Source of the DNA: Microbispora corallina
GTDB taxonomy: Bacteria > Actinomycetota > Actinomycetes > Streptosporangiales > Streptosporangiaceae
Assembly (NCBI RefSeq): GCF_016863035.1
Contig: NZ_BOOC01000022.1
Location: 62,001 to 126,000, forward strand
DNA length: 64,000 bases
Reading direction: 5' to 3'
Positions 1 to 64,000 of the stretch are shown piece after piece. The notes beneath the pieces are model-generated. The model was not told the DNA's origin, ran no database searches, and saw only the letters and a list, made by a program, of their open reading frames with translations. The translations under genes and the position numbers were made by a program. Each line of letters opens with the position of its first letter. Positions within the stretch are counted from its first letter, which is position 1.

Positions 1-845
1 CCGACGAAGCCGTGGAGGGAGCCCTCGAAGCAGCGGTGCTCGACCGGAACCCCCGCCTCCGCCAGCGCGGCGGCGTAGGCGGCGCCCTCGTCGCACAGCG
101 GGTCGCACTCCGCGGTGATCACGGTGGCGGGCGGCAGGCCCGACTTGTCCGGCAGGCGGAGCGGCGCCAGGCCCGGGTCGCCGGGGTCGGCCCCGGCCGC
201 GTACCGCTCGACGAACCAGGCCATCTCGTCGGCGTCCAGCCCGAACCCGGCGCCGTACGCCCGGTAGCTGGGGGTGTCCATCGCGACGTCGAGCACCGGG
301 CAGACGAGCACCTGGTGGACGAGGGGCAGGCCGAGGTCGCGGGCCCGCCACGCGGCCACCGCCGCGAGGTTGCCGCCGGCGCTGTCGCCGATCACGGCCA
401 CCCTGCCGGCGTCGCCGCCGTAGAACCCGGGCCGGGCGTGGACGTCGCGGACCACGGCGAGGGCGTCGTCGGCGGCGGCGGGATAGGGGTGCTCGGGGGC
501 GAGGCGGTAGTCGGCCGAGACCACCACGGCCCCGGTCCGGCGGGCGAGGTCGCGGCCGAAGGCGTCGTTGCGCTCGACGCTGCCGAAGGCCCAGCCACCG
601 CCGTGGAAGTAGACCAGCACGGGCAGCGCACGCCCGCCCGGCTCCGGCCGGTAGACGCGGACCGGCACCCCGGCCGCGGTCTCGTCGCGCACCTCGGGCA
701 GCTCGATCCGCGGGCCCCGCCGGTCGGCCATGGCGTCGAGCGTGCGCAGCCGCGCGATCTGGGCGGGCGTGAGCGCCGCCAGGTCGACGCCCAGATCCGA
801 CGGGAACAGCTTCAGGTAGGCCTCGGCCTGCGGATGCAACGCCAT
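1..845 (-). CDS. alpha/beta hydrolase, HSL (family IV) esterase, partial
   Basis: This gene encodes a probable cytoplasmic carboxylesterase of the hormone-sensitive-lipase type. The 281 residues present contain the oxyanion motif HGGG (81-84), the nucleophile elbow GDSAGG (Ser155), a probable acid Asp248 in AECDPL and His278 in SLHGF. Only the last few dozen residues are missing, because the gene runs off the left edge of the window. The ATG start gives MALHPQAEAY, which matches the usual N-terminus of this family. The next gene lies 34 bp upstream on the same strand, so the two may be cotranscribed. The family assignment is secure; the natural ester is unknown. Confidence 0.9.
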   Translation of the reverse strand, partial: MALHPQAEAYLKLFPSDLGVDLAALTPAQIARLRTLDAMADRRGPRIELPEVRDETAAGVPVRVYRPEPGGRALPVLVYFHGGGWAFGSVERNDAFGRDLARRTGAVVVSADYRLAPEHPYPAAADDALAVVRDVHARPGFYGGDAGRVAVIGDSAGGNLAAVAAWRARDLGLPLVHQVLVCPVLDVAMDTPSYRAYGAGFGLDADEMAWFVERYAAGADPGDPGLAPLRLPDKSGLPPATVITAECDPLCDEGAAYAAALAEAGVPVEHRCFEGSLHGFV

Positions 846-879
846 GCCCGGCACACTAACAGCGGCCCCCGACAGGACG

Positions 880-1575
880 TCAGGGACGGGCGGCGTCGAC
901 GAACGCCTCGATCAGGCCGTTGTCCGCGCCGCGCTCGGGGTGCCACTGGACGCCCACGGCGAACCGGTGCCCCTGCAGCTCCACGGCCTCGACGATCTGG
1001 TCGTCGGCCCAGGCGACCGCGATGAGCCCGGTGCCGAGCCGCCGCACGGCCTGCCGGTGGGCTCCGGTCACCTCGGCCCGGTCCCCGATCGCCTTGCCCA
1101 CCTTGCTCGACACGCTCACCGTCACCGCGTGCCGGGCCGTCTCGTGCCGGTCGTGGCCGACCGACTCGGGGAGCGACCGGATGAGCGTGCCTCCCTGGGC
1201 GACGTTGAGGACGTGCATGCCGCGGGAGATCGCCAGCAGGGGGACGCCGGCCTCCACGGCGGCCTGGGCGAGGGCCACCTCGAACCGGTCGCGGTGCGGC
1301 TGCGGCTCGGCGACGTCGTCGCCCCGGTCCTCGGCGTCCTCCTCGCCGTACAGGGCGGGGTCGACCTCGACGCCGCCGGCCAGAACGACTCCGTCGAGGC
1401 CGCGCAGGTAGTCGGGGACGGCGTACGGCGTGATGGGAGGCAGCAGCACGGGCGCGGCGCCGGCCTTCTCCACAGCCCGGGCGTACGCCTGGGGCGACAC
1501 GGCCGCCTCGCGGACCCACACACCCCATCGGGCTGCCTCGAGATAGGTGGTGATGCCGACGATCGGACGTGCCAT
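880..1575 (-). CDS. gamma-glutamyl-gamma-aminobutyrate hydrolase-like (peptidase C26) with Ser at the Cys position
   Basis: This 231-aa class I glutamine-amidotransferase-fold protein resembles PuuD-type gamma-glutamyl hydrolases, which cleave gamma-glutamyl-GABA in putrescine degradation. The fold is visible as an N-terminal PIVGITTY strand, the LAGGVEVDPALY loop (65-76) and the C-terminal VGVQWHPE His-Glu pair. The nucleophile loop reads AISRGMHVLN where the family has ICRG, so residue 117 is Ser (TCC) rather than Cys. The ATG at 1575 is preceded by GGGAG at good spacing. Only one base change separates TCC from TGC, so an assembly error is possible. Otherwise the protein is a Ser variant or a non-catalytic homologue. 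Confidence 0.85.
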   Translation of the reverse strand: MARPIVGITTYLEAARWGVWVREAAVSPQAYARAVEKAGAAPVLLPPITPYAVPDYLRGLDGVVLAGGVEVDPALYGEEDAEDRGDDVAEPQPHRDRFEVALAQAAVEAGVPLLAISRGMHVLNVAQGGTLIRSLPESVGHDRHETARHAVTVSVSSKVGKAIGDRAEVTGAHRQAVRRLGTGLIAVAWADDQIVEAVELQGHRFAVGVQWHPERGADNGLIEAFVDAARP

Positions 1576-1885
1576 TTGCGATCTCCCGTGAGTGGTGCGG
1601 AGGGGCACGCCCATCATGGCGTACGGCTTTTCTTTTTTGTCACCTTTCTCACCAAGGTTCTCGTCAACCACATCGTTCCAACACGAAGGATAACGACATG
1701 ATGACGATGCGTAGCCTTCGCACCACCTTGCGATGAATCGGTTGTGACGCCCGACTGCGGGTGAAACACTCCCCGGTGAGCGATCGGTTGAGCCGGGGCC
1801 GCCGGCGCTCGTCACCCGGAGCCGTCAGGGAGGTGGATCGACAAAGACCGGAATCCGTTCCGGTCGCAAGGGTGGGACACAACTG
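1576..1885. other. divergent intergenic region, C26 hydrolase / globin-reductase
   Basis: This 310-bp gap between divergent genes holds a T-rich run near 1627-1640 and, on its right side, a perfect 8-bp inverted repeat described separately. I see no convincing small gene or RNA in it. It should hold both promoters. Confidence 0.5.
1846..1865 (+). promoter_or_regulatory. 20-bp palindrome upstream of the globin-reductase gene
   Basis: GACCGGAA and TTCCGGTC form a perfect 8-bp inverted repeat around TCCG. It ends 20 bp before the ATG at 1886. It could be a dimeric repressor operator or an mRNA hairpin in the 5' leader. It does not resemble the NsrR sites I know. Confidence 0.4.
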
Positions 1886-3001
1886 ATGTCGCTAAATCCG
1901 CGCCTCGTCAAGGAGAGCTTCGCACTCGTCGAGCCCGTCGCGGGGAAGGCCGCGGCGTATTTCTACGGACGGCTGTTCTCCGAGAGTCCGCAACTGCGGG
2001 GCATGTTCCCGCCCGCGATGGAGGTGCAGCGCGACCGGCTCTTCGGCGCGCTCACGAGAATCGTCTGGATGCTCGACAGTCCCGGCGGGCTCGCGCACTA
2101 CCTCGCGCAGCTCGGCCGCGACCACCGCAAATACGGCGTCGTCGCCGAGCACTACAAGGCCGTCGGCAACGCCCTCGTCGCGACCGTCAGGCACTTCGCC
2201 GCCGAGATATGGAACGAGGAGATCGAGGCCGCCTGGGTGGCGGCGTACGGGATGGCGTCGGAGATCATGATAGAGGCGGCCGAGGCCGAGGCGGGGACGA
2301 CCCCGCCGTGGTGGCTCGCCGAGGTCGTCGACCACGAGCAGCGCACCCGGGACATCGCCGTGATCACGGTGCGGCCGTCCCAGCGCCTGCCGTTCCTCCC
2401 CGGGCAGTACGTGACCGTGCAGACGGCGCGCTGGCCCCGGGTCTGGCGGACCTTCTCCATCGCCAACGCCCCCCGCAAGGACAACACCCTGCGCTTCCAC
2501 GTGCGGGCGGTGCCCGGGGGGTGGGTCAGCTCGAGCCTGGTCCGGCACACCCGCATCGGCGACCAGGTCCTGCTCGGGCCGCCGGTCGGGACCATGACGC
2601 CGGTGGACTCGGGCCGGGACATGCTCTGCGTCGCCGGGGGCACCGGGCTGGCCCCGCTCAAGGCGATCATCGAGCACGTCGTCGCGTCCGGGCGGCGGCC
2701 CCACATCCACCTGCTGTTCGGGGCGCGCAGCGCGTCGGAGCTGTACGACATTCAGGACCTGGTCCGGATGGAGTCGGGGTTCCCGTGGCTGCGGGTGCTG
2801 CCCGTGGTGTCGGACGAGCCGGCCTACGACGGCATGCGGGGCAGGCTGCCGGAGGTGATGGAGCGCTTCCACTCGTGGGCGGAGCACGAGGTCTACGTCT
2901 GCGGGCCGTCCACCATGGTGAACGAGACCGTGCAGCGGCTGCAGGCGTCGGGGGTGCCGCCGGCCCGCATCCACCGGGACACCGTCCAGGGCGAGCCCTG
3001 A
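1886..3001 (+). CDS. globin domain fused to FAD/NAD(P)-binding reductase (flavohemoprotein-like)
   Basis: This 371-aa protein has the layout of a flavohemoglobin. Residues 1-130 are a globin with FYGRLF (distal Tyr about 27) and a likely proximal His80 in GRDHRKYG. The FAD-binding domain carries RTFSIANAP (about 193-201). The NAD(P)-binding domain carries GGTGLAPLKAI and a C-terminal VCGPSTM. Proteins of this kind oxidise nitric oxide to nitrate with O2 and NAD(P)H in the cytoplasm. The spacing and key residues differ somewhat from E. coli Hmp, so activity is inferred. The ATG at 1886 has a weak GGGTGGG site upstream. The gene stands alone, divergent from the C26 hydrolase. Confidence 0.88.
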   Translation: MSLNPRLVKESFALVEPVAGKAAAYFYGRLFSESPQLRGMFPPAMEVQRDRLFGALTRIVWMLDSPGGLAHYLAQLGRDHRKYGVVAEHYKAVGNALVATVRHFAAEIWNEEIEAAWVAAYGMASEIMIEAAEAEAGTTPPWWLAEVVDHEQRTRDIAVITVRPSQRLPFLPGQYVTVQTARWPRVWRTFSIANAPRKDNTLRFHVRAVPGGWVSSSLVRHTRIGDQVLLGPPVGTMTPVDSGRDMLCVAGGTGLAPLKAIIEHVVASGRRPHIHLLFGARSASELYDIQDLVRMESGFPWLRVLPVVSDEPAYDGMRGRLPEVMERFHSWAEHEVYVCGPSTMVNETVQRLQASGVPPARIHRDTVQGEP

Positions 3002-3069
3002 CGATCCGGGGGCGCGGCGGGGCGTCTGCTGGCACGATGGCCACAGGCCGTACAAGGAGGAGGTTCGTC

Positions 3070-4146
3070 ATGGACGCTCTGCTCGCCGTCGGCACCCGCA
3101 AGGGGCTGTTCCTCGCGCGATCGAGGGGAGGGGGACCCTTCGAGGTCGAGCCGGTGCGGTTCTCCACGATCGCCGTGCACTCGGTGGCGGTCGACACCCG
3201 CCGCGACACGCCCCGCCTGCTCGCCGGCATCGAGTACGGCCACTTCGGCCCGTCCGTCATGTGGTCCGACGACCTCGGGGAGACCTGGCACGAGGCGAAC
3301 ACGCCGCCGGTCGCCTTCCCCGAGCGGACCGGCGCCGCCCTCGCCCGGGTCTGGCAGCTCCAGCCGTCGCCCACCGAGCCCGACGTGGTCTGGGCGGGCG
3401 CCGAGCCGGCGGCCCTGTTCCGCTCGGAGGACCGCGGCGAGACCTACTCGCTCGTCGAGGGCCTGTGGGACCACCCGACCCGGCCCCAGTGGCAGCCCGG
3501 CAACGGGGGGCTGTGCCTGCACACGATCGTCCCGCACCCGGACGACCCGAAGTCCATCGCGATCGCCGCCTCGGCCGTCGGGTTCTTCCGCAGCGACGAC
3601 GGCGGCCTCACGTGGTACCCGTCCAACCGGAACATCCGCGCGCCGTTCCTGCCCGAGGGCGCGCAGTACCCCGAGTGGGGGCAGTGCGTGCACAAGGTCG
3701 CCCACCACCCGGCGCGACCGGAGCGGCTCTACCTCCAGCACCACTTCGGCGTCTACCGGTCCGACGACTTCGGCGCCTCGTGGACCGACATCGGGTCGGG
3801 CCTGCCGTCCGACTTCGGGTTCCCGATCGCCGTCCACCCCGACGACCCGGACACGCTGTGGGTGTTCCCGCTGCACGGCGACGTCGACCGCACCCCGGTC
3901 GGCCACCGGTACCAGGTCTTCCGCAGCGAGGACGCGGGATCGACCTGGGAGGGCCACTCCACCGGGCTCCCCGAGGGCCCGGTGCACGCCGCGGTCCTCA
4001 GGGACGCGATGGCGGCCGGCCCCGCCGGCCTGTTCTTCGGCACGCGCGACGGGGAGGTGTACGGCTCGCGCGACGACGGGGAGACCTGGACGCGGATCGC
4101 CCGGCACCTGCCGGACGTGCTGTGCGTCCGCGCGGCGGTGCTCTGA
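3070..4146 (+). CDS. beta-propeller protein with BNR/Asp-box repeats (sialidase-like)
   Basis: This 358-aa protein carries about six Asp-box motifs spread along its length: SDDLGETW, SEDRGETY, SDDGGLTW, SDDFGASW, SEDAGSTW and SRDDGETW. That predicts a six-bladed propeller of the sialidase/BNR superfamily. There is no signal peptide, and I do not see the arginine triad of true sialidases, so a sialidase label would be too specific. The ATG at 3070 follows the strong site AAGGAGGAGG. The stop codon directly abuts the GTG of the next gene, so the two are almost certainly cotranslated and may work together. Confidence 0.85.
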   Translation: MDALLAVGTRKGLFLARSRGGGPFEVEPVRFSTIAVHSVAVDTRRDTPRLLAGIEYGHFGPSVMWSDDLGETWHEANTPPVAFPERTGAALARVWQLQPSPTEPDVVWAGAEPAALFRSEDRGETYSLVEGLWDHPTRPQWQPGNGGLCLHTIVPHPDDPKSIAIAASAVGFFRSDDGGLTWYPSNRNIRAPFLPEGAQYPEWGQCVHKVAHHPARPERLYLQHHFGVYRSDDFGASWTDIGSGLPSDFGFPIAVHPDDPDTLWVFPLHGDVDRTPVGHRYQVFRSEDAGSTWEGHSTGLPEGPVHAAVLRDAMAAGPAGLFFGTRDGEVYGSRDDGETWTRIARHLPDVLCVRAAVL

Positions 4147-4455
4147 GTGGCCAGGCCCGTCACGATGGTGACGTTCGTGCTGCCCCGGACGCTCCGCCAC
4201 CTGGCCGGTCACCGGGACGAGGTCCGGGTGTTCGCCGTAGCCGCGGCCGACGAGCACGCGCCGACGCTGGAGGCCGCCCTCGACACGCTCCGCCGTACGC
4301 ACCCCTCCCTGGAGGAGCGGGTGCGCGGCGCGGACGGCCGGATCCGCCCGTGGATGGGCGTCTACGTGTGCGGGGAGAACGCGCGGCGGCTGGGCGGGCT
4401 GTCGTGCGCGCTCCCGCCGGGCGCCGAGATCCACGTCGCCCCCGCGCTGGAGTAG
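4147..4455 (+). CDS. MoaD/ThiS-family ubiquitin-fold protein lacking C-terminal Gly-Gly
   Basis: This 102-aa protein looks like a MoaD/ThiS beta-grasp fold: a VTFVLPRTLRHLAG start, a central helix (TLEAALDTLRRTHPSLEERV), then IRPWMGVYVCGENARRLGG and a final strand AEIHVAPALE. Sulfur carriers of this family end in Gly-Gly, which is adenylated and thiocarboxylated. This one ends APALE, so it should not work as a sulfur carrier unless it is processed. The GTG start follows the stop codon of the propeller gene with no gap, so it is translationally coupled. A partner or regulator role for the propeller protein is inference. Confidence 0.75.
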   Translation: MARPVTMVTFVLPRTLRHLAGHRDEVRVFAVAAADEHAPTLEAALDTLRRTHPSLEERVRGADGRIRPWMGVYVCGENARRLGGLSCALPPGAEIHVAPALE

Positions 4456-4471
4456 CCGCCCGCGCGGCTCC

Positions 4472-5110
4472 TCAGGTGTGGACGATCAGCCAGGTGGCCA
4501 CGGCGGTCACCGTGGCGGACCGGTTGCCGATGATGTGGGGGCGGCTGCACGGGAACGTGATCGAGTCGCCCTCGGCCAGCGTGACCACCTCGGTCTCGAA
4601 CTCGATCGTCAGCTCCCCCCGGGTGACCGTGCCCACCTCGTAGCCCTCGTGCCTGAGGAACCGGCCGTGCTCGGCCGACACGGCACGCGGCGGGTAGGTG
4701 GACTCGAAGAACTCGACGCCGTCGGTGGGCACCGGCGACAGCCTGCGGAAGGTGACGCCGCCGCCAAGCGTGATCGGGGCGACCTCCCAGGCCCTGCGGA
4801 TGGCGAAGCGCCGCCCCTCCTCCGGCGCCCCGTCCCCCGAGGCCCCCTCCCGGCCGTCTTCCCGGGGAGCCTCCTCGGCCTTCTCGTCGAAGACGGCCGC
4901 GAGCGGCACGCCGATCGCCGAGACGTACGCGATCAGCCTGCTGACCGAGGGGCGCATCGTGCCGCGCTCGATCTGGGAGACGGCGCTCGCCGAGATGCCG
5001 AGCTCGCGCGCGAGCGCCCGCAGCGACATCCCCGACCGCACTCGGAGCTCGCGGAGCCGCTCGCCGAGGCGCTCACCGGTGATCGCCTCGATGTCCGAAG
5101 GGCCGGTCAT
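4472..5110 (-). CDS. XRE-family transcriptional regulator with C-terminal cupin
   Basis: This 212-aa one-component regulator has an N-terminal helix-turn-helix (LRALARELGISASAVSQIERG, about residues 31-50). An acidic linker follows, then a cupin_2 sensor domain (HEGYEVGTVTRGELTIEF, followed by LAEGDSITFPCSRPH). Members of this group usually control neighbouring amine, amino-acid or nucleobase uptake genes. It is transcribed divergently from the NCS1 permease, and a perfect 18-bp palindrome lies between them, so it is the likely local regulator. The ATG at 5110 was chosen; a GTG at 5122 in frame is an alternative, and the GGAG site lies only about 4 nt before the ATG. Confidence 0.88.
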   Translation of the reverse strand: MTGPSDIEAITGERLGERLRELRVRSGMSLRALARELGISASAVSQIERGTMRPSVSRLIAYVSAIGVPLAAVFDEKAEEAPREDGREGASGDGAPEEGRRFAIRRAWEVAPITLGGGVTFRRLSPVPTDGVEFFESTYPPRAVSAEHGRFLRHEGYEVGTVTRGELTIEFETEVVTLAEGDSITFPCSRPHIIGNRSATVTAVATWLIVHT

Positions 5111-5174
5111 GTCCTCCACCACGTCACACGAGCTTTACACGGCCGAAATTCCCGGCCCGACGTCAAGGAATACA

Positions 5175-5204
5175 TTAACGGCAACAGTTAAGTGGCCACT
5201 TAAC
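5175..5204 (+). promoter_or_regulatory. perfect 18-bp palindrome with an extra half-site between XRE-cupin and NCS1 genes
   Basis: Bases 5187-5204 read GTTAAGTGGCCACTTAAC, a perfect palindrome. A further TTAAC at 5175-5179 pairs with GTTAA at 5187-5191 across 7 bp, giving three regularly spaced half-sites. The position between the divergent genes suggests the operator of the XRE-cupin regulator. Confidence 0.6.
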
Positions 5205-5260
5205 AGCGCGCGCTCCCTGATCACGCCCTCCCCCGCACGATACCCCCCAGGGATGCTGAC

Positions 5261-6853
5261 ATGACCGAACACAGCGCACCGCCCCGGCCCCCGGACCACG
5301 ACGTCGTGGAGGCCGCCGGCATGCCGGTCGGCGCCGGGCTCGTCAAGCCCGGCTACGACCCCCGGCTCGCCAACGAGGACCTCGCCCCGCTGCGCGAGCA
5401 GACGTGGTCCTGGTACAACATCTTCGCCTTCTGGATGTCCGACGTGCACAGCGTCGGCGGCTACGTCACGGCGGGCAGCCTGTTCGCCCTCGGCCTGGCG
5501 AGCTGGCAGGTGCTGTTCGCCCTCCTCGCCGGCATCCTGATCGTCAACGTCTTCTGCAACCTGGTCGCCAAGCCGAGCCAGGTCACCGGCGTGCCGTACC
5601 CGGTGATCAACCGCGCCGTCTTCGGGGTGCGCGGCGCCAACATCCCCGCCGTCGTGCGCGGGGCGATCGCGATCGCCTGGTACGGGGTGCAGACCTACCT
5701 GGCGTCCCAGTCGCTCATCATCATCTTCCTCAAGTTCTGGCCCGCCACGGCGGCCCTGAACGACGTGCGGACCTCCGGGTTCCTCGGCCTCCCCGTGCTC
5801 GGCTACATCTGCTACGCGATCCTCTGGGTGGCCCAGGCGTTCGTGTTCTGGAAGGGGATGGAGGCGATCCGCCGGTTCATCGACTGGGCCGGGCCGGCCG
5901 TCTACGCCGTCATGCTGGTGCTCGCCGTCTACCTGGTCGCCCGGGCCGGCTGGCGGAACATCAGCCTCGACCTGTCCCAGGGCGCCCACCTCGGGTTCGC
6001 CGAGTCGGTCCCGGTCATGCTGGGCGCGATCGCCCTAGTGGTGTCGTACTTCTCCGGGCCCATGCTCAACTTCGGCGACTTCTCCCGGTACGGCCGGTCG
6101 TTCTCCGCCGTGAAGAAGGGCAACCTGCTCGGGCTCCCGGTGAACTTCCTGTTCTTCTCGCTGCTGACGGTGATCACGGCGTCCGCCACCGTGCCGGTCT
6201 TCGGCGAGCTCGTCACCGACCCGATCCACACGGTCCAGCGGATCGACACGCCGTTCGCGATCCTGCTCGGCGGGCTGACGTTCGTGGTCGCGACCGTGGG
6301 CATCAACATCGTGGCCAACTTCATCTCGCCGGCGTTCGACTTCTCCAACCTCAGCCCGCAGCGGATCAGCTGGCGGACCGGCGGCATGATCGCCGCGGTC
6401 GGCTCGGTGCTCCTCACCCCGTGGAACTGGTACGGCAACCCGGACGCCATCCACTACACGCTGGGGCTGCTCGGCGCGCTCATCGGCCCGCTGTTCGGCA
6501 TCCTCATCGCCGGCTACTACGTGGCGAGCAGGCAGCGGGTGTGGGTGGACGACCTGTTCACCCTCGACCAGGGCGGCCGGTACTGGTTCAGGAACGGCTA
6601 CAACCCGAACGCGGTCTGGGCGACGGCCGCGGCCGGCGTCCCGGCGATCGTGTCGGTGCTCGCGCCGAAGATGGTCCTCGACCTCGGCCTGACGACGACC
6701 GACCTCACGTGGGTGGCCGACTACAGCTGGTTCGTCGGGTGCGGGCTCGGCTTCGCGGCGATGGTGGTCCTGGAGCGGGTCTCGCCGCGCATCGGCGGCC
6801 TCGACCGCGACGTCCACCTCGCCGCCGACGGGGCGGCGCCGGCCCGCCCATGA
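5261..6853 (+). CDS. NCS1-family nucleobase/hydantoin:cation symporter
   Basis: This 530-aa inner-membrane permease has about 12 transmembrane segments. It shows NCS1 hallmarks: an N-terminal LAPLREQTWSWYNIFAFWM, then SVGGYVTAG, a KPSQVTGVPYPV loop, RFIDWAGP and FGDFSRYGRS. This family (Mhp1, PucI, FurD) imports hydantoins, allantoin, uracil or purines with Na+ or H+. The downstream gene overlaps by ATGA and encodes a hydantoin-racemase-like enzyme, which favours a hydantoin or allantoin-related substrate here. The ATG at 5261 follows a modest AGGGA site. The divergent XRE-cupin gene and the palindrome upstream suggest substrate-controlled expression. Confidence 0.92.
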   Translation: MTEHSAPPRPPDHDVVEAAGMPVGAGLVKPGYDPRLANEDLAPLREQTWSWYNIFAFWMSDVHSVGGYVTAGSLFALGLASWQVLFALLAGILIVNVFCNLVAKPSQVTGVPYPVINRAVFGVRGANIPAVVRGAIAIAWYGVQTYLASQSLIIIFLKFWPATAALNDVRTSGFLGLPVLGYICYAILWVAQAFVFWKGMEAIRRFIDWAGPAVYAVMLVLAVYLVARAGWRNISLDLSQGAHLGFAESVPVMLGAIALVVSYFSGPMLNFGDFSRYGRSFSAVKKGNLLGLPVNFLFFSLLTVITASATVPVFGELVTDPIHTVQRIDTPFAILLGGLTFVVATVGINIVANFISPAFDFSNLSPQRISWRTGGMIAAVGSVLLTPWNWYGNPDAIHYTLGLLGALIGPLFGILIAGYYVASRQRVWVDDLFTLDQGGRYWFRNGYNPNAVWATAAAGVPAIVSVLAPKMVLDLGLTTTDLTWVADYSWFVGCGLGFAAMVVLERVSPRIGGLDRDVHLAADGAAPARP

Positions 6854-7635
6854 CCCGGATCACCGTGATCAACCCCAACACCGCCCGGGCGATGACCGAG
6901 ACCGTCGGCAGGCGCGCCCGGGCGGTGGCGGCCCCCTCCACGGCGGTCGCCGCCGTCAGCCCGTCGATGGGCCCGGAGTCGATCGAGAGCCACTACGACG
7001 AGGCGCTGGCCGTCCCCGGCGTGCTGGCCGAGATCGCCGCCGGCGAGCGGGACGGGACCGACGGCTACGTCATCGCCTGCTTCGGCGACCCCGGCCTCGA
7101 CGCGGCGCGCGAGCTCGCCGCCGGGCCGGTGGTCGGCGTCGCCGAGGCGGCCATGCACGCCGCCACGCTCGTCGGCCGCACGTTCAGCGTCGTGACCACG
7201 CTCTCGCGCACCGCCGGGCGGGCCTGGGACCTCGCCCACCGGTACGGCGCCGCGGGCGCCTGCCGGGGCGTGCACGCCTGCGACATCCCCGTCCTCGACC
7301 TGGACGGCCCGGGCGCGCGGGAGGCCGTCGCCGATCTGTGCGCCCGGGCCGTGCGGGAGGACGGCAGCGACGTGGTCGTGCTGGGCTGCGCGGGGATGGC
7401 CGCGTTCTGCGACGAGGTGGCGGAGAAGGCCGGCGTGCCGGTGGTCGAGGGCGTGGGCGCGGCCGTCAAGCTGGTCGAGGCGCTGGTGGCACTCGGCCTG
7501 CGGACGAGCCGGCGCGGCGAGTACGCCCCGCCGCCGCCCAAGCGCTACTCGGGCCTGCTCGGCGGCTTCACCGTCGGACCGGAGGGTCAGACCTTGCGCC
7601 AGGCCGGGATCCAGGCGCCGTTCTCGACCACGTAG
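6850..7635 (+). CDS. aspartate/hydantoin racemase-family protein
   Basis: This 261-aa member of the Asp/Glu/hydantoin racemase superfamily has the two cysteine loops used for two-base racemisation: YVIACFGDPGLDAARE near the N-terminus and VVVLGCAGMAAF near residue 180. The N-terminal ITVINPNT is typical of hydantoin racemases. It would interconvert D- and L-5-substituted hydantoins, or racemise a related compound, in the cytoplasm. Its ATG overlaps the permease stop (ATGA), so the pair is one translational unit. No hydantoinase or carbamoylase gene is nearby, so the full pathway is not shown. The 3' end runs 49 bp into the convergent thyX gene, giving a tail longer than usual. Confidence 0.88.
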   Translation: MTRITVINPNTARAMTETVGRRARAVAAPSTAVAAVSPSMGPESIESHYDEALAVPGVLAEIAAGERDGTDGYVIACFGDPGLDAARELAAGPVVGVAEAAMHAATLVGRTFSVVTTLSRTAGRAWDLAHRYGAAGACRGVHACDIPVLDLDGPGAREAVADLCARAVREDGSDVVVLGCAGMAAFCDEVAEKAGVPVVEGVGAAVKLVEALVALGLRTSRRGEYAPPPPKRYSGLLGGFTVGPEGQTLRQAGIQAPFSTT

Positions 7636-8369
7636 TCGCCGAACAGCGACGGGGCCTCCTCGCGCATGATCTCGCCGATGCGGTTGAACACGAGGCGGAT
7701 CTCCTCCTCGGCCCCCTCCGCCGTACGGGACTCGATGGTGTTGCGCAGGGTGCGGACGTTGGCCGTCCAGACGAGGCCGGTGGCGACGCCCTCGGGGGCG
7801 AAGCGGCGCATGAACGAGGTGCGGTGCTTCTTGTCCGCGAACGGCACCCCCTCGGCGTCGAGCCCGAAGTGCTGGGCCGCCCAGCTCTGGAACTCCTCCA
7901 TCCGGTCCAGCAGCTCGGTCGCCCGCTTCATCAGCTCGGCGTCCTGCCGGGCCCAGTCGGGGAACCAGAACGGGATGTCGGCCAGCCGGACGAACCGCAG
8001 CGACTCCTGGGAGATCGCCACGCCGGGCCGGTGCCGCACCAGCTCGTGGGTGAAGACCCGGGAGACGTTGTGCAGCACGAAGCTGAAGCTGATGTGCTCC
8101 AGCACCGACCCGTGGGCCGAGGCCAGGATGTTGCGCAGGTAGGCGTCCTGGTCGGAGCGGATGCGGGTGACGTTCGGGTTCAGGCCCGGCTCGAACGAGC
8201 GGTAGCACAGCCGCCCCGCGAACTCCGCCAGGTTCTGCGCGTCGAACTCGCCCCGTTCGAGACGGTCGAGCCAGGACTCGCCGCCGATCTCGTGCAGATA
8301 GCGGGCGAGCTCCTCGTAGTCCAGCTCGGGCCGGGCGACGAGGAAGACCTCGGGTTCGACGCTGCGCAT
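7587..8369 (-). CDS. thyX: flavin-dependent thymidylate synthase, variant signature
   Basis: This 260-aa ThyX family protein would methylate dUMP to dTMP with FAD, NADPH and methylene-tetrahydrofolate. The region around residues 111-128 reads VRHRPGVAISQESLRFV. Canonical ThyX has RHR, seven residues, then Ser. Here eight residues intervene, although SQxSxR[FY]V aligns exactly with the canonical block. LEHISFSFVLHNVSR supplies the conserved flavin-site helix. The start at 8369 (MRSVEPEVF) is preceded by AGGGG at about 8 nt and fits better than an upstream ATG at 8405. It is a single gene, convergent with and overlapping the racemase gene. Confidence 0.88.
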   Translation of the reverse strand: MRSVEPEVFLVARPELDYEELARYLHEIGGESWLDRLERGEFDAQNLAEFAGRLCYRSFEPGLNPNVTRIRSDQDAYLRNILASAHGSVLEHISFSFVLHNVSRVFTHELVRHRPGVAISQESLRFVRLADIPFWFPDWARQDAELMKRATELLDRMEEFQSWAAQHFGLDAEGVPFADKKHRTSFMRRFAPEGVATGLVWTANVRTLRNTIESRTAEGAEEEIRLVFNRIGEIMREEAPSLFGDYVVENGAWIPAWRKV

Positions 8370-8424
8370 TCTCGTACCCCTGGTGGTGCTGATAACGACC
8401 GTCATAGCAAACCAGATCCCCGGC

Positions 8425-9621
8425 TCAGGCGTGCCGCGGGGTGCCGCTGCGCAGCAGGAAGTCCTCGACGACGAGGGTGGCGGCGCCCAGCGCCACGGCC
8501 TCCGGGCCGAGCCGTCCCAGCTCGATCGACACCTGGGCCATCGGCTGGGCCAGCGCGTGCCGGGCGGCGGCGGCCCGGATCTCCGGCAGCAGCGCGCGGC
8601 CGAGCAGCAGCCCAGCCCAGCCGCCCACGATGATCCGCTCCGGGTTGAACAGGTTGATCAGATTGCCGAGCCCCGCACCGAGGAACGCCACCGCCTCGTC
8701 GAGCACCGGGCGGGCGGCGGGGTCGGTCAGCATCGCGGCCAGGGCGCTCTCCTCGTCGCCCCCGGGCAGGTGGCCGGCGCCGTGGCTCGCGAGGATGGCC
8801 TCGGCCCCCACGTACGCCTCCAGGCATCCGACCCCGCCGCACCGGCAGGCCCGGCCGTTCACCGCGATCGTGGTGTGGCCCCACTCGCCGGCGCTGCTGG
8901 ACACGCCCCGGTAGGTGGCGCCGTCGGTGATGATGCTCGCGCCGACGCCGGTGCCGATGAGCGTCATCACGACGTGGCGGGCGCCCACCCCCGCCCCGAA
9001 CCACAGCTCGGCCTGGCCCATCGTCTGGGCCCCGTTGTCGGCGAAGATCGGGATGGCGGTGCCGGCCCGGAGACGGTCGCCCAGCGGCACGCCGTTCCAG
9101 CCGAAGGCGCGGGCGTGGATGAGCAGCTCGGGGCGCTGCTCCACGATGCCGGGCACGCCGATGCCGATGCCCAGCACCTGCGACTCGTCCACCCCGGCGT
9201 CCGCCAGCACCGACCGCAGGCCGGTCAGGATGTGATCGACGACGACCGAGGGCTCGTGGCGGCGCGGCTCCAGCGCGTACTCCGCCTTGGCCTTCTCCGT
9301 CATCGACAGGTCGAACAGCTCCAGCCGGACCCGGGTCTCCCCCACGTCCACGCCGACGACGTAGCCGTACGACTCCTGGACGCGCAGGAGCGTGCGCGGG
9401 CGGCCGCCGTCGGAGTCGACGGCGCCGGCCTCGACGACGATCCCGTCGGCGATGAGGTCGCCGACGACGTTGCTCACCGTGGCGGGGCTGAGACCGGTCA
9501 ACCGGCTGAGGTCGTGGCGGCTCAGCTCGTGGCCGAAGTAGAGCGTGCGCAGCAGCAGCGACCGGTTCCCCCTGCGCACGTCGCGGAGCGTGCCGCGCTG
9601 CGGACGACGCACTGTCCTCAC
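8425..9621 (-). CDS. ROK-family transcriptional repressor
   Basis: This roughly 398-aa repressor joins an N-terminal winged helix (LSRHDLSRLTGLSPATVSNVV) to a ROK sugar-kinase-like domain. The ROK part carries the zinc-binding CRCGGVGCLEAY, GEWGH, and an ATP-loop-like GTGVGASIITDG. Such proteins (XylR, NagC and Mlc types) sense sugars or sugar phosphates and repress carbohydrate genes. No sugar operon is adjacent, so its targets are probably elsewhere. The GTG at 9621 lies behind a GGGGCGGGG stretch. A GTG at 9612 is an alternative. A short imperfect palindrome lies just upstream. Confidence 0.9.
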   Translation of the reverse strand: MRTVRRPQRGTLRDVRRGNRSLLLRTLYFGHELSRHDLSRLTGLSPATVSNVVGDLIADGIVVEAGAVDSDGGRPRTLLRVQESYGYVVGVDVGETRVRLELFDLSMTEKAKAEYALEPRRHEPSVVVDHILTGLRSVLADAGVDESQVLGIGIGVPGIVEQRPELLIHARAFGWNGVPLGDRLRAGTAIPIFADNGAQTMGQAELWFGAGVGARHVVMTLIGTGVGASIITDGATYRGVSSSAGEWGHTTIAVNGRACRCGGVGCLEAYVGAEAILASHGAGHLPGGDEESALAAMLTDPAARPVLDEAVAFLGAGLGNLINLFNPERIIVGGWAGLLLGRALLPEIRAAAARHALAQPMAQVSIELGRLGPEAVALGAATLVVEDFLLRSGTPRHA

Positions 9622-9639
9622 CCCCGCCCCATAATTCAG

Positions 9640-9656
9640 GTCTTGTACCAAGGCCG
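9640..9656 (-). promoter_or_regulatory. imperfect palindrome upstream of the ROK gene
   Basis: CTTG-TAC-CAAG arms, flanked by GG and CC, sit between the ROK start and the end of the ABC permease gene. It could be an autoregulatory operator. The arms are short and chance is possible. Confidence 0.25.
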
Positions 9657-9667
9657 CAAGCGGGATG

Positions 9668-10446
9668 TCAGGTGATGTCCCTGCGGACCGTCGTGGCGGA
9701 GGCGACGGCGGCGAACAGGAGGGCGTACCCGGCGAGCACGAGAGCCCCGCCCCACGCGGGCAGCAGGTCGGGCCGGCCGAGCCCGGCGTCGAGGTCCATC
9801 CGCATCAGCGCCTGCGCGGCGCCCGCGGGCAGCCACCTGCCGACCGGCTGCAGCACCGGGATCGCGGTGAAGATCTGCTCGATCACGTACGTCCAGACCA
9901 CGGCCCCGACGATGGCGGCCACCTGGTTGCGCACGAGCGCCCCCAGGCCGATCCCGAACAGCGCGTACAGCGCGAAGGCGGCGAGCAGCCCGGCGGTGGT
10001 CTGCGGGAGGTGCGAGGCGGACGGGGAGAACGTGCCGCCGGACAGGATCACGGCAGGGATCACCGTGACGGCCTCCAGCAGCAGCACGGCCACCCCGAAC
10101 AGCAGGCCGGCGATCACCCCGGCCAGCAGCTTGGCGGCCACCACCGGGAACCGGCGCGGCGTGGTGAGGAACGTGCCCGTGATGGTCTGGTAGCGGTACT
10201 CGGCCGTCATCATCACGACGCCGAGGATCGTCACGAGGATGGTCCCGCTGGAGCCGCTCCCCCAGGCCAGCTGGGCCCACTGCGGGGTGTCGCGGGCGGG
10301 CAGCCCCGCCGCCCCGTTCTGCGTCACCCCGGCCAACGCGATCGCGAAGCCCAGGAAGAGCGCGATCAGCAGCAGCATGACGAGCAGGAGGACCCACCAC
10401 AGCCGGGTCGTGAACAGCTTCTGCAGCTCGGCCCTGATCAGCGCGG

Positions 10447-10450
<4 letters not shown>
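9668..10450 (-). CDS. ABC transporter permease (ABC-2 type)
   Basis: This 260-aa membrane protein has about six transmembrane helices (first at residues 17-40, MLLLIALFLGFAIALAG). It has the ABC-2 membrane loop TAEYRYQTITGTFLTTPRR typical of BcrB/DrrB-like exporters. It forms a transporter with the ATPase encoded just upstream; the two reading frames overlap by ATGA at 10447-10450, so they are translated together. The pair probably exports a small hydrophobic or antibiotic-like compound, but no substrate can be read from the sequence. The stop lies close to the ROK gene upstream region. Confidence 0.88.
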
Positions 10451-11337
<887 letters not shown>

Positions 11338-11543
11338 CGGGCCGATTATCGTGCCCGGGACGGACGGGTTCCTCCTCTTCAAGGATGATCCGTCCGCCCC
11401 GGCCCGTGCCGCGGCTCCCCACGGTCGAGTGATCAGCAGGACGGCCACCGCCGCCACTCATCGGCGGCCTTTCCCGGCTCATCGCCGTCGCCAGGATCCG
11501 CCTGCCGCCGGTAGCGACCGGGCCGCCGTCGACGTGCGCCGGC

Positions 11544-12776
11544 TCAGCCTTCCTCGTCGTCCCCGCGCCGGCGGAGCCTGGCGATCTCACCGGAGAGCCT
11601 GCCCGTCACCGATCTGGCCCGGTCGAGGGTCTCGTTGCCGAGGTGCCGGGCGGCGTCGACACCCTCCGCTCCTGTCTCGAGCACCTTGTCCCTCACCTCC
11701 ACGGCCGCGTCCACCCAACGTCTCGCCTCCAACGACTGCCGGGCGCGCTCGATCCCGAGCCGTCCGTGGAACTCGACGACGGCGATCGCGACGTGGTTGC
11801 TCGAATGCACCAGAGCCCGGACCGTTGCCGGGTGCAGCAGCACCTTCGTGTTGGCCGAGTCCGCGGCCGCGTCCATGCGGGCCATCAGACGCTCGGTGCT
11901 CCGCGAGATGAGTTCCAGCCGGTTCCGCCGTGCGGCCCGAAGTGCGAGGCGATGCCGGTCCAGCTCCTCGGGAGACGCGTCCAGCACCCGGTCGAGTTCG
12001 AGCACGGCGACCGCGTCCTGCAGCTGGAAGCAGCGAGCCAGAACGGCGAGCCACTCCTGAACCTTGAGCTCGGCCTCTCTGGACGTCTTGGCGAGATCAC
12101 CGATCTTGGTCTTGTGCTCCATCTTCTCGGCGAGTGCGTCGAGTTGACGCAACGCGTACGCCTGGGTTTTGGCGATCGTCACCGGCGTGGCCTGCACCTT
12201 CGACCACGTGACCTCGGAGACCCGGCCCACCTGCTCCCGGATGGTCATGGCCTCCTCGATCACGAGGTCCACGCCGATCATGTCCGCCAGCACGGCGTCC
12301 TTCTGGGCGCGGAGCACGTCGTCGACCTTCTCGTCGATCGCGGCGAGATAATCGGTGATCTCGTCCATGGTCTGCTGCATCGCGAGCTGCGCCATGAGCC
12401 CCGCGGCACCGGCCAGGAACGCTGGGTTGGTCAGAAGCGATCCGGGCGTCCTCGCCAGCTCCAGAAGTCCCTTGATCTTGCCGTTCTCCGTCAGCACAGC
12501 ACGGCTGACACCCGGCTCCGAACCTGTCATCAGGTTGTACTTCTTCATCGCTTGCGCGGACTGCTCGGTCAGCTTCACCCAGCGACCGGAGTTGGCGGCG
12601 ATCTCGGAACCCGCCTGTGCGACCCCAGCCCCGGAACTGAAAACGGATCGGAGCCGTTTCAGTCCGAGGTCCTTCGACGGCAGTCCCTCGGAGACGAGGA
12701 AACGCTCGACGGCCGCCGGACTCCCGACGACCGCCAGGCCGTCGCCGTCGCTGATCAGCTCGATCTCGTCATCCAT
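11544..12776 (-). CDS. unrecognised 410-aa helical protein with a central hydrophobic segment
   Basis: I do not recognise a family. The 410-aa protein begins acidic (MDDEIELISDGDGLAVVG). It has one hydrophobic Ala/Gly/Leu segment at residues 116-135 and then long predicted amphipathic helices from about 137 to 245 (DEITDYLAAIDEKVDDVLR and following). The rest is also helical and ends in a basic-acidic tail. There is no signal peptide. The layout, helical bundle plus one hydrophobic hairpin-like element, recalls alpha-helical membrane-active or scaffold proteins, but that is only a resemblance. The ATG at 12776 has a good AGGAG site. Its codon use looks less GC-extreme than its neighbours. It is monocistronic. 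Confidence 0.8.
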   Translation of the reverse strand: MDDEIELISDGDGLAVVGSPAAVERFLVSEGLPSKDLGLKRLRSVFSSGAGVAQAGSEIAANSGRWVKLTEQSAQAMKKYNLMTGSEPGVSRAVLTENGKIKGLLELARTPGSLLTNPAFLAGAAGLMAQLAMQQTMDEITDYLAAIDEKVDDVLRAQKDAVLADMIGVDLVIEEAMTIREQVGRVSEVTWSKVQATPVTIAKTQAYALRQLDALAEKMEHKTKIGDLAKTSREAELKVQEWLAVLARCFQLQDAVAVLELDRVLDASPEELDRHRLALRAARRNRLELISRSTERLMARMDAAADSANTKVLLHPATVRALVHSSNHVAIAVVEFHGRLGIERARQSLEARRWVDAAVEVRDKVLETGAEGVDAARHLGNETLDRARSVTGRLSGEIARLRRRGDDEEG

Positions 12777-13046
12777 CGTCGGCTCCTGACGTGTGGGGGG
12801 GAAAGCGCTCTTCGCAGGTGAAGGCGGAGTCGGGGTGCGCGGGGCGATGCGGGGTGGGTGTCGGGGCCGTCCAGGATGGGAGTTCATCGCTCACCGTCCG
12901 GTGGAGGACCTCGACGCGCCCCAACGCTACCGCCGGCGCCCCTGGCCTGACCGCGTTCTGCAGCCTCAAGAAGATCGGATCCGGGACTGCGGCGGGAGCG
13001 GACGTCTCGCGCGGATCCCGCACGCCCTCATGATCCGCAGTGCGAG

Positions 13047-14216
13047 TCAGAGGCGGTAGACGCGGCGGGCGTTGCCGGAGCCGATCATGTGGGCGATCCT
13101 GGCCGCGTCCGCCGGGCTCCACTCCCCCTCGGCCAGGCGCCCGGCGATCGCGCGGGCGAGGCCCCTGCGGTGGTAGAGCGCCCCGAGGTGGCACAGCTCG
13201 GCCGCGCCGTAGCAGTCCGAGCTGAACATCTGCTTGTGGAACGGCGCCAGCTCCAGCAGCTCGGCGACGACGCGGGCCGACCCGGCCGCCGTGTGCGTGA
13301 GCGCCAGCCCCACGTCCACGTAGACGTGCGGGAAGACGCTCGCGAGGTAGGCCGCCTGCCGGTGGTAGGGGTAGCAGTGCAGCAGGACGACCGGCACGCC
13401 GATGGGCGCGAGCGCCCGCAGGAACTCGGTCAGCACCGCGGGGTCGGCCCGGTGCAGGTCGACGTCGGCGTCCCCGAAGCCGCAGTGGAACTGCAGCGGC
13501 AGGCCACGCTCCCGGGCGACGTCGACGGCCGCCCACAGCAGGTGCCGGACGAGCACCGGGTCGTCGAGCCGCCGTTTGGGGTCGGCCAGGCGCCGCCCGG
13601 CGGCCGCGATGACGCTTCCCCGCGACGGCCGGGACGGGTCGAAGTCGAGCCCGCACCGGTAGGCGGCGATCGACTTGAGCCCGGCGGCGCGCGCGGCCCG
13701 CGCGGCCAGCTCCTCGCGGAGCGTCCCGGCGTACTCCACGGCCGACAGCCCGGCCTCGGCGACGTCCTGCTCGATCCGCTCCAGCCGGACGATCTCGTCG
13801 GCCGCCGCGCCGCCCAGGCGCCCCATCTCGGCGGGCGTGAGCAGCCCGGGCGCGTCGAGTCCGGTGTCGACCAGGAACGCCGCGACGCCGGCCGCCCGCA
13901 GCAGGCGCCGGTTGACCTCGCCGGCGCCGAGCTCGGACCGCCGGGACAGGTAGACGGCCGGGGAGGCGTGCGGCTCCAGGCCGAGCACGGGCGCGCACCA
14001 CCGCCGGATCGCCGCGCCCACGGGGGTGTCGAAATGCGTGGTCCCCGGTGGGGCGGGCGCGCCCGACTCCGTGATCATGAGCTCGAACTCGGACCTCGAC
14101 GGGTCGTCGCGCCGCACGCCGTGGCAGTGGTGGTCCACCATCGGCGCGAGCAGCGCCGCGCGCACCGGGTCGGGAAGATCCGCGGGCAGCACGTCGTCGG
14201 GTCGCGTCTCCGGCAC
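13047..14216 (-). CDS. amidohydrolase-family TIM-barrel metal hydrolase
   Basis: This roughly 389-aa protein has the amidohydrolase metal motif near its N-terminus (MVDHHCHG). Later come QFHCGFGD, VVLLHCYPYHRQA, the strand HVYVDVGLA, MFSSDCYG and a C-terminal GSGNARRVY. This pattern resembles the amidohydrolase domain that precedes glutamine synthetase in FluG proteins, and stand-alone actinobacterial homologues. It should hydrolyse or decarboxylate a small amide or carboxylate using bound metal; the substrate is unknown. The start is uncertain. GTG at 14216 leaves a sensible 32-residue lead-in, while longer frames upstream look non-coding. It is divergent from the methyltransferase gene. Confidence 0.82.
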   Translation of the reverse strand: MPETRPDDVLPADLPDPVRAALLAPMVDHHCHGVRRDDPSRSEFELMITESGAPAPPGTTHFDTPVGAAIRRWCAPVLGLEPHASPAVYLSRRSELGAGEVNRRLLRAAGVAAFLVDTGLDAPGLLTPAEMGRLGGAAADEIVRLERIEQDVAEAGLSAVEYAGTLREELAARAARAAGLKSIAAYRCGLDFDPSRPSRGSVIAAAGRRLADPKRRLDDPVLVRHLLWAAVDVARERGLPLQFHCGFGDADVDLHRADPAVLTEFLRALAPIGVPVVLLHCYPYHRQAAYLASVFPHVYVDVGLALTHTAAGSARVVAELLELAPFHKQMFSSDCYGAAELCHLGALYHRRGLARAIAGRLAEGEWSPADAARIAHMIGSGNARRVYRL

Positions 14217-14425
14217 GGGAGTGGACTCTACGGGCTGCCGGCACGGCCGGGCGCGGCTTTCCCTCCTCTTTACGCGCCCGCCTCTCCCGTGCAGGGCGCG
14301 CGGGAAAACCCGTCGACGCCCGGCCCGGGGCCCGGCTACGGTGGCCGTCCCACGTCGTACGGAGGTGCTCTCCATGCCCGCGACCGCCGCGCCGCCGACC
14401 GCCGTCCGTACCCATGACGTGAGGA

Positions 14426-15181
14426 ATGCCCGAAGTGGACCTGCCACGTGAGTTCACCGTCCGCGAGAGCGGCCATCGCATCCACAACCCGTTCACCGGC
14501 GAGAAGCTCGCCCTCCTGGGCCGGGCCGTCCGGCTGCGGCCGGGGACGACCGTCCTCGACCTCGCCTGCGGCAGCGGCGAGATGCTCTGCACCTGGGCAC
14601 GCGAGCACGGCGTCGCCGGCACCGGGGTCGACATCAGCACCGCGTTCCTGACCGGTGCCCGGGAGCGGGCCGCCGAGCTCGGCGTGACCGGCCAGGTGAG
14701 GTTCGTCCACGGCGACGCCTCCGGGTACGTCGCGGACGAGCCGGTCGACGTCGCCGCCTGCCTCGGGGCGACCTGGATCGGCGGCGGCGCCGCCGGCACC
14801 GCCGCCCTGCTCGAACGCAGCCTGCGCCCCGGCGGGCTGCTGCTCGTCGGGGAGCCGTTCTGGCGGAGGGACCCGCCGGACCAGGCGACCGTCGAGGGCT
14901 GCCACGCCTCCGCCAAGGAGGACTTCCACGATCTTCCCGGGCTGGTGGGGCTGTTCGGCGGCCTCGGATTCGACGTGGTCGAGATGGTCCTCGCGGACGA
15001 GGACAGCTGGGACCGGTACGCGGCGGCGCAGTGGCTCACCGTGCGGACCTGGCTGGACGCGAACCCGGACGACGAGCTGGCCCCCGCGATGCGGACCGAG
15101 CTGGACGGCGCCCCGCTGCGGCACGTCCGGTACGTACGGCCGTACCTGGGCTGGGGCGTCTTCGCCCTCAAACGGCGGTAG
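14426..15181 (+). CDS. class I SAM-dependent methyltransferase
   Basis: This 251-aa protein has motif I VLDLACGSGE (about 44-53), motif II GVDIS, a VRFVHGDASGY segment binding the adenine side, and a post-motif GGLLLVGEPFW. It contains no obvious substrate domain, and the C-terminus (HVRYVRPYLGWGVFALKRR) is a typical end strand. The acceptor is unknown. The ATG at 14426 sits directly after GAGGA, which is unusually close. It is convergent with trpEG, and a strong hairpin separates the two. Confidence 0.88.
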   Translation: MPEVDLPREFTVRESGHRIHNPFTGEKLALLGRAVRLRPGTTVLDLACGSGEMLCTWAREHGVAGTGVDISTAFLTGARERAAELGVTGQVRFVHGDASGYVADEPVDVAACLGATWIGGGAAGTAALLERSLRPGGLLLVGEPFWRRDPPDQATVEGCHASAKEDFHDLPGLVGLFGGLGFDVVEMVLADEDSWDRYAAAQWLTVRTWLDANPDDELAPAMRTELDGAPLRHVRYVRPYLGWGVFALKRR

Positions 15182-15187
15182 CGGAGC

Positions 15188-15217
15188 CTCCGGGCGCCCC
15201 GGCGGGGGCGCCCGGAG
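15188..15217. terminator. hairpin between the methyltransferase gene and trpEG
   Basis: CTCCGGGCGCCCC and GGGGCGCCCGGAG form a perfect 13-bp stem with a GGCG loop, placed between convergent stop codons. It has no T-run, which is common for actinomycete terminators, and may act in both directions. Confidence 0.75.
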
Positions 15218-15223
15218 CACCCG

Positions 15224-17350
15224 TCACGAGCAGAGGCGCAGCACGTTGGCGATGATCCTGGCCCCGGCCGCGCCCTCGGTCGTGAGGATCGACTCCGGGT
15301 GAAACTGCACGCCGAACCGCCGGTTCTCCACGTCCTCGATGGCCATGGCCGCGCCGTCCGGCGTCACCGCGGTGACCCGGAAGCCCCGCACGCCGGGCGT
15401 CTTGGCGTGCAGCGAGTGGTAGCGGGCCGCGACGAACTCGGCCGGCAGGCCGTCGAGCACCGCGCTGTCGCCCTCGCGCCGCACCCGGCCGCGCTTGCCG
15501 TGCTCCGGGTACGGCAGGAGCTCCAGCGTGCCGCCCGCGTGCTCGACCATGGCCTGGAGACCGAGGCACACGCCGAAGACCGGGAGGTTCCGGGCGTACA
15601 GCGCCTCGACAAGGGCCGAGCAGCCGAAGTCGGAGGGCCAGCCCGGGCCGGGCGACAGCACGACGAGCGTCGGCGCGATCTCCTCGATCATCTCCAGCGG
15701 GAAGCCGTGCCGCAGCGTCACCACGGAGGCGCCCTGCTGCCGGAAGTAGTCGGCGAGCGTGTTGACGAACGAGTCCTCGTGGTCCACGAGGAGGACGGTG
15801 TGGCCCTCGCCCGGCCGGTCGGCCGGCCCGCCGGCGACCGCCTCGGCGGCCGGGCGCGCGGCCGCCTCCAGCGCGCCGAGCAGGGCGCTCGCCTTGAGCT
15901 CGGTCTCCCGCTCCTCGGCCTCCGGGTCGGAGTCGAACAGCAGGGTGGCCCCGGCCCGCACCGTCGCGACGCCGTGCCGGATCTGGGCGGTGCGCAGGGT
16001 GAGACCGGTGTTCATCGAGCCGTCGAACCCGATGAAGCCGACGGCGCCGCCGTACCAGCGGCGAGTGGTCTCCTCGTGGTCCTCGATGAACTGCATGGCC
16101 CAGGTCTTGGGCGCGCCGGTCACGGTCACGGCCCACATGTGGGTGAGGAACGCGTCGAGCGCGTCGAACTCGGGGCGCAGGCGGCCCTCGATGTGGTCGA
16201 CCGTGTGGATCAGCCGGGAGTACATCTCGATCTGCCGGCGGCCGATCACCTGGACGCTGCCGGGGACGCAGATGCGCGACTTGTCGTTGCGGTCCACGTC
16301 GGTGCACATCGTGAGCTCCGACTCCTCCTTCACGCTGGACAGGAGCGTGCGGATGGCCTCGGCGTCCTCCACCGGGTTGGCGCCCCGGGCGATCGTGCCG
16401 GAGATCGGGCAGGTCTCCACCCGGTCGCCGGTCACCCGGACGTACATCTCCGGGGACGCGCCGACCAGGTGCTCGCCCTCGCCGAGGTTCAGCAGGAACT
16501 CGTACGGCGCGGGGTTGCCGGTGCGCAGCGAGCGGTAGAAGGCGGCCGGGTCGGGGCAGGTGGAGTGGAACACCTGGCCGGGCACCACCTCGAACAGGTC
16601 GCCCCGGACGAACTTCTCCTTGGCCTTGGCGACGACCTCGGCGTAGCTGCCCTTCACCGGGTCGGCCGGGACGGCGGCGGGCGTGACCAGCGGGACGCTC
16701 TCGCCGGTGCGCTCCAGGCCGTGCGTGGAGACGCCGTCGACGGTGAACTCGTAGACGACCTCGGTGCTCGTCTCCTTGACCCGGTCGATGACCACGAGCC
16801 GGTCGGGCAGGTGCAGGACGAGGTCGCGCTGGTCGCCGGGGCGGGTGAGCCGGTACCGGATCGGCTCGAACTGGAACGCCAGGTCGTAGCCGAAGGCGCC
16901 GTACAGGCCGAGGTGCGGGTCGTCCCCCCCGAACGCGGCGATGATCTCGCGGATCGCCGTGAACACCGTGGGGCGGCGGCTGCGCATCTCCTCGGGCAGC
17001 AGGTCCTCCGACTCGGGCACGTGGACCTCGACGAAGCCCGGACCCGGCTCGGCCACCGGTTTGCCCGCGGCGAGCAGGCACGACGCGATCACCGGCAGCA
17101 CGACCTGTCCGCGCTCGTTCAGCGCCCGGGCCGAGATCCGCCGTCCCCGCGCGACGACCTCGACGCAGGGATCGACGTAGCCGAAGGCCCATCGGCTGTA
17201 CCGGCCGGGGTAGTCCATGCCGGAGGAGAACGCCCCGCCGCGGCGCTCGCCCAGCGCCGTGACGATCTCCTCCAGCGCGGCCTCGGGAACCGGGCGCACG
17301 CCGCGCTCGACCGCGACGCCGCCGGCCGTGGTATATCCGCTGATCTCCAC
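15224..17350 (-). CDS. trpEG: anthranilate synthase, fused TrpE and TrpG domains
   Basis: This 708-aa cytoplasmic enzyme makes anthranilate from chorismate and glutamine, the first step of tryptophan synthesis. The first 500 residues are the chorismate-binding component I, seen in CPISGTIARGANP, TMCTDVDRNDKSRICVPG and VTVTGAPKTWAM. A short Ala/Pro linker leads to a type 1 glutamine amidotransferase with LSPGPGWPSDFG, nucleophile Cys in VFGVCLGLQA and His-Glu in QFHPESI. The fused form is known from rhizobia and from Streptomyces venezuelae, where it is controlled by a trp attenuator. The GTG at 17350 follows AAAGGGG. The upstream leader shows the same attenuation signals. Confidence 0.95.
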   Translation of the reverse strand: MEISGYTTAGGVAVERGVRPVPEAALEEIVTALGERRGGAFSSGMDYPGRYSRWAFGYVDPCVEVVARGRRISARALNERGQVVLPVIASCLLAAGKPVAEPGPGFVEVHVPESEDLLPEEMRSRRPTVFTAIREIIAAFGGDDPHLGLYGAFGYDLAFQFEPIRYRLTRPGDQRDLVLHLPDRLVVIDRVKETSTEVVYEFTVDGVSTHGLERTGESVPLVTPAAVPADPVKGSYAEVVAKAKEKFVRGDLFEVVPGQVFHSTCPDPAAFYRSLRTGNPAPYEFLLNLGEGEHLVGASPEMYVRVTGDRVETCPISGTIARGANPVEDAEAIRTLLSSVKEESELTMCTDVDRNDKSRICVPGSVQVIGRRQIEMYSRLIHTVDHIEGRLRPEFDALDAFLTHMWAVTVTGAPKTWAMQFIEDHEETTRRWYGGAVGFIGFDGSMNTGLTLRTAQIRHGVATVRAGATLLFDSDPEAEERETELKASALLGALEAAARPAAEAVAGGPADRPGEGHTVLLVDHEDSFVNTLADYFRQQGASVVTLRHGFPLEMIEEIAPTLVVLSPGPGWPSDFGCSALVEALYARNLPVFGVCLGLQAMVEHAGGTLELLPYPEHGKRGRVRREGDSAVLDGLPAEFVAARYHSLHAKTPGVRGFRVTAVTPDGAAMAIEDVENRRFGVQFHPESILTTEGAAGARIIANVLRLCS

Positions 17351-17396
17351 TGTCCACGCCCCTTTTGACGTATGCCCCGGGGGCGGACATACAGAA

Positions 17397-17416
17397 GGCC
17401 GCCTCTCGGGGCGGCC
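17397..17416 (-). terminator. trp attenuator terminator (3:4 stem)
   Basis: GGCCGCC and GGCGGCC pair around a 6-nt loop, followed on the transcribed strand by TTCTGT. Its 5' arm can instead pair with GGCGGC of the upstream hairpin, which would form the antiterminator. It lies about 45 bp before the trpEG start. Confidence 0.75.
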
Positions 17417-17442
17417 GGTTCACTCCTGTGTGAATGCGAAAA

Positions 17443-17460
17443 CGCCGCCTGCTAGCGGCG
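17443..17460 (-). promoter_or_regulatory. trp attenuator 1:2 hairpin
   Basis: CGCCGC and GCGGCG pair around TAGCAG. The stem begins directly after the tandem Trp codons of the leader peptide and includes its stop codon. A ribosome stalled at the Trp codons would cover the first arm and free the second to pair with the terminator arm. Confidence 0.7.
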
Positions 17461-17490
17461 CCACCACTGGGAAGGTGCAAGGGTTCGCAT
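17452..17490 (-). CDS. trpL: trp leader peptide MRTLAPSQWWRR
   Basis: This 12-codon reading frame ends in two adjacent Trp codons, two Arg codons and TAG. It is followed at once by mutually exclusive hairpins and then by trpEG. This is the standard layout for ribosome-mediated attenuation: scarce charged tRNA-Trp stalls the ribosome and allows readthrough. No Shine-Dalgarno site precedes the ATG. The promoter described next would start transcription at or next to the A of the ATG, so the leader mRNA is probably leaderless. Confidence 0.85.
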   Translation of the reverse strand: MRTLAPSQWWRR

Positions 17491-17496
17491 GCGGTA

Positions 17497-17526
17497 AGGG
17501 TAGCGGCGGACGGCACGATCTTGCAA
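17497..17526 (-). promoter_or_regulatory. trpEG promoter
   Basis: TTGCAA (17521-17526) and TACCCT (17497-17502) are spaced by 18 bp and resemble vegetative -35 and -10 elements. The expected start point, about 7 nt further, falls on the ATG of the leader peptide. Confidence 0.6.
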
Positions 17527-17569
17527 TCCGGCGGACGGCGGGCACCTCTACGAATAGATATTCTGTTAC

Positions 17570-17596
17570 TGACCGGTAAAGGAGGGGTACCGGTCA
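17570..17596 (+). promoter_or_regulatory. 9-bp inverted repeat upstream of the CocE-type gene
   Basis: TGACCGGTA and TACCGGTCA form a perfect inverted repeat around AAGGAGGGG. It lies just downstream of a possible TAGATA -10 element at 17555-17560 and ends 16 bp before the ATG. It could be a repressor operator or an mRNA hairpin that holds a decoy ribosome site. Confidence 0.45.
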
Positions 17597-17612
17597 CGAT
17601 AGAGGAGGTGGC

Positions 17613-19241
17613 ATGGTCGACCTGCCGGCTCGTCTTCCCGTCAACGGGGCCCGCCAGGGTCCCGCGGCCCGCCGGGTCAGGGTGCGGCGCGACGTGCCCG
17701 TCCCGATGCCCGACGGCGTGACGCTCCTGGCCGATCACTACGCCCCGGTCGGCGCCGACCGGGCACCCGCGATCCTCATCCGCACGCCGTACGGCCGGGC
17801 GGGCCTCATCGGCTGGATGTACGGCTGGACGTTCGCGCGGCACGGCTTCCAGGTGGTCCTGCAGAGCTGCCGGGGCGGCTTCGGCTCCGGCGGCAGGCTC
17901 GACCCGCTGGCCGACGAGCGCGACGACGGCCTCGCGACGGTCGAGTGGATGCGCCGCCAGCCCTGGTACGGCGGGAGCTTCGCCATGCACGGCCCGTCCT
18001 ACCTGGGCTACAACCAGTGGGCCATCGCCGCCGAGACCCCGGATCTGCGGGCCATGGCCACCCAGGTGACGGCCTCGTGCTTCCGCGACGCCGCGTACGT
18101 CGGAGGCGCGTTCGCGCTGGAGTCGACGCTGATCTGGACCACGCTGACCGCGCACCTCGACGGGCGGCTCGGCGGCGTGGCGGCGTTCACGGCACCGCGC
18201 CGCACGCGGCGGGCCGTGCTGTCGGGACGGCCGCCGTCGGAGCTCGACGTGCTGTCGGCGGGCCGGCCGCTGCCGTTCTTCCGCGAGCTCATCGAGCACC
18301 ACGGCCGGCCGGTCTCGCCGTACTGGGAGCGGCGGGACTTCTCGGCCTCGGTCGGCAGCGTGGAGGCCGAGGTCACCATGACCGGCGGGTGGTACGACGT
18401 GTTCCTGCCGTGGCAGCTCAAGGACTACGCGGCGATGCGGGCGGCCGGGCGGCGGCCCCACCTCACGATCGGGCCGTGGTACCACGCCGACATCCGGCAC
18501 GGCAGGGCCGCCAACGCCGACGCGCTGGCCTGGTTCCGCGCCCACCTGCTCGGCGACCCGTCGGGCCTGCGCCCCTCGCCGGTGCGCCTCCACATCACCG
18601 GGGCGGACGAGTGGCGCGACTACCCCGACTGGCCGGTGCCGGGCGCGCGGCCGCGGCGCTGGCACCTCCAGCCCGGGGGCGCCCTGTCCACCGACAACCC
18701 GGCGGGCGGGGAGCCGGACCGGTACCGGTACGACCCCGCCCATCCCACACCCGTCATCGGCGGGCCGGTGCTCATCGGCAACTCCGAGCCGCGCGACAAC
18801 CGGCGGCTGGAGGCCCGGCGGGACGTGCTCGTCTACACCTCCGAGGAACTGGCCGAGGACGTCGACGTGATCGGCCCGGTGCGGGCCGAGGTGTACGCGC
18901 GGACCGGCCGGGAGCACGCCGACATCGTCGTCCGGGTCTGCGACGTCCATCCCGACGGCGCCTCGATGAACGTCTGCGAGGGGGTGCGCCGGCTCACCCC
19001 GGCCGACCGGGCCGACGCGGACGGCGTGCGGTGCGTCGAGGTGGACCTGTGGCCGGTCGGCCACCGGTTCCTCCGGGGCCACCGGATCCGCGTGCACGTG
19101 GCCAGCGGGGCCTACCCCCGCATCGCCCGCAACCCCGGCACGGGCGTCCCGCTCGGCGACGGCTCCCCGATGGTCGCCTCCGACCAGGAGATCCTGCACG
19201 ACCCGGCCCACCCGTCGGCCGTGGTGCTGCCCCACGTCTGA
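17613..19241 (+). CDS. CocE/NonD-family hydrolase (X-Pro dipeptidyl-peptidase S15 type)
   Basis: This 542-aa serine hydrolase has the S15/CocE layout. The alpha/beta-hydrolase domain has ILIRTPYGR and RGGFGSGG (oxyanion region), nucleophile Ser in AMHGPSYLGY, Asp in TGGWYDVFLPW and His in IGPWYHADI. A C-terminal jelly-roll domain (PP-C) starts about residue 330 with RRWHLQPGG and ends in PRIARNPGTG. Family members cleave acyl esters such as cocaine, or X-Pro peptides and amides; the substrate here is unknown. There is no signal peptide. The ATG at 17613 follows AGGAGG. It is divergent from trpEG across 262 bp. Confidence 0.9.
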   Translation: MVDLPARLPVNGARQGPAARRVRVRRDVPVPMPDGVTLLADHYAPVGADRAPAILIRTPYGRAGLIGWMYGWTFARHGFQVVLQSCRGGFGSGGRLDPLADERDDGLATVEWMRRQPWYGGSFAMHGPSYLGYNQWAIAAETPDLRAMATQVTASCFRDAAYVGGAFALESTLIWTTLTAHLDGRLGGVAAFTAPRRTRRAVLSGRPPSELDVLSAGRPLPFFRELIEHHGRPVSPYWERRDFSASVGSVEAEVTMTGGWYDVFLPWQLKDYAAMRAAGRRPHLTIGPWYHADIRHGRAANADALAWFRAHLLGDPSGLRPSPVRLHITGADEWRDYPDWPVPGARPRRWHLQPGGALSTDNPAGGEPDRYRYDPAHPTPVIGGPVLIGNSEPRDNRRLEARRDVLVYTSEELAEDVDVIGPVRAEVYARTGREHADIVVRVCDVHPDGASMNVCEGVRRLTPADRADADGVRCVEVDLWPVGHRFLRGHRIRVHVASGAYPRIARNPGTGVPLGDGSPMVASDQEILHDPAHPSAVVLPHV

Positions 19242-19307
19242 CCGCCGGACGCCCGCCCGGCCTGTCGGGGCCGTCGCTCGCCGCGCCAACACGACCGTTC
19301 GGCGATC

Positions 19308-19324
19308 TGTGACACCGGTGTGAC
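19308..19324 (+). promoter_or_regulatory. TGTGAC direct repeat upstream of the DUF3311/symporter pair
   Basis: TGTGAC at 19308-19313 and 19319-19324 repeat with an 11-bp period, the spacing used by OmpR-type response regulators. The overlap also makes the palindrome ACACCGGTGT. It lies about 55 bp before the TTG start of the DUF3311 gene. Confidence 0.35.
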
Positions 19325-19378
19325 GTGCGCAACTTTACGCTGCGCCCTAACCCGTGTCCGATCCGATTGGAGAGTGCG

Positions 19379-19591
19379 TTGACCACCCCCCGCACCGACC
19401 GCAGCGATCGCAGCCCCTGGAACTGGCTGCTCCTGCTGCCGATCGCGATCCCGCTCCTCACACCCCTGTACAACGCCGACGAGCCGCGCCTGTTCGGCAT
19501 CCCGCTGTTCTACTGGCTGCAGCTCGCGTTCATCATCCTCGGCGTGGCCACCACCACCCTCGTCTACCGGCTGACGAGGAGGGCCCGGTGA
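19379..19591 (+). CDS. DUF3311 small membrane protein
   Basis: This 70-aa protein has two transmembrane helices (NWLLLLPIAIPLLTPLYN and FGIPLFYWLQLAFIILGVATT) and a basic end, matching DUF3311. Such proteins are regularly encoded just before a sodium:solute symporter and are thought to be accessory subunits. The TTG at 19379 is chosen because GGAGAG precedes it at about 6 nt. The stop overlaps the GTG of the symporter gene, so the two are coupled. Confidence 0.85.
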   Translation: MTTPRTDRSDRSPWNWLLLLPIAIPLLTPLYNADEPRLFGIPLFYWLQLAFIILGVATTTLVYRLTRRAR

Positions 19592-21174
19592 CCACCGAAA
19601 TCGTCATCTTCGCCGTCCTGTTCCTGCTCGTCAGCGGGCTGGGATTCGTCGCGGCCCGCTGGCGGCGGCCCGGCGACCTGGCCAGCCTGCACGAATGGGG
19701 GCTCGGCGGGCGCAGCTTCGGCTCGTGGGTCACCTGGTTCCTCATCGGCGGCGACCTCTACACGGCCTACACGTTCGTGGCCGTCCCCGCCCTGGTGTTC
19801 GGCGCGGGCGCCACGGGTTTCTTCGCGGTCCCCTACACGGTGATCGTCTACCCCATGGTGATGCTCGTGCTGATCCGGCTGTGGTCGGTCTCGCACGTCC
19901 ACGGGCTGGTCACCCCAGCCGACTTCGTGCGGGCCCGGTTCGGCTCGTCCACGCTGGCGCTGCTGGTGGCGATCACCGGCATCGTCGCGACCATGCCGTA
20001 CATCGCCCTGCAGCTCGTCGGCATCGAAGCCGTCCTGAAGACGATGGGCGTGACCGGCGACCTGCCGCTGATCATCGCCTTCGCGATCCTGGCGGCGTAC
20101 ACCTACCAGTCCGGGCTGCGCGCGCCCGCGCTGATCGCGTTCGTCAAGGACTCGCTGATCTACCTGGTCATTCTTGTCGCGATCATCTACATTCCGGTCA
20201 AGCTGGGCGGATGGGGGTCGGTCTTCGACGCGGCGAAGGCCAAGTTCGACGCGACCCCGGCGCCCGGCGACGGCATCCTGCTCAACTCGTCCAACCAGCT
20301 CCAGTACGTCACGCTCGCCCTTGGCTCGGCGCTCGCGCTGTTCCTCTATCCGCACAGCGTCACCGGGGTGCTCGCATCGCGCGACCGCAACGTGATCAAG
20401 AGGAACATGTCGGCGCTGCCCGCTTACAGCCTGCTGCTCGGCCTGATCGCCCTGCTCGGGTACATGGCGATCGCGGCGGGGATCACGCCGATCGGCAAGG
20501 ACACCAACACGCTCATCCCCAAGCTGTTCGACGCGGTGTTCCCCGACTGGTTCACCGGCGTGGCGTTCGCCGCCATCGGCATCGGCGCACTCGTGCCGGC
20601 CGCCATCATGTCGATCGCCGCGGCGAACCTGTTCACCCGCAACATCTACCGGGAGTACTTCAAGCGGGACGCCACCGACGCTCAGGAGGCCAGGGTCAGC
20701 AAGATCGCCTCACTGGTCGTGAAGGTCGGCGCGGTGCTGTTCATCCTGCTCATCGACCCGCAGTTCTCGATCGACCTCCAGCTCATCGGCGGCGTGATCA
20801 TCCTGCAGACCCTGCCGTCGGTGGGCCTCGGCCTGTTCACCCGCTGGTTCCACCGGGCGGGGCTGATCGCGGGCTGGATCGCGGGCATGGGGACGGGCCT
20901 GGTGCTGCTGTACAACATCGCCAACCCCGCCAACAACCACGCGCACTTCGGCAGCTCCGCCTTCCCTCTCAAGCAGCTCGGCCTAGATACGAAGATCACG
21001 ATCTACGCCGGGTTCCTCGCGCTCATCGTCAACCTCGTCGTGGCCGTGCTCGCCACCCTGGTCGCCCGGGCGATGAAGGCGGCCGACGGCCCCGACGCGA
21101 CGCAGCCGGACGACTACCACGCCGACCAGGGCGACCCCCGCGTCCACGACCTGGAGGTCGCGAGCTCGACCTGA
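19588..21174 (+). CDS. sodium:solute symporter (SSS family, MctP-like)
   Basis: This 528-aa permease has about 13 transmembrane segments in the LeuT-like SSS fold. Family signs include LHEWGLGGRSFGSWVTWFL, the helix TPADFVRARFGSSTLALLVA, LYPHSVTGVLASRDRNVIKRNM and ALVPAAIMSIAAANLFTRNIYREY. The last segment is typical of the monocarboxylate/acetate-type branch (MctP, ActP). The likely substrates are short carboxylates or amino acids taken up with Na+ or H+; this is inference. The GTG start overlaps the DUF3311 stop. A strong hairpin follows the stop. Confidence 0.9.
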   Translation: MTTEIVIFAVLFLLVSGLGFVAARWRRPGDLASLHEWGLGGRSFGSWVTWFLIGGDLYTAYTFVAVPALVFGAGATGFFAVPYTVIVYPMVMLVLIRLWSVSHVHGLVTPADFVRARFGSSTLALLVAITGIVATMPYIALQLVGIEAVLKTMGVTGDLPLIIAFAILAAYTYQSGLRAPALIAFVKDSLIYLVILVAIIYIPVKLGGWGSVFDAAKAKFDATPAPGDGILLNSSNQLQYVTLALGSALALFLYPHSVTGVLASRDRNVIKRNMSALPAYSLLLGLIALLGYMAIAAGITPIGKDTNTLIPKLFDAVFPDWFTGVAFAAIGIGALVPAAIMSIAAANLFTRNIYREYFKRDATDAQEARVSKIASLVVKVGAVLFILLIDPQFSIDLQLIGGVIILQTLPSVGLGLFTRWFHRAGLIAGWIAGMGTGLVLLYNIANPANNHAHFGSSAFPLKQLGLDTKITIYAGFLALIVNLVVAVLATLVARAMKAADGPDATQPDDYHADQGDPRVHDLEVASST

Positions 21175-21192
21175 CCCCACGAGGGGCACAGC

Positions 21193-21225
21193 GAGGCCCC
21201 GCCCTCTTCACAAGGGCGGGGCCTC
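21193..21225. terminator. terminator hairpin after the SSS symporter gene
   Basis: GAGGCCCCGCCCT and AGGGCGGGGCCTC form a perfect 13-bp stem with a 7-nt loop between convergent genes. There is no T-run. Confidence 0.8.
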
Positions 21226-21256
21226 CGACGGGAGCGTTCGTCCGGCGTCCCGGACG

Positions 21257-21547
21257 TCATCCCCTGGCGGTCGCGGACGTCGTGGCGCGGGCCCGGCCCG
21301 TCGCCTGCCCGGCCCGCTCTCTGTCCTGGTCCTGCCGCGCGGTCCTGGAGACGTCCTCCAGTTCGTGCGCGGTCTGCTGGAACTCCTCCGCGGCCTCGCG
21401 GCTCATCATGCTGACGATCTTGCGGCCACGGACGGCCATGTCCTCGTAGACCTCGTTGGCCTTGGCGAGAGCGTAGGGGCCGACGCCCGCGAGGGCGCAG
21501 AACGGCTTGGACGTAGTGATCTTCTTGACCGGCATGGCCATCGGCAC
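21257..21547 (-). CDS. small helical protein, function unknown
   Basis: This 96-aa protein has a conserved-looking start (PVKKITTSKPFCALAGVGPYALAKANEVYED), then an amphipathic helix (SREAAEEFQQTAHELEDVSRTARQ) and a basic Ala/Thr/Arg tail. The tail and helix faintly recall heparin-binding-hemagglutinin-like or phasin-like proteins of actinobacteria, but I cannot assign it. GTG at 21547 follows GGAGGG by 7 nt; in-frame ATGs at 21541 and 21535 are alternatives. Confidence 0.65.
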   Translation of the reverse strand: MPMAMPVKKITTSKPFCALAGVGPYALAKANEVYEDMAVRGRKIVSMMSREAAEEFQQTAHELEDVSRTARQDQDRERAGQATGRARATTSATARG

Positions 21548-21782
21548 TGGGTCACCCTCCGTGCAGTCGGGTCGAACGGAATGCTCAAGGCGGGAACCGG
21601 CCCCGCCCCCGGCAGTGGGAGCGAGGCCGTTGAGACGTTCTCCAGGGTCATCCGTGCGCGGGCTCTCCTGGATGAGCGCCCGCTTCCCCCGATGAGGGCG
21701 CTCGCCATGTGCATGCCACCCGGCGGCTCTGCGGACACCTGGGAATCCGAAAAGAGCCCGCAAACGGCCGCGGCCGGCGCGA

Positions 21783-21884
21783 TCAGTGGACGCGGGTCCT
21801 GGTGGTCCCGCACTTGGCGCAGCGGAAGGTGACGATCCGGCCGATCGTCTCCACGGAGATCCACCTGTGGGGTAGGCACGGCAC
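21783..21884 (-). CDS. possible 33-aa zinc-knuckle micropeptide
   Basis: A short frame reads VPCLPHRWISVETIGRIV, then TFRCAKCGTTRTRVH. The spacing CxxH ... CxxC looks like a small zinc ribbon, as in several tiny actinobacterial proteins. The GTG start lies directly against a GGGAGG stretch, too close for a good site, and the frame stays open upstream without another clear start. Treat it as a candidate only. Confidence 0.35.
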   Translation of the reverse strand: MPCLPHRWISVETIGRIVTFRCAKCGTTRTRVH

Positions 21885-22011
21885 CGCCTCCCACTGCCCC
21901 AGGCGTCGCCGTTCGAACGACGCGATCAGCCCGGCCGGGATCCCTTTCGCCCGCGACCCGAAAGCGAGTACGGTGTACCCAGTTTCCCGGTCCCGTATGG
22001 AGGAGAAGCCG

Positions 22012-22872
22012 ATGCCCGTCAGAGCACTCGTCCTGGGCGGCGGCGGGCCGGTGGGGATCGCCTGGGAGGCGGGCGTCGTCGCCGGTCTGGCCGAGGCGGG
22101 CGTCGACGTGCGTGTGGCCGATCTCGTCGTCGGCACCTCCGCCGGCGCCGTGGTCGGGGCCCAGGTCGCGGCGGGGCTCGACCCGCGGACGATGTACGAG
22201 GCGCAGCTCGCGCCGCCCGGATCGGAGCCCTTCCCGAGACCGACGGCCTTCGGCGCGGCGCGCCTGCTGTGGGCCCTGGCCAGGTCGAAGAACGCCGAGG
22301 AGTTCGGCCGCCGGATGGGGCGTGCGGCGCGGGCGGCCGTGACGGTGTCCGAGGCGGACCGCAAGGCGGAGATCACGCGACTGCTGGGAGAGGTCCGCGA
22401 CTGGCCGCGTACGCGGCTGCTGGTGACCGCGGTGGACGCCGGGTCGGGAGAGCCGGCCGTGTTCGACGCGGAGAGCGGGGTCGGCCTCGTCGACGCGGTC
22501 GCGGCCAGCACGGCCGCGCCCGGCATCCGGCCTCCCATATCCATCGGAGGACGCGTGTACATCGACGGCGGCATGCGTTCCCCGGCCGGCGTCGATCTGG
22601 CAGCCGCCTACGGCCGCGTGCTGGTGATCGCCCCCCTCTCCCGCGGCGGCGGCCCGCTGATCGGGGTGGAGGAGCAGATCGCCGGGCTGGCGCCGGGGAC
22701 GCGGGCCGCTCTGGTCACCGTCGGCGCCGCCCGCCGGTCTGAGATCATGGGCACGGGCATGGGCGGCCTGCTGGATCCGGCCCGCCGTGCTCCCGCCGCC
22801 AGAGCCGGCCGGGACGAGGGGCGCCGGGTGGCCGCGGAGATCGCCGAACTGTGGGGCGACCGCCTGTCGTGA
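22012..22872 (+). CDS. patatin-like phospholipase
   Basis: This 286-aa protein has the patatin Ser-Asp dyad: oxyanion GGGGPVG (9-15), Ser in GTSAGAVVG (about 41-49) and Asp in YIDGGMRSPAG. It would hydrolyse acyl ester bonds in phospholipids or neutral lipids. There is no signal peptide. The ATG at 22012 follows AGGAGAAG. The gene is monocistronic and convergent with the exporter gene, with a strong hairpin between them. Confidence 0.9.
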   Translation: MPVRALVLGGGGPVGIAWEAGVVAGLAEAGVDVRVADLVVGTSAGAVVGAQVAAGLDPRTMYEAQLAPPGSEPFPRPTAFGAARLLWALARSKNAEEFGRRMGRAARAAVTVSEADRKAEITRLLGEVRDWPRTRLLVTAVDAGSGEPAVFDAESGVGLVDAVAASTAAPGIRPPISIGGRVYIDGGMRSPAGVDLAAAYGRVLVIAPLSRGGGPLIGVEEQIAGLAPGTRAALVTVGAARRSEIMGTGMGGLLDPARRAPAARAGRDEGRRVAAEIAELWGDRLS

Positions 22873-22922
22873 CCGTCCCGGCGCACCGCGCCGGCGAGCG
22901 TCGCGGACCGTCCGCGTAACGG

Positions 22923-22952
22923 CCGCCGGGCCCTGCGGCGGGGGCCCGGCGG
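22923..22952. terminator. hairpin between the patatin and MFS genes
   Basis: CCGCCGGGCCC and GGGCCCGGCGG form an 11-bp perfect stem with an 8-nt loop between convergent stop codons. Confidence 0.7.
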
Positions 22953-22984
22953 AAGGTACAGCGGAGGCAGAGCGGAGACGCGGG

Positions 22985-24814
22985 TCAGCCCGGGGTGTTG
23001 TCGGCCCCGGCCCGGCGGGCGTCGAAGTCCTCGTCGGGGACGACCAGCTCGTTGACCGCGATCCCGGCCTCGCCGGCGACCGCCGCGAGCTCCGAGCCGA
23101 GCGACTCGTGCGGCGCCGCCCGGTGGCCGCGCCGCAGCGGGCCGGTCAGCACCGACGCCACCGCGGCGACGAGGCAGGCGGCCACGGCGAACCAGAAGGC
23201 GATCACGAGGCCCTGGTGGAACGGCCCCGCGATGAGGTGCGGGAAGAACTCCTTGCTCGTCAGGCGGCTGCCCCCGTCCGGCAGCCTGCCCAGCACACCG
23301 CCGAGCAGTTCCCGGAACGGGTTGTAGCCGAGGAACGCCGCGAACAGCACGGCGATGGGCGGGAGGTGGGCGATGCCCTGCGCCGTGGCGTCCGGGACCC
23401 CCTGGCGTACCAGCTCGTCGTGCATGGCGGCCGGCAGGGAGTGCGACAGGCCCGCCACCATCAGGCTGAAGAAGACGCCGATGGACAGCACCATCGACGA
23501 GTTCTGGAACGTGGCCGTCATCCCGGCGCCGACGCCGCGCGACTCGGCGGGCACGGAGTTCATGATCTCGGCGCGGTTGGGGGAGGCGAACAGGCCGGAG
23601 CCGACGCCGTTGATCAGGATGAGCAGCGCGAAGACGCCGTAGTTGAAGTCGGTGGGCAGGGCCATCAGCGCGAAGAAGCTCGCCGCCGTGATGATCGCCC
23701 CGCCGACCGTGAAGTTCCGCGGCCCGAAGCGGTCCGACAGCCAGCCGGAGACGGGCGCGGACAGCAGGAACCCGATCGTCAGCGGGATCATGTAGATGCC
23801 CGCCCACAGCGGGGTCTCCTCGAAGCTGTAGCCGTGCAGCGGCAGCCAGATCCCCTGCAGCCAGATGATCAGCATGAACTGCAGGCCGCCGCGCCCGAGG
23901 GCAGTGAGCAGGCTCGCGATGTTGCCCGCGAGGAAGGCCCGCGAGCGGAACAGCGAGAGCCGGAACAGCGGCTCGGCCACCCTCGTCTCGATCCAGGCGA
24001 ACAGCGCCAGCAGCGCCACCCCTCCGGCCAGCGCCGCGATGACCCAGGGGTTCGTCCAGCCCATCACGCTGGTCCCGTACGGCTGGATGCCGTAGGTGAT
24101 GCCGACCAGCAGGACGATCAGGCCGACGGCGAAGGTGGCGTTGCCCCACCAGTCCATCCGGGCCGGCCGGCGCACGCCGTTGTCACGCAGCTTCACGAAC
24201 GCCCAGATCGTGCCGAACACGCCGAACGGCACCGACACCAGGAAGATGGCCTTCCAGCTCACCGGGGCCAGGACGCCGCCGATGACCAGCCCGAGGAACG
24301 CCCCGGTGATGCCGGCGATCGAGTTGATGCCGAGGGCGGTGCCGCGCTGGTGCGACGGGAACGCGTCGGTCAGGATGGCCGTCGAGTTGGCGAACAGCAG
24401 GGCACCCCCGATGCCCTGCACGATGCGCCAGCCGATCAGCCACAGCGCGCCGGCGCTGCCCTCCAGCCAGGTCACCGACAGCAGGATCGAGCACACGCTG
24501 AAGACGGCGAAGCCCATGTTGTACATGCGGACGCGGCCGAACATGTCGCCCAACCGGCCGAACGTCACCACCAGCACGGCGGTGACGACCATGAAGCCCA
24601 TCATCATCCACAGCAGGTAGCCGGTGTTGCCCGGGTCCAGCGGGTTGAGGTGGATGCCACGGAAGACGTCCGGCAGGGCGATGAGCACGATGGACTGGTT
24701 GATCATGACCATCAGCACGCCCAGCGTGGTGTTGGACAGCGCGATCCACTTGTAGCTCGAGGGCGGTTCCGACACGGGCGATGTTCCGCTTGGGGATGTT
24801 TTCGCTACGGCCAC
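22985..24814 (-). CDS. MFS transporter, DHA2 (EmrB/QacA) type
   Basis: This 609-aa proton antiporter has about 14 transmembrane helices. The start of the DHA2 fold is clear: WIALSNTTLGVLMVMINQSIVLIALPDVF. Motif A follows as GRLGDMFGRVRMYNMG and motif C-like residues occur in GITGAFLGLVIGG. An extra soluble C-terminal tail of about 50 acidic residues follows the last helix. It probably exports a hydrophobic compound or drug. The GTG at 24814 has a GGAGGAGAAG site upstream. A TTAGTT/AACTAA inverted repeat lies 49 bp further upstream. The SCO6745-like gene ends upstream of this promoter. Confidence 0.9.
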   Translation of the reverse strand: MAVAKTSPSGTSPVSEPPSSYKWIALSNTTLGVLMVMINQSIVLIALPDVFRGIHLNPLDPGNTGYLLWMMMGFMVVTAVLVVTFGRLGDMFGRVRMYNMGFAVFSVCSILLSVTWLEGSAGALWLIGWRIVQGIGGALLFANSTAILTDAFPSHQRGTALGINSIAGITGAFLGLVIGGVLAPVSWKAIFLVSVPFGVFGTIWAFVKLRDNGVRRPARMDWWGNATFAVGLIVLLVGITYGIQPYGTSVMGWTNPWVIAALAGGVALLALFAWIETRVAEPLFRLSLFRSRAFLAGNIASLLTALGRGGLQFMLIIWLQGIWLPLHGYSFEETPLWAGIYMIPLTIGFLLSAPVSGWLSDRFGPRNFTVGGAIITAASFFALMALPTDFNYGVFALLILINGVGSGLFASPNRAEIMNSVPAESRGVGAGMTATFQNSSMVLSIGVFFSLMVAGLSHSLPAAMHDELVRQGVPDATAQGIAHLPPIAVLFAAFLGYNPFRELLGGVLGRLPDGGSRLTSKEFFPHLIAGPFHQGLVIAFWFAVAACLVAAVASVLTGPLRRGHRAAPHESLGSELAAVAGEAGIAVNELVVPDEDFDARRAGADNTPG

Positions 24815-24862
24815 TGACCGCTTCTCCTCCTCATTCGTCCGCTCATGTCAGCGGACCAACAG

Positions 24863-24879
24863 TTAGTTAGCGGAACTAA
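24863..24879 (-). promoter_or_regulatory. MarR/TetR-like operator upstream of the MFS gene
   Basis: TTAGTT and AACTAA form a perfect inverted repeat around AGCGG in an AT-rich patch of an otherwise GC-rich gap. The size and spacing suit a MarR- or TetR-family dimer. No regulator gene is directly adjacent. Confidence 0.45.
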
Positions 24880-24927
24880 ATTACCCTGAACGGATGACGG
24901 GCACGTTTCACCCCGTTCCGGGGCGGC

Positions 24928-25809
24928 TCACTCCGGCGCCCGGACCGTCCCGATGCCGAGCGTGCTCTGGGCCGGCAGCATGCCCGACATGAACACCGCG
25001 CCCAGGAGCGGCTGGAGGCACGCGGCCAGCCGTTCGGCCTTGTCCGCGCCCAGGGCGTGCCACGGCCCGGCGGCCGCCTCGTCCGTCATCCGCTCGACCC
25101 GGTCGCGCAGGGCGCGGCCCGCCTCGGTCGCGACGCCGTCCGCGCCGACCAGGCCGCGCGCGGCGAGCCGCTCCCGGGCCGCCGCCCACTCCTGCTCGCT
25201 CCAGCCGCGCCCGGCGAAGTTGGCGACGGGGGCCGCGCCGACGGCGGCGAACGAGACGAGCGCCTCGCAGCCGTCGAGCCCGGCGGCCAGGAGAGCGGCG
25301 AGGTGCCCGTCGCCCCGGTGCTCGCGGAGCACGGTCACGGCCTGCCAGAGCGCCAGGTGCGGCTCGTCCGGCCAGGGGAGGTCGAGGTTGGCGGCGGCGA
25401 GCGGCCGCCCGGGGACGGCGGAGCTCTCCGCCGCCCTCCGCGCGAGATCGGCCGCCTCGGCGATCTCCGGGGACGTCACGCCCTCGTCACCGAGCAGCGC
25501 CCGCAGCGTCCTGTCCATGGCGACCAGGCGCGCCTCCAGCACGCGGCCGGGCGCCGCGACCGACCACACGGCCGGCACGTGCCGCGCCACCGCCGCCGGG
25601 CTGAAGCTGTAGTAGGCCGCCGTCACCAGGGCCGGTCCGGCCGCGCCCAGCGGAGCCGTCCGATAGGCGAAGTAGGACGGCCAGCGGGACTCGACGTCGT
25701 ACCCGAGGGCCGCCGCCTCCGCGAAGGCCTGCGGCGCGAAGTAGAGGGTCGCGTGGACCGGCTCGATCTGGTGCCACATCCGCCGGGCCAGCAGGGAGAA
25801 CTCGCTCAT
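24928..25809 (-). CDS. SCO6745-family protein
   Basis: This 293-aa protein resembles the actinobacterial SCO6745 family, recognised by the start LARRMWHQIEPVHATLYFAP and the segment GYDVESRWPSYFAYRTAPLG. The C-terminal third looks like a winged-helix region (WAAARERLAARGLVGADGVATEAG). No enzymatic function is established that I know. The ATG at 25809 is preceded by a 15-bp inverted repeat. The TetR gene lies upstream in the same direction, so control by that repressor is plausible. Confidence 0.8.
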   Translation of the reverse strand: MSEFSLLARRMWHQIEPVHATLYFAPQAFAEAAALGYDVESRWPSYFAYRTAPLGAAGPALVTAAYYSFSPAAVARHVPAVWSVAAPGRVLEARLVAMDRTLRALLGDEGVTSPEIAEAADLARRAAESSAVPGRPLAAANLDLPWPDEPHLALWQAVTVLREHRGDGHLAALLAAGLDGCEALVSFAAVGAAPVANFAGRGWSEQEWAAARERLAARGLVGADGVATEAGRALRDRVERMTDEAAAGPWHALGADKAERLAACLQPLLGAVFMSGMLPAQSTLGIGTVRAPE

Positions 25810-25830
25810 CGTCGTCCGCCTTCACGTTCG

Positions 25831-25851
25831 TTGGATAGCAGCGCTATCTAA
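25831..25851 (-). promoter_or_regulatory. TetR-like operator upstream of the SCO6745-family gene
   Basis: GATAGC and GCTATC (25834-25839 and 25843-25848) form a perfect inverted repeat around AGC, flanked by TT and AA. It lies 25-39 bp before the start codon and between it and a tetR gene, the expected place for that repressor's site. Confidence 0.55.
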
Positions 25852-25925
25852 CCATGAAGCGGCAGGGGACGCCATCCGATTTTTCAGGCGATGTTGCGAG
25901 AAGAGCGGGCGGCCCGTGGGGCGGC

Positions 25926-26516
25926 TCAGGCCTCGAGCGCGCCGGCGATGACGTCGACGAGGCTGTCCACCACGGTGTCGCGGTCGAGGCCGGGGTTCTC
26001 CAGCCACCAGTCGCCGATGGCCTGCACCATGCCGACGAACGCGTGCCCGAGCACCTGGGCGCGGGCCGGATCGGCCACGCCTCCCTCGGCGAGGACCGAC
26101 CCCAGCTCCACCCCGACGCTGCGCACGATCGCGGCCATCTGGGTGTGCGTGCGGCTGTCCTCGGCGCTGGCCCGGTGGAACAGGAAGCGGTAGAGGTTCG
26201 GGTTCGCCGAGATCGTGTCGAGGTACGCGCTGATGGTGGCCCGCGCCCTGGCCCGGGGGTCGGCCATGGCCTTGGCGAACTCCGGCCGCAGCAGCTCGAT
26301 CACGGCGCGCGTGTGACGCTCGGCCAGCGCCTGGTAGAGACCGCTCTTGTCCCCGAAGTGCCGGTACAGGATCGGCTTGGTGATCCCCGCCTCGGACGCG
26401 ATCGCCGCCATCGACGCCTCGGGTCCCTCCCTGCGGATGACCCGGTCGGCCGCGTCCAGCAGCTCCCGCCGCCGCTCCGGGCTCCGGCCGCCGCGCTCAG
26501 CTGTGCCGACCGTCAT
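25926..26516 (-). CDS. TetR-family transcriptional repressor
   Basis: This 196-aa repressor has an N-terminal helix-turn-helix (MAAIASEAGITKPILYRHFGDKSGLYQAL, about 36-64) and an all-helical ligand domain. That domain ends in LGHAFVGMVQAIGDWWLENPG, a TetR_C form common in fatty-acid or lipid responsive repressors. It probably controls the SCO6745-family gene downstream, and possibly itself, through the inverted repeat at 25831-25851. It may also act on the MFS exporter. Confidence 0.9.
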   Translation of the reverse strand: MTVGTAERGGRSPERRRELLDAADRVIRREGPEASMAAIASEAGITKPILYRHFGDKSGLYQALAERHTRAVIELLRPEFAKAMADPRARARATISAYLDTISANPNLYRFLFHRASAEDSRTHTQMAAIVRSVGVELGSVLAEGGVADPARAQVLGHAFVGMVQAIGDWWLENPGLDRDTVVDSLVDVIAGALEA

Positions 26517-26659
26517 GACCTCAGCATAGGGGCCGTACGGCCGCCCGCCCGGGCGAGTCGCACGGTCCGCCGACCCGGCTCCCTCCGGACGGCGATCGCC
26601 GTGCCGATCGCTCCGGTAATGTGCCGCTCGCGGGTTTCCGCCAGGTCTGGAGGTGGCAG

Positions 26660-28438
26660 GTGGACGAGGCGGGCGCGCCGCTGGTGCCGGGCTACGAGGT
26701 GCGCGGCGTCCTCGGGCAGGGCGGCTTCGGGATCGTCTACCGCGCCCGCCAGCTGGCCGTCGGCCGGGAGGTCGCCCTCAAGGTCGACAACCGGGTGCTG
26801 GTCTCCGACCGCGACCGCCGCCGCTTCATGCGCGAGGTGACGTCCGCCGGCGCCCTGTCCGGTCATCCGCACGTGGCCGACGTGTACGACGCGGGCGTGC
26901 TGCCCGACGGCCGGCCGTACATGGTGCTGGAGCTGTGCCCGCACGGCTCACTCGCCGACCGGCTCCGCGCGGAGGGGAGGCTGGCCGCGTCCGAGGTGCG
27001 CGACATCGGCATCAAGATCGCCGATGCGCTGGCCGCCGCCCACGCCGCCGGCGTCCTGCACCGCGACGTGAAGCCGGCGAACATCCTCGTGAACTCGTAC
27101 GGCATGGTGGCCCTGTCGGACTTCGGGCTCGCCACGATGCCGGGGCAGGGCGGCGCCGGGCCCGGCGAGGTCTCCGTGACCCGCGAGTCGCTCACCCCCG
27201 CCTACGCGCCGCCCGAGGCGTTCGACCTGACCGAGCCGTCGCCGGCCGCAGATGTGTACGCCCTCGCCGCGACCCTGTACGCGCTGCTGAGCGGCCGTCC
27301 CCCGCGGTTCCCTGAGAGCGGCGTGGTCAACATCGCCGCCATCATGGCCCTGCACCGCCTGCCGATCCCGGACGTTCCCGGGGTGCCGCCGGGGCTGACC
27401 GAGGTCTTACGCCGGGGCATGGCGAGCGACGTGCGGCAGCGGACCGCCACGGCCGCCGCCCTGCGGGACGCCCTGGCCGCCCTGCGCCCCGACGGTTCCG
27501 CCGGCCCCGACGCCCCTGCGCCCGCCGCCGGCCCGGACGGCGTCCCGTGGGCCGTTCCAGGACCCCGGCCGCCCGTCCCGTCGCACTCGGGTGGGGTGGC
27601 GTCCCCCGGTCCGTACGTCCCGGGCGGGTACGTCCCGGAGCAGCGCAGGACCGAGGGGTCCGCCGGTTTCGGAGGGGTGCCGCCGCAGAGGGACGCGGGC
27701 GGCGCCCGGGCGCCGGGAGCCGTCTCCGACCTGAGGCGGGCGACCACGGGACCCGGAGTGGCGGCCACCACGCAGGGCCGCCGGCTCGCGGACGGGCCGA
27801 CCGTCCGCCCGGCCGGCCTGTCCCGGCAGTCGCTGGTCTTCGCCGCGGTCGCGGCCGTGTTCGCGCTGCTGCTCACGGCCGGCGTCGCCATCATGATCAT
27901 GGAACGGGCGGGCGGCACGGACGTGCCCCCGGCGACGACGACGCCACGCGAGGACGCCACGCGTGGGGCGACGCGGGAGGGGACGCAGACGCCGGGCCGG
28001 GCAGCCGCCGCCCTCGACGTTCCCGCGACGACCCGGGGATGCGTCGCGGCCCGCGTCGCGGGCGCGGGCGCGGCGTGCGTCGTCACGCCCGAGTGCTGGG
28101 CGGGGCTCGTCTCGATCTCGGGCGACGTCACGGCGCGGCCGTTGCCCTGCACGGGCAAGCACGCGTGGGAGACGTTCGCCGTCGCCCCGCTGCCCGGCGG
28201 GCTGAGCTCCAGCGACCAGGACACGGTGTCGAGGCATCCCACGGTCGCCGGGCTCTGCACGATCTCCACCCTGCTGTCGTCCCGGCGGGGGCGGGCGGCG
28301 TCCGTCACCGCCGACAGGTGGGAGGTCGCGGTCCTGCCGCCGAGCGCCGCCAGATTCGCGGCCGGCGACCGCACCTACCGGTGCATCGGCCGCGTCACCG
28401 GCTCCGACAGGGCCGGCACCGTCTTCGCCTCCTCCTGA
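26660..28438 (+). CDS. transmembrane Ser/Thr protein kinase with Cys-rich extracellular domain
   Basis: This 592-aa Hanks-type kinase has the catalytic domain at about residues 12-275: P-loop GQGGFGIVY, Lys41 in VALKV, catalytic HRDVKPAN (134-141) and DFGLA (154-158). A Pro/Gly-rich juxtamembrane linker runs to about 388, and one transmembrane helix spans about 391-414. The extracellular part has six cysteines and a PLPCTGKHAWETF stretch like the septum-formation domain of other actinobacterial membrane proteins. It is a likely signalling kinase that senses an outside or envelope cue. The GTG at 26660 follows GGAGG at 6 nt. It stands alone, with no phosphatase or FHA gene adjacent. Confidence 0.9.
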   Translation: MDEAGAPLVPGYEVRGVLGQGGFGIVYRARQLAVGREVALKVDNRVLVSDRDRRRFMREVTSAGALSGHPHVADVYDAGVLPDGRPYMVLELCPHGSLADRLRAEGRLAASEVRDIGIKIADALAAAHAAGVLHRDVKPANILVNSYGMVALSDFGLATMPGQGGAGPGEVSVTRESLTPAYAPPEAFDLTEPSPAADVYALAATLYALLSGRPPRFPESGVVNIAAIMALHRLPIPDVPGVPPGLTEVLRRGMASDVRQRTATAAALRDALAALRPDGSAGPDAPAPAAGPDGVPWAVPGPRPPVPSHSGGVASPGPYVPGGYVPEQRRTEGSAGFGGVPPQRDAGGARAPGAVSDLRRATTGPGVAATTQGRRLADGPTVRPAGLSRQSLVFAAVAAVFALLLTAGVAIMIMERAGGTDVPPATTTPREDATRGATREGTQTPGRAAAALDVPATTRGCVAARVAGAGAACVVTPECWAGLVSISGDVTARPLPCTGKHAWETFAVAPLPGGLSSSDQDTVSRHPTVAGLCTISTLLSSRRGRAASVTADRWEVAVLPPSAARFAAGDRTYRCIGRVTGSDRAGTVFASS

Positions 28439-28480
28439 CGCCTCCTCCTGGCCGGCACCCTCGGGAGGAGACGGCGTCAG
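28435..28480. terminator. hairpin containing both convergent stop codons
   Basis: CTGACGCC and GGCGTCAG, plus inner TCCTCC and GGAGGA, form a stem between the kinase and acyltransferase genes. The TGA stops of the two convergent genes lie one in each arm. Confidence 0.65.
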
Positions 28481-30006
28481 GACCCGGACGCGGGAGACCG
28501 GCGCCGTGACGTCCGCGGCTTCCGGGCGGCTCCCCCGGCGCCGCCGCGCGGGCCGGCCTTCTCAGCGAGCGCGGTGAGCTCGGCCAGGGCGTCGCCCAGG
28601 TAGTCGACGATGTCCCAGACATCCGGGACCATGTCGCGGTCGACGATGACGCCGAAGTCGAGCCTCCCGTCGTACGAGAAGACCGTGATGTTGATCCCGC
28701 CGCTGACGTCGGTGATGACCGAGATCGGGAACAGCGCGAGCACCCGCGCGCCGCAGACGTAGAGCGGCGTCTGGGGACCGGGCACGTTGGAGATCAGCAG
28801 GTTCATCGCGGGCGCGCGGCGCGAGGCGAAGCGGAAGGCCGACCGGGCCGCGAGGGCGTTCAGGGCCGCGGGCATGGCCTGGCTGAACTCCAGCAGCCAC
28901 GCCGCCGGGGCCGCCGCCATCCGCTCCTTGACGATCTGCATCGACCGGTTCACCGACCGCAGCCGCTCCTCGGCCCCGGCGACGTCGGTGGGGATCGTCG
29001 TCATCGTGAGCGCGACCTCGTTGGCCGCCGAGCCGTTCATCGCCTGGCCGCGGGTGGAAACGGGGATGCCGACGACGAGCGGGACCCGGGGAAGCTCGTC
29101 GCGTTTGGCGAGCCACCGCCGCAGCGCCGCCGCGCACAACGCCATGACGACGTCGTTCACGGTCACGCCGAAGGCGTTCTTCACCCGTTTGACCTCGTCC
29201 AGCGGCAGCTGCCCGAACGCGAACCTGCGGTGCTGCGAGATCGGGCCCGAGAAGGGCGTGCGGGGCACGGTCATCCGCGGCAGGCCGGGCAGCCGCTCGG
29301 CGCCGGCTCCGCGCACGATCCTCGACACCAGGCCGGCGCCCGGGATCTGGGAGATCACCGGCACCTCGTCGAGCCGCGGCACGGCCTCAGACAGGAAGCG
29401 CAGCAACGCCAGGGGGTTGTCCAGCACCCGGGCGATCCCGCGGATCACCATCTCGATCGTGTCCGGCGCCGCCTGCAGAGGCGCCGGGTCCTCGCCGGGC
29501 TCGCCGGGCTCGTCGCACGGCACGGGCTCGAAGTCCATGAGCGCGGCCAGCACCTCGGCGCCGGTCACGCCGTCGACCGCGGAGTGGTGGACCTTCGTGT
29601 AGACGGCGACCCGGCCGCCGGCGAGGCCGTGGATGACGTACAGCTCCCACAGCGGTCGCCGGCGGTCCAGCCGGCGGCCGTGCAGGCGGGCGACCTGCTC
29701 GGCGAGCTGATGGTCGTCGCCCGGAGGCGGCAGCGCCAGCTCCCGGACGTGGTAGTCGAAGTCGACGTCCCGATCCTCCACCCAGTACGGGTGGTCGAAC
29801 CCGAACGGCACCTGGACGAGCCGGCGCCGCAGCGGCGGGGCGAGGTGGATCCGGCGGCGCAGCAGGGCGATCAGGTGCTCGCGCGTGACGGCGCCCTCGG
29901 GCGAAGCCGAGGGGGCGAGGATCGTGAGCGCCGCGATGTGCGCCAGGTTCGTGGCCGTCTCGAAGTTGAGGAACTGCGCGTCGAACGCGCTGAGCTGCTG
30001 TCCCAT
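28477..30006 (-). CDS. wax ester synthase/diacylglycerol acyltransferase (WS/DGAT)
   Basis: This 509-aa acyl-CoA-dependent O-acyltransferase makes triacylglycerol or wax esters, storage lipids of actinomycetes. The catalytic motif is HHSAVDG (about 141-147). Other family blocks are VPISTRG-like (VVGIPVSTRG), NEVALTMTTIPTDV, and NLLISNVPGPQTPLYVCGARV near residue 425. The ATG at 30006 (MGQQLSAFDAQFLNFET) has a GGGAGTAGG site. A basic Arg/Ser tail ends the protein. It is monocistronic and convergent with the kinase gene. Confidence 0.93.
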   Translation of the reverse strand: MGQQLSAFDAQFLNFETATNLAHIAALTILAPSASPEGAVTREHLIALLRRRIHLAPPLRRRLVQVPFGFDHPYWVEDRDVDFDYHVRELALPPPGDDHQLAEQVARLHGRRLDRRRPLWELYVIHGLAGGRVAVYTKVHHSAVDGVTGAEVLAALMDFEPVPCDEPGEPGEDPAPLQAAPDTIEMVIRGIARVLDNPLALLRFLSEAVPRLDEVPVISQIPGAGLVSRIVRGAGAERLPGLPRMTVPRTPFSGPISQHRRFAFGQLPLDEVKRVKNAFGVTVNDVVMALCAAALRRWLAKRDELPRVPLVVGIPVSTRGQAMNGSAANEVALTMTTIPTDVAGAEERLRSVNRSMQIVKERMAAAPAAWLLEFSQAMPAALNALAARSAFRFASRRAPAMNLLISNVPGPQTPLYVCGARVLALFPISVITDVSGGINITVFSYDGRLDFGVIVDRDMVPDVWDIVDYLGDALAELTALAEKAGPRGGAGGAARKPRTSRRRSPASGS

Positions 30007-30104
30007 GCCTACTCCCTGCCCGCAATCGCCGCCGTTGGACCGCCGCCTCACCATCCCGGTCGCGGTCTCGTGAAGCCCGGGCCGAAGCCCCGGCCAGGCT
30101 GGGA

Positions 30105-31007
30105 TCAGTGGTGGTGGGTCGCGTCGGGGTGGCGGGGGTCGGCCGGGTGCTCGAAGCCGGGCATGAGGCGGACCGCCTCCGCGTGCCGTCCGTCGAGCCA
30201 GCGGGCGAAGGCGCGCTCCCGCCCGGCCTCGGCGAGCTCGCGGCTGATGCGCTCCCGCGCCGTCTCGTACGGCTCCCGCCGCGCGGGGGCGACGCGCTCG
30301 ACCACGACCGTCCACGGTCCGCCGGGGCCGTCGACGGGGCCGACCGTCTCGCCCTCGCGGGCCGCGAAGACGGCGTCCTCGATCGGGCCGGTGATCTCGC
30401 CTCTGCGCACCGGCCCGAACGGCCGCACCCACCGGGTCTCCGGCGTCGTGAACCTGTCGGGGTTGCGCCGGTAGTAGCCGCGCAGCTCCTCTTCACCGGG
30501 CCCCTCGCCCGCCGCCACGGCGCGGCAGACCGCGCGGGCGAGCGGCATCGCCGCCAGCAGGGCCGCCGCGACGCCGCCGGTTCGCAGCGCCGCCGCGAGC
30601 GTCAGGGCCACGGCCTCGCCCGGAGCTCCCCCCTGCGGCCCTCCGGCGGTGATCCCCCGGCGGGCCGCCTCCTGCTCGACGAGGATCTCGGCCGCCATCA
30701 CCTGGACGACCCAGCGGCGCAGGTTGCGGCCCTCGGCGGTGCCCGGATGGGGAAGGCGCGCGGCGAGCGGCCCGTTCCTGAGTGTGGCCAGCCGCGCGTC
30801 CACCTCGGCGACCGGGACCGCTCTGCCGTCCACCACCGCCGCCACACCGGATGACCGCGCCCACCCGGCCGCACCCGAGGGCCGCTCCGGCCGCGCCACC
30901 CCGACGCCCCGTGACCGCTCGGGCCCGGCCGCCCCCGGTGACCGGTCCGGCCCCGCCGCCTCGACGCTCCGTGATCGCTCCGCTCCCGCCGCGGTCCGGC
31001 GCGTCAC
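30105..31007 (-). CDS. parvulin/SurA-like peptidyl-prolyl isomerase-type protein
   Basis: This 300-aa protein begins with a low-complexity stretch of repeated Gly-Pro-Glu-Arg-Ser-like units (about 5-50). A SurA_N-like helical region follows (VDGRAVPVAEVDARLATLRN). A parvulin-like domain then begins at YYRRNPDRFTTPETRWVRPFG and continues with GPIEDAVFAAREGETVGPVDGP. It ends in three His residues. No signal peptide is visible, so it may act in the cytoplasm. Its GTG start overlaps the stop of the mannosidase gene (GTGA), so it is made together with that very large enzyme and may help it fold. That role is inference. Confidence 0.75.
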   Translation of the reverse strand: MTRRTAAGAERSRSVEAAGPDRSPGAAGPERSRGVGVARPERPSGAAGWARSSGVAAVVDGRAVPVAEVDARLATLRNGPLAARLPHPGTAEGRNLRRWVVQVMAAEILVEQEAARRGITAGGPQGGAPGEAVALTLAAALRTGGVAAALLAAMPLARAVCRAVAAGEGPGEEELRGYYRRNPDRFTTPETRWVRPFGPVRRGEITGPIEDAVFAAREGETVGPVDGPGGPWTVVVERVAPARREPYETARERISRELAEAGRERAFARWLDGRHAEAVRLMPGFEHPADPRHPDATHHH

Positions 31008-34000
31008 CGGCCGACCTCGATCTCGACGGTGTCCGTGTAGTGCAGCCACCCGGCGCAGGCGACCTTCACCAGCGCCCACCACCGCCCCGGCCGGGCGCCC
31101 GCCGGGACCCGTACGGGGAACCGGACCTCGGCGTCCCCCGCCGCGGGCACGACGACGCCCGTATTCCACGTGGGGAACAGGTCGAACGTGTGCCACGGGC
31201 TGATGAGCTGGGCCTGGACGGAGAGCGGCGACAGCGCCTCCGACTGGAGCCGTACGGAGATCTCCGCCCGGCCGCCTGGCGACAGGCGCAGGAAGGGCGG
31301 GTCGCCCAGGCCCTCCAGGCGGACGTCGAGACCGGGGTGCCGGCGGCCGCCCACGTGCAGGCGGGTCACGTCCTGGTACGTCTGGCCGCCGTACTGCGTC
31401 GTCGCGGTGAGCGTGTAGAGGCCGCCCTCCGCGTCCTCGGGAGGGGTGAGCCGTACGGGGACGACCGCGTGGCCGCCGGGCGGCAGCGCGTACGGGCGGA
31501 CGGCCGGCTCCACGGCCCACCCGGCGGGAGCGGTGAGCGTCACCGCCCCGGAGACCTCGTCCACGGTCAGGTTCGAGGCGACCGACAGGGTCAGCCCGGC
31601 CGGTCCCTCGACGTCGAGGTCCTGCGGCGCCAGGTGCACCGCGACCGGCACGTTCCCCAGGGGCGCCGGGCCGGTGTTGTTCAGCCAGTAGCGGGTGTAC
31701 ACGGGCTGGTGCGGCTCGGCCGGCGCCGTACCGTCCGGGGATGTGGGCCGGGGTGCCGTGACGGGGGCGGTGAGCGTGACGACCTCCATGGCCGTGAGCG
31801 TGGCGGGCGCGTCGCCGGTGACGTTCTCCAGCAGGTCGGCGCGGAACCACTCGCCGATCGGCAGGCCGGTGGCTACGGCCGCCGGGCGCTCCGCGCCGCC
31901 GGCCTCGTACAGCCGGGCCGTCACGCCCTCGACGGCTCCCGAGGGGACGCGGCCGGAGGCGATCGGGTTGCCCGTCGCCTTGAGCGCGGCGAGCACGACG
32001 CCGGGGGCGGTCTCCAGGTACGACCGGGGCCCGGCCTCCCCGTCCGGCCCCGGCTCGGCGAGCACGGCCGGCAGGGGGTGGTTGAGGTCGTGGCCGAGCC
32101 GTACGAGATCGGCGTCCCGCCAGTCCCCCGGCGCGCCGACCAGGGCGCACTCGAAGGAGTGGGTCCAGTGCTGGAGCTGGAAGTTGGAGCCGTCGGGCGC
32201 GGTGCGGCGGGGCGGGTCGATCCAGACGCCGGACGGCCAGCCCGTGCACGACCGCATGAGCGACAGGTGCAGGGCGCCCGAGGAGTCGACCGCGAAGCCG
32301 GGGATCCCCCGGTTGAGCAGCCCGACCGTGTACTCGTCCAGATCGGGGTCGGTCGTCTCCACACCGGCCTGGACGGCCTCGACGACGGCGTCGGCCAGGT
32401 CGGCGACCAGGTCCTCGACCGCGCCCTCCCCGCACACCACGAGCACCGGCAGCGCGCGCGGCCCGGTGAGGTCGGCGCTCGGCACCCACACCTTCTCCAG
32501 CGGCTCGTCCGCCGGGATCCACAGCCGGGCCCGGCCGCCGGCCTCCAGCGTCCGGCGCAGCAGGTCCGCCTCGCGGTCGTCGAGCAGCCCGGCCACGAAC
32601 GGGTTCTCCTCGGGGGTGCCCACGGCGATGCGCACGTCCGGCAGGTTGGAGTCCACCGCGAGGTCGCCGTAGCGGGGGCCGGGGGCGGTGGAGCACGTGG
32701 AGGTGACGCCCTGCCGCACCAGGGCCACGGCGAGGTCCCGCGGCACGGGCCCCGACGGCGGAGCGATGATCTCGGCGACGCCGACGGCCCGGGTGCCGGC
32801 GGCCCGGCCGTCCTCCGACCGGACGCGCACGCGGACGGTGGACGACAGCGCGAACCAGCTGTGGGCGGGGTTGTCCAGCGTCCAGGGGTGCTCGGCGGTG
32901 TCGACGTCGATCAGCCCGAAGCCGCGGCCGATCACGGCGTCGCCGACCTCGCTGACCGGCAGCGCGCCGGGCACGGCGACGGGCCACCGCAGGCGCAGCA
33001 GCGCGTCGGAGCCCTCGAACTCGTCCACGTGCGTGGTGAGGTCCACCCGCGGGAGGCCGTCCCAGAGGGTGATCTCCTGGGTGTACGCGGCGGGGCCCAC
33101 CCTGCCGGTGACCGTGATCCGCCGGCCGATCGGGCATTCGGCGACCGCCACCTCGGCGTGCGACGCGGACGAGCCGGCGACGGTCCCGTTGGGCAGCAGG
33201 TGCCAGGGGCCCTCGTGGAAGCGGGGATGCGCGGGGTGCTCGCCGTAGACCAGCAGCTCGTTGCCGACCCGGCCCGACTGCAGCAGCTCCCGCCCGTCCA
33301 CGCGCAGGCTCGACACGGCGCCGCCGCGGGCCGGGTCCACCTCGACCGCGTGGGTGGCGTTCTCGATCCGGGTCCCCTCCCGTACGGTCCAGCCGACCGG
33401 CGCGGGCCCGGCTGCCGGGACGAGCCGGAACGTCCGGTGGCCCAGCGCGGGCACGTCCTCGGCGAGGAAGACGACGTCGACGGCGGCGAGGCTGCCGTCG
33501 GGGTGACGCTCCGGGTGCTCCAGGAGCACCGGGCGCTCGGGCGGGCCGAGGGTCACGCCGTACGACCCCGGCTCGGGGATCTCCAGCCGCACCCGCACGA
33601 GGTCGGTGCGCGGCCAGGAGGACGGGTTCCACACCACCACCGGTCCGAGGCCCTCGCTCAGCGCGCGCAGGGACGCGTCGAGCACCTCGCGGCCGAGGTC
33701 GTGGGCCTCCCGCCAGCCGGTCAGCAGGTCGAGGTAGACCTCGTCGGACTCCGAGCCGGTGATGCCGTCGTGGTGCGCGCCGTACACGAGCTGACGCCAG
33801 GCCTTGTCGAGCGCGGCGTGGGGGTACGGCGTGCCCCGGACGAGCGCCGCGACGGTCGCGAACTTCTCGGCGTCCACGACGAGCGACTCGGCATGCCGCT
33901 GGGCCTGCTTGGTGTCGATGAACGACACGTCCTTGCCGGTGTAGACGGGGTTCATGTCGCGGGTCTGCGGCGACAGCCGCACGCCCTCCCGTCCGGCCTC

Positions 34001-35158
34001 CTCCCGGACCGCGGCGAAGAACTCCCGGGGCAGGCCGCAGACGAAGCGCGGCGAGACGTACCGCGCGTTCCAGTCGCGCTGGATCCGGGTGACCCACTTG
34101 TTGGGCGGCGTGTAGTCGGTGCCGACCGGCAGCAGCACGTTGCGGGTGGCGGCCACCCGCTTCAGCAGCAGGAACAGCGAGTAGACGGCCGCCTCGGCGA
34201 GTTCGAGGGTGGCCGAGGAGTCCATCCACCAGCCGGCGCTGTAGTGGGCCGGCATGTAGTGGGTGAGCACGCCGCGCCCGGAGGGCGACAGCCACTCGAA
34301 CTCCGAGGGGAACTGCATGACCGAGGGGTCGTCCCAGCCGCCGGTCCGCAGCATGGGCCCCCACTGGTGGAACGGCCCCCGCGCCCACGAACTGGAGGTG
34401 AGGCCGGCGTCGGCGGCCATGCCGGGGAACTGCGGGTCGTGGCCGAACGCGTCGAGCTGCCAGGCCGTGGCCGGGTCGCCGCCGAGCACGTCGCGCTGGA
34501 AGCCGATCCCGTGGACGATGTTGCGGATCGTCGACTCGGCCCCCGTGAGGTTGGTGTTCGGCTCGTTGTAGGTTCCGCCCATGATCTCCAGGCGGCCCTC
34601 GGCCAGCAGCCGGCGCAGGTACGCGCGGTCGCGCGGGTGGGCGTCCCAGTACGGCTTGAGGTAGTCGACCTCGGCCAGCACGAACTTGTAGTCCGGGTCC
34701 TTCCTGGCCGTCTCCATGTGCAGCCGGACGAGCTCGAACCCCGATTGCTGGAAGTCCATCCGGTTGGCCTGTGCGGCGGCGCCCGCCGCGTCCCAGGTGG
34801 AGGTGTAGGCCGCCTGCGTGTTCCACCAGACGGGGTCGTAGTGGAAGTGGGGCACCATCCAGACCGTCCAGCCCGGCTCGGCGACCGTGAGCTCGCCCTC
34901 GGCCTCGCTCACGCCGTCGGGCCCGGCCACCCGGACGCCGATGGGGATCCGGGCGCCGGCGGGGTGGCCGGTCTCCACGGGCACCTCGGCGACGAACGCC
35001 TCCTCCCCCGCGACCCCGTCGTACCGGCCCGAGCCCTCCACCCCCGGCCCGGTGACCATGACGTCGGCGTGGGCGGGCGCGGGCTCGATCGTCACCCGTA
35101 CGACCTGGCGCGGACCCGGGACGAAGAGATCGGTGGACTCGACGGCGGTGATGCGCAT
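31004..35158 (-). CDS. GH38 alpha-mannosidase
   Basis: This very large (1384 aa) glycoside hydrolase belongs to family 38. The zinc-binding HFHYD motif (His104, Asp108) is followed by the nucleophile Asp236 in WQLDAFGHDP. HHDGITGSESD lies near residue 470. A long C-terminal part of beta-sandwich domains ends with an NEW3-like region. The family hydrolyses alpha-mannosides with retention. No signal peptide is seen, so it may act on imported mannosides or be released on lysis. The ATG at 35158 is preceded by AGGGGG. Its stop overlaps the parvulin-like gene. Confidence 0.88.
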   Translation of the reverse strand: MRITAVESTDLFVPGPRQVVRVTIEPAPAHADVMVTGPGVEGSGRYDGVAGEEAFVAEVPVETGHPAGARIPIGVRVAGPDGVSEAEGELTVAEPGWTVWMVPHFHYDPVWWNTQAAYTSTWDAAGAAAQANRMDFQQSGFELVRLHMETARKDPDYKFVLAEVDYLKPYWDAHPRDRAYLRRLLAEGRLEIMGGTYNEPNTNLTGAESTIRNIVHGIGFQRDVLGGDPATAWQLDAFGHDPQFPGMAADAGLTSSSWARGPFHQWGPMLRTGGWDDPSVMQFPSEFEWLSPSGRGVLTHYMPAHYSAGWWMDSSATLELAEAAVYSLFLLLKRVAATRNVLLPVGTDYTPPNKWVTRIQRDWNARYVSPRFVCGLPREFFAAVREEAGREGVRLSPQTRDMNPVYTGKDVSFIDTKQAQRHAESLVVDAEKFATVAALVRGTPYPHAALDKAWRQLVYGAHHDGITGSESDEVYLDLLTGWREAHDLGREVLDASLRALSEGLGPVVVWNPSSWPRTDLVRVRLEIPEPGSYGVTLGPPERPVLLEHPERHPDGSLAAVDVVFLAEDVPALGHRTFRLVPAAGPAPVGWTVREGTRIENATHAVEVDPARGGAVSSLRVDGRELLQSGRVGNELLVYGEHPAHPRFHEGPWHLLPNGTVAGSSASHAEVAVAECPIGRRITVTGRVGPAAYTQEITLWDGLPRVDLTTHVDEFEGSDALLRLRWPVAVPGALPVSEVGDAVIGRGFGLIDVDTAEHPWTLDNPAHSWFALSSTVRVRVRSEDGRAAGTRAVGVAEIIAPPSGPVPRDLAVALVRQGVTSTCSTAPGPRYGDLAVDSNLPDVRIAVGTPEENPFVAGLLDDREADLLRRTLEAGGRARLWIPADEPLEKVWVPSADLTGPRALPVLVVCGEGAVEDLVADLADAVVEAVQAGVETTDPDLDEYTVGLLNRGIPGFAVDSSGALHLSLMRSCTGWPSGVWIDPPRRTAPDGSNFQLQHWTHSFECALVGAPGDWRDADLVRLGHDLNHPLPAVLAEPGPDGEAGPRSYLETAPGVVLAALKATGNPIASGRVPSGAVEGVTARLYEAGGAERPAAVATGLPIGEWFRADLLENVTGDAPATLTAMEVVTLTAPVTAPRPTSPDGTAPAEPHQPVYTRYWLNNTGPAPLGNVPVAVHLAPQDLDVEGPAGLTLSVASNLTVDEVSGAVTLTAPAGWAVEPAVRPYALPPGGHAVVPVRLTPPEDAEGGLYTLTATTQYGGQTYQDVTRLHVGGRRHPGLDVRLEGLGDPPFLRLSPGGRAEISVRLQSEALSPLSVQAQLISPWHTFDLFPTWNTGVVVPAAGDAEVRFPVRVPAGARPGRWWALVKVACAGWLHYTDTVEIEVGR

Positions 35159-35268
35159 GGGCGCCCCCTGTCTCGGCTCCTTCGGTGCACCCGCCGCCGA
35201 GGCCGTCGGTCGCCCCCGGGGGACGGGTGACGGCCAAGACATCCCCCGCCCGTCGCGCGCTCACCCTC

Positions 35269-35290
35269 GTGATCTTGAAATTGCGATCAC
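35269..35290 (-). promoter_or_regulatory. inverted repeat upstream of the GH38 gene
   Basis: GTGATC (35269-35274) and GATCAC (35285-35290) flank a 10-bp AT-rich spacer. It lies about 110 bp upstream of the mannosidase start and could bind a sugar-responsive regulator. Confidence 0.35.
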
Positions 35291-35383
35291 TCCCCCGAAA
35301 ACGGGATGCGGGACGCGCCGGCCGTTCCTCCCGTGGTGCCCGTGGCCGTCCCGCTGCCCCTCGACCCCGCCGGCGCGCCGGAG

Positions 35384-36091
35384 TCAGTCCGGGAGACGGG
35401 CGGCGGCGGCCGTCAGCAGGGCGGCGGCGTCGCGGGTCAGGGGCTCGCCGTGCCCGAAGCAGACGATCTCGGGCTCCAGGGCGACCTGGCGGCGGAAGGA
35501 GTCCACGGCGGCCGCCGGGTCGGCGTTGAACACGCCGAGGATGACCTCGCCGTCCGGGGTGCGGGCGATCGTGTCGCCGGTGAACAGCACGCGCGGGCCG
35601 GGGAGGTAGAGCGCGAGGCTGCCGGGCGTGTGCCCGGGTACGGCGAGGGCCAGCGCCCCGTCGCCCATCTCGACCACGTCGCCGTCGGCGAGCTCCCGGT
35701 CGACGCGCACGGGCGCCACGGGGTCGTCCCGCGTCCCGGCCCGGACCCGCGCCAGCAGGTCGCGCTCCCAGTCCGACAGCTGCGGCGGCGGTCCCTCGGC
35801 CTCGCCGCGGATGAACGCCGCCTCGTCGCGGTGGGCGTGCACCACCACGTCCCCCCAGGAGGCGACGTCGGCGGCCGAGCCGGTGTGGTCGCCGTGGAAG
35901 TGCGTCAGCACCAGCCGCCGCACGTCCGCGGGGGTGTGGCCGAGCGCCCGCACGGCCTCCTCGATCAGCGGGGCCGACCCGGGGACGCCGGTGTCGACGA
36001 GCGTCAGCCCGTCCGGGTCGCGCCACAGATAGATGTGGCCGACGGGCATGCGCAGGACATGCAGGCTCGGGTGCAGCCGGACGAGATCCAT
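35384..36091 (-). CDS. MBL-fold metallo-hydrolase
   Basis: This 235-aa metallo-beta-lactamase-fold enzyme has the two-zinc motif THFHGDHTG (about 63-71), VPGHTPGSLALY (second His), GDTIAR and a final CFGHGEPL. It is probably a thioesterase- or lactonase-like hydrolase; the sequence gives no substrate. There is no signal peptide. It lies 225 bp downstream of the GH38 start in the same direction and looks like a separate transcript. Confidence 0.88.
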   Translation of the reverse strand: MDLVRLHPSLHVLRMPVGHIYLWRDPDGLTLVDTGVPGSAPLIEEAVRALGHTPADVRRLVLTHFHGDHTGSAADVASWGDVVVHAHRDEAAFIRGEAEGPPPQLSDWERDLLARVRAGTRDDPVAPVRVDRELADGDVVEMGDGALALAVPGHTPGSLALYLPGPRVLFTGDTIARTPDGEVILGVFNADPAAAVDSFRRQVALEPEIVCFGHGEPLTRDAAALLTAAAARLPD

Positions 36092-36417
36092 GAGGTGACG
36101 CTAGGACGGGCGCAGCGGGCCCGTCCACGGCGTATGCTCTGCGCGGATCAGCCCAGGGCGTAGGCCGCCCACAGACGCCGTTCAGGCGCACCGGTCGCGG
36201 GTGCGGACGGGACACGCACCGCCCCGCACTCCGGGCTCGGGCCGGGATCGCGGGCGGCGCACAGCGCACCGCGGACGCTCCTCCCTCACCGGGACGCGGC
36301 GGCCGCCGTGAAAGTTTCCACGCTTCGGGCTGGTCGTGGACCATGGGACGTTGGAGCGTTTGACCCCCGATTCGGCGCATTCCTACCGTCGGCACGAGTT
36401 TGTCGAGGGAGGATCCG
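36092..36417. other. intergenic region upstream of the GH3 gene
   Basis: This 326-bp gap between divergent genes holds the promoters of the MBL and GH3 genes. Its GH3-proximal half carries two candidate operators, listed separately. I see no other gene in it. Confidence 0.5.
36310..36343 (+). promoter_or_regulatory. two candidate sugar-regulator sites upstream of the GH3 gene
   Basis: GAAAGTTTC (36310-36318) is a palindrome of the kind reported before actinomycete xylanase and glucosidase genes. TGGTCGTGGACCA (36331-36343) resembles the DasR box TGGTCTAGACCA but has one extra central base. Both lie 75-110 bp before the start codon. Confidence 0.35.
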
Positions 36418-38715
<2,298 letters not shown>

Positions 38716-38742
38716 CGCCGGAGGCGGGGCCGGGGGAAGCCG

Positions 38743-39159
38743 TCACAGCACCTGCGTGACGGCGACCCCGGCCCCCGCCGCGAACAGGACCAGGCCGACG
38801 GCGAGGAAGATCCCGCCGACCAGGATGCCGCTGCCGGTGACGCTGTCGATGCGGACCCGCGTCGGCTTCGCCGGGTCGTACAGGACCGGGACCTGCTGGC
38901 CCGGCCGCGCCGGCGGCGGGCTGCTGCCGAACGGCGTCTCGGCCTCGACCTGCTGGCCGTACACGGTGGTGAAGCGGATGGTCGGGTAGTACACGGTGCC
39001 GTCGTCGGAATGGCTCGCCCGCAGGCGGACGACGAGGCCCTGGGTGCGCTGCGCCCGCTTGCGGAAGTCGCGGGCGTTGATCGTCAGCCCTCCCCCGATG
39101 AGAGTGAAGATCAGGCCGATGCCGGCGAGGATGGCGGTGACGAGAGTGGTCTGTGACAC
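38743..39159 (-). CDS. DUF3592 membrane protein
   Basis: This 138-aa protein has an N-terminal transmembrane helix (LVTAILAGIGLIFTLIGGGLTI). An outer beta domain follows with YYPTIRFTTVYGQQVEAETPFGSSPPPARPGQQVPVLYDP, cut here by the usual DUF3592 DPAKP turn. A second helix lies near the C-terminus. This matches DUF3592, which has no known biochemical role. The GTG start has a weak ribosome site. The PH-like membrane gene lies 76 bp upstream in the same direction. Confidence 0.8.
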   Translation of the reverse strand: MSQTTLVTAILAGIGLIFTLIGGGLTINARDFRKRAQRTQGLVVRLRASHSDDGTVYYPTIRFTTVYGQQVEAETPFGSSPPPARPGQQVPVLYDPAKPTRVRIDSVTGSGILVGGIFLAVGLVLFAAGAGVAVTQVL

Positions 39160-39235
39160 GCTGGCACGGTACGGGCCGGCGCTTGCGCTCCGATTGCGGA
39201 ACCCTTGCGGTCGGGCACAGGTCGCGACCGTCGGC

Positions 39236-39649
39236 TCAGGGACGCATCCGCAGGAGCGTCTCGGCCACGCCGACGACCGACTCTCCCAGGTCGAACCGGC
39301 TGAACAGGTGGATCTGCTCCCCCGCGTCGATCTCCAGCATCTCCGTGGTCATGCCGTACCGGCGGTGGGTGTCGACGCGGATGCGGTCGACGTCGTTCCA
39401 GGAGATGCGCTCCCGGCCGGCGAGCCCCGTCACCACCAGCCCGTCGTCGCCGGCGGACAGGCGCACGGGCGCGACCAGGTCGCGGACCACCAGTGCGCCG
39501 AAGCCGAGCGCGGCCACCCCGGCGAGGAAGAGCTGCCGGTGGTCGCCGAGGACCGCCAGCACCGCGCAGACGGCGGCGCCGGCGGCCTTCAGCGCCACGA
39601 TCTGCCTGGGCACCCGCCACTCGTGCCGAGCCCCGTCAACACCTGCCAT
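39236..39649 (-). CDS. small PH-like membrane protein
   Basis: This 137-aa protein has two hydrophobic helices (IVALKAAGAAVCAVLAVLG and LFLAGVAALGFGALVVRDL) followed by a bacterial PH-like beta domain (VRLSAGDDGLVVTGLAGRERISWNDVDRIRVDTHRR). It belongs to a common actinobacterial group of unknown role. It may be transcribed with the DUF3592 gene downstream. Confidence 0.7.
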   Translation of the reverse strand: MAGVDGARHEWRVPRQIVALKAAGAAVCAVLAVLGDHRQLFLAGVAALGFGALVVRDLVAPVRLSAGDDGLVVTGLAGRERISWNDVDRIRVDTHRRYGMTTEMLEIDAGEQIHLFSRFDLGESVVGVAETLLRMRP

Positions 39650-39709
39650 CGTGGCAGCGTAACCAATGAACGGCCGCCGCGCGGAGCGAGCGGAACCCCC
39701 GGCGTGATT

Positions 39710-40255
39710 TCAGGCGGGGCCCTCGTCCTCGATGCGCATGGCGCTCTCCTCCGGCGAGTAACCGCCGAAGTCGGGCCCGACGTCCTCGGCCACCATGTCC
39801 TTCTCGGTGTCCACGCCCATGCCGCCGTCCGGGTCCACGAGCCGGCCGGCCTCGTGGGGCTCCTCCGTGTCGTAGGAGGGCGCCTCCCGCTCGCCCAGCG
39901 CATCGGCCACCCCGTCGTCCGGCACGGCGGACAGCTCGTCCTCGGAGGAGTCGAGCAACTCGTCGTCGGCGGCCCCGAGCTTCGGCTCGCCCTCGGGCGG
40001 CACGCCGAACACCGGGTCCACGTCCGGCACCTCCCGCGACAGGCGCAGGTCGAGCGACTCGCCCTCGCGCATCTCGGTGGTCGTCGTGCCGTACTCGTCG
40101 AGACCCACCGGGCGCTCGCCGGGCAGCGGCTCCTCCTGCGGGTCCTGCGCCCACTGCTGTTCCGGCGTGCCCTCCTGCAGATCGGGAATACCCTCGTCCT
40201 CGAACCGCGAGCGCGGAGCGGGTTCTGGTCTGTTCTCTCTCATACCGGCCCCCAT
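39710..40255 (-). CDS. DUF5709 acidic protein
   Basis: This 181-aa, very acidic and probably disordered protein carries the DUF5709 core GLDEYGTTTTEMREGESLD followed by LRLSREVPDVDP. A second acidic segment ends EESAMRIEDEGP. The function is unknown. Start choice is between ATG 40255 (MGAGMREN) and ATG 40243; GGCGGGG precedes the first. Confidence 0.8.
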   Translation of the reverse strand: MGAGMRENRPEPAPRSRFEDEGIPDLQEGTPEQQWAQDPQEEPLPGERPVGLDEYGTTTTEMREGESLDLRLSREVPDVDPVFGVPPEGEPKLGAADDELLDSSEDELSAVPDDGVADALGEREAPSYDTEEPHEAGRLVDPDGGMGVDTEKDMVAEDVGPDFGGYSPEESAMRIEDEGPA

Positions 40256-40294
40256 GCCCCGCCGGGTGGGCCTTAGACGTCGTCCCAGGTACGG

Positions 40295-40963
40295 CTAGTC
40301 GGCGATGCCGAAGACCTGGTGGACCGCCTCGGGCTGGTCCAGGACGGCGAGCATGTGGTGCGCCACGTTGGCGCGGGAGACGGTCACGCCGCCCCGGATG
40401 TTCCGCCCGCGCGCGACCCGGTAGACGCCGGTCAGCGGCCTGTCGGTGAGCCTCGGCGGCCGGCTGATCGTCCAGTCCAGCCCGCTCTCGCGGACGATGT
40501 CCTCGGTCAGCGCCAGGTCGGCGTAGTGCGCCCGGAACATCGCCCCGGCGAACCGGCTGCCGAGGTGGCGCATGAAGAAGCCGTCGCCCGGATCGTGCCG
40601 GGGAGGCGTGGGGCGGGCGGGCGACGGCACCGTCCCGATCGGCGCGGCGCTGACGACGACGAGCCGCCGCACCCCGGTCGCCCGCATCGCCGCGACGATG
40701 GCCCGGGTGCCCCGCGAGGTGATCCCCGCCTCCGTCCTCGGCCTGCGCGGCCCCAGCCCGGACAGGACCGCGTCGCTTCCCTGGACGGCCGAGGCGAGCA
40801 CGGCCGGGTCCGCCGCCGTCAGGTCGGCGGCGACGACACGCGCCCGGCCGGCCAGGCTCTGGGGGTTGCGGGCGACCGCGGTGACGTCGTGTCCCGCGGC
40901 GACGGCCTGCTCGAAGACCTGCCTGCCGATGCCGCCGGTCGCGGCGAAGATCGTGAGTTTCAT
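40295..40963 (-). CDS. NAD(P)H-binding oxidoreductase (atypical SDR)
   Basis: This 222-aa Rossmann-fold protein has a nucleotide loop at its N-terminus (IFAATGGIGRQVFEQAVAAGHDVTAV). VVAADLTAAD, SDAVLSGLG and RRLVVVSAAPIG follow, as in BVR-B/YwnB-like SDRs. It should bind NAD(P)H; the substrate is unknown. A MarR gene lies upstream in the same direction, and a perfect 13-bp palindrome falls between the two, so it is a likely MarR target. Confidence 0.88.
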   Translation of the reverse strand: MKLTIFAATGGIGRQVFEQAVAAGHDVTAVARNPQSLAGRARVVAADLTAADPAVLASAVQGSDAVLSGLGPRRPRTEAGITSRGTRAIVAAMRATGVRRLVVVSAAPIGTVPSPARPTPPRHDPGDGFFMRHLGSRFAGAMFRAHYADLALTEDIVRESGLDWTISRPPRLTDRPLTGVYRVARGRNIRGGVTVSRANVAHHMLAVLDQPEAVHQVFGIAD

Positions 40964-40990
40964 CGAGCGATCCTTCTCTACGAGATCAAT

Positions 40991-41014
40991 AAGATATGAG
41001 ACTCATACTATCTT
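40991..41014 (-). promoter_or_regulatory. MarR-type operator upstream of the SDR gene
   Basis: TATGAG-A-CTCATA (40995-41007) is a perfect palindrome nested inside AAGATA/TATCTT arms. It sits about 32 bp before the SDR start and 65 bp after the marR stop, and is AT-rich in a GC-rich genome. Confidence 0.6.
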
Positions 41015-41078
41015 CGGACATGCGAGGGCCCGGTCGCAGGGGTCGTTCTCCGGCCTCCGGGCCCGACGCGCGCGTCGC

Positions 41079-41573
41079 TCAGTCGCCCGCGAGGCGGCCG
41101 GTCGCCTGCTCGCCCGCGTCGGTCGTACGGCGCAGGAAGTCCGCCAGCACCTCCAGCTCCGCCTCGGTGTAGCCGGCGCAGATCTCGTCCATCGAGGCGC
41201 TCATCCCCGAGTAGAGCCGGAACAGCTCGCCGGTGCGCCCGGGCAGGGGGTGGACGGCGACGGCGCGGCGGTCGGCGGCGTCCGGGTCACGCCGCCGGTC
41301 GATCCAGCCGCCGCGCTGGAGCCGGTCGAGGATGCCTGTCATGGTGGCGGGGTGGAGCCCGGCCCGCCGGGCGAGGGCGCTCGGGCTGAGCGGCCCGTAC
41401 CGGTGGACGATGTCGAGGCAGTGGAGGTCGACGTCCTTGAGCTCGGCCCGCGCGCTGATCTGGTGGTTGAGCAGGGACAGCTGGATGGCCAGCGCGCGCA
41501 GGGAGTCCTTGATGGCGGCGGTGGTCCGGCGGCGGCGCGCCGCGCCGGCGTCCTGGGGCGTTGTGGACGCCAT
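41079..41573 (-). CDS. MarR-family transcriptional regulator
   Basis: This 164-aa regulator has a winged helix-turn-helix (LSPSALARRAGLHPATMTGILDRLQRGGWIDR) with the wing DPDAADRRAVAVHPL, and helical dimerisation ends. MarR proteins are relieved by small phenolic or oxidising ligands. The likely target is the SDR gene downstream, through the palindrome at 40991-41014. The ATG at 41573 follows GGGAGG at about 9 nt. Confidence 0.9.
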   Translation of the reverse strand: MASTTPQDAGAARRRRTTAAIKDSLRALAIQLSLLNHQISARAELKDVDLHCLDIVHRYGPLSPSALARRAGLHPATMTGILDRLQRGGWIDRRRDPDAADRRAVAVHPLPGRTGELFRLYSGMSASMDEICAGYTEAELEVLADFLRRTTDAGEQATGRLAGD

Positions 41574-41705
41574 GAAGTGCCGCCTCCCGCCGCGCCCGGT
41601 CTCCGTGTCGTCCCACATGATAAAGGGCGCCGGTGGCACGCGTCCCCGGCCGGTCCGCGTAAAAGGACGTGGTGGACGGCCGGGCGGAGGCGCAGCATCG
41701 GGGGC

Positions 41706-42131
41706 ATGCCGACGATGACGGAACGACTTCTGCGCCTGTGGGAGCGCCCCCTGGACGGGGACGCCGAGGCGGCCTTCCGCGAGGTGTACGCGGATCCCGT
41801 ACGGGTGAACGGCGGCCTGCTCCCGGTCTCCGGGCTGGTCGAGCGGGCCCGTGCCCTGCACACGGCCTACGAGGGACGCGTGACGGAGCTGGTCGACGAG
41901 ATCGAGACGCCCGGCCGGCTCGTCGTCGGCTTCCGCATGCGGGCCCGGCACACCGGGCCGCTCCAGACGCCCCTCGGGACCGTGCCGCCCACCGGCCGGG
42001 AGGTGGTGATCCGGGTGACCGACATCCTCACGGTCGAGGACGGCCTGATCACCGACATCTGGATGGTCGCCGACGAGCTGGGCCTGCTGCTCCAGCTCGA
42101 CGCCGTACGGGCGGCCGAGGGGGTCAGGTGA
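41706..42131 (+). CDS. SnoaL-like protein
   Basis: This 141-aa alpha+beta barrel protein is of the SnoaL/ester-cyclase type: an N-terminal helix (LLRLWERPLDGDAEAAFREVYADPVRVNG), then GRLVVGFRMRARHTG, and a closing strand DGLITDIWMVADELGLLLQL. These small domains act as cyclases or hydrolases, or bind ligands; there is no evidence for a specific substrate. The start could be ATG 41706 or 41715. Its last 8 bp overlap the convergent phosphoesterase gene. Confidence 0.75.
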   Translation: MPTMTERLLRLWERPLDGDAEAAFREVYADPVRVNGGLLPVSGLVERARALHTAYEGRVTELVDEIETPGRLVVGFRMRARHTGPLQTPLGTVPPTGREVVIRVTDILTVEDGLITDIWMVADELGLLLQLDAVRAAEGVR

Positions 42132-42615
42132 CCGGGATGATCCTGGCCTCGCGGAGCCGGCCCCCGGCGATGTCGAGCACGCCGATCGTCCCGTGCGGCT
42201 GGCGGCGGCGGTCGGTGGGCGAGCCCGGGTTGAACACCCGGACGCCGTCGCCCTCGACGTCCATCGGGATATGCGAGTGGCCGAAGACGACGAGGCCGGC
42301 GCCGGGGAAGCGCCGACTCATGCGCGCCGTCCTGCCGGCCGCCTGGCCGCTGTCGTGAATCATGGCCACCCGCAGACCGTAGAGGTCCAGCTCCAGCGTC
42401 TCGGGGGCGCCCCAGGCGGCGACGTCGGGCCCGTCGTTGTTGCCGAGCACGGCGTGCACCGGCGCGTACGCGGACAGCTCGTCGAGCACGCCGGCCGTGC
42501 ACACGTCGCCCGCGTGGAGGATCACGTCCGCGTGCCGCAGGTACCCGGCCACGGCCGGTGGGCAAACCTTCCACCGGCGCGGCGCGTGGGTGTCGGACAG
42601 CACGACGACGTTCAC
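42124..42615 (-). CDS. YfcE/MJ0936-type metallophosphoesterase
   Basis: This 163-aa phosphodiesterase has the family metal motifs LSDTHAP (6-12), AGDV (about 36-39), GNND (58-61), HD in AMIHDSGQ and GHSHIP (about 112-117), then a final NPGS. The cytoplasmic enzyme probably cleaves phosphodiesters with Mn2+; the substrate is unknown. The ATG at 42615 is clear. Confidence 0.9.
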   Translation of the reverse strand: MNVVVLSDTHAPRRWKVCPPAVAGYLRHADVILHAGDVCTAGVLDELSAYAPVHAVLGNNDGPDVAAWGAPETLELDLYGLRVAMIHDSGQAAGRTARMSRRFPGAGLVVFGHSHIPMDVEGDGVRVFNPGSPTDRRRQPHGTIGVLDIAGGRLREARIIPVT

Positions 42616-42744
42616 TCTTCCATCTTCACCTCAAGTCCGAGGTGCCAAATCGCGTAAACGGGGAATAGGAACCCACGTTGCTCTGTCCCCCAGTCCTGCA
42701 ATCCCTACGCCGGTCCCCAGCCGGCGCCGCTCGGGAGGAATCGC

Positions 42745-42885
42745 ATGAGCAGGCAGATCGCCGACGGCTTCCAGGCCCCCACGCTGTCCGAGCTCGAGGC
42801 GCGGGTTCGCGGGCTGGAGAGCCAGGTCGCCCACCTCACCGAGCTGGTCAAGGCCCTCTCCTCGCAGAACGGAGACAGCCGCTGA
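42745..42885 (+). CDS. 46-aa coiled-coil micropeptide
   Basis: This short gene begins with ATG behind a very good GGGAGGAAT site and encodes 46 residues. After MSRQIADGFQAP come about four heptads (LSELEARVRGLESQVAHL, then TELVKALSS) with Leu/Val at core positions. It is a likely short parallel or antiparallel coiled coil. No family is recognised. A hairpin follows the stop, so it may be a complete small transcript. It is one of the easier genes to miss in this window. Confidence 0.65.
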   Translation: MSRQIADGFQAPTLSELEARVRGLESQVAHLTELVKALSSQNGDSR

Positions 42886-42912
42886 CCTCGTCCCCGGCCT
42901 TCTGACACGGCG

Positions 42913-42930
42913 CCGCATCTCCCGATGCGG
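42913..42930. terminator. hairpin between the 46-aa gene and the GH28 gene
   Basis: CCGCATC and GATGCGG form a 7-bp stem with a TCCC loop, followed rightward by GCCGTTCTTC. It may end both the small gene and the convergent GH28 operon. Confidence 0.5.
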
Positions 42931-42959
42931 GCCGTTCTTCGCGTGCCGTCCGGTTCTCC

Positions 42960-44777
42960 TCAGGCCACCTCGATGTAGTCCAGATTGGGGCAGCCGCCCG
43001 CCGTCGTGGCGGTGAGCCGGACGGTGTTGGACCCCGCGGCGAGCGGCACCGTCAGCGTGTCGGTCGCCCAGGTGTCCCAGTTCGCCGTCGCCGGGTAGCT
43101 CCGGGTGGCGGCCGCCGCGCCGTTCACGGCGATCGCCATGGGACGGTCGACCGCCGTGCCGTTGGAGTAGCGGATGCGCAGCGTCCTGCTGCCCGCGGCC
43201 GCGGCGGTGACCGTGAACTGGACGTACGCGCCCGCGACGTTGTCGGTGTTGACGAACCCGGTGCCGCTGAAGCCGGTGTGGTCCGACTCGGCGGCGCCCT
43301 GGGAGATCGTGGCGTTCTCCGCCTCGTAGCGTGCGGCGGGCGGCGGCTGGGTCGTCGAGATGTCCTTCCCGTTGACCGTGACGCCGGCGAGGACCAGGTT
43401 GTCCACGTAGTTCACGGTGGGCGCGGCCGTGGTGACGTTCGTGAACGTGCTGTTCGAGATCGTCACGTTCCTGATGTGGTCGGCCGAGCGGCCGTCCAGG
43501 GCGAACGCCTGCGCGGCGCCGTCGACGGTGATCCGGTCGGCCGTGATGTCTCCCACGGCGGGCGGGAGCGAGCCGCCGGTCTCGTAGTTGAGCGTGACGT
43601 AGAGCGCCGCGCGCTCCAGGCCGTGCCCGGTGACGCGGCGCAGGTGGACCCCCTCGATGAAGCCGCCCCGGTTGAAGCTGGTCTTCACGTAGAGGGCGTA
43701 CTTGCAGGGATAACGGCCGGGGAAGTCAGCCGGGTTGACCTGGCAGTCCTGGGCGAAGACGTTCCGCACGCCGCCGGACGCCTCGCTGCCGATCGTGACG
43801 CCGCCCCACCGGCCGCTGAATTTGCAGTTCTCGATGACGATGTTCTGGCTCGGCCGGTTCACGCGGCGGCCGTCCCGGTCGCGGCCCGACTTGACGGGGA
43901 TGCAGTCGTCGTTGGTGTCGAACCGGCAGTCGTGGATGTGCACGTCGGTGCAGGAGTCGGGGTCGCAGCCGTCGCCCTGGGAGTTCGTGCTGCGGAAGGT
44001 GACGCCGCGGACGGTCACGTTGACGCAGTACACCGGGTGCAGCGTCCACATGGCCGGGTTGGTCAGGGTCACGCCCTCGACCAGGACGTTGGTGCAGTTG
44101 TAGAGGCCGATCATGTTGGGCCGCAGCTTGTGGCCCTCCCCGAACTGCCGCTGGTCGACGGGCGTGTCGTCGGCGCCGTACTGGCGGAGCCTGTCGCTGT
44201 CGGCGCCGCCGCTCCCCATGGAGGACCAGTCGCCGGCGGGCGCGTTGCCGTCGATCGTGCCGGTGCCGCTGATCGCGATGTTGGTCCTGCCGTTGGCGTA
44301 GATGAAGGGCGAGAAGTTGTAGCACTCGATGCCCTCGTACCGGGTGAACACGTTCGGCTGGTAGGAGCCGTGGTCGGTGCGGAACCTGATGGTGCCGTTC
44401 ACCTGCAGCCGGACGTCGGACAGCAGGTGGATCTTGCCGGTGCGGTACGTCCCGGAGGGCACCAGGACGGTGCCGCCGCCGGCCGCGTTGCAGGCCGCGA
44501 TCGCCTTGGCGAAAGCGGGCGTGCAGTCGGTCGTGTTGTCGCCCACCGCGCCGTACGCGGTGATGTCGAACGTCCTGTCCGGGAAGGCGGGCGGGACGAT
44601 CCGGGCCAGGATGGCCGGGACCTGGTCCCACGGGGAGGCCGCGGCCGCCTGGGGAGCGGGGGTCGCGGCGGCGGCCCGGCCGGTCAGGAGCGGGGCGGGC
44701 AGCAACGCGCCGCCCGCGACCAGTCCGGCGGCCCTGAGGAATTCGCGTCGGGAACCATGCATGTCGGAAGAGCCCAT
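42960..44777 (-). CDS. Tat-exported GH28 polygalacturonase-like enzyme with CBM35
   Basis: This 605-aa enzyme probably hydrolyses galacturonan or rhamnogalacturonan outside the cell. A Tat signal (SRREFLRAAG, then a hydrophobic stretch to AAAA) precedes a right-handed beta-helix of family 28. The helix has DGCDPDSC and TNDDCIPVKSGRD (acid residues), GGVTIGSEASGG and YVKTSFN. A C-terminal CBM35 begins ARYEAENATISQGAAES and ends CPNLDYIEVA. It is the second of two paralogues and shares a 218-bp identical stretch with its neighbour. The ATG at 44777 has a weak ribosome site; MHGSRRE at 44762 is an alternative. Lying 108 bp downstream, it is probably cotranscribed with the other GH28 gene. Confidence 0.9.
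   Translation of the reverse strand: MGSSDMHGSRREFLRAAGLVAGGALLPAPLLTGRAAAATPAPQAAAASPWDQVPAILARIVPPAFPDRTFDITAYGAVGDNTTDCTPAFAKAIAACNAAGGGTVLVPSGTYRTGKIHLLSDVRLQVNGTIRFRTDHGSYQPNVFTRYEGIECYNFSPFIYANGRTNIAISGTGTIDGNAPAGDWSSMGSGGADSDRLRQYGADDTPVDQRQFGEGHKLRPNMIGLYNCTNVLVEGVTLTNPAMWTLHPVYCVNVTVRGVTFRSTNSQGDGCDPDSCTDVHIHDCRFDTNDDCIPVKSGRDRDGRRVNRPSQNIVIENCKFSGRWGGVTIGSEASGGVRNVFAQDCQVNPADFPGRYPCKYALYVKTSFNRGGFIEGVHLRRVTGHGLERAALYVTLNYETGGSLPPAVGDITADRITVDGAAQAFALDGRSADHIRNVTISNSTFTNVTTAAPTVNYVDNLVLAGVTVNGKDISTTQPPPAARYEAENATISQGAAESDHTGFSGTGFVNTDNVAGAYVQFTVTAAAAGSRTLRIRYSNGTAVDRPMAIAVNGAAAATRSYPATANWDTWATDTLTVPLAAGSNTVRLTATTAGGCPNLDYIEVA
44413..44630. repeat. 218-bp identical tract, copy 1
   Basis: This segment, coding for part of the GH28 N-terminal region from WDQVPAI to LLSDV, matches 46357-46574 at every base, in the same orientation. 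The flanking parts of the two genes have diverged. It looks like a gene-conversion tract between paralogues. Confidence 0.95.
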
Positions 44778-44885
44778 CGTGATCGGGTCGCGCCCGGCGG
44801 GCGCGGGAGAGCGGGGACGGCCGGGCCCGCGGTGCGTCTTGGGCGCGGACCCGGGCGGTTCGGGCGGGGTGGGCGGCCGTGGAGG

Positions 44886-46670
44886 TCAGGGGCCGGTGAC
44901 GTCGAGACAGTCGAGGTTGGGGCAGCCTTCGGCGGTGGTCGCGGTGGCCCGGACCGTGTTGGTCCCGGCCCGCAACTGGGCCGTGACGGTCGCGGACGCC
45001 CAGGCGTCCCAGCTCCCGGTGCCGGGGAAGGCCTTGCCGGCCGCGACGACCGTCCCGTTGACCGCGATGTCCATCGGCCGGCCGGAGGTGGCGCCGTTGG
45101 CGTACCGCAGCAGCAGCGTGGCCGTGCCGGCCGAGGCGGCGCTCACCGTCCACTCGACGTGGCTGCCCGCCACGTTGACCGTGTCGACGAAGCCGGTGCC
45201 CGAGTAGCCGGCGTGGTTGGCGGCCACCGCGCCCTGCGATATCGCCGCGTCCTCGGCCTCGTAGCGGACCGCCTTCGGCCCTCCGCCGTAGAGCGTGCCG
45301 TTGATCCGGACGTTGCTCAGGACCACCCCGTCGGCGTTGGAGATCTGCGGCGCGGGGGTGTCGATGGAGGTGAAGGTGCTGTTGCTGATCGTGACGTTCG
45401 CGATGTGGCTCACCGAGGAGCCGGACAGCTTGATCGCGAACGGCGAGTCGTCGACGGCCAGCCCGTCGACCGTGATGTTCCGTACGACCGGGTCGGCGAC
45501 GGGACCGTAGCCGGGGCCGGTGAGGCTGTAGTTCATGTCGACGAAGAGGCCGCCGCGGTCGCAGGGGCCGCCGGTGAGGTTCCGGACGTGGATCCCGTCG
45601 ACCACGCCCCCGCGCCGGTTGTTGGTCTTGATGTAGACCGCGTAGAAGGAGCGGTAGCTCGAACCGGAGAGGATCCGGTTGTCCTGAGCGAAGACGTTGC
45701 GGACGCCTCCCGACATCTCGCTGCCGACCGTGATCGCGCCCCACCGCCCGTAGTAGGCGTTGTTCCGGATCACGATGTTCTCGCTCGGCACGCCGACGCG
45801 GCGTCCGTCGACGTCGCGGCCCGACTTGACGACCGTCCCGTCGTCGCCGGTGTCGAACGAGCAGCCCTCGATGAGGACGTCCGCACAGCTCTCGGGGTCG
45901 CACCCGTCGACCATCGCGCCACGGCTGTAGACGGTGACGTTCCGCACGGTCACGTTCCGCGACAGCACCGGATGGATCGTCCACATCGCCGGGTTCCTGA
46001 GGTGGACGTCCTCGATGAGGATGTTCGAACAGTTGTAGAGCTGGATCATGTTCGGCTTGAGGTAGTGCCCGTCGCCGAACCGCCGTTGGTCGACGGGGAC
46101 GCCGTCCACCGCCATCTGCTGCAGCCGGTCCCAGTCGGGCCCCCGCTTGTCGTCGAAGCCGAACCACGGTCCCGCCGCGGCGTTGCCGTCGATCGTCCCC
46201 GGCCCGGTGATCGCGACGTTCGTCCGCCCGTACGCGTAGATGAAGGGCGAGTAGTTGTAGCACTCGATGCCCTGCCAGCGGGTGAACACCGTGGGCAGGT
46301 AGGAGCCGGCGTCGCTGCGGAAGCGGACGGTGGCGCCCGCGTCCACGTGCAGGTTCACGTCGGACAGCAGGTGGATCTTGCCGGTGCGGTACGTCCCGGA
46401 GGGCACCAGGACGGTGCCGCCGCCGGCCGCGTTGCAGGCCGCGATCGCCTTGGCGAAAGCGGGCGTGCAGTCGGTCGTGTTGTCGCCCACCGCGCCGTAC
46501 GCGGTGATGTCGAACGTCCTGTCCGGGAAGGCGGGCGGGACGATCCGGGCCAGGATGGCCGGGACCTGGTCCCAGGGCGACGCGGCGTACGCCGGCCGGG
46601 TGAGCGGCCCGGCGAGCAGCACGCCGCCGGCCGCGACGCCCGCGCTCTTGAGGAAGTGTCGCCTGTGCAC
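44886..46670 (-). CDS. Tat-exported GH28 polygalacturonase-like enzyme with CBM35 (paralogue)
   Basis: This 594-aa paralogue of the downstream gene has the same plan: Tat signal HRRHFLKSAG, a GH28 beta-helix with DGCDPESC and TGDDGTVVKSGRD, GAITVGSEMSGG and VYIKTNN, and a C-terminal CBM35 (VRYEAEDAAISQGA to CPNLDCLDV). The differences in the acid and +1 loops suggest the two enzymes prefer different chain positions or side chains. The GTG at 46670 follows GGAGG at 6 nt. It lies 68 bp after the dehydrogenase gene in one probable operon. Confidence 0.9.
   Translation of the reverse strand: MHRRHFLKSAGVAAGGVLLAGPLTRPAYAASPWDQVPAILARIVPPAFPDRTFDITAYGAVGDNTTDCTPAFAKAIAACNAAGGGTVLVPSGTYRTGKIHLLSDVNLHVDAGATVRFRSDAGSYLPTVFTRWQGIECYNYSPFIYAYGRTNVAITGPGTIDGNAAAGPWFGFDDKRGPDWDRLQQMAVDGVPVDQRRFGDGHYLKPNMIQLYNCSNILIEDVHLRNPAMWTIHPVLSRNVTVRNVTVYSRGAMVDGCDPESCADVLIEGCSFDTGDDGTVVKSGRDVDGRRVGVPSENIVIRNNAYYGRWGAITVGSEMSGGVRNVFAQDNRILSGSSYRSFYAVYIKTNNRRGGVVDGIHVRNLTGGPCDRGGLFVDMNYSLTGPGYGPVADPVVRNITVDGLAVDDSPFAIKLSGSSVSHIANVTISNSTFTSIDTPAPQISNADGVVLSNVRINGTLYGGGPKAVRYEAEDAAISQGAVAANHAGYSGTGFVDTVNVAGSHVEWTVSAASAGTATLLLRYANGATSGRPMDIAVNGTVVAAGKAFPGTGSWDAWASATVTAQLRAGTNTVRATATTAEGCPNLDCLDVTGP
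46357..46574. repeat. 218-bp identical tract, copy 2
   Basis: This is the partner of the tract at 44413-44630, with no mismatch found on reading both copies through. Their start points are 1944 bp apart. Confidence 0.95.
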
Positions 46671-46738
46671 GTGGGTCCTCCGGGGGGTGGAAGGGCGAGT
46701 GGCCGCGCCCCGGTCCCTGAGGCGCGGCCACCGCCGTC

Positions 46739-48802
46739 TCAGGTGATCGTGACGCGGAAGATCCGGTCCGATCCGGGCGCGGCATCGCCGTTGTTGTCGC
46801 AGTTGGTGGTGCTGAGCCACAGCTGGTCGGCGCCGGGCACCGTGACGACCGTCCGCAGGCGCCCGTAGGCGCCGACGTAGTACGCGGTCGCGGCGCCCAC
46901 GCTTTCGCCGCTCCCGATGGGGATCCGCCACAGCCGCTCGCCGCGCAGCGCCGCCATGTAGACCACGTTCCTGACGATCGCGATCGCGCTGGGCGAGGCC
47001 GTGTTGACGGGCCAGGTCGCCTTGGGGTTGGTCATCCCGGACACGCCGCAGGCGCCCTCACAGGTCGGCCAGCCGTAGTCGAGCCCCGGCTTGATCAGGT
47101 TGAGCTCGTCGTACGTGTTGTTGCCGAACTCCGCCTCCCAGAGCCGGCCTTGGGAGTCCCAGGCGAGGCCCTGCGGGTTGCGGTGGCCGTAGCTGTAGAC
47201 GAGCGTGCCGAACGGGTTGCCCGGGGCGGGCTTGCCCGCGGTGGTCATCCGCAGGACCTTGCCGTTCAGCGAGTCGCGGTCCTGGGCGAGGTCGCTCTGC
47301 TGGCCGTCGCCCGTCGTGGCGTACAGGTAGCCGTCGGGGCCGAACGCCAGGCGGCCGCCGTTGTGGTACAGGCTCTTCCTGATGCCCTGGACCAGGACGG
47401 TGTAGCCCGACAGGGACGTCCCGTCGAAGGTCATCCGGACGATCCGGTTGCCCTCCGAGGCGGAGTGCATGAAGTAGACGTGGTGGTTGGTGCTCCAGTT
47501 CGGGTCGACGGCCACCCCCATCAGGCCGCCCTCGCCGGCGTCGGTGCCCGTGGTGACGACGTTCGGCACGGTCCCGACCAGGGTCCTGGCGCCCGAGAGC
47601 GTCACCTTGTAGACGCGGAACTGGCCGGACACGACCTTGTCGTCCCGTTCGGTGACCAGGGCCGTCTTTCCGTCGGGCAGCCACGCCATCCCCCAGGGGA
47701 TCGTCCAGCCCGAGGAGATCTGGGTGATCGCCGAGGGGACGCCGCCGTCGGACGACCCGCAGGACGGCGTGGTGAAGGTCACCGTGTTGCTCGCGGCGGA
47801 CTCGTTGCCGGCCGCGTCCCTTGCCACCACGTGCAGGGAGTAGGGGCTCCCGCAGGCCAGGCCGGTGACGGTGGCCGACGTGCCGGGCGGGGCGCCCGCG
47901 ACGGTCGCGTAGTCCGTCGTGCCGCTGCGGACGCGGTACTCCGTGACCCCGACGTCGTCCGCCGAGGCGGTCCACTTCAGCGTCACGCTGCCCGCGGTCA
48001 GCCCGGAGTAGGCCAGGTTGGACGGCGCGGTCGGCGCCTTGGTGTCGCCGCTCCGCAGGGTGGTGCAGATCGCCTGCGCGCTGGGCGGCGAGACGTTGCC
48101 CGCCGCGTCCCTGGCGAACACCGACAGGCGGTACTCGGTGTTCGGGGTGAGGCCGCTGATCCGCGCCGAGGTGACGTTCCCCGCCTCGGCGATCTTGTTG
48201 CCGTCGTTGTAGATGTCGTAGGCCGCGACGCCGGCGTCGTCGGTGGACGCGCCCCAGTTCAGCGTGAGCGAGGTCGAGCCGACGGAGGAGCACGACGGCC
48301 GGCCGGGCGTGCTCGGCGGCACCGTGTCCGCCGGGTCGCCGACGACGAGCGAGTCGAGGTTCGGGCCGCCGTTCGCCGAGGTGGCGGTGGCCCGGACCGT
48401 GTTCGGCCCTGACTTCAGGCTCGCGTTGACGCTGAGGGTCTGCCAGGCGTCCCAGCCGCCCGTGCCGGGGAAGACGAGGTTCGTCACGACCGTGCCGTTC
48501 ACGACGACGTCCACGGGCCGGGCCACCGTCGTGCCGTTCGCGTAACGGAAGGTCAGGCCGTACGTCCCCGCGCCGTTAGCGCTCACGGCGAACTGGACGT
48601 AGGAGCCGGTGGTGTTGACGTAGTCGACGAAGCCGCTGCCGGTGTACCCGGAGTGGTTGTGGGCGGCCGTGCCCTGGGAGATGGTCGCGTCCTCGGCCTG
48701 GTACGTCGTCGCGGCGGCGGCCGGGCCGGCCACCCCGAGAAGCCCTCCCAGCAGCGCGGCCGCGACGACCACGGCGCGTGCTGCGGGCCTTCCAGATCTC
48801 AT
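46739..48802 (-). CDS. secreted CBM35-FnIII-FnIII-PQQ-type sugar dehydrogenase
   Basis: This 687-aa extracellular oxidoreductase has a signal peptide (ARAVVVAAALLGGLLGVAGPAAA) and an N-terminal CBM35 (TYQAEDATISQGTAAHNHSG). Two fibronectin III domains follow (PPSTPGRPSCSSVGS and APTAPSNLAYSGLTA). A C-terminal beta-propeller of the glucose/sorbosone dehydrogenase family carries IPWGMAWLPDG, YHNGGRLAFGPDGYLYATTGDG (the His is the expected catalytic base) and SYGHRNPQGLAWD. Related propellers use PQQ, including the CBM-bearing AA12 pyranose dehydrogenase of a fungus. The ATG at 48802 follows AGGAGG. It heads the leftward half of the pectin-like locus. Confidence 0.9.
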   Translation of the reverse strand: MRSGRPAARAVVVAAALLGGLLGVAGPAAAATTYQAEDATISQGTAAHNHSGYTGSGFVDYVNTTGSYVQFAVSANGAGTYGLTFRYANGTTVARPVDVVVNGTVVTNLVFPGTGGWDAWQTLSVNASLKSGPNTVRATATSANGGPNLDSLVVGDPADTVPPSTPGRPSCSSVGSTSLTLNWGASTDDAGVAAYDIYNDGNKIAEAGNVTSARISGLTPNTEYRLSVFARDAAGNVSPPSAQAICTTLRSGDTKAPTAPSNLAYSGLTAGSVTLKWTASADDVGVTEYRVRSGTTDYATVAGAPPGTSATVTGLACGSPYSLHVVARDAAGNESAASNTVTFTTPSCGSSDGGVPSAITQISSGWTIPWGMAWLPDGKTALVTERDDKVVSGQFRVYKVTLSGARTLVGTVPNVVTTGTDAGEGGLMGVAVDPNWSTNHHVYFMHSASEGNRIVRMTFDGTSLSGYTVLVQGIRKSLYHNGGRLAFGPDGYLYATTGDGQQSDLAQDRDSLNGKVLRMTTAGKPAPGNPFGTLVYSYGHRNPQGLAWDSQGRLWEAEFGNNTYDELNLIKPGLDYGWPTCEGACGVSGMTNPKATWPVNTASPSAIAIVRNVVYMAALRGERLWRIPIGSGESVGAATAYYVGAYGRLRTVVTVPGADQLWLSTTNCDNNGDAAPGSDRIFRVTIT

Positions 48803-48995
48803 GGGATTCCTCCTGAGCGGTCTGCCGATGCAGACGGCGATGAGGCGAAAGGTTGGACCTCTGGCACCGTGATCCCACACATCACGACTGTTTGTCAACG
48901 CTGCGCGACACGTCCAGGACCGCCGGCTCTCGACTTCGCGGCTCCACGAGGCGGCCGCCGCCGAGAGTGGTCGCGGCGCGTTCATCGAGGCAGTT

Positions 48996-49011
48996 GATAT
49001 CTCAATATATC
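48996..49011. promoter_or_regulatory. AT-rich inverted repeat in the divergent promoter
   Basis: GATAT and ATATC flank CTCAAT in a strongly AT-rich island. The island stands out from the surrounding GC-rich DNA and suits a GntR-, LacI- or TetR-type operator or a promoter core. Confidence 0.45.
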
Positions 49012-49181
49012 GATTATGGGACCCTTATCGCTGGTCGAGGTGTCCCCTTGCGCAGATTGTTGCTCCGTTCTGTGGACCGGCCTCACCTTCGTCGTGTATG
49101 TGTAGTGCGGACAGGACGCTGCGGACGGTTGGACCTCTTCCCGCGGCGGCCCCCCTCCCCCCGAGGCGGACGACCGGGCGG

Positions 49182-49200
49182 CATGACGGCCACTGTCATG
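49182..49200 (+). promoter_or_regulatory. CATGAC/GTCATG inverted repeat upstream of the GH105 gene
   Basis: CATGAC and GTCATG are perfect arms around a 7-bp spacer, 69 bp before the GH105 start. It is a candidate operator for the rightward genes. Confidence 0.4.
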
Positions 49201-49268
49201 TCGCCTGGACCCTGCACCACAGATACATCGGACGATTCCCCCCGTCGCCGAGCTAAGGAGACCGTCAG

Positions 49269-50852
49269 GTGTTCCTTCAGATCCGAGGTCCGAGAGCGCT
49301 CACGGCCGCGCTCGCGCTCATCGCGCCACTCGTGGCGGGCCTCCTGCCCGCCTCCGCCGCCGCCGGCAGCGCCGTCTACGAGGCGGAGAACGCCACGATC
49401 TCGCAGGGCGCCGTGGCGAGCGACCATCCCGGGTACACCGGCACCGGCTTCGTGGACTACACCAACGTCGCCGGCGGGTACATCCAGTGGACCGTCGCCG
49501 CGACCAGCGCCGGACGCCGGACCCTCACCCTGCGGTACGCCAACGGCACCGGGTCGGACCGCCCGCTGACCGTCAGCGTCAACGGGACCGCCGTGGCCAC
49601 CTCGCTGTCCTTCCCCGGCACGGGCGGCTGGGACGCCTGGGCCACCCGGCAGGTCACCGCCGACCTCGCCGCCGGGACGAACGTCGTCAGGGCGACGGCC
49701 ACGGGCTCCAGCGGGGGCCCCAACGTCGACTCGCTGACGGTCGCCGACGGCGCGCCCGCCACCGACTGGTCCACGGCAGTGGTCGAGTCGACGATGGCCC
49801 GCTACACCCCGTCGACGATCGGCGGCTGGAGCTACCCGGTCGGGCTCTACCTCTACGGCCAGTACCTCGTCTACCAGCGCACCCACGACCCCCGCTACCT
49901 GCAGTACATCAAGGACTGGGCCGGGCGCTTCGTGGACGCCGACGGGAACATCGGCCAGAGCTTCGGCAGCCTTGACAGCATGCAGGCCGGCAACATCCTG
50001 CTCGTCCTGTACAAGGAGACCGGCCAGAGCCGGTGGCGGGTGGCCGCCCAGAAGATCCGCACCCGGCTGAACAGCTACCCCCGCACCTCCGACCGCGGCT
50101 GGTGGCACGCCGACAACGACTCCCGCCAGGGCCAGCTCTGGGGCGACGGCGTCTTCATGGTCGACCCGTTCGTGATCCGGTACGGCCATCTGCTGGGCGA
50201 CGCCGCGTGGGGCGACGACAACGCGGCCGAGCAACTGGCCGTCTACGCCAGGCACCTCCAGCGGACCACCGGCCCGCAGGCCGGGCTCCTCTGGCACGCG
50301 TACGACGAGCCCGGAGGGCTGACCGCGAGCTGGGTCCACCCGGAGCTGGGCAACACCAACGGCATCACGTGGTGCCGCGCCGAGGGCTGGTACGGCATGG
50401 CGATCACGGACATCCTCGAACTGCTGCCCGCCGACCACCCCCGGCGCGCCGCGCTGATCGACATCACCCGCAAGCTCGTCGCCGCGTTCGCCGCGTACCA
50501 GGACCCGGCCACGGGCCGCTGGTGGCAGGTCGTCGACAGGCAGGGGGCGTCCGGGAACTGGCTGGAGACCTCCTGCTCGGCCATGTACACCACGACGATC
50601 TCCCGGGCGGTCGAGCGCGGGTACGTCGACCCGGGCTACCAGGTCTACGCCGACCGGGGGTACCGGGGCGTGCTGGCCGAGGTGTCGCTCGGATCGGACG
50701 GCCGCACGAACATCAGGGACATCTGCGTCGGCACCAACGCCAGCGACTCCCTCGACTTCTACTACGGCCGCCAGCGGGCGACCAACGACAACCACGGCCT
50801 GGGCGCCTTCCTCATCATGAACGAGCAGATGATCAAGACCGGCCGGGCCTGA
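49269..50852 (+). CDS. secreted CBM35-GH105 unsaturated rhamnogalacturonyl hydrolase
   Basis: This 527-aa enzyme probably removes the unsaturated uronate left at chain ends by lyases. It has a signal peptide (ALTAALALIAPLVAGLLPASAAA) and an N-terminal CBM35 (AVYEAENATISQGAVASDHPG). An (alpha/alpha)6-barrel of family 88/105 follows, with NSYPRTSDRGWWHADNDS, the typical QLWGDGVFMVDPFV and a late GASGNWLETSCSAMY. The GTG at 49269 follows AAGGAG at 8 nt. It is the first rightward gene of the locus and is followed 63 bp later by a lyase gene. Confidence 0.92.
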   Translation: MFLQIRGPRALTAALALIAPLVAGLLPASAAAGSAVYEAENATISQGAVASDHPGYTGTGFVDYTNVAGGYIQWTVAATSAGRRTLTLRYANGTGSDRPLTVSVNGTAVATSLSFPGTGGWDAWATRQVTADLAAGTNVVRATATGSSGGPNVDSLTVADGAPATDWSTAVVESTMARYTPSTIGGWSYPVGLYLYGQYLVYQRTHDPRYLQYIKDWAGRFVDADGNIGQSFGSLDSMQAGNILLVLYKETGQSRWRVAAQKIRTRLNSYPRTSDRGWWHADNDSRQGQLWGDGVFMVDPFVIRYGHLLGDAAWGDDNAAEQLAVYARHLQRTTGPQAGLLWHAYDEPGGLTASWVHPELGNTNGITWCRAEGWYGMAITDILELLPADHPRRAALIDITRKLVAAFAAYQDPATGRWWQVVDRQGASGNWLETSCSAMYTTTISRAVERGYVDPGYQVYADRGYRGVLAEVSLGSDGRTNIRDICVGTNASDSLDFYYGRQRATNDNHGLGAFLIMNEQMIKTGRA

Positions 50853-50915
50853 CCGGCGGCCCGTGCGCTCCACGCATGACTTCACCCACCCGACCCCCTC
50901 CACGAGGTGACCCCC

Positions 50916-51710
50916 ATGACCCGGACCCGCGCCCTCCCGCCCGCGCTCTGCGGACTCGCCCTGCTCGGCGCCCTGTCCCCCGCCCTGTCCCCCGCCTCCC
51001 CGGCCCACGCCGCCTCCTGGCAGCTCAGGTGGTCGCCGTCCGCCGCCAAGGACGGGCTCGCCGCGTTCGAGGGCGTCGAGGACGACCGGGCCGGCTCCCA
51101 CCCCGGCGTGACGCACATCTACGTCCAGGGCGACGCCTACCGGTTCGACATGCACATGCGGGACCGCGACAGCTCAACCGACCGGCAGCGCCAGGAGGTC
51201 AAGGGCATGCGCAGCCCTGCGGGCGGGCCGTACCTCGTCTGGAAGAAGGGCCAGACCTGGCGGCTGACCTACGCCATGTACATCCCGGGTTCGCTGAAGG
51301 CCACGACGACCTTCACGCACATCATGCAGATGAAGATGCCCGGGAACGACAGCTCGCCGATCCTCACCACGTCCCTGCGCCGGTACGGCAGCACCCCGAA
51401 GATCGAGCTCAAGGTGGAGAACTCGGGGAACGCCCTGGTCGGGGCCGCCGACCTCGCCCCGCTGCAGAACAAGTGGATCAACGTCGAGTTCGAGATGAGG
51501 ATCGACGACGCCCCGAACGGGACGGTCCACTGGGTGATCCGCGACGGCTCCACGACGGTCCTGGACGCCACCAAGACCAAGCTCGACACCTGGCTGAGCG
51601 ACCGGGTCCGCCCGAAGTGGGGGATCTACCGGTCGCTGGGCGACAAGTCGGGCTCGCTCCAGGACTGTTACCTGCTGCTGCGCGACCTCAAGGCGTACCA
51701 GCTCGCCTGA
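50916..51710 (+). CDS. secreted polysaccharide lyase (heparin-lyase-I-like jelly roll)
   Basis: This 264-aa protein has a signal peptide (ALCGLALLGALSPALSPASPAHA) and a beta-jelly-roll fold like the Polysacc_lyase family. Clues are DRQRQEVKGMRS, GQTWRLTYAMYIPGSLK, THIMQMKMPG and a closing RPKWGIYRSLGDKSG. It should cleave an acidic polysaccharide by beta-elimination. The neighbouring GH105 gene would then act on its unsaturated products, so a pectin or related uronan is the natural guess. The exact PL family is uncertain. It lacks the CBM35 found on its neighbours. The ATG at 50916 is preferred over a GTG three codons earlier. Confidence 0.82.
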   Translation: MTRTRALPPALCGLALLGALSPALSPASPAHAASWQLRWSPSAAKDGLAAFEGVEDDRAGSHPGVTHIYVQGDAYRFDMHMRDRDSSTDRQRQEVKGMRSPAGGPYLVWKKGQTWRLTYAMYIPGSLKATTTFTHIMQMKMPGNDSSPILTTSLRRYGSTPKIELKVENSGNALVGAADLAPLQNKWINVEFEMRIDDAPNGTVHWVIRDGSTTVLDATKTKLDTWLSDRVRPKWGIYRSLGDKSGSLQDCYLLLRDLKAYQLA

Positions 51711-52116
51711 CGGGCGGCCGGCGGGCCGGCTGGGGGCTGGTTCGGGGCGTCTGCGCGGAGCGGGCCGGAGCGGGCTTGGCGGCCTGGCTCCTGGCCCGCG
51801 TCTCAGCCTGGCCCTGGGGCGACGGCCGGCGGGCCTGCGAGGAGCCGGGCGGGGACCCGGCAGGGGTGACGGGGGACGGCTCGGGCGGGGACGCCGGTAA
51901 GCCCGTCGCCGGCCAGGGCCGGGCGGGGGCGGGTGACGGGGCCCGGGCGGGAGCGGTCGCCCGCGGGACGTGCTCCCGCCCGTACGTCTCCCGTCCGGTG
52001 GCGGCGGCCATGACCCCCAGCGCGACCAGCGTCACGACCGAGATGACCACCAGCGCCAGCAGGACGAGTGCCGTAACGGCCGCCAGGGAGACGGCCGCTC
52101 CCAGCAGCTCCACCAT
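51688..52116 (-). CDS. small single-span membrane protein with Pro/Ala-rich tail
   Basis: This 142-aa protein has one long hydrophobic helix near its start (LLGAAVSLAAVTALVLLALVVISVV) and a Pro/Ala/Ser/Arg-rich, probably disordered tail. The ATG at 52116 follows GGAGGG, which supports it being real. The function is unknown. Its 3' end overlaps the convergent lyase gene by 23 bp. Confidence 0.55.
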   Translation of the reverse strand: MVELLGAAVSLAAVTALVLLALVVISVVTLVALGVMAAATGRETYGREHVPRATAPARAPSPAPARPWPATGLPASPPEPSPVTPAGSPPGSSQARRPSPQGQAETRARSQAAKPAPARSAQTPRTSPQPARRPPVRRAGTP

Positions 52117-52240
52117 CGCGTGCCCTCCACAGATCGACCCCGACATCCGGTGTTCCCGCACGGGAGAGCGCCGCGACGCGGCGGGCGAGCGGGAACGTCC
52201 GGGCAGCGTGTGCCTTGCCCGTATCCGTCCTTGTCATGCC

Positions 52241-53200
52241 TTACCGATCCGCCACCGCTGAGCGACTCAGGGGGAGCACGTCGAGGCGGCGGAGGATCAT
52301 CCCCTCGCGGAGCGCCCAGGGGCAGATCTCCAGCTGCGGCAGCTCGAACAGGTCCATGGCGGCGTCGGCCACCACGGCCCCGGCGAGCAGCTGCTCCGCC
52401 CGGCCCGCCGACACGCCGGGCAGCTCGCTCCTGCGGGCCACCGGCATGCGGGCGAGCCGGTTCGTCCAACCGGTCAGGTCGTCGTGGGCCAGCGTCCGCT
52501 TGACGTACGGCCCCTCGCTGGAGGGGGCCGCGCCCGCGATCCGCGCGAGCTGGCGGAACGTCTTGGACGTCGCCACGACGTGGTCGGGCCTGCCGTACTT
52601 GGTGACGACGCCGACGGTCCGCGCGATCTGGGTGCGGGCGTGCCTGCGCAGCGCGCGGACCTCGTCCGGGTCCGGCGGGTCGCCGGTGAACCAGTCGCGG
52701 GTCAGCCGGCCCGCCCCGAGAGGCAGCGAGGCCGTCACGTCGGGCTCCTCGTCGATCCCCGACGCGATCTCCAGTGAGCCGCCGCCGATGTCCACGACCA
52801 GCAGGCGGCCGTACGACCAGCCGAACCAGCGGCGGACGGCGAGGAACGTGAGCCGCGCCTCGTCGTCGCCGGACAGGACCTGGATGTCCACCCGGGTGTC
52901 GGCCTTGATCTGGGCGAGGACCTCCTCGCCGTTCACCGCGTCGCGCACGGCGGAGGTGGCGAACGCCACGAGGTCCTCGACGCCCTTGTCCTCCGCGATG
53001 ACCATGGCCTCCTGGACGAACCTCGCCAGGCGGGCGGCGCCCTCGCCGGAGAGGCGGTCGCCGTCCACGATGTGCTCGGCCAGCCGCATCTCCTCCTTGT
53101 GGGAGAAGGCGGGCAGAGGGCGGGCGCCCTGGTGCGCGTCCATCACCAGCAGGTGCACCGTGTTGGAACCGACGTCCAGGACTCCGAGTCGCATGGCCAT
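52241..53200 (-). CDS. Ppx/GppA-family exopolyphosphatase or pppGpp phosphatase
   Basis: This 319-aa ASKHA-fold phosphatase has [13 protein letters not shown] at the N-terminus, [27 protein letters not shown], and phosphate-2 [12 protein letters not shown]. It cleaves terminal phosphate from polyphosphate or (p)ppGpp, affecting stress signalling. It lacks the C-terminal HD domain of larger Ppx proteins, as is usual in short actinobacterial members. Start choice is ATG 53200 or 53194. Confidence 0.9.
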
Positions 53201-53251
53201 GACGCTACAGCCTGCGACCGGGCAGCCGCTCCCGGGCACCGGCTTCCGCGA

Positions 53252-54268
53252 TCACTCGTCCCCCGCCACGTCGACGAGCACCTTGCCGACCGTGCCGGCC
53301 TCGACCGCGTCGTGGGCCTCCGCCGTCCGCTCCAGCGGGAACCGGTGCAGCGGCAGCCCGGCCTCGGTGCCCACCCGGATCGCCCCGGCGGCGACGGCCG
53401 CGGACACGTCCTCCACCGCGGCCAGCTTGGCGGCCTCCGTCACGGTGTAGACGAGGACGAACTGGTAGCGGATGTTGCGGGTGAACAGCTCCCGCACCCG
53501 CACCGTGATCTCGTCTCCGCCGTTGTTGGCGTAGACGGCCACCACCCCGTCGGGCGCGAGCACCGCGGCGTCGAGCCCGGCGTTCGGCCCGGGTGCCACC
53601 TCGACCACGATGTCGATCCCGTCCGGCGCGGCCGCCCTGATCGCCCCGGCCGCGTCCTCCTCCCGGTAGTTCACGACGTGGGACGCGCCGGCGGCGCGGG
53701 CGAGCGCGGCCTTCTCCTCGCTGCTGACCGTGGTGACGACGACCGCTCCGGCCCAGCGGGCGAGCTGGATGGCGGCGTTGCCCACGGCCCCGGCGCCGCC
53801 CGCGACCAGCACCGTCCTGCCGTCGAGGGCGCCGGGGGCGAGCCGGTCCGGGCCGCCGTCCGCCACCGTGAGGCAGCGGTGGGCGGTCAGCGCCGGGATG
53901 CCGAGCGACGCGCCGAGGTCGAAGGACGCGCCGTCGGGCAGCGGGACGGCCTGACGCTCGGGCAGCACGACGTACTCCTGGGCCGTGCCGCCGGGACGCT
54001 GCCAGGCGGCCTCCCACAGCCACACGCGCTGCCCCGTCCGAAGGCCCTCCACCCCGGGGCCGATGGCGTCCACCACGCCCGAGCCGTCCTGGTTCGGGAC
54101 GGCTTCGGGGAACTCCAGCCGGCCGCGCCGGGACTTCCAGTCGGTCGGGTTGACCCCCGACCTGACCACGCGGACCCGGACCTCCCCCGGTCCCGGTTCG
54201 GGCACGGGCCGCTCGGCCTCCCGCAGGACGTCGCTGTCGCCGGTCTTCTCGTACACGATCGCTCTCAT
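53252..54268 (-). CDS. NADPH:quinone reductase-like (zeta-crystallin type MDR)
   Basis: This 338-aa medium-chain dehydrogenase has a zinc-free GroES-like N domain (GEVRVRVVRSGVNPTDWKSR, NQDGSGVVDAIG). The nucleotide-binding domain has VLVAGGAGAVGNAAIQLARWAGA. It should reduce quinones or enones with NADPH. The ATG at 54268 follows GGAG at 5 nt. It is divergent from the RecQ gene across about 100 bp. Confidence 0.9.
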   Translation of the reverse strand: MRAIVYEKTGDSDVLREAERPVPEPGPGEVRVRVVRSGVNPTDWKSRRGRLEFPEAVPNQDGSGVVDAIGPGVEGLRTGQRVWLWEAAWQRPGGTAQEYVVLPERQAVPLPDGASFDLGASLGIPALTAHRCLTVADGGPDRLAPGALDGRTVLVAGGAGAVGNAAIQLARWAGAVVVTTVSSEEKAALARAAGASHVVNYREEDAAGAIRAAAPDGIDIVVEVAPGPNAGLDAAVLAPDGVVAVYANNGGDEITVRVRELFTRNIRYQFVLVYTVTEAAKLAAVEDVSAAVAAGAIRVGTEAGLPLHRFPLERTAEAHDAVEAGTVGKVLVDVAGDE

Positions 54269-54372
54269 ACCGGCTCCAATTCCCTCGTACATGAGGGTAT
54301 TCCGGCCGGGGCCAGGCCGGTGATTCGACGCCCCCGCCAGGGGTACTGCAACCGCCGATCGGCGAGGAGACG

Positions 54373-56130
54373 ATGTCCATGGGCGTCACGCAGAGATTCG
54401 GGAGCCGCTCCGGCGGCACGCCGGGCGACCGGCAGAGCGGCGGCACGTGGGGCGGCTGGACCCGCGGCTGGACGGGGAGCTGGGCCAACGGGTGGGCGGG
54501 CGGCCGGTTCGGGAGGCGGTTCGGCCGCCGGGCGCGGGCGCTGCGCTCGACCGCACGGGACGCGTTCGGGTGGCAGCAGCTGCGGCCGGGCCAGCAGGAG
54601 GCGATGGAGCACCTGCTCGCGGGACGCGACGTGCTGCTCGTCATGCCGACCGGGGGCGGCAAGTCCGCCGTCTACCAGGTGCCCGGCCTGCTGCTCGACG
54701 GTCCGACCGTCGTGGTCTCCCCGCTCATCGCCCTGCAGCGCGATCAAGTCATGAGCCTGCTCAAGGCCGGCGCCGCGGGCGCGGTGGCGGTGAACTCGGC
54801 CGGGTCGGTGGAGGCCGGGCTCGACCAGGTGACGGCCGGAGCCGCGGAGTACGTCTTCCTCTCCCCCGAGCAGCTCGCCAAGCCCGACGTCGTGGAACGG
54901 CTCGCGCAGGCCAGGCCCTCGCTGATCGCGGTGGACGAGGCGCACTGCGTGTCGGCGTGGGGCCACGACTTCCGGCCGGAGTACCTGCGGCTCGGCAAGG
55001 TCATCGAGGCGCTGGGCCACCCGCCGGTGATCGCGATGACCGCGACGGCGGCCCCGACCGTCCGCGAGGAGATCGTCGAGTCCCTCGGGATCATGGGGGC
55101 CCAGCAGATCGTCCGCGGGTTCGACCGGCCCAACCTCGACCTGGAGGTCCGCCGGTTCACCTCCGACGACGACAAGCGCCGGGCGCTCGCCGGCCACGCC
55201 GCGGCGCTTGAGGGCGTCGGCCTCGTCTACGTGGCCACCCGGCGGCAGGCGGAGGAGTACGCCGAGGCGCTGCGCGGACGGGGCCGGCGGGCCGAGCCGT
55301 ACCACGCGGGCATGGCGTCCAAGGAGCGTCGCCGGATCCACGAGATGTTCCAGGACGACGACCTCGACGTGGTGGTGGCGACCTCGGCGTTCGGGATGGG
55401 CATCGACAAGCCGGACGTGCGGTACGTGCTGCACGCCGCTCCCCCGGAGTCGCTCGACGCGTACTACCAGGAGATCGGCCGGGCGGGACGCGACGGCAAC
55501 CCCGCGGCCGCGGTGCTGTTCTACCGGCCCGAGGACCTGGGCCTGCGCAAGTTCTTCACCGGCGGCCGGGCCGACGAGGACCTGATGCGGCGCATGGCCG
55601 TCGTCGTCCGGGAGCACGGCGGCGAGGTGGCCTCCGCCGAACTCCGCGAGCTCGTCGGCGTCGGCGCGGCCAAGCTCGCCTCGCAGCTCAACCTGCTGGA
55701 GCGCACCGGCGCGATCGAGGTGGCCCACGGCGGCGGGCTCAGGTACGCGGACGACGGGCCTTCCCCCGACGAGGCCGCCGCCCGCGCCATGGAGATCGAC
55801 GCGACCCGGCACCGGCTGGAGGACTCCCGGCTCGCCATGATGCGCGGCTACGCCGAGACGACCGGCTGCCGGCGGCGCTTCCTGCTCGAGTACTTCGGCG
55901 AGCCGTACGAGCGGGCCTGCGGCGCCTGCGACACCTGCCGGGCGGGCACCGCCGCCACCCCGGAGACCGGCGACGGCCCCTACTCGATGCACGCGAGCGT
56001 CCGCCACGCCGAGTGGGGGCACGGGGTCGTGATGAGCCGCGAGGCGGACCGCATCACGGTGCTGTTCGACGAGGTGGGCTACAAGACGCTGGCTCTGGGC
56101 GTGGTCGACGACGTGCTCGACCTCACCTGA
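54373..56130 (+). CDS. RecQ-family DNA helicase without HRDC, Gly/Trp-rich N-terminus
   Basis: This 585-aa ATP-dependent 3'-5' helicase acts in DNA repair and recombination. After an unusual Gly/Trp/Arg-rich extension (about 1-55) come motif 0 LRPGQQEAM, Walker A PTGGGKSA (92-99), DEAH, the aromatic loop SAWGHDFRPEY, motif VI QEIGRAGRDG, and a four-Cys zinc site ending CGACDTCRAG. The usual HRDC domain is missing. Instead the end (VRHAEWGHGVVMSREADRI) looks like a DUF3553-type module. ATG 54379 may be the true start, since GAGGAG sits better before it. Confidence 0.93.
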   Translation: MSMGVTQRFGSRSGGTPGDRQSGGTWGGWTRGWTGSWANGWAGGRFGRRFGRRARALRSTARDAFGWQQLRPGQQEAMEHLLAGRDVLLVMPTGGGKSAVYQVPGLLLDGPTVVVSPLIALQRDQVMSLLKAGAAGAVAVNSAGSVEAGLDQVTAGAAEYVFLSPEQLAKPDVVERLAQARPSLIAVDEAHCVSAWGHDFRPEYLRLGKVIEALGHPPVIAMTATAAPTVREEIVESLGIMGAQQIVRGFDRPNLDLEVRRFTSDDDKRRALAGHAAALEGVGLVYVATRRQAEEYAEALRGRGRRAEPYHAGMASKERRRIHEMFQDDDLDVVVATSAFGMGIDKPDVRYVLHAAPPESLDAYYQEIGRAGRDGNPAAAVLFYRPEDLGLRKFFTGGRADEDLMRRMAVVVREHGGEVASAELRELVGVGAAKLASQLNLLERTGAIEVAHGGGLRYADDGPSPDEAAARAMEIDATRHRLEDSRLAMMRGYAETTGCRRRFLLEYFGEPYERACGACDTCRAGTAATPETGDGPYSMHASVRHAEWGHGVVMSREADRITVLFDEVGYKTLALGVVDDVLDLT

Positions 56131-56225
56131 GCGATTGGTCGCTGTTAGCGATGAAATGATTACTCTTCGTGGCATACGTCCCCTTGCAGGGGTTCCAACC
56201 CGGCGCCCACACTCGAAAGCGGGAG

Positions 56226-56624
56226 ATGTCGTATTCCACGGGGGTGATGGGGGTGCACGGGGAAAACAGCACCTACGAGACGTGGCCGTTCGAGTGCCTG
56301 CACTGCCTGCGGGTGTGGGAGGAGGAGTACCTGGTCCAGCGGGTCCCGGACGGGCACGGCGCCGACGTCGCCGTGTGGACGCGGGGCGGGGTGCAGGTCC
56401 AGCCTCCCTGGTCCGGGATGATCTGCCCCGAGTGCGGCTGCGGCACCGTGACGACGTTCCCCATCGGCTACCTCGCCCACCACAAGGAGATCCCCCTGAC
56501 CCGTCCCGGGCCCGGCGCGGACGCCCCGGCGCGCCGGCCGAGGGCGCCGCTCGCGCCGCACACCGTGACGACCCTGGCGATCGTCCTGCTGGCCGGCCTC
56601 GGGCTGTACCAGCGCGTGCGCTGA
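56226..56624 (+). CDS. zinc-ribbon protein with C-terminal membrane anchor
   Basis: This roughly 132-aa protein has two CxxC-type pairs that could bind one zinc: FECLHCLRVWEEEY near residue 24 and MICPECGCGTVTTF near 64. A Pro-rich spacer leads to a C-terminal transmembrane helix (VTTLAIVLLAGLGLYQ). This suggests a small cytoplasm-facing sensor or scaffold tethered to the membrane. The start is uncertain: ATG 56226 touches its GGGAG site, and ATG 56244 or GTG 56250 would remove only unconserved residues. Confidence 0.6.
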   Translation: MSYSTGVMGVHGENSTYETWPFECLHCLRVWEEEYLVQRVPDGHGADVAVWTRGGVQVQPPWSGMICPECGCGTVTTFPIGYLAHHKEIPLTRPGPGADAPARRPRAPLAPHTVTTLAIVLLAGLGLYQRVR

Positions 56625-56630
56625 CCCCGG

Positions 56631-57347
56631 TCAGGCCGCCGTCTCCGAAGCCGCCGCCTCCGCCGTCGCCTCGGCGGTCGTGGGGAGCGCGGCGGACGGA
56701 TAGTAGGAGATCCAGTCCGCGTCGGACATGCGCAGGATCCTCAGGCCGATCGAGCCGAGGGCGACCAGCGGCAGCGTCCACAGCACCACCGTGGCCGGTC
56801 CGTACGGCACGGGCAGCGCGCCGATGTAGCCGACCGCGGCCAGCGCGGGGACCCACCACCGGACGAACCCGGCCCGCCACACGGCGACCGTCACCAGCGG
56901 CACGCCGAACAGCGCGAAGAACAGCCACGGCATCTGGTAGCCGAAGATGACGCCGGGGAGGCCGAGGACCTCGTTGGTGAGCCGCTCCGCCTCCGCCACC
57001 GGGTAGTGCCGGCCGAACCACCACTCGACGGGGTCGACCAGCATGAGCGCCGACATGTTGATGGCGCCGAGGACCGACACGACCCCGGCGACGTGGCCGA
57101 GCACGACGGCCCTGCGCCGCACCACGTGCAGCACGCCGATCACCGCCACCGCGGTGAGCAGCCAGCTCCAGTGGAACAGCACCGACTCCAGCTGGGCGAG
57201 CGCCGGGTTGTCCCCATAGCTCACGGCCTCGCGGTCGTCGCCCCAGGTCCCCGGGTCCACGATGACGGCGAGCATCAGCAGGAGCGGGGCCAGGACCAGC
57301 AGTGCGCCCGTGGCGACGCGCCTGAACCTCGCGGATTGGGTGAACAT
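56631..57347 (-). CDS. polytopic membrane protein, function unknown
   Basis: This 238-aa protein has about six or seven transmembrane helices (first GALLVLAPLLLMLAVIVDP), a middle loop DPVEWWFGRHYPVAEAERL, and an Ala/Glu/Thr tail. No family is recognised. The ATG at 57347 has a strong GAGGAGGGAACG site. Its stop lies 7 bp from the convergent zinc-ribbon gene. Confidence 0.8.
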   Translation of the reverse strand: MFTQSARFRRVATGALLVLAPLLLMLAVIVDPGTWGDDREAVSYGDNPALAQLESVLFHWSWLLTAVAVIGVLHVVRRRAVVLGHVAGVVSVLGAINMSALMLVDPVEWWFGRHYPVAEAERLTNEVLGLPGVIFGYQMPWLFFALFGVPLVTVAVWRAGFVRWWVPALAAVGYIGALPVPYGPATVVLWTLPLVALGSIGLRILRMSDADWISYYPSAALPTTAEATAEAAASETAA

Positions 57348-57755
57348 CGTTCCCTCCTCGGCTGTGCCGTCGCGGCGCTTCCCGGGACGGCTTCCTTCCG
57401 GTCGAGCCGCCGGGTGCGACGGCTCCTGTCTCGTTCCGGACCGGAACGGTAGGCCCGCGACGGGCCACGCCTCGTCCGCCGTGAGGCTGATCCGCCGTCA
57501 CCCGCGGAGGCGACCCGGGACGGCGGGATATTGACGGCCCTCCGGGCCGCGGGTACGTTCACCTCAAAACTAAAAGGAAACCTTACTAATAGTTTCCCTC
57601 AGCGTCACAGGCAGGAGCGTCCCCGATGCCGCGATCCCCGCCCGTATCCGTTCGTCCGGCCTGTGCCCGCACCGTTTCCGCGACCGGCTCCGCCGTCTCG
57701 CGCGCGTCCACCGCACCCCTCCCCCCGCCATCAGCCCATGGACGTGGAGCACCAC
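57348..57755. other. upstream region of the chitinase gene
   Basis: This 408-bp gap between divergent genes is GC-rich, except for an AT-rich block at 57565-57600 that carries the repeats listed separately. From 57601 to 57755 it has only Pro/Arg-rich open frames that I do not consider coding. Confidence 0.5.
57569..57597 (+). promoter_or_regulatory. inverted-repeat operator upstream of the chitinase gene
   Basis: GGAAAC (57576-57581) and GTTTCC (57592-57597) form an inverted repeat around CTTACTAATA. AAGGAAACCTT (57574-57584) is itself a palindrome, and ACTAA occurs twice, 16 bp apart. This AT-rich block lies about 160 bp upstream of the start and is a likely sugar-responsive control site. 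Confidence 0.5.
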
Positions 57756-59741
<1,986 letters not shown>

Positions 59742-59765
59742 GCGCGTAGGACCGGCTGATCCACA

Positions 59766-59815
59766 CCGGCCGGGGAGGGCGCGCCGAACGTCTTCGGTGC
59801 GCCCTCCCCGGCCGG
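59766..59815. terminator. terminator hairpin after the chitinase gene
   Basis: Arms of 17 bp (CCGGCCGGGGAGGGCGC and its complement) pair perfectly, and the loop contains a further CCGAA/TTCGG pairing. It lies between the chitinase and APC permease genes, which converge. Confidence 0.85.
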
Positions 59816-59962
59816 CACCGTCTCCATGCCCCGTCTTCATGCCCCGTGCCCACGCCCCCTCGCGCTCGGCCCTGCCCCCGTGCCCGCGTGCTCCACGTGC
59901 CAGGCGCTGCACCCGTGCCCGCGGCAGCGGCACGGGAGCGGGGGCGCGGGCGGCTGGCGTGG

Positions 59963-61885
<1,923 letters not shown>

Positions 61886-62114
61886 TCTCCTTGTCTCGTG
61901 GTGACCCGCTGCCCATGCGGGCGGCTCTCACGCCGGCGCCGCCGGCACAGCTGGACAGACGATATCGGTGCCGCCGCGGTTCCCGGCGGGAAGATCGCCT
62001 CCTGTGGAAAACCCCGTGGGCACAGGCGCCGGAGGCGGGATATCCACAGGCCGGGCGAGGGGGCCGGTTGATCCGGCAGAATGAGAGCCCTCCCGGAAGA
62101 AGGCGGACAGGATC

Positions 62115-64000
62115 GTGACGACCTCCATTCAGCAGCGGATCGCCGAAGAGCTCGGTGTGCGCGAGAGCCAGGTGACCGCGGCCGTGGACCTGCTCGACGG
62201 CGGGGCCACGGTGCCGTTCATCGCCCGCTACCGCAAGGAGGCGACGGGCGCGCTCGACGACGCGCAGCTTCGCACGCTGGAGGAGCGGCTGCGCTACCTG
62301 CGCGAGATGGAGGAGCGGCGGACGGCCATCCTCGACTCGATCCGATCCCAGGGCAAGCTCGACGAGGCGCTCGAGGCGCGAATCCTGGCGGCCGACTCGA
62401 AGGCGCGCCTGGAGGACATCTACCTCCCGTTCAAGCCCAAGCGCCGCACGAAGGCGCAGATCGCCCGCGAGGCCGGGCTGGAGCCGCTCGCCGACGCCCT
62501 GCTCGGCGACCCGTCCCTCGACCCGCAGGCCACGGCCGAGGCGTACGTCGGCGAGAGTGTGGCCGACGCGGCGGCCGCGCTGGAGGGCGCCCGGGCCATC
62601 CTGGTCGAGCGTTTCGCGGAGGACGCCGACCTGATCGGCGACCTGCGTGAGCGGATGTGGGGCCGCGGTCGCCTCGTGTCGCAGGTGCGGGAGGACAAGC
62701 AGGAGGCCGGGGCCAAGTTCTCCGACTACTTCGACTTCTCCGAGCCGTTCACCAAGCTGCCGTCGCACCGCATCCTGGCGATGTTCCGGGGGGAGAAGGA
62801 GGAGATCCTCAGCCTCACGCTCGACCCGGCGGCCGAGGAGCCCAACGACTACGAGGCGCGGATCGCCCGGCGGTTCGGGGTGTCGGACCAGGGCCGTCCC
62901 GCCGACCGGTGGCTGTCGGACACCGTCCGGTGGGCCTGGCGCACCCGCATCCTCGTCCACCTCGGCATCGACCTGCGCACCCGGCTGTTCCAGGCGGCCG
63001 AGGAGGAGGCCGTCCGCGTCTTCGCCGCCAACCTGCGCGACCTGCTGCTCGCCGCGCCCGCGGGGACCAGGCCCACGATGGGCCTCGACCCGGGGCTGCG
63101 GACGGGTGTGAAGGTGGCGGTCGTCGACGCCACGGGCAAGGTGGTGGCCACCGAGACGATCTACCCCCACGAGCCGAAGCGGCAGTGGGACCAGTCCCTC
63201 GCCGTGCTCGGGCGGCTCGCCACCCAGCACGGCGTCGAGCTCATCGCCATCGGCAACGGCACGGCCTCGCGTGAGACCGACAAGCTCGCCGGGGAACTGG
63301 TCAAGCTGATGCCGCACCTGACGAAGGTCGTGGTGTCCGAGGCGGGCGCCTCGGTCTACTCCGCCTCGGCGTACGCGTCGCAGGAGCTGCCGGGGCTCGA
63401 CGTGTCGCTGCGCGGCGCGGTGTCGATCGCCCGGCGCCTGCAGGACCCCCTGGCCGAGCTCGTGAAGATCGACCCGAAGTCGATCGGCGTGGGGCAGTAC
63501 CAGCACGACGTGTCCGAGGTGAAGCTGTCGCGCTCGCTCGACGCCGTCGTGGAGGACTGTGTGAACGGGGTCGGCGTCGACGTCAACACCGCCTCGGTGC
63601 CCCTGCTGACCCGCGTGTCCGGCATCAGCTCCGGACTCGCCGAGAACATCGTGTCCCACCGGGACGCCAACGGCCCGTTCCGCTCCCGGCAGGGGCTGAA
63701 GGAGGTGTCGCGGCTCGGCCCGAAGGCGTTCGAGCAGTGCGCCGGCTTTCTGCGCATCCCGGGCGGCGACGACCCCCTCGACGCGTCCAGCGTGCACCCC
63801 GAGGCGTACCCGGTGGTGCGCCGGATCCTGCACTCCACGGGTGGCGAGCTGCGCACGCTGATCGGCAACACGGTGGTGCTGCGCAAGATCCGGCCGGAGG
63901 AGTTCGTCGACGGCAGCTTCGGACTGCCTACCGTCACCGACATCCTCAAGGAGCTCGAGAAGCCGGGCCGCGACCCCCGTCCCGCCTTCAAGACGGCGAC
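62115..64000 (+). CDS. tex: Tex-family RNA-binding protein, partial
   Basis: This is the N-terminal 628 residues of the transcription accessory protein Tex, which binds RNA and helps transcription or its termination under stress. The Tex N region has [18 protein letters not shown] and [19 protein letters not shown]. The YqgF-like RNase H fold has [17 protein letters not shown]. Two helix-hairpin-helix regions include [16 protein letters not shown]. The C-terminal S1 domain would lie beyond the right edge. The GTG at 62115 is preceded by a modest GGACAGG. Confidence 0.95.

Follow-up and report, generated by a model that had tools for sequence, protein, structure and literature searches.

What does a dehydrogenase with a carbohydrate-binding module do among enzymes that attack a uronic polysaccharide? 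The question is raised by P0001, a gene in a 64,000-nucleotide stretch of Microbispora corallina DNA (the window), which an earlier note had interpreted as a new oxidative step in pectin breakdown. As a whole, this interpretation is partly supported. We consider it likely that P0001 is a secreted PQQ aldose dehydrogenase in an oxidative cluster for a uronic, probably fucosylated polysaccharide.

The gene is confirmed as a real one, as it had been described. Its frame is open throughout and begins with an ATG preceded by an AGGAGG-like ribosome site, and the third-position GC in the longer frame beginning at 48985 is 0.95 and of the coding type. The N-terminal leader appears, by visual inspection only, to be of the Sec type. 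The fusion of a glucose/sorbosone dehydrogenase (GSDH) propeller to a CBM35 and two FnIII domains was borne out by Pfam and by the nearest structures: GSDH (PF07995) was matched at 2.7e-63 (214.7 bits against a cut-off of 25), Fn3 was matched in two stretches (5.2e-22), and a single N-terminal stretch was matched by both CBM_6 (3.1e-11) and CBM_35 (2.2e-9). The nearest structures show the latter module to be a CBM35 rather than a CBM_6. The mutual placing of the domains is unsure in the AlphaFold2 model (mean pLDDT 87.2), since its pTM is 0.56.

Table 1. Features of the locus and of one related cluster (coordinates are those of the window, or of the locus where one is named).
Feature	Position	Strand	Remarks
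P0001, CBM35-Fn3-Fn3-GSDH, predicted secreted aldose sugar dehydrogenase	46739..48802	-	687 aa
CBM35 of P0001	48347..48706	-	residues 33-152; putative uronate-binding type, by nearest structures
Two fibronectin type III domains of P0001	47768..48313	-	approximately residues 164-345; limits of the second approximate
GSDH propeller of P0001	46802..47701	-	Pfam residues 368-667; H480, R541, N542, Q544, R648, R650
P0003, GH28 with C-terminal CBM35	44886..46670	-	GH28 7.1e-19; start taken as the GTG of VHRRHFLKSAG
P0002, GH28 with C-terminal CBM35	42960..44762	-	GH28 2e-20; nearest structures 3jur, 5olp
P0004, CBM35-GH105	49269..50852	+	PF07470 7.6e-80; nearest structures YteR 1nc5/2gh4
P0005, polysaccharide lyase-like jelly roll	50907..51710	+	PF14099 2.9e-7; weak PL7, heparinase I and glucuronan lyase fold matches
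Actinoallomurus purpureus F5/8C-Fn3-Fn3-GSDH cluster	L086:8474-21206 (also L152)		pqqD and pqqE seen in L152

The best Foldseek match of P0001 was 3das (47% identity, TM 0.91 on the target), which is titled as the PQQ-bound form of an aldose sugar dehydrogenase (Asd) from Streptomyces coelicolor, and phmmer and Foldseek agreed in placing 3das first, followed by 2ism and 3a9g. By these comparisons the propeller is an Asd-type soluble quinoprotein. The Asd proteins of S. coelicolor (3das) and Thermus/Pyrobaculum (2ism, 3a9g) resemble P0001 in propeller fold, catalytic His and PQQ-contact positions, at 34-47% identity. They consist of 334-354 residues without a CBM or Fn3, whereas P0001 has a CBM35 and two Fn3 domains ahead of the propeller, and its gene lies within a uronide-degradation locus. 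The sGDH-type subfamily TIGR03606 was rejected as an assignment for P0001 (107.7 bits against a cut-off of 434.55).

A parallel with the fungal AA12 pyranose dehydrogenases had also been drawn, and it holds as a functional likeness. CcPDH (AA8-AA12-CBM1), which oxidises C1 of L-fucose and D-glucosone, is a secreted PQQ propeller fused to a carbohydrate-binding module, as P0001 appears to be. The propeller itself groups with 3das, 2ism and 3a9g, and the Pfam scan of P0001 found no cytochrome domain; P0001 differs from CcPDH in belonging to another branch of the propeller family and in having CBM35 instead of CBM1. Membership of AA12 was rejected as far as tested: neither the 25 PDB sequences matched at E ≤ 1e-5 nor the 50 Foldseek rows listed included an entry named AA12 or pyranose dehydrogenase. 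PMC6881789 gives AA12 and Asd/sGDH different PQQ contacts and 15-20% identity, the AA12-specific contacts replacing Lys377 and Arg408 of sGDH; R648 and R650 fit the bacterial C-terminal Arg as described there, AA12 being compared by description only.

Residues H480, R541, N542, Q544, R648 and R650 of P0001 align with 3das, 2ism and 3a9g. In a propeller alignment of 70 rows, which included the query and held some genes twice, H480, Q544, R648 and R650 were invariant (70/70) and R541 and N542 were kept in 69/70. The catalytic His and the PQQ-contact positions, the loss of which would have spoken against the proposed chemistry, were thus retained in these alignments. The assignment of residues that touch PQQ follows PMC6881789 in part. 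The predicted activity of P0001 would be a PQQ- and Ca-dependent oxidation of an aldose.

The nearest structures of the CBM35 were also informative. In Foldseek it showed 50-52% identity to 2vzp/2vzr and 45% to 2w47; 2vzr is a complex with glucuronic acid and 2w47 a complex with delta-4,5-anhydrogalacturonic acid. As given in PMC9843283, the signature of uronate-binding CBM35s is a Trp in region A, an Asn in region B, an Asn in region C and a His in region D2, and uronic acids are the ligands of the group to which the CBM35 of P0001 belongs. H50, N89, W117 or W120, and N148 of P0001 fit this signature, the assignment to regions being our own, and the same residues align with 2vzp. The His, Asn, Trp and Asn are kept and mutually aligned in all four CBM35s of the locus (the dehydrogenase, the two GH28s and the GH105 protein), so that, judged by their residues, the four proteins have one common CBM35 type, and that of P0001 should be uronate-binding. 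The CBM35s of CsxA (2vzp/2vzr) and Clostridium thermocellum (2w47) share its fold; unlike them, it is fused to an oxidoreductase. Lyases and GH105 enzymes make or take unsaturated uronic ends. The uronate-type CBM35 of P0001 suits its locus, since a lyase-like gene and a GH105 gene adjoin it.

Pfam bore out that two GH28 genes lie directly 3′ of P0001 on the same strand. With the GTG at 46670 as start, the gap from P0001 to the first GH28 gene is 68 bp and that from the first to the second is 123 bp; strand and spacing would fit a P0001-GH28-GH28 operon. A promoter and terminator scan of the locus gave matches no more numerous than those in shuffles. 3jur, a near structure of P0002, is an exo-poly-alpha-D-galacturonosidase, and against the model of the alpha-galacturonidase BT4155, for which the cut-off is 800, the two GH28s reached only 273 and 314 bits. 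P0003 has a Tat signal match marginally under the cut-off. The GH105 enzyme that had been placed in the locus is real, and its match to YteR (7.1e-67) agrees with the assignment; its gene is divergent from P0001, on the plus strand, and is followed by the lyase-like P0005. P0005, a candidate PL7/PL13/PL20-like lyase, scored 31.0 against a cut-off of 29.9 in Pfam, its model matched jelly-roll lyases with Foldseek E-values from 5.9e-8 at a TM of only about 0.5, and no PDB sequence matched it at E ≤ 1. Neither P0005 nor the CBM35s on both GH28s and on the GH105 protein appeared in the earlier note. Other carbohydrate-active genes of the window, at 31004-35242, 36403-38715 and 57723-59741, encode GH38 with NEW3, GH3 with CBM2 after a proline/serine run, and a malectin-Fn3-GH18 protein.

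No gene for an electron acceptor was found in the locus. The suggestion that P0001 feeds electrons to other enzymes gained no support there: no LPMO partner was seen, and all three LPMO_10 matches of the genome are on contigs other than that of the window. The presence of these three matches is in favour of an AA12-like electron donor that drives redox enzymes, such as an LPMO, acting on the same polysaccharide, as is the fungal precedent, CcPDH driving LPMO9 and doing so less well without its CBM (PMC5960967). According to the same source, CcPDH needs its own cytochrome domain for this, a domain that P0001 lacks. Together with the positions of the LPMO_10 matches, this makes it very unlikely that P0001 acts as such a donor.

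To see how far the neighbourhood of P0001 recurs, the best 80 of 91 relatives from one scan of named genomes were resolved into 78 loci, of which the 53 with a GSDH domain were counted and the 25 without it were left out. A neighbourhood was taken as up to 10 kb on each side, less at contig ends, and a GH/PL set as at least two of GH105, PL, GH28, GH29, GH27 and GH95. The results showed such a set in 29/53 GSDH loci and in 0/20 ordinary GSDH loci, which we had picked from the window's order as a control. Genes for pqq biosynthesis were present in 13/53 loci and likewise absent from the 20 control loci; the Fisher values, 5.8e-6 and 0.015, are only indicative, given the relatedness of the loci and the separate sampling of the test and control sets. 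Nine of the 53 loci had both the GH/PL set and pqq genes and 19 had neither, and the GSDH gene carried a CBM35 like that of P0001 in 38. GH29 was found in 28 loci and GH95 in five. The closest propeller relative, from Planotetraspora (L097, the same gene as L154), is 85% identical and has two GH28s, a PL and a GH105 as neighbours; elsewhere than in Planotetraspora and L160, the GH28 matches are distant ones, at 25-45% identity. Among 15 GSDH loci from the window's order, some of which repeat the 78-locus set, four had at least two of the families and two had pqq genes. L160:18909-19844 is an ordinary-type GSDH gene near such a cluster. The tether varies, the Actinoallomurus dehydrogenase having an F5/8 type C domain where others have CBM35, and the family of P0001-like dehydrogenases may have more than one role.

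Several single loci showed further features. In Kribbella (L072:8288-9713), the CBM35 dehydrogenase is immediately preceded by a MauE-family gene and a gene for a 200-aa protein that begins like an exported one and was not matched in Pfam; a redox partner may be encoded here. In Microtetraspora fusca (L043:12565-16034), the dehydrogenase is followed by a CBM35 protein, weakly similar to GH18, and on the opposite strand by an SMP-30/gluconolactonase-type gene, the product of which could open a lactone. A Streptomyces open frame of about 1500 aa (L054:5493-10004), with its start unsettled, combines GH28, a GH29-like alpha-L-fucosidase, F5/8 type C and GH27-like parts. GH95 occurs in the Actinomadura and Nonomuraea loci L062, L063, L088, L095 and L098, and in L063 the GH95, GH29-like, GH27 and dehydrogenase proteins each carry two CBM35/CBM6 stretches.

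The pqq genes lie in the same run as the dehydrogenase in some relatives. In eight Streptomyces loci (L046, L047, L049, L050, L053, L054, L057 and L083), pqqE is followed by GH105, PL, a GH28/GH29/GH27 run and the CBM35 dehydrogenase, and pqqC also precedes where the contig reaches. When measured from the nearest possible start codon, which biases towards short distances, there was a 4-nt overlap between the pqqE stop and the nearest in-frame GH105 start in 7/8 of these loci (the gap in L047 was 159), and the distance between the nearest dehydrogenase start and the stop before it was -4 to 21 nt in 8/8. The pqqC/D and pqqD/E overlaps of L054 are likewise 4 nt. Within up to 10 kb on each side of the dehydrogenase, pqqB was not found in the eight loci; in the genome of L054, another contig carries pqqB with a second pqqC as its neighbour, and the PqqB-like matches in the genomes of L046, L047 and L050 are only 44-45% identical and away from the locus. 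In L046 and L050 (genomes G297 and G300) a single stop codon interrupts the pqqC match of the locus, and these may be broken copies unless the match overruns the gene. In Actinoallomurus (L086, L152) the order, all in one direction, is GSDH-GH29-GH105-GH28-GH27-GH29-pqqB-C-D-E. Streptomyces loci L078, L080, L081 and L082, and L153 from the window's order, combine pqqB, C and E with an adjoining GSDH gene that lacks CBM35.

All seven Pqq proteins scanned (from L054, L152 and L153) passed the NCBIfam cut-offs, with scores of 277 and 304 for PqqC (cut-off 240), 71 and 52 for PqqD (46), 474 and 497 for PqqE (381), and 325 for PqqB (245). On a GSDH tree from which L152, L154, L155, L156 and L159, copies of genes in the tree, were left out, the pqq label required at least six changes relative to loci with the GH/PL set and no pqq genes; 36 unlabelled rows were not counted, and gains and losses were not separated. 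In 19 genomes that we chose from the 53 loci, pqqC was present in eight, in five of them at the locus, and absent from 11.

Streptomyces, the genus of the eight loci, is also the genus in which pqqB-E together with 'gcd' are read as gluconate and phosphate-solubilisation genes serving glucose dehydrogenase (PMC12472026 and PMC11858620), and the title of a paper cited in PMC6881789 ascribes broad specificity to the Asd of Escherichia coli. P0001 could accordingly be a general sugar dehydrogenase that acidifies its surroundings by aldonic acid formation and releases phosphate, the polysaccharide neighbours being incidental. This is unlikely, since the GH105/PL/GH28/GH29/GH27 neighbourhood recurs in the clade and was absent from every ordinary GSDH locus picked, and the P0001-like CBM35 is found on most of the GSDH genes counted. 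In what is available of PMC11858620 and PMC12472026, the pqq genes are not tied to a glycosidase/lyase cluster or to a CBM35 dehydrogenase.

The window's own genome (97.94% complete) gave a different result from that of these relatives: neither pqqB nor pqqC was found with actinobacterial PqqC and PqqB protein queries. The PqqC query had matches in 51/297 genomes overall, and by our count in 10 of the 32 (out of 297) genomes of the window's order with a match over nearly the whole of P0001; the PqqB query gave a match in 7/7 genomes where it was sought. The NCBIfam PqqC model found nothing in the genome, its control likewise being without a match, and matches to the PqqE model were far under the cut-off. 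pqqC was found in 0/14 other genomes of the genus. Linked PQQ genes were thus found in some relatives and not in the organism itself, for which PQQ would have to come from outside. The locus looks accessory in the genus, since at E ≤ 1e-60 P0003 was matched in the own genome alone among 15. A second CBM35 dehydrogenase of this genome (L150, G000:C9), 71% identical and downstream of a GH20 gene, has neither a GH/PL family of the set nor a pqq gene alongside (L150/L151); like the dehydrogenase of L063, it has two CBM35-type stretches.

The lack of detectable pqqB and pqqC could be taken to mean that the propeller serves for binding only, without PQQ redox chemistry in this organism, and HHIP, a propeller not known to be enzymatic, is among the Foldseek matches. 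The PQQ-site positions are nevertheless almost invariant, the propeller is close to the PQQ-bound 3das, and E. coli relies on PQQ of the environment (PMC6881789). A role in binding only is therefore highly improbable, even more so than that of an electron donor to an LPMO.

The preferred reading, that of a tethered aldose dehydrogenase, would work as follows. After export, P0001 would acquire Ca2+ and PQQ extracellularly, the PQQ coming from an external source, and its CBM35 would tether it to uronic-acid ends of a polysaccharide that the CBM35-bearing GH28s, the CBM35-GH105 and the lyase-like protein would attack as well. The propeller would abstract the C1 hydride of a free aldose or a reducing-end sugar, with His480 as the base, yielding a lactone and PQQH2, the electrons of which would pass on to an acceptor. 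The substrate would be an aldose set free from a polysaccharide that is uronic and probably carries fucose or galactose, candidates being L-fucose, L-galactose, D-galactose and galacturonate. The first two are foremost, given the loci with GH29 and GH95 and the activity of the analogous fungal enzyme on both sugars (PMC4133262). With regard to the proposed step in pectin breakdown, the uronide or pectin-like locus with a CBM-bearing PQQ-type enzyme stands, and 'pectin' may be too narrow a term: the GH29, GH27 and GH95 genes of relatives suggest a uronic polysaccharide decorated with fucose or galactose.

Each part of P0001 and of its locus is of a known kind. The open-licence literature searched held no description of a CBM35-Asd fusion, of the recurrent uronide/fucoside locus or of pqq genes in the same run. 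We tentatively suggest, giving the idea slightly less than an even chance, that some actinobacteria have oxidative polysaccharide operons with cofactor synthesis built in, in which pqqC-D-E (and pqqB in Actinoallomurus) would form one head-to-tail series, in many cases with overlaps, with GH105, lyase and GH28/GH29/GH27 genes and that of the tethered PQQ dehydrogenase. On the surface of the uronic polysaccharide this enzyme would oxidise an aldose that may be L-fucose or L-galactose, and lineages like that of the window, which have the enzyme and no pqq genes, would use the PQQ of their neighbours.

Secreted PQQ dehydrogenases bound to polysaccharides are known from fungi, in which PQQ synthesis has not been reported (PMC6881789); the bacterial family would follow the same logic with another CBM and another propeller branch. 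The cofactor genes within the glycosidase run of some species would open a direct genetic approach to the substrates of such enzymes and to the reason for their oxidation. Some of the Streptomyces pqq genes annotated as gluconate or phosphate genes could also be read in this second way, and the species that have the enzyme and lack pqq genes would present a testable dependency on PQQ.
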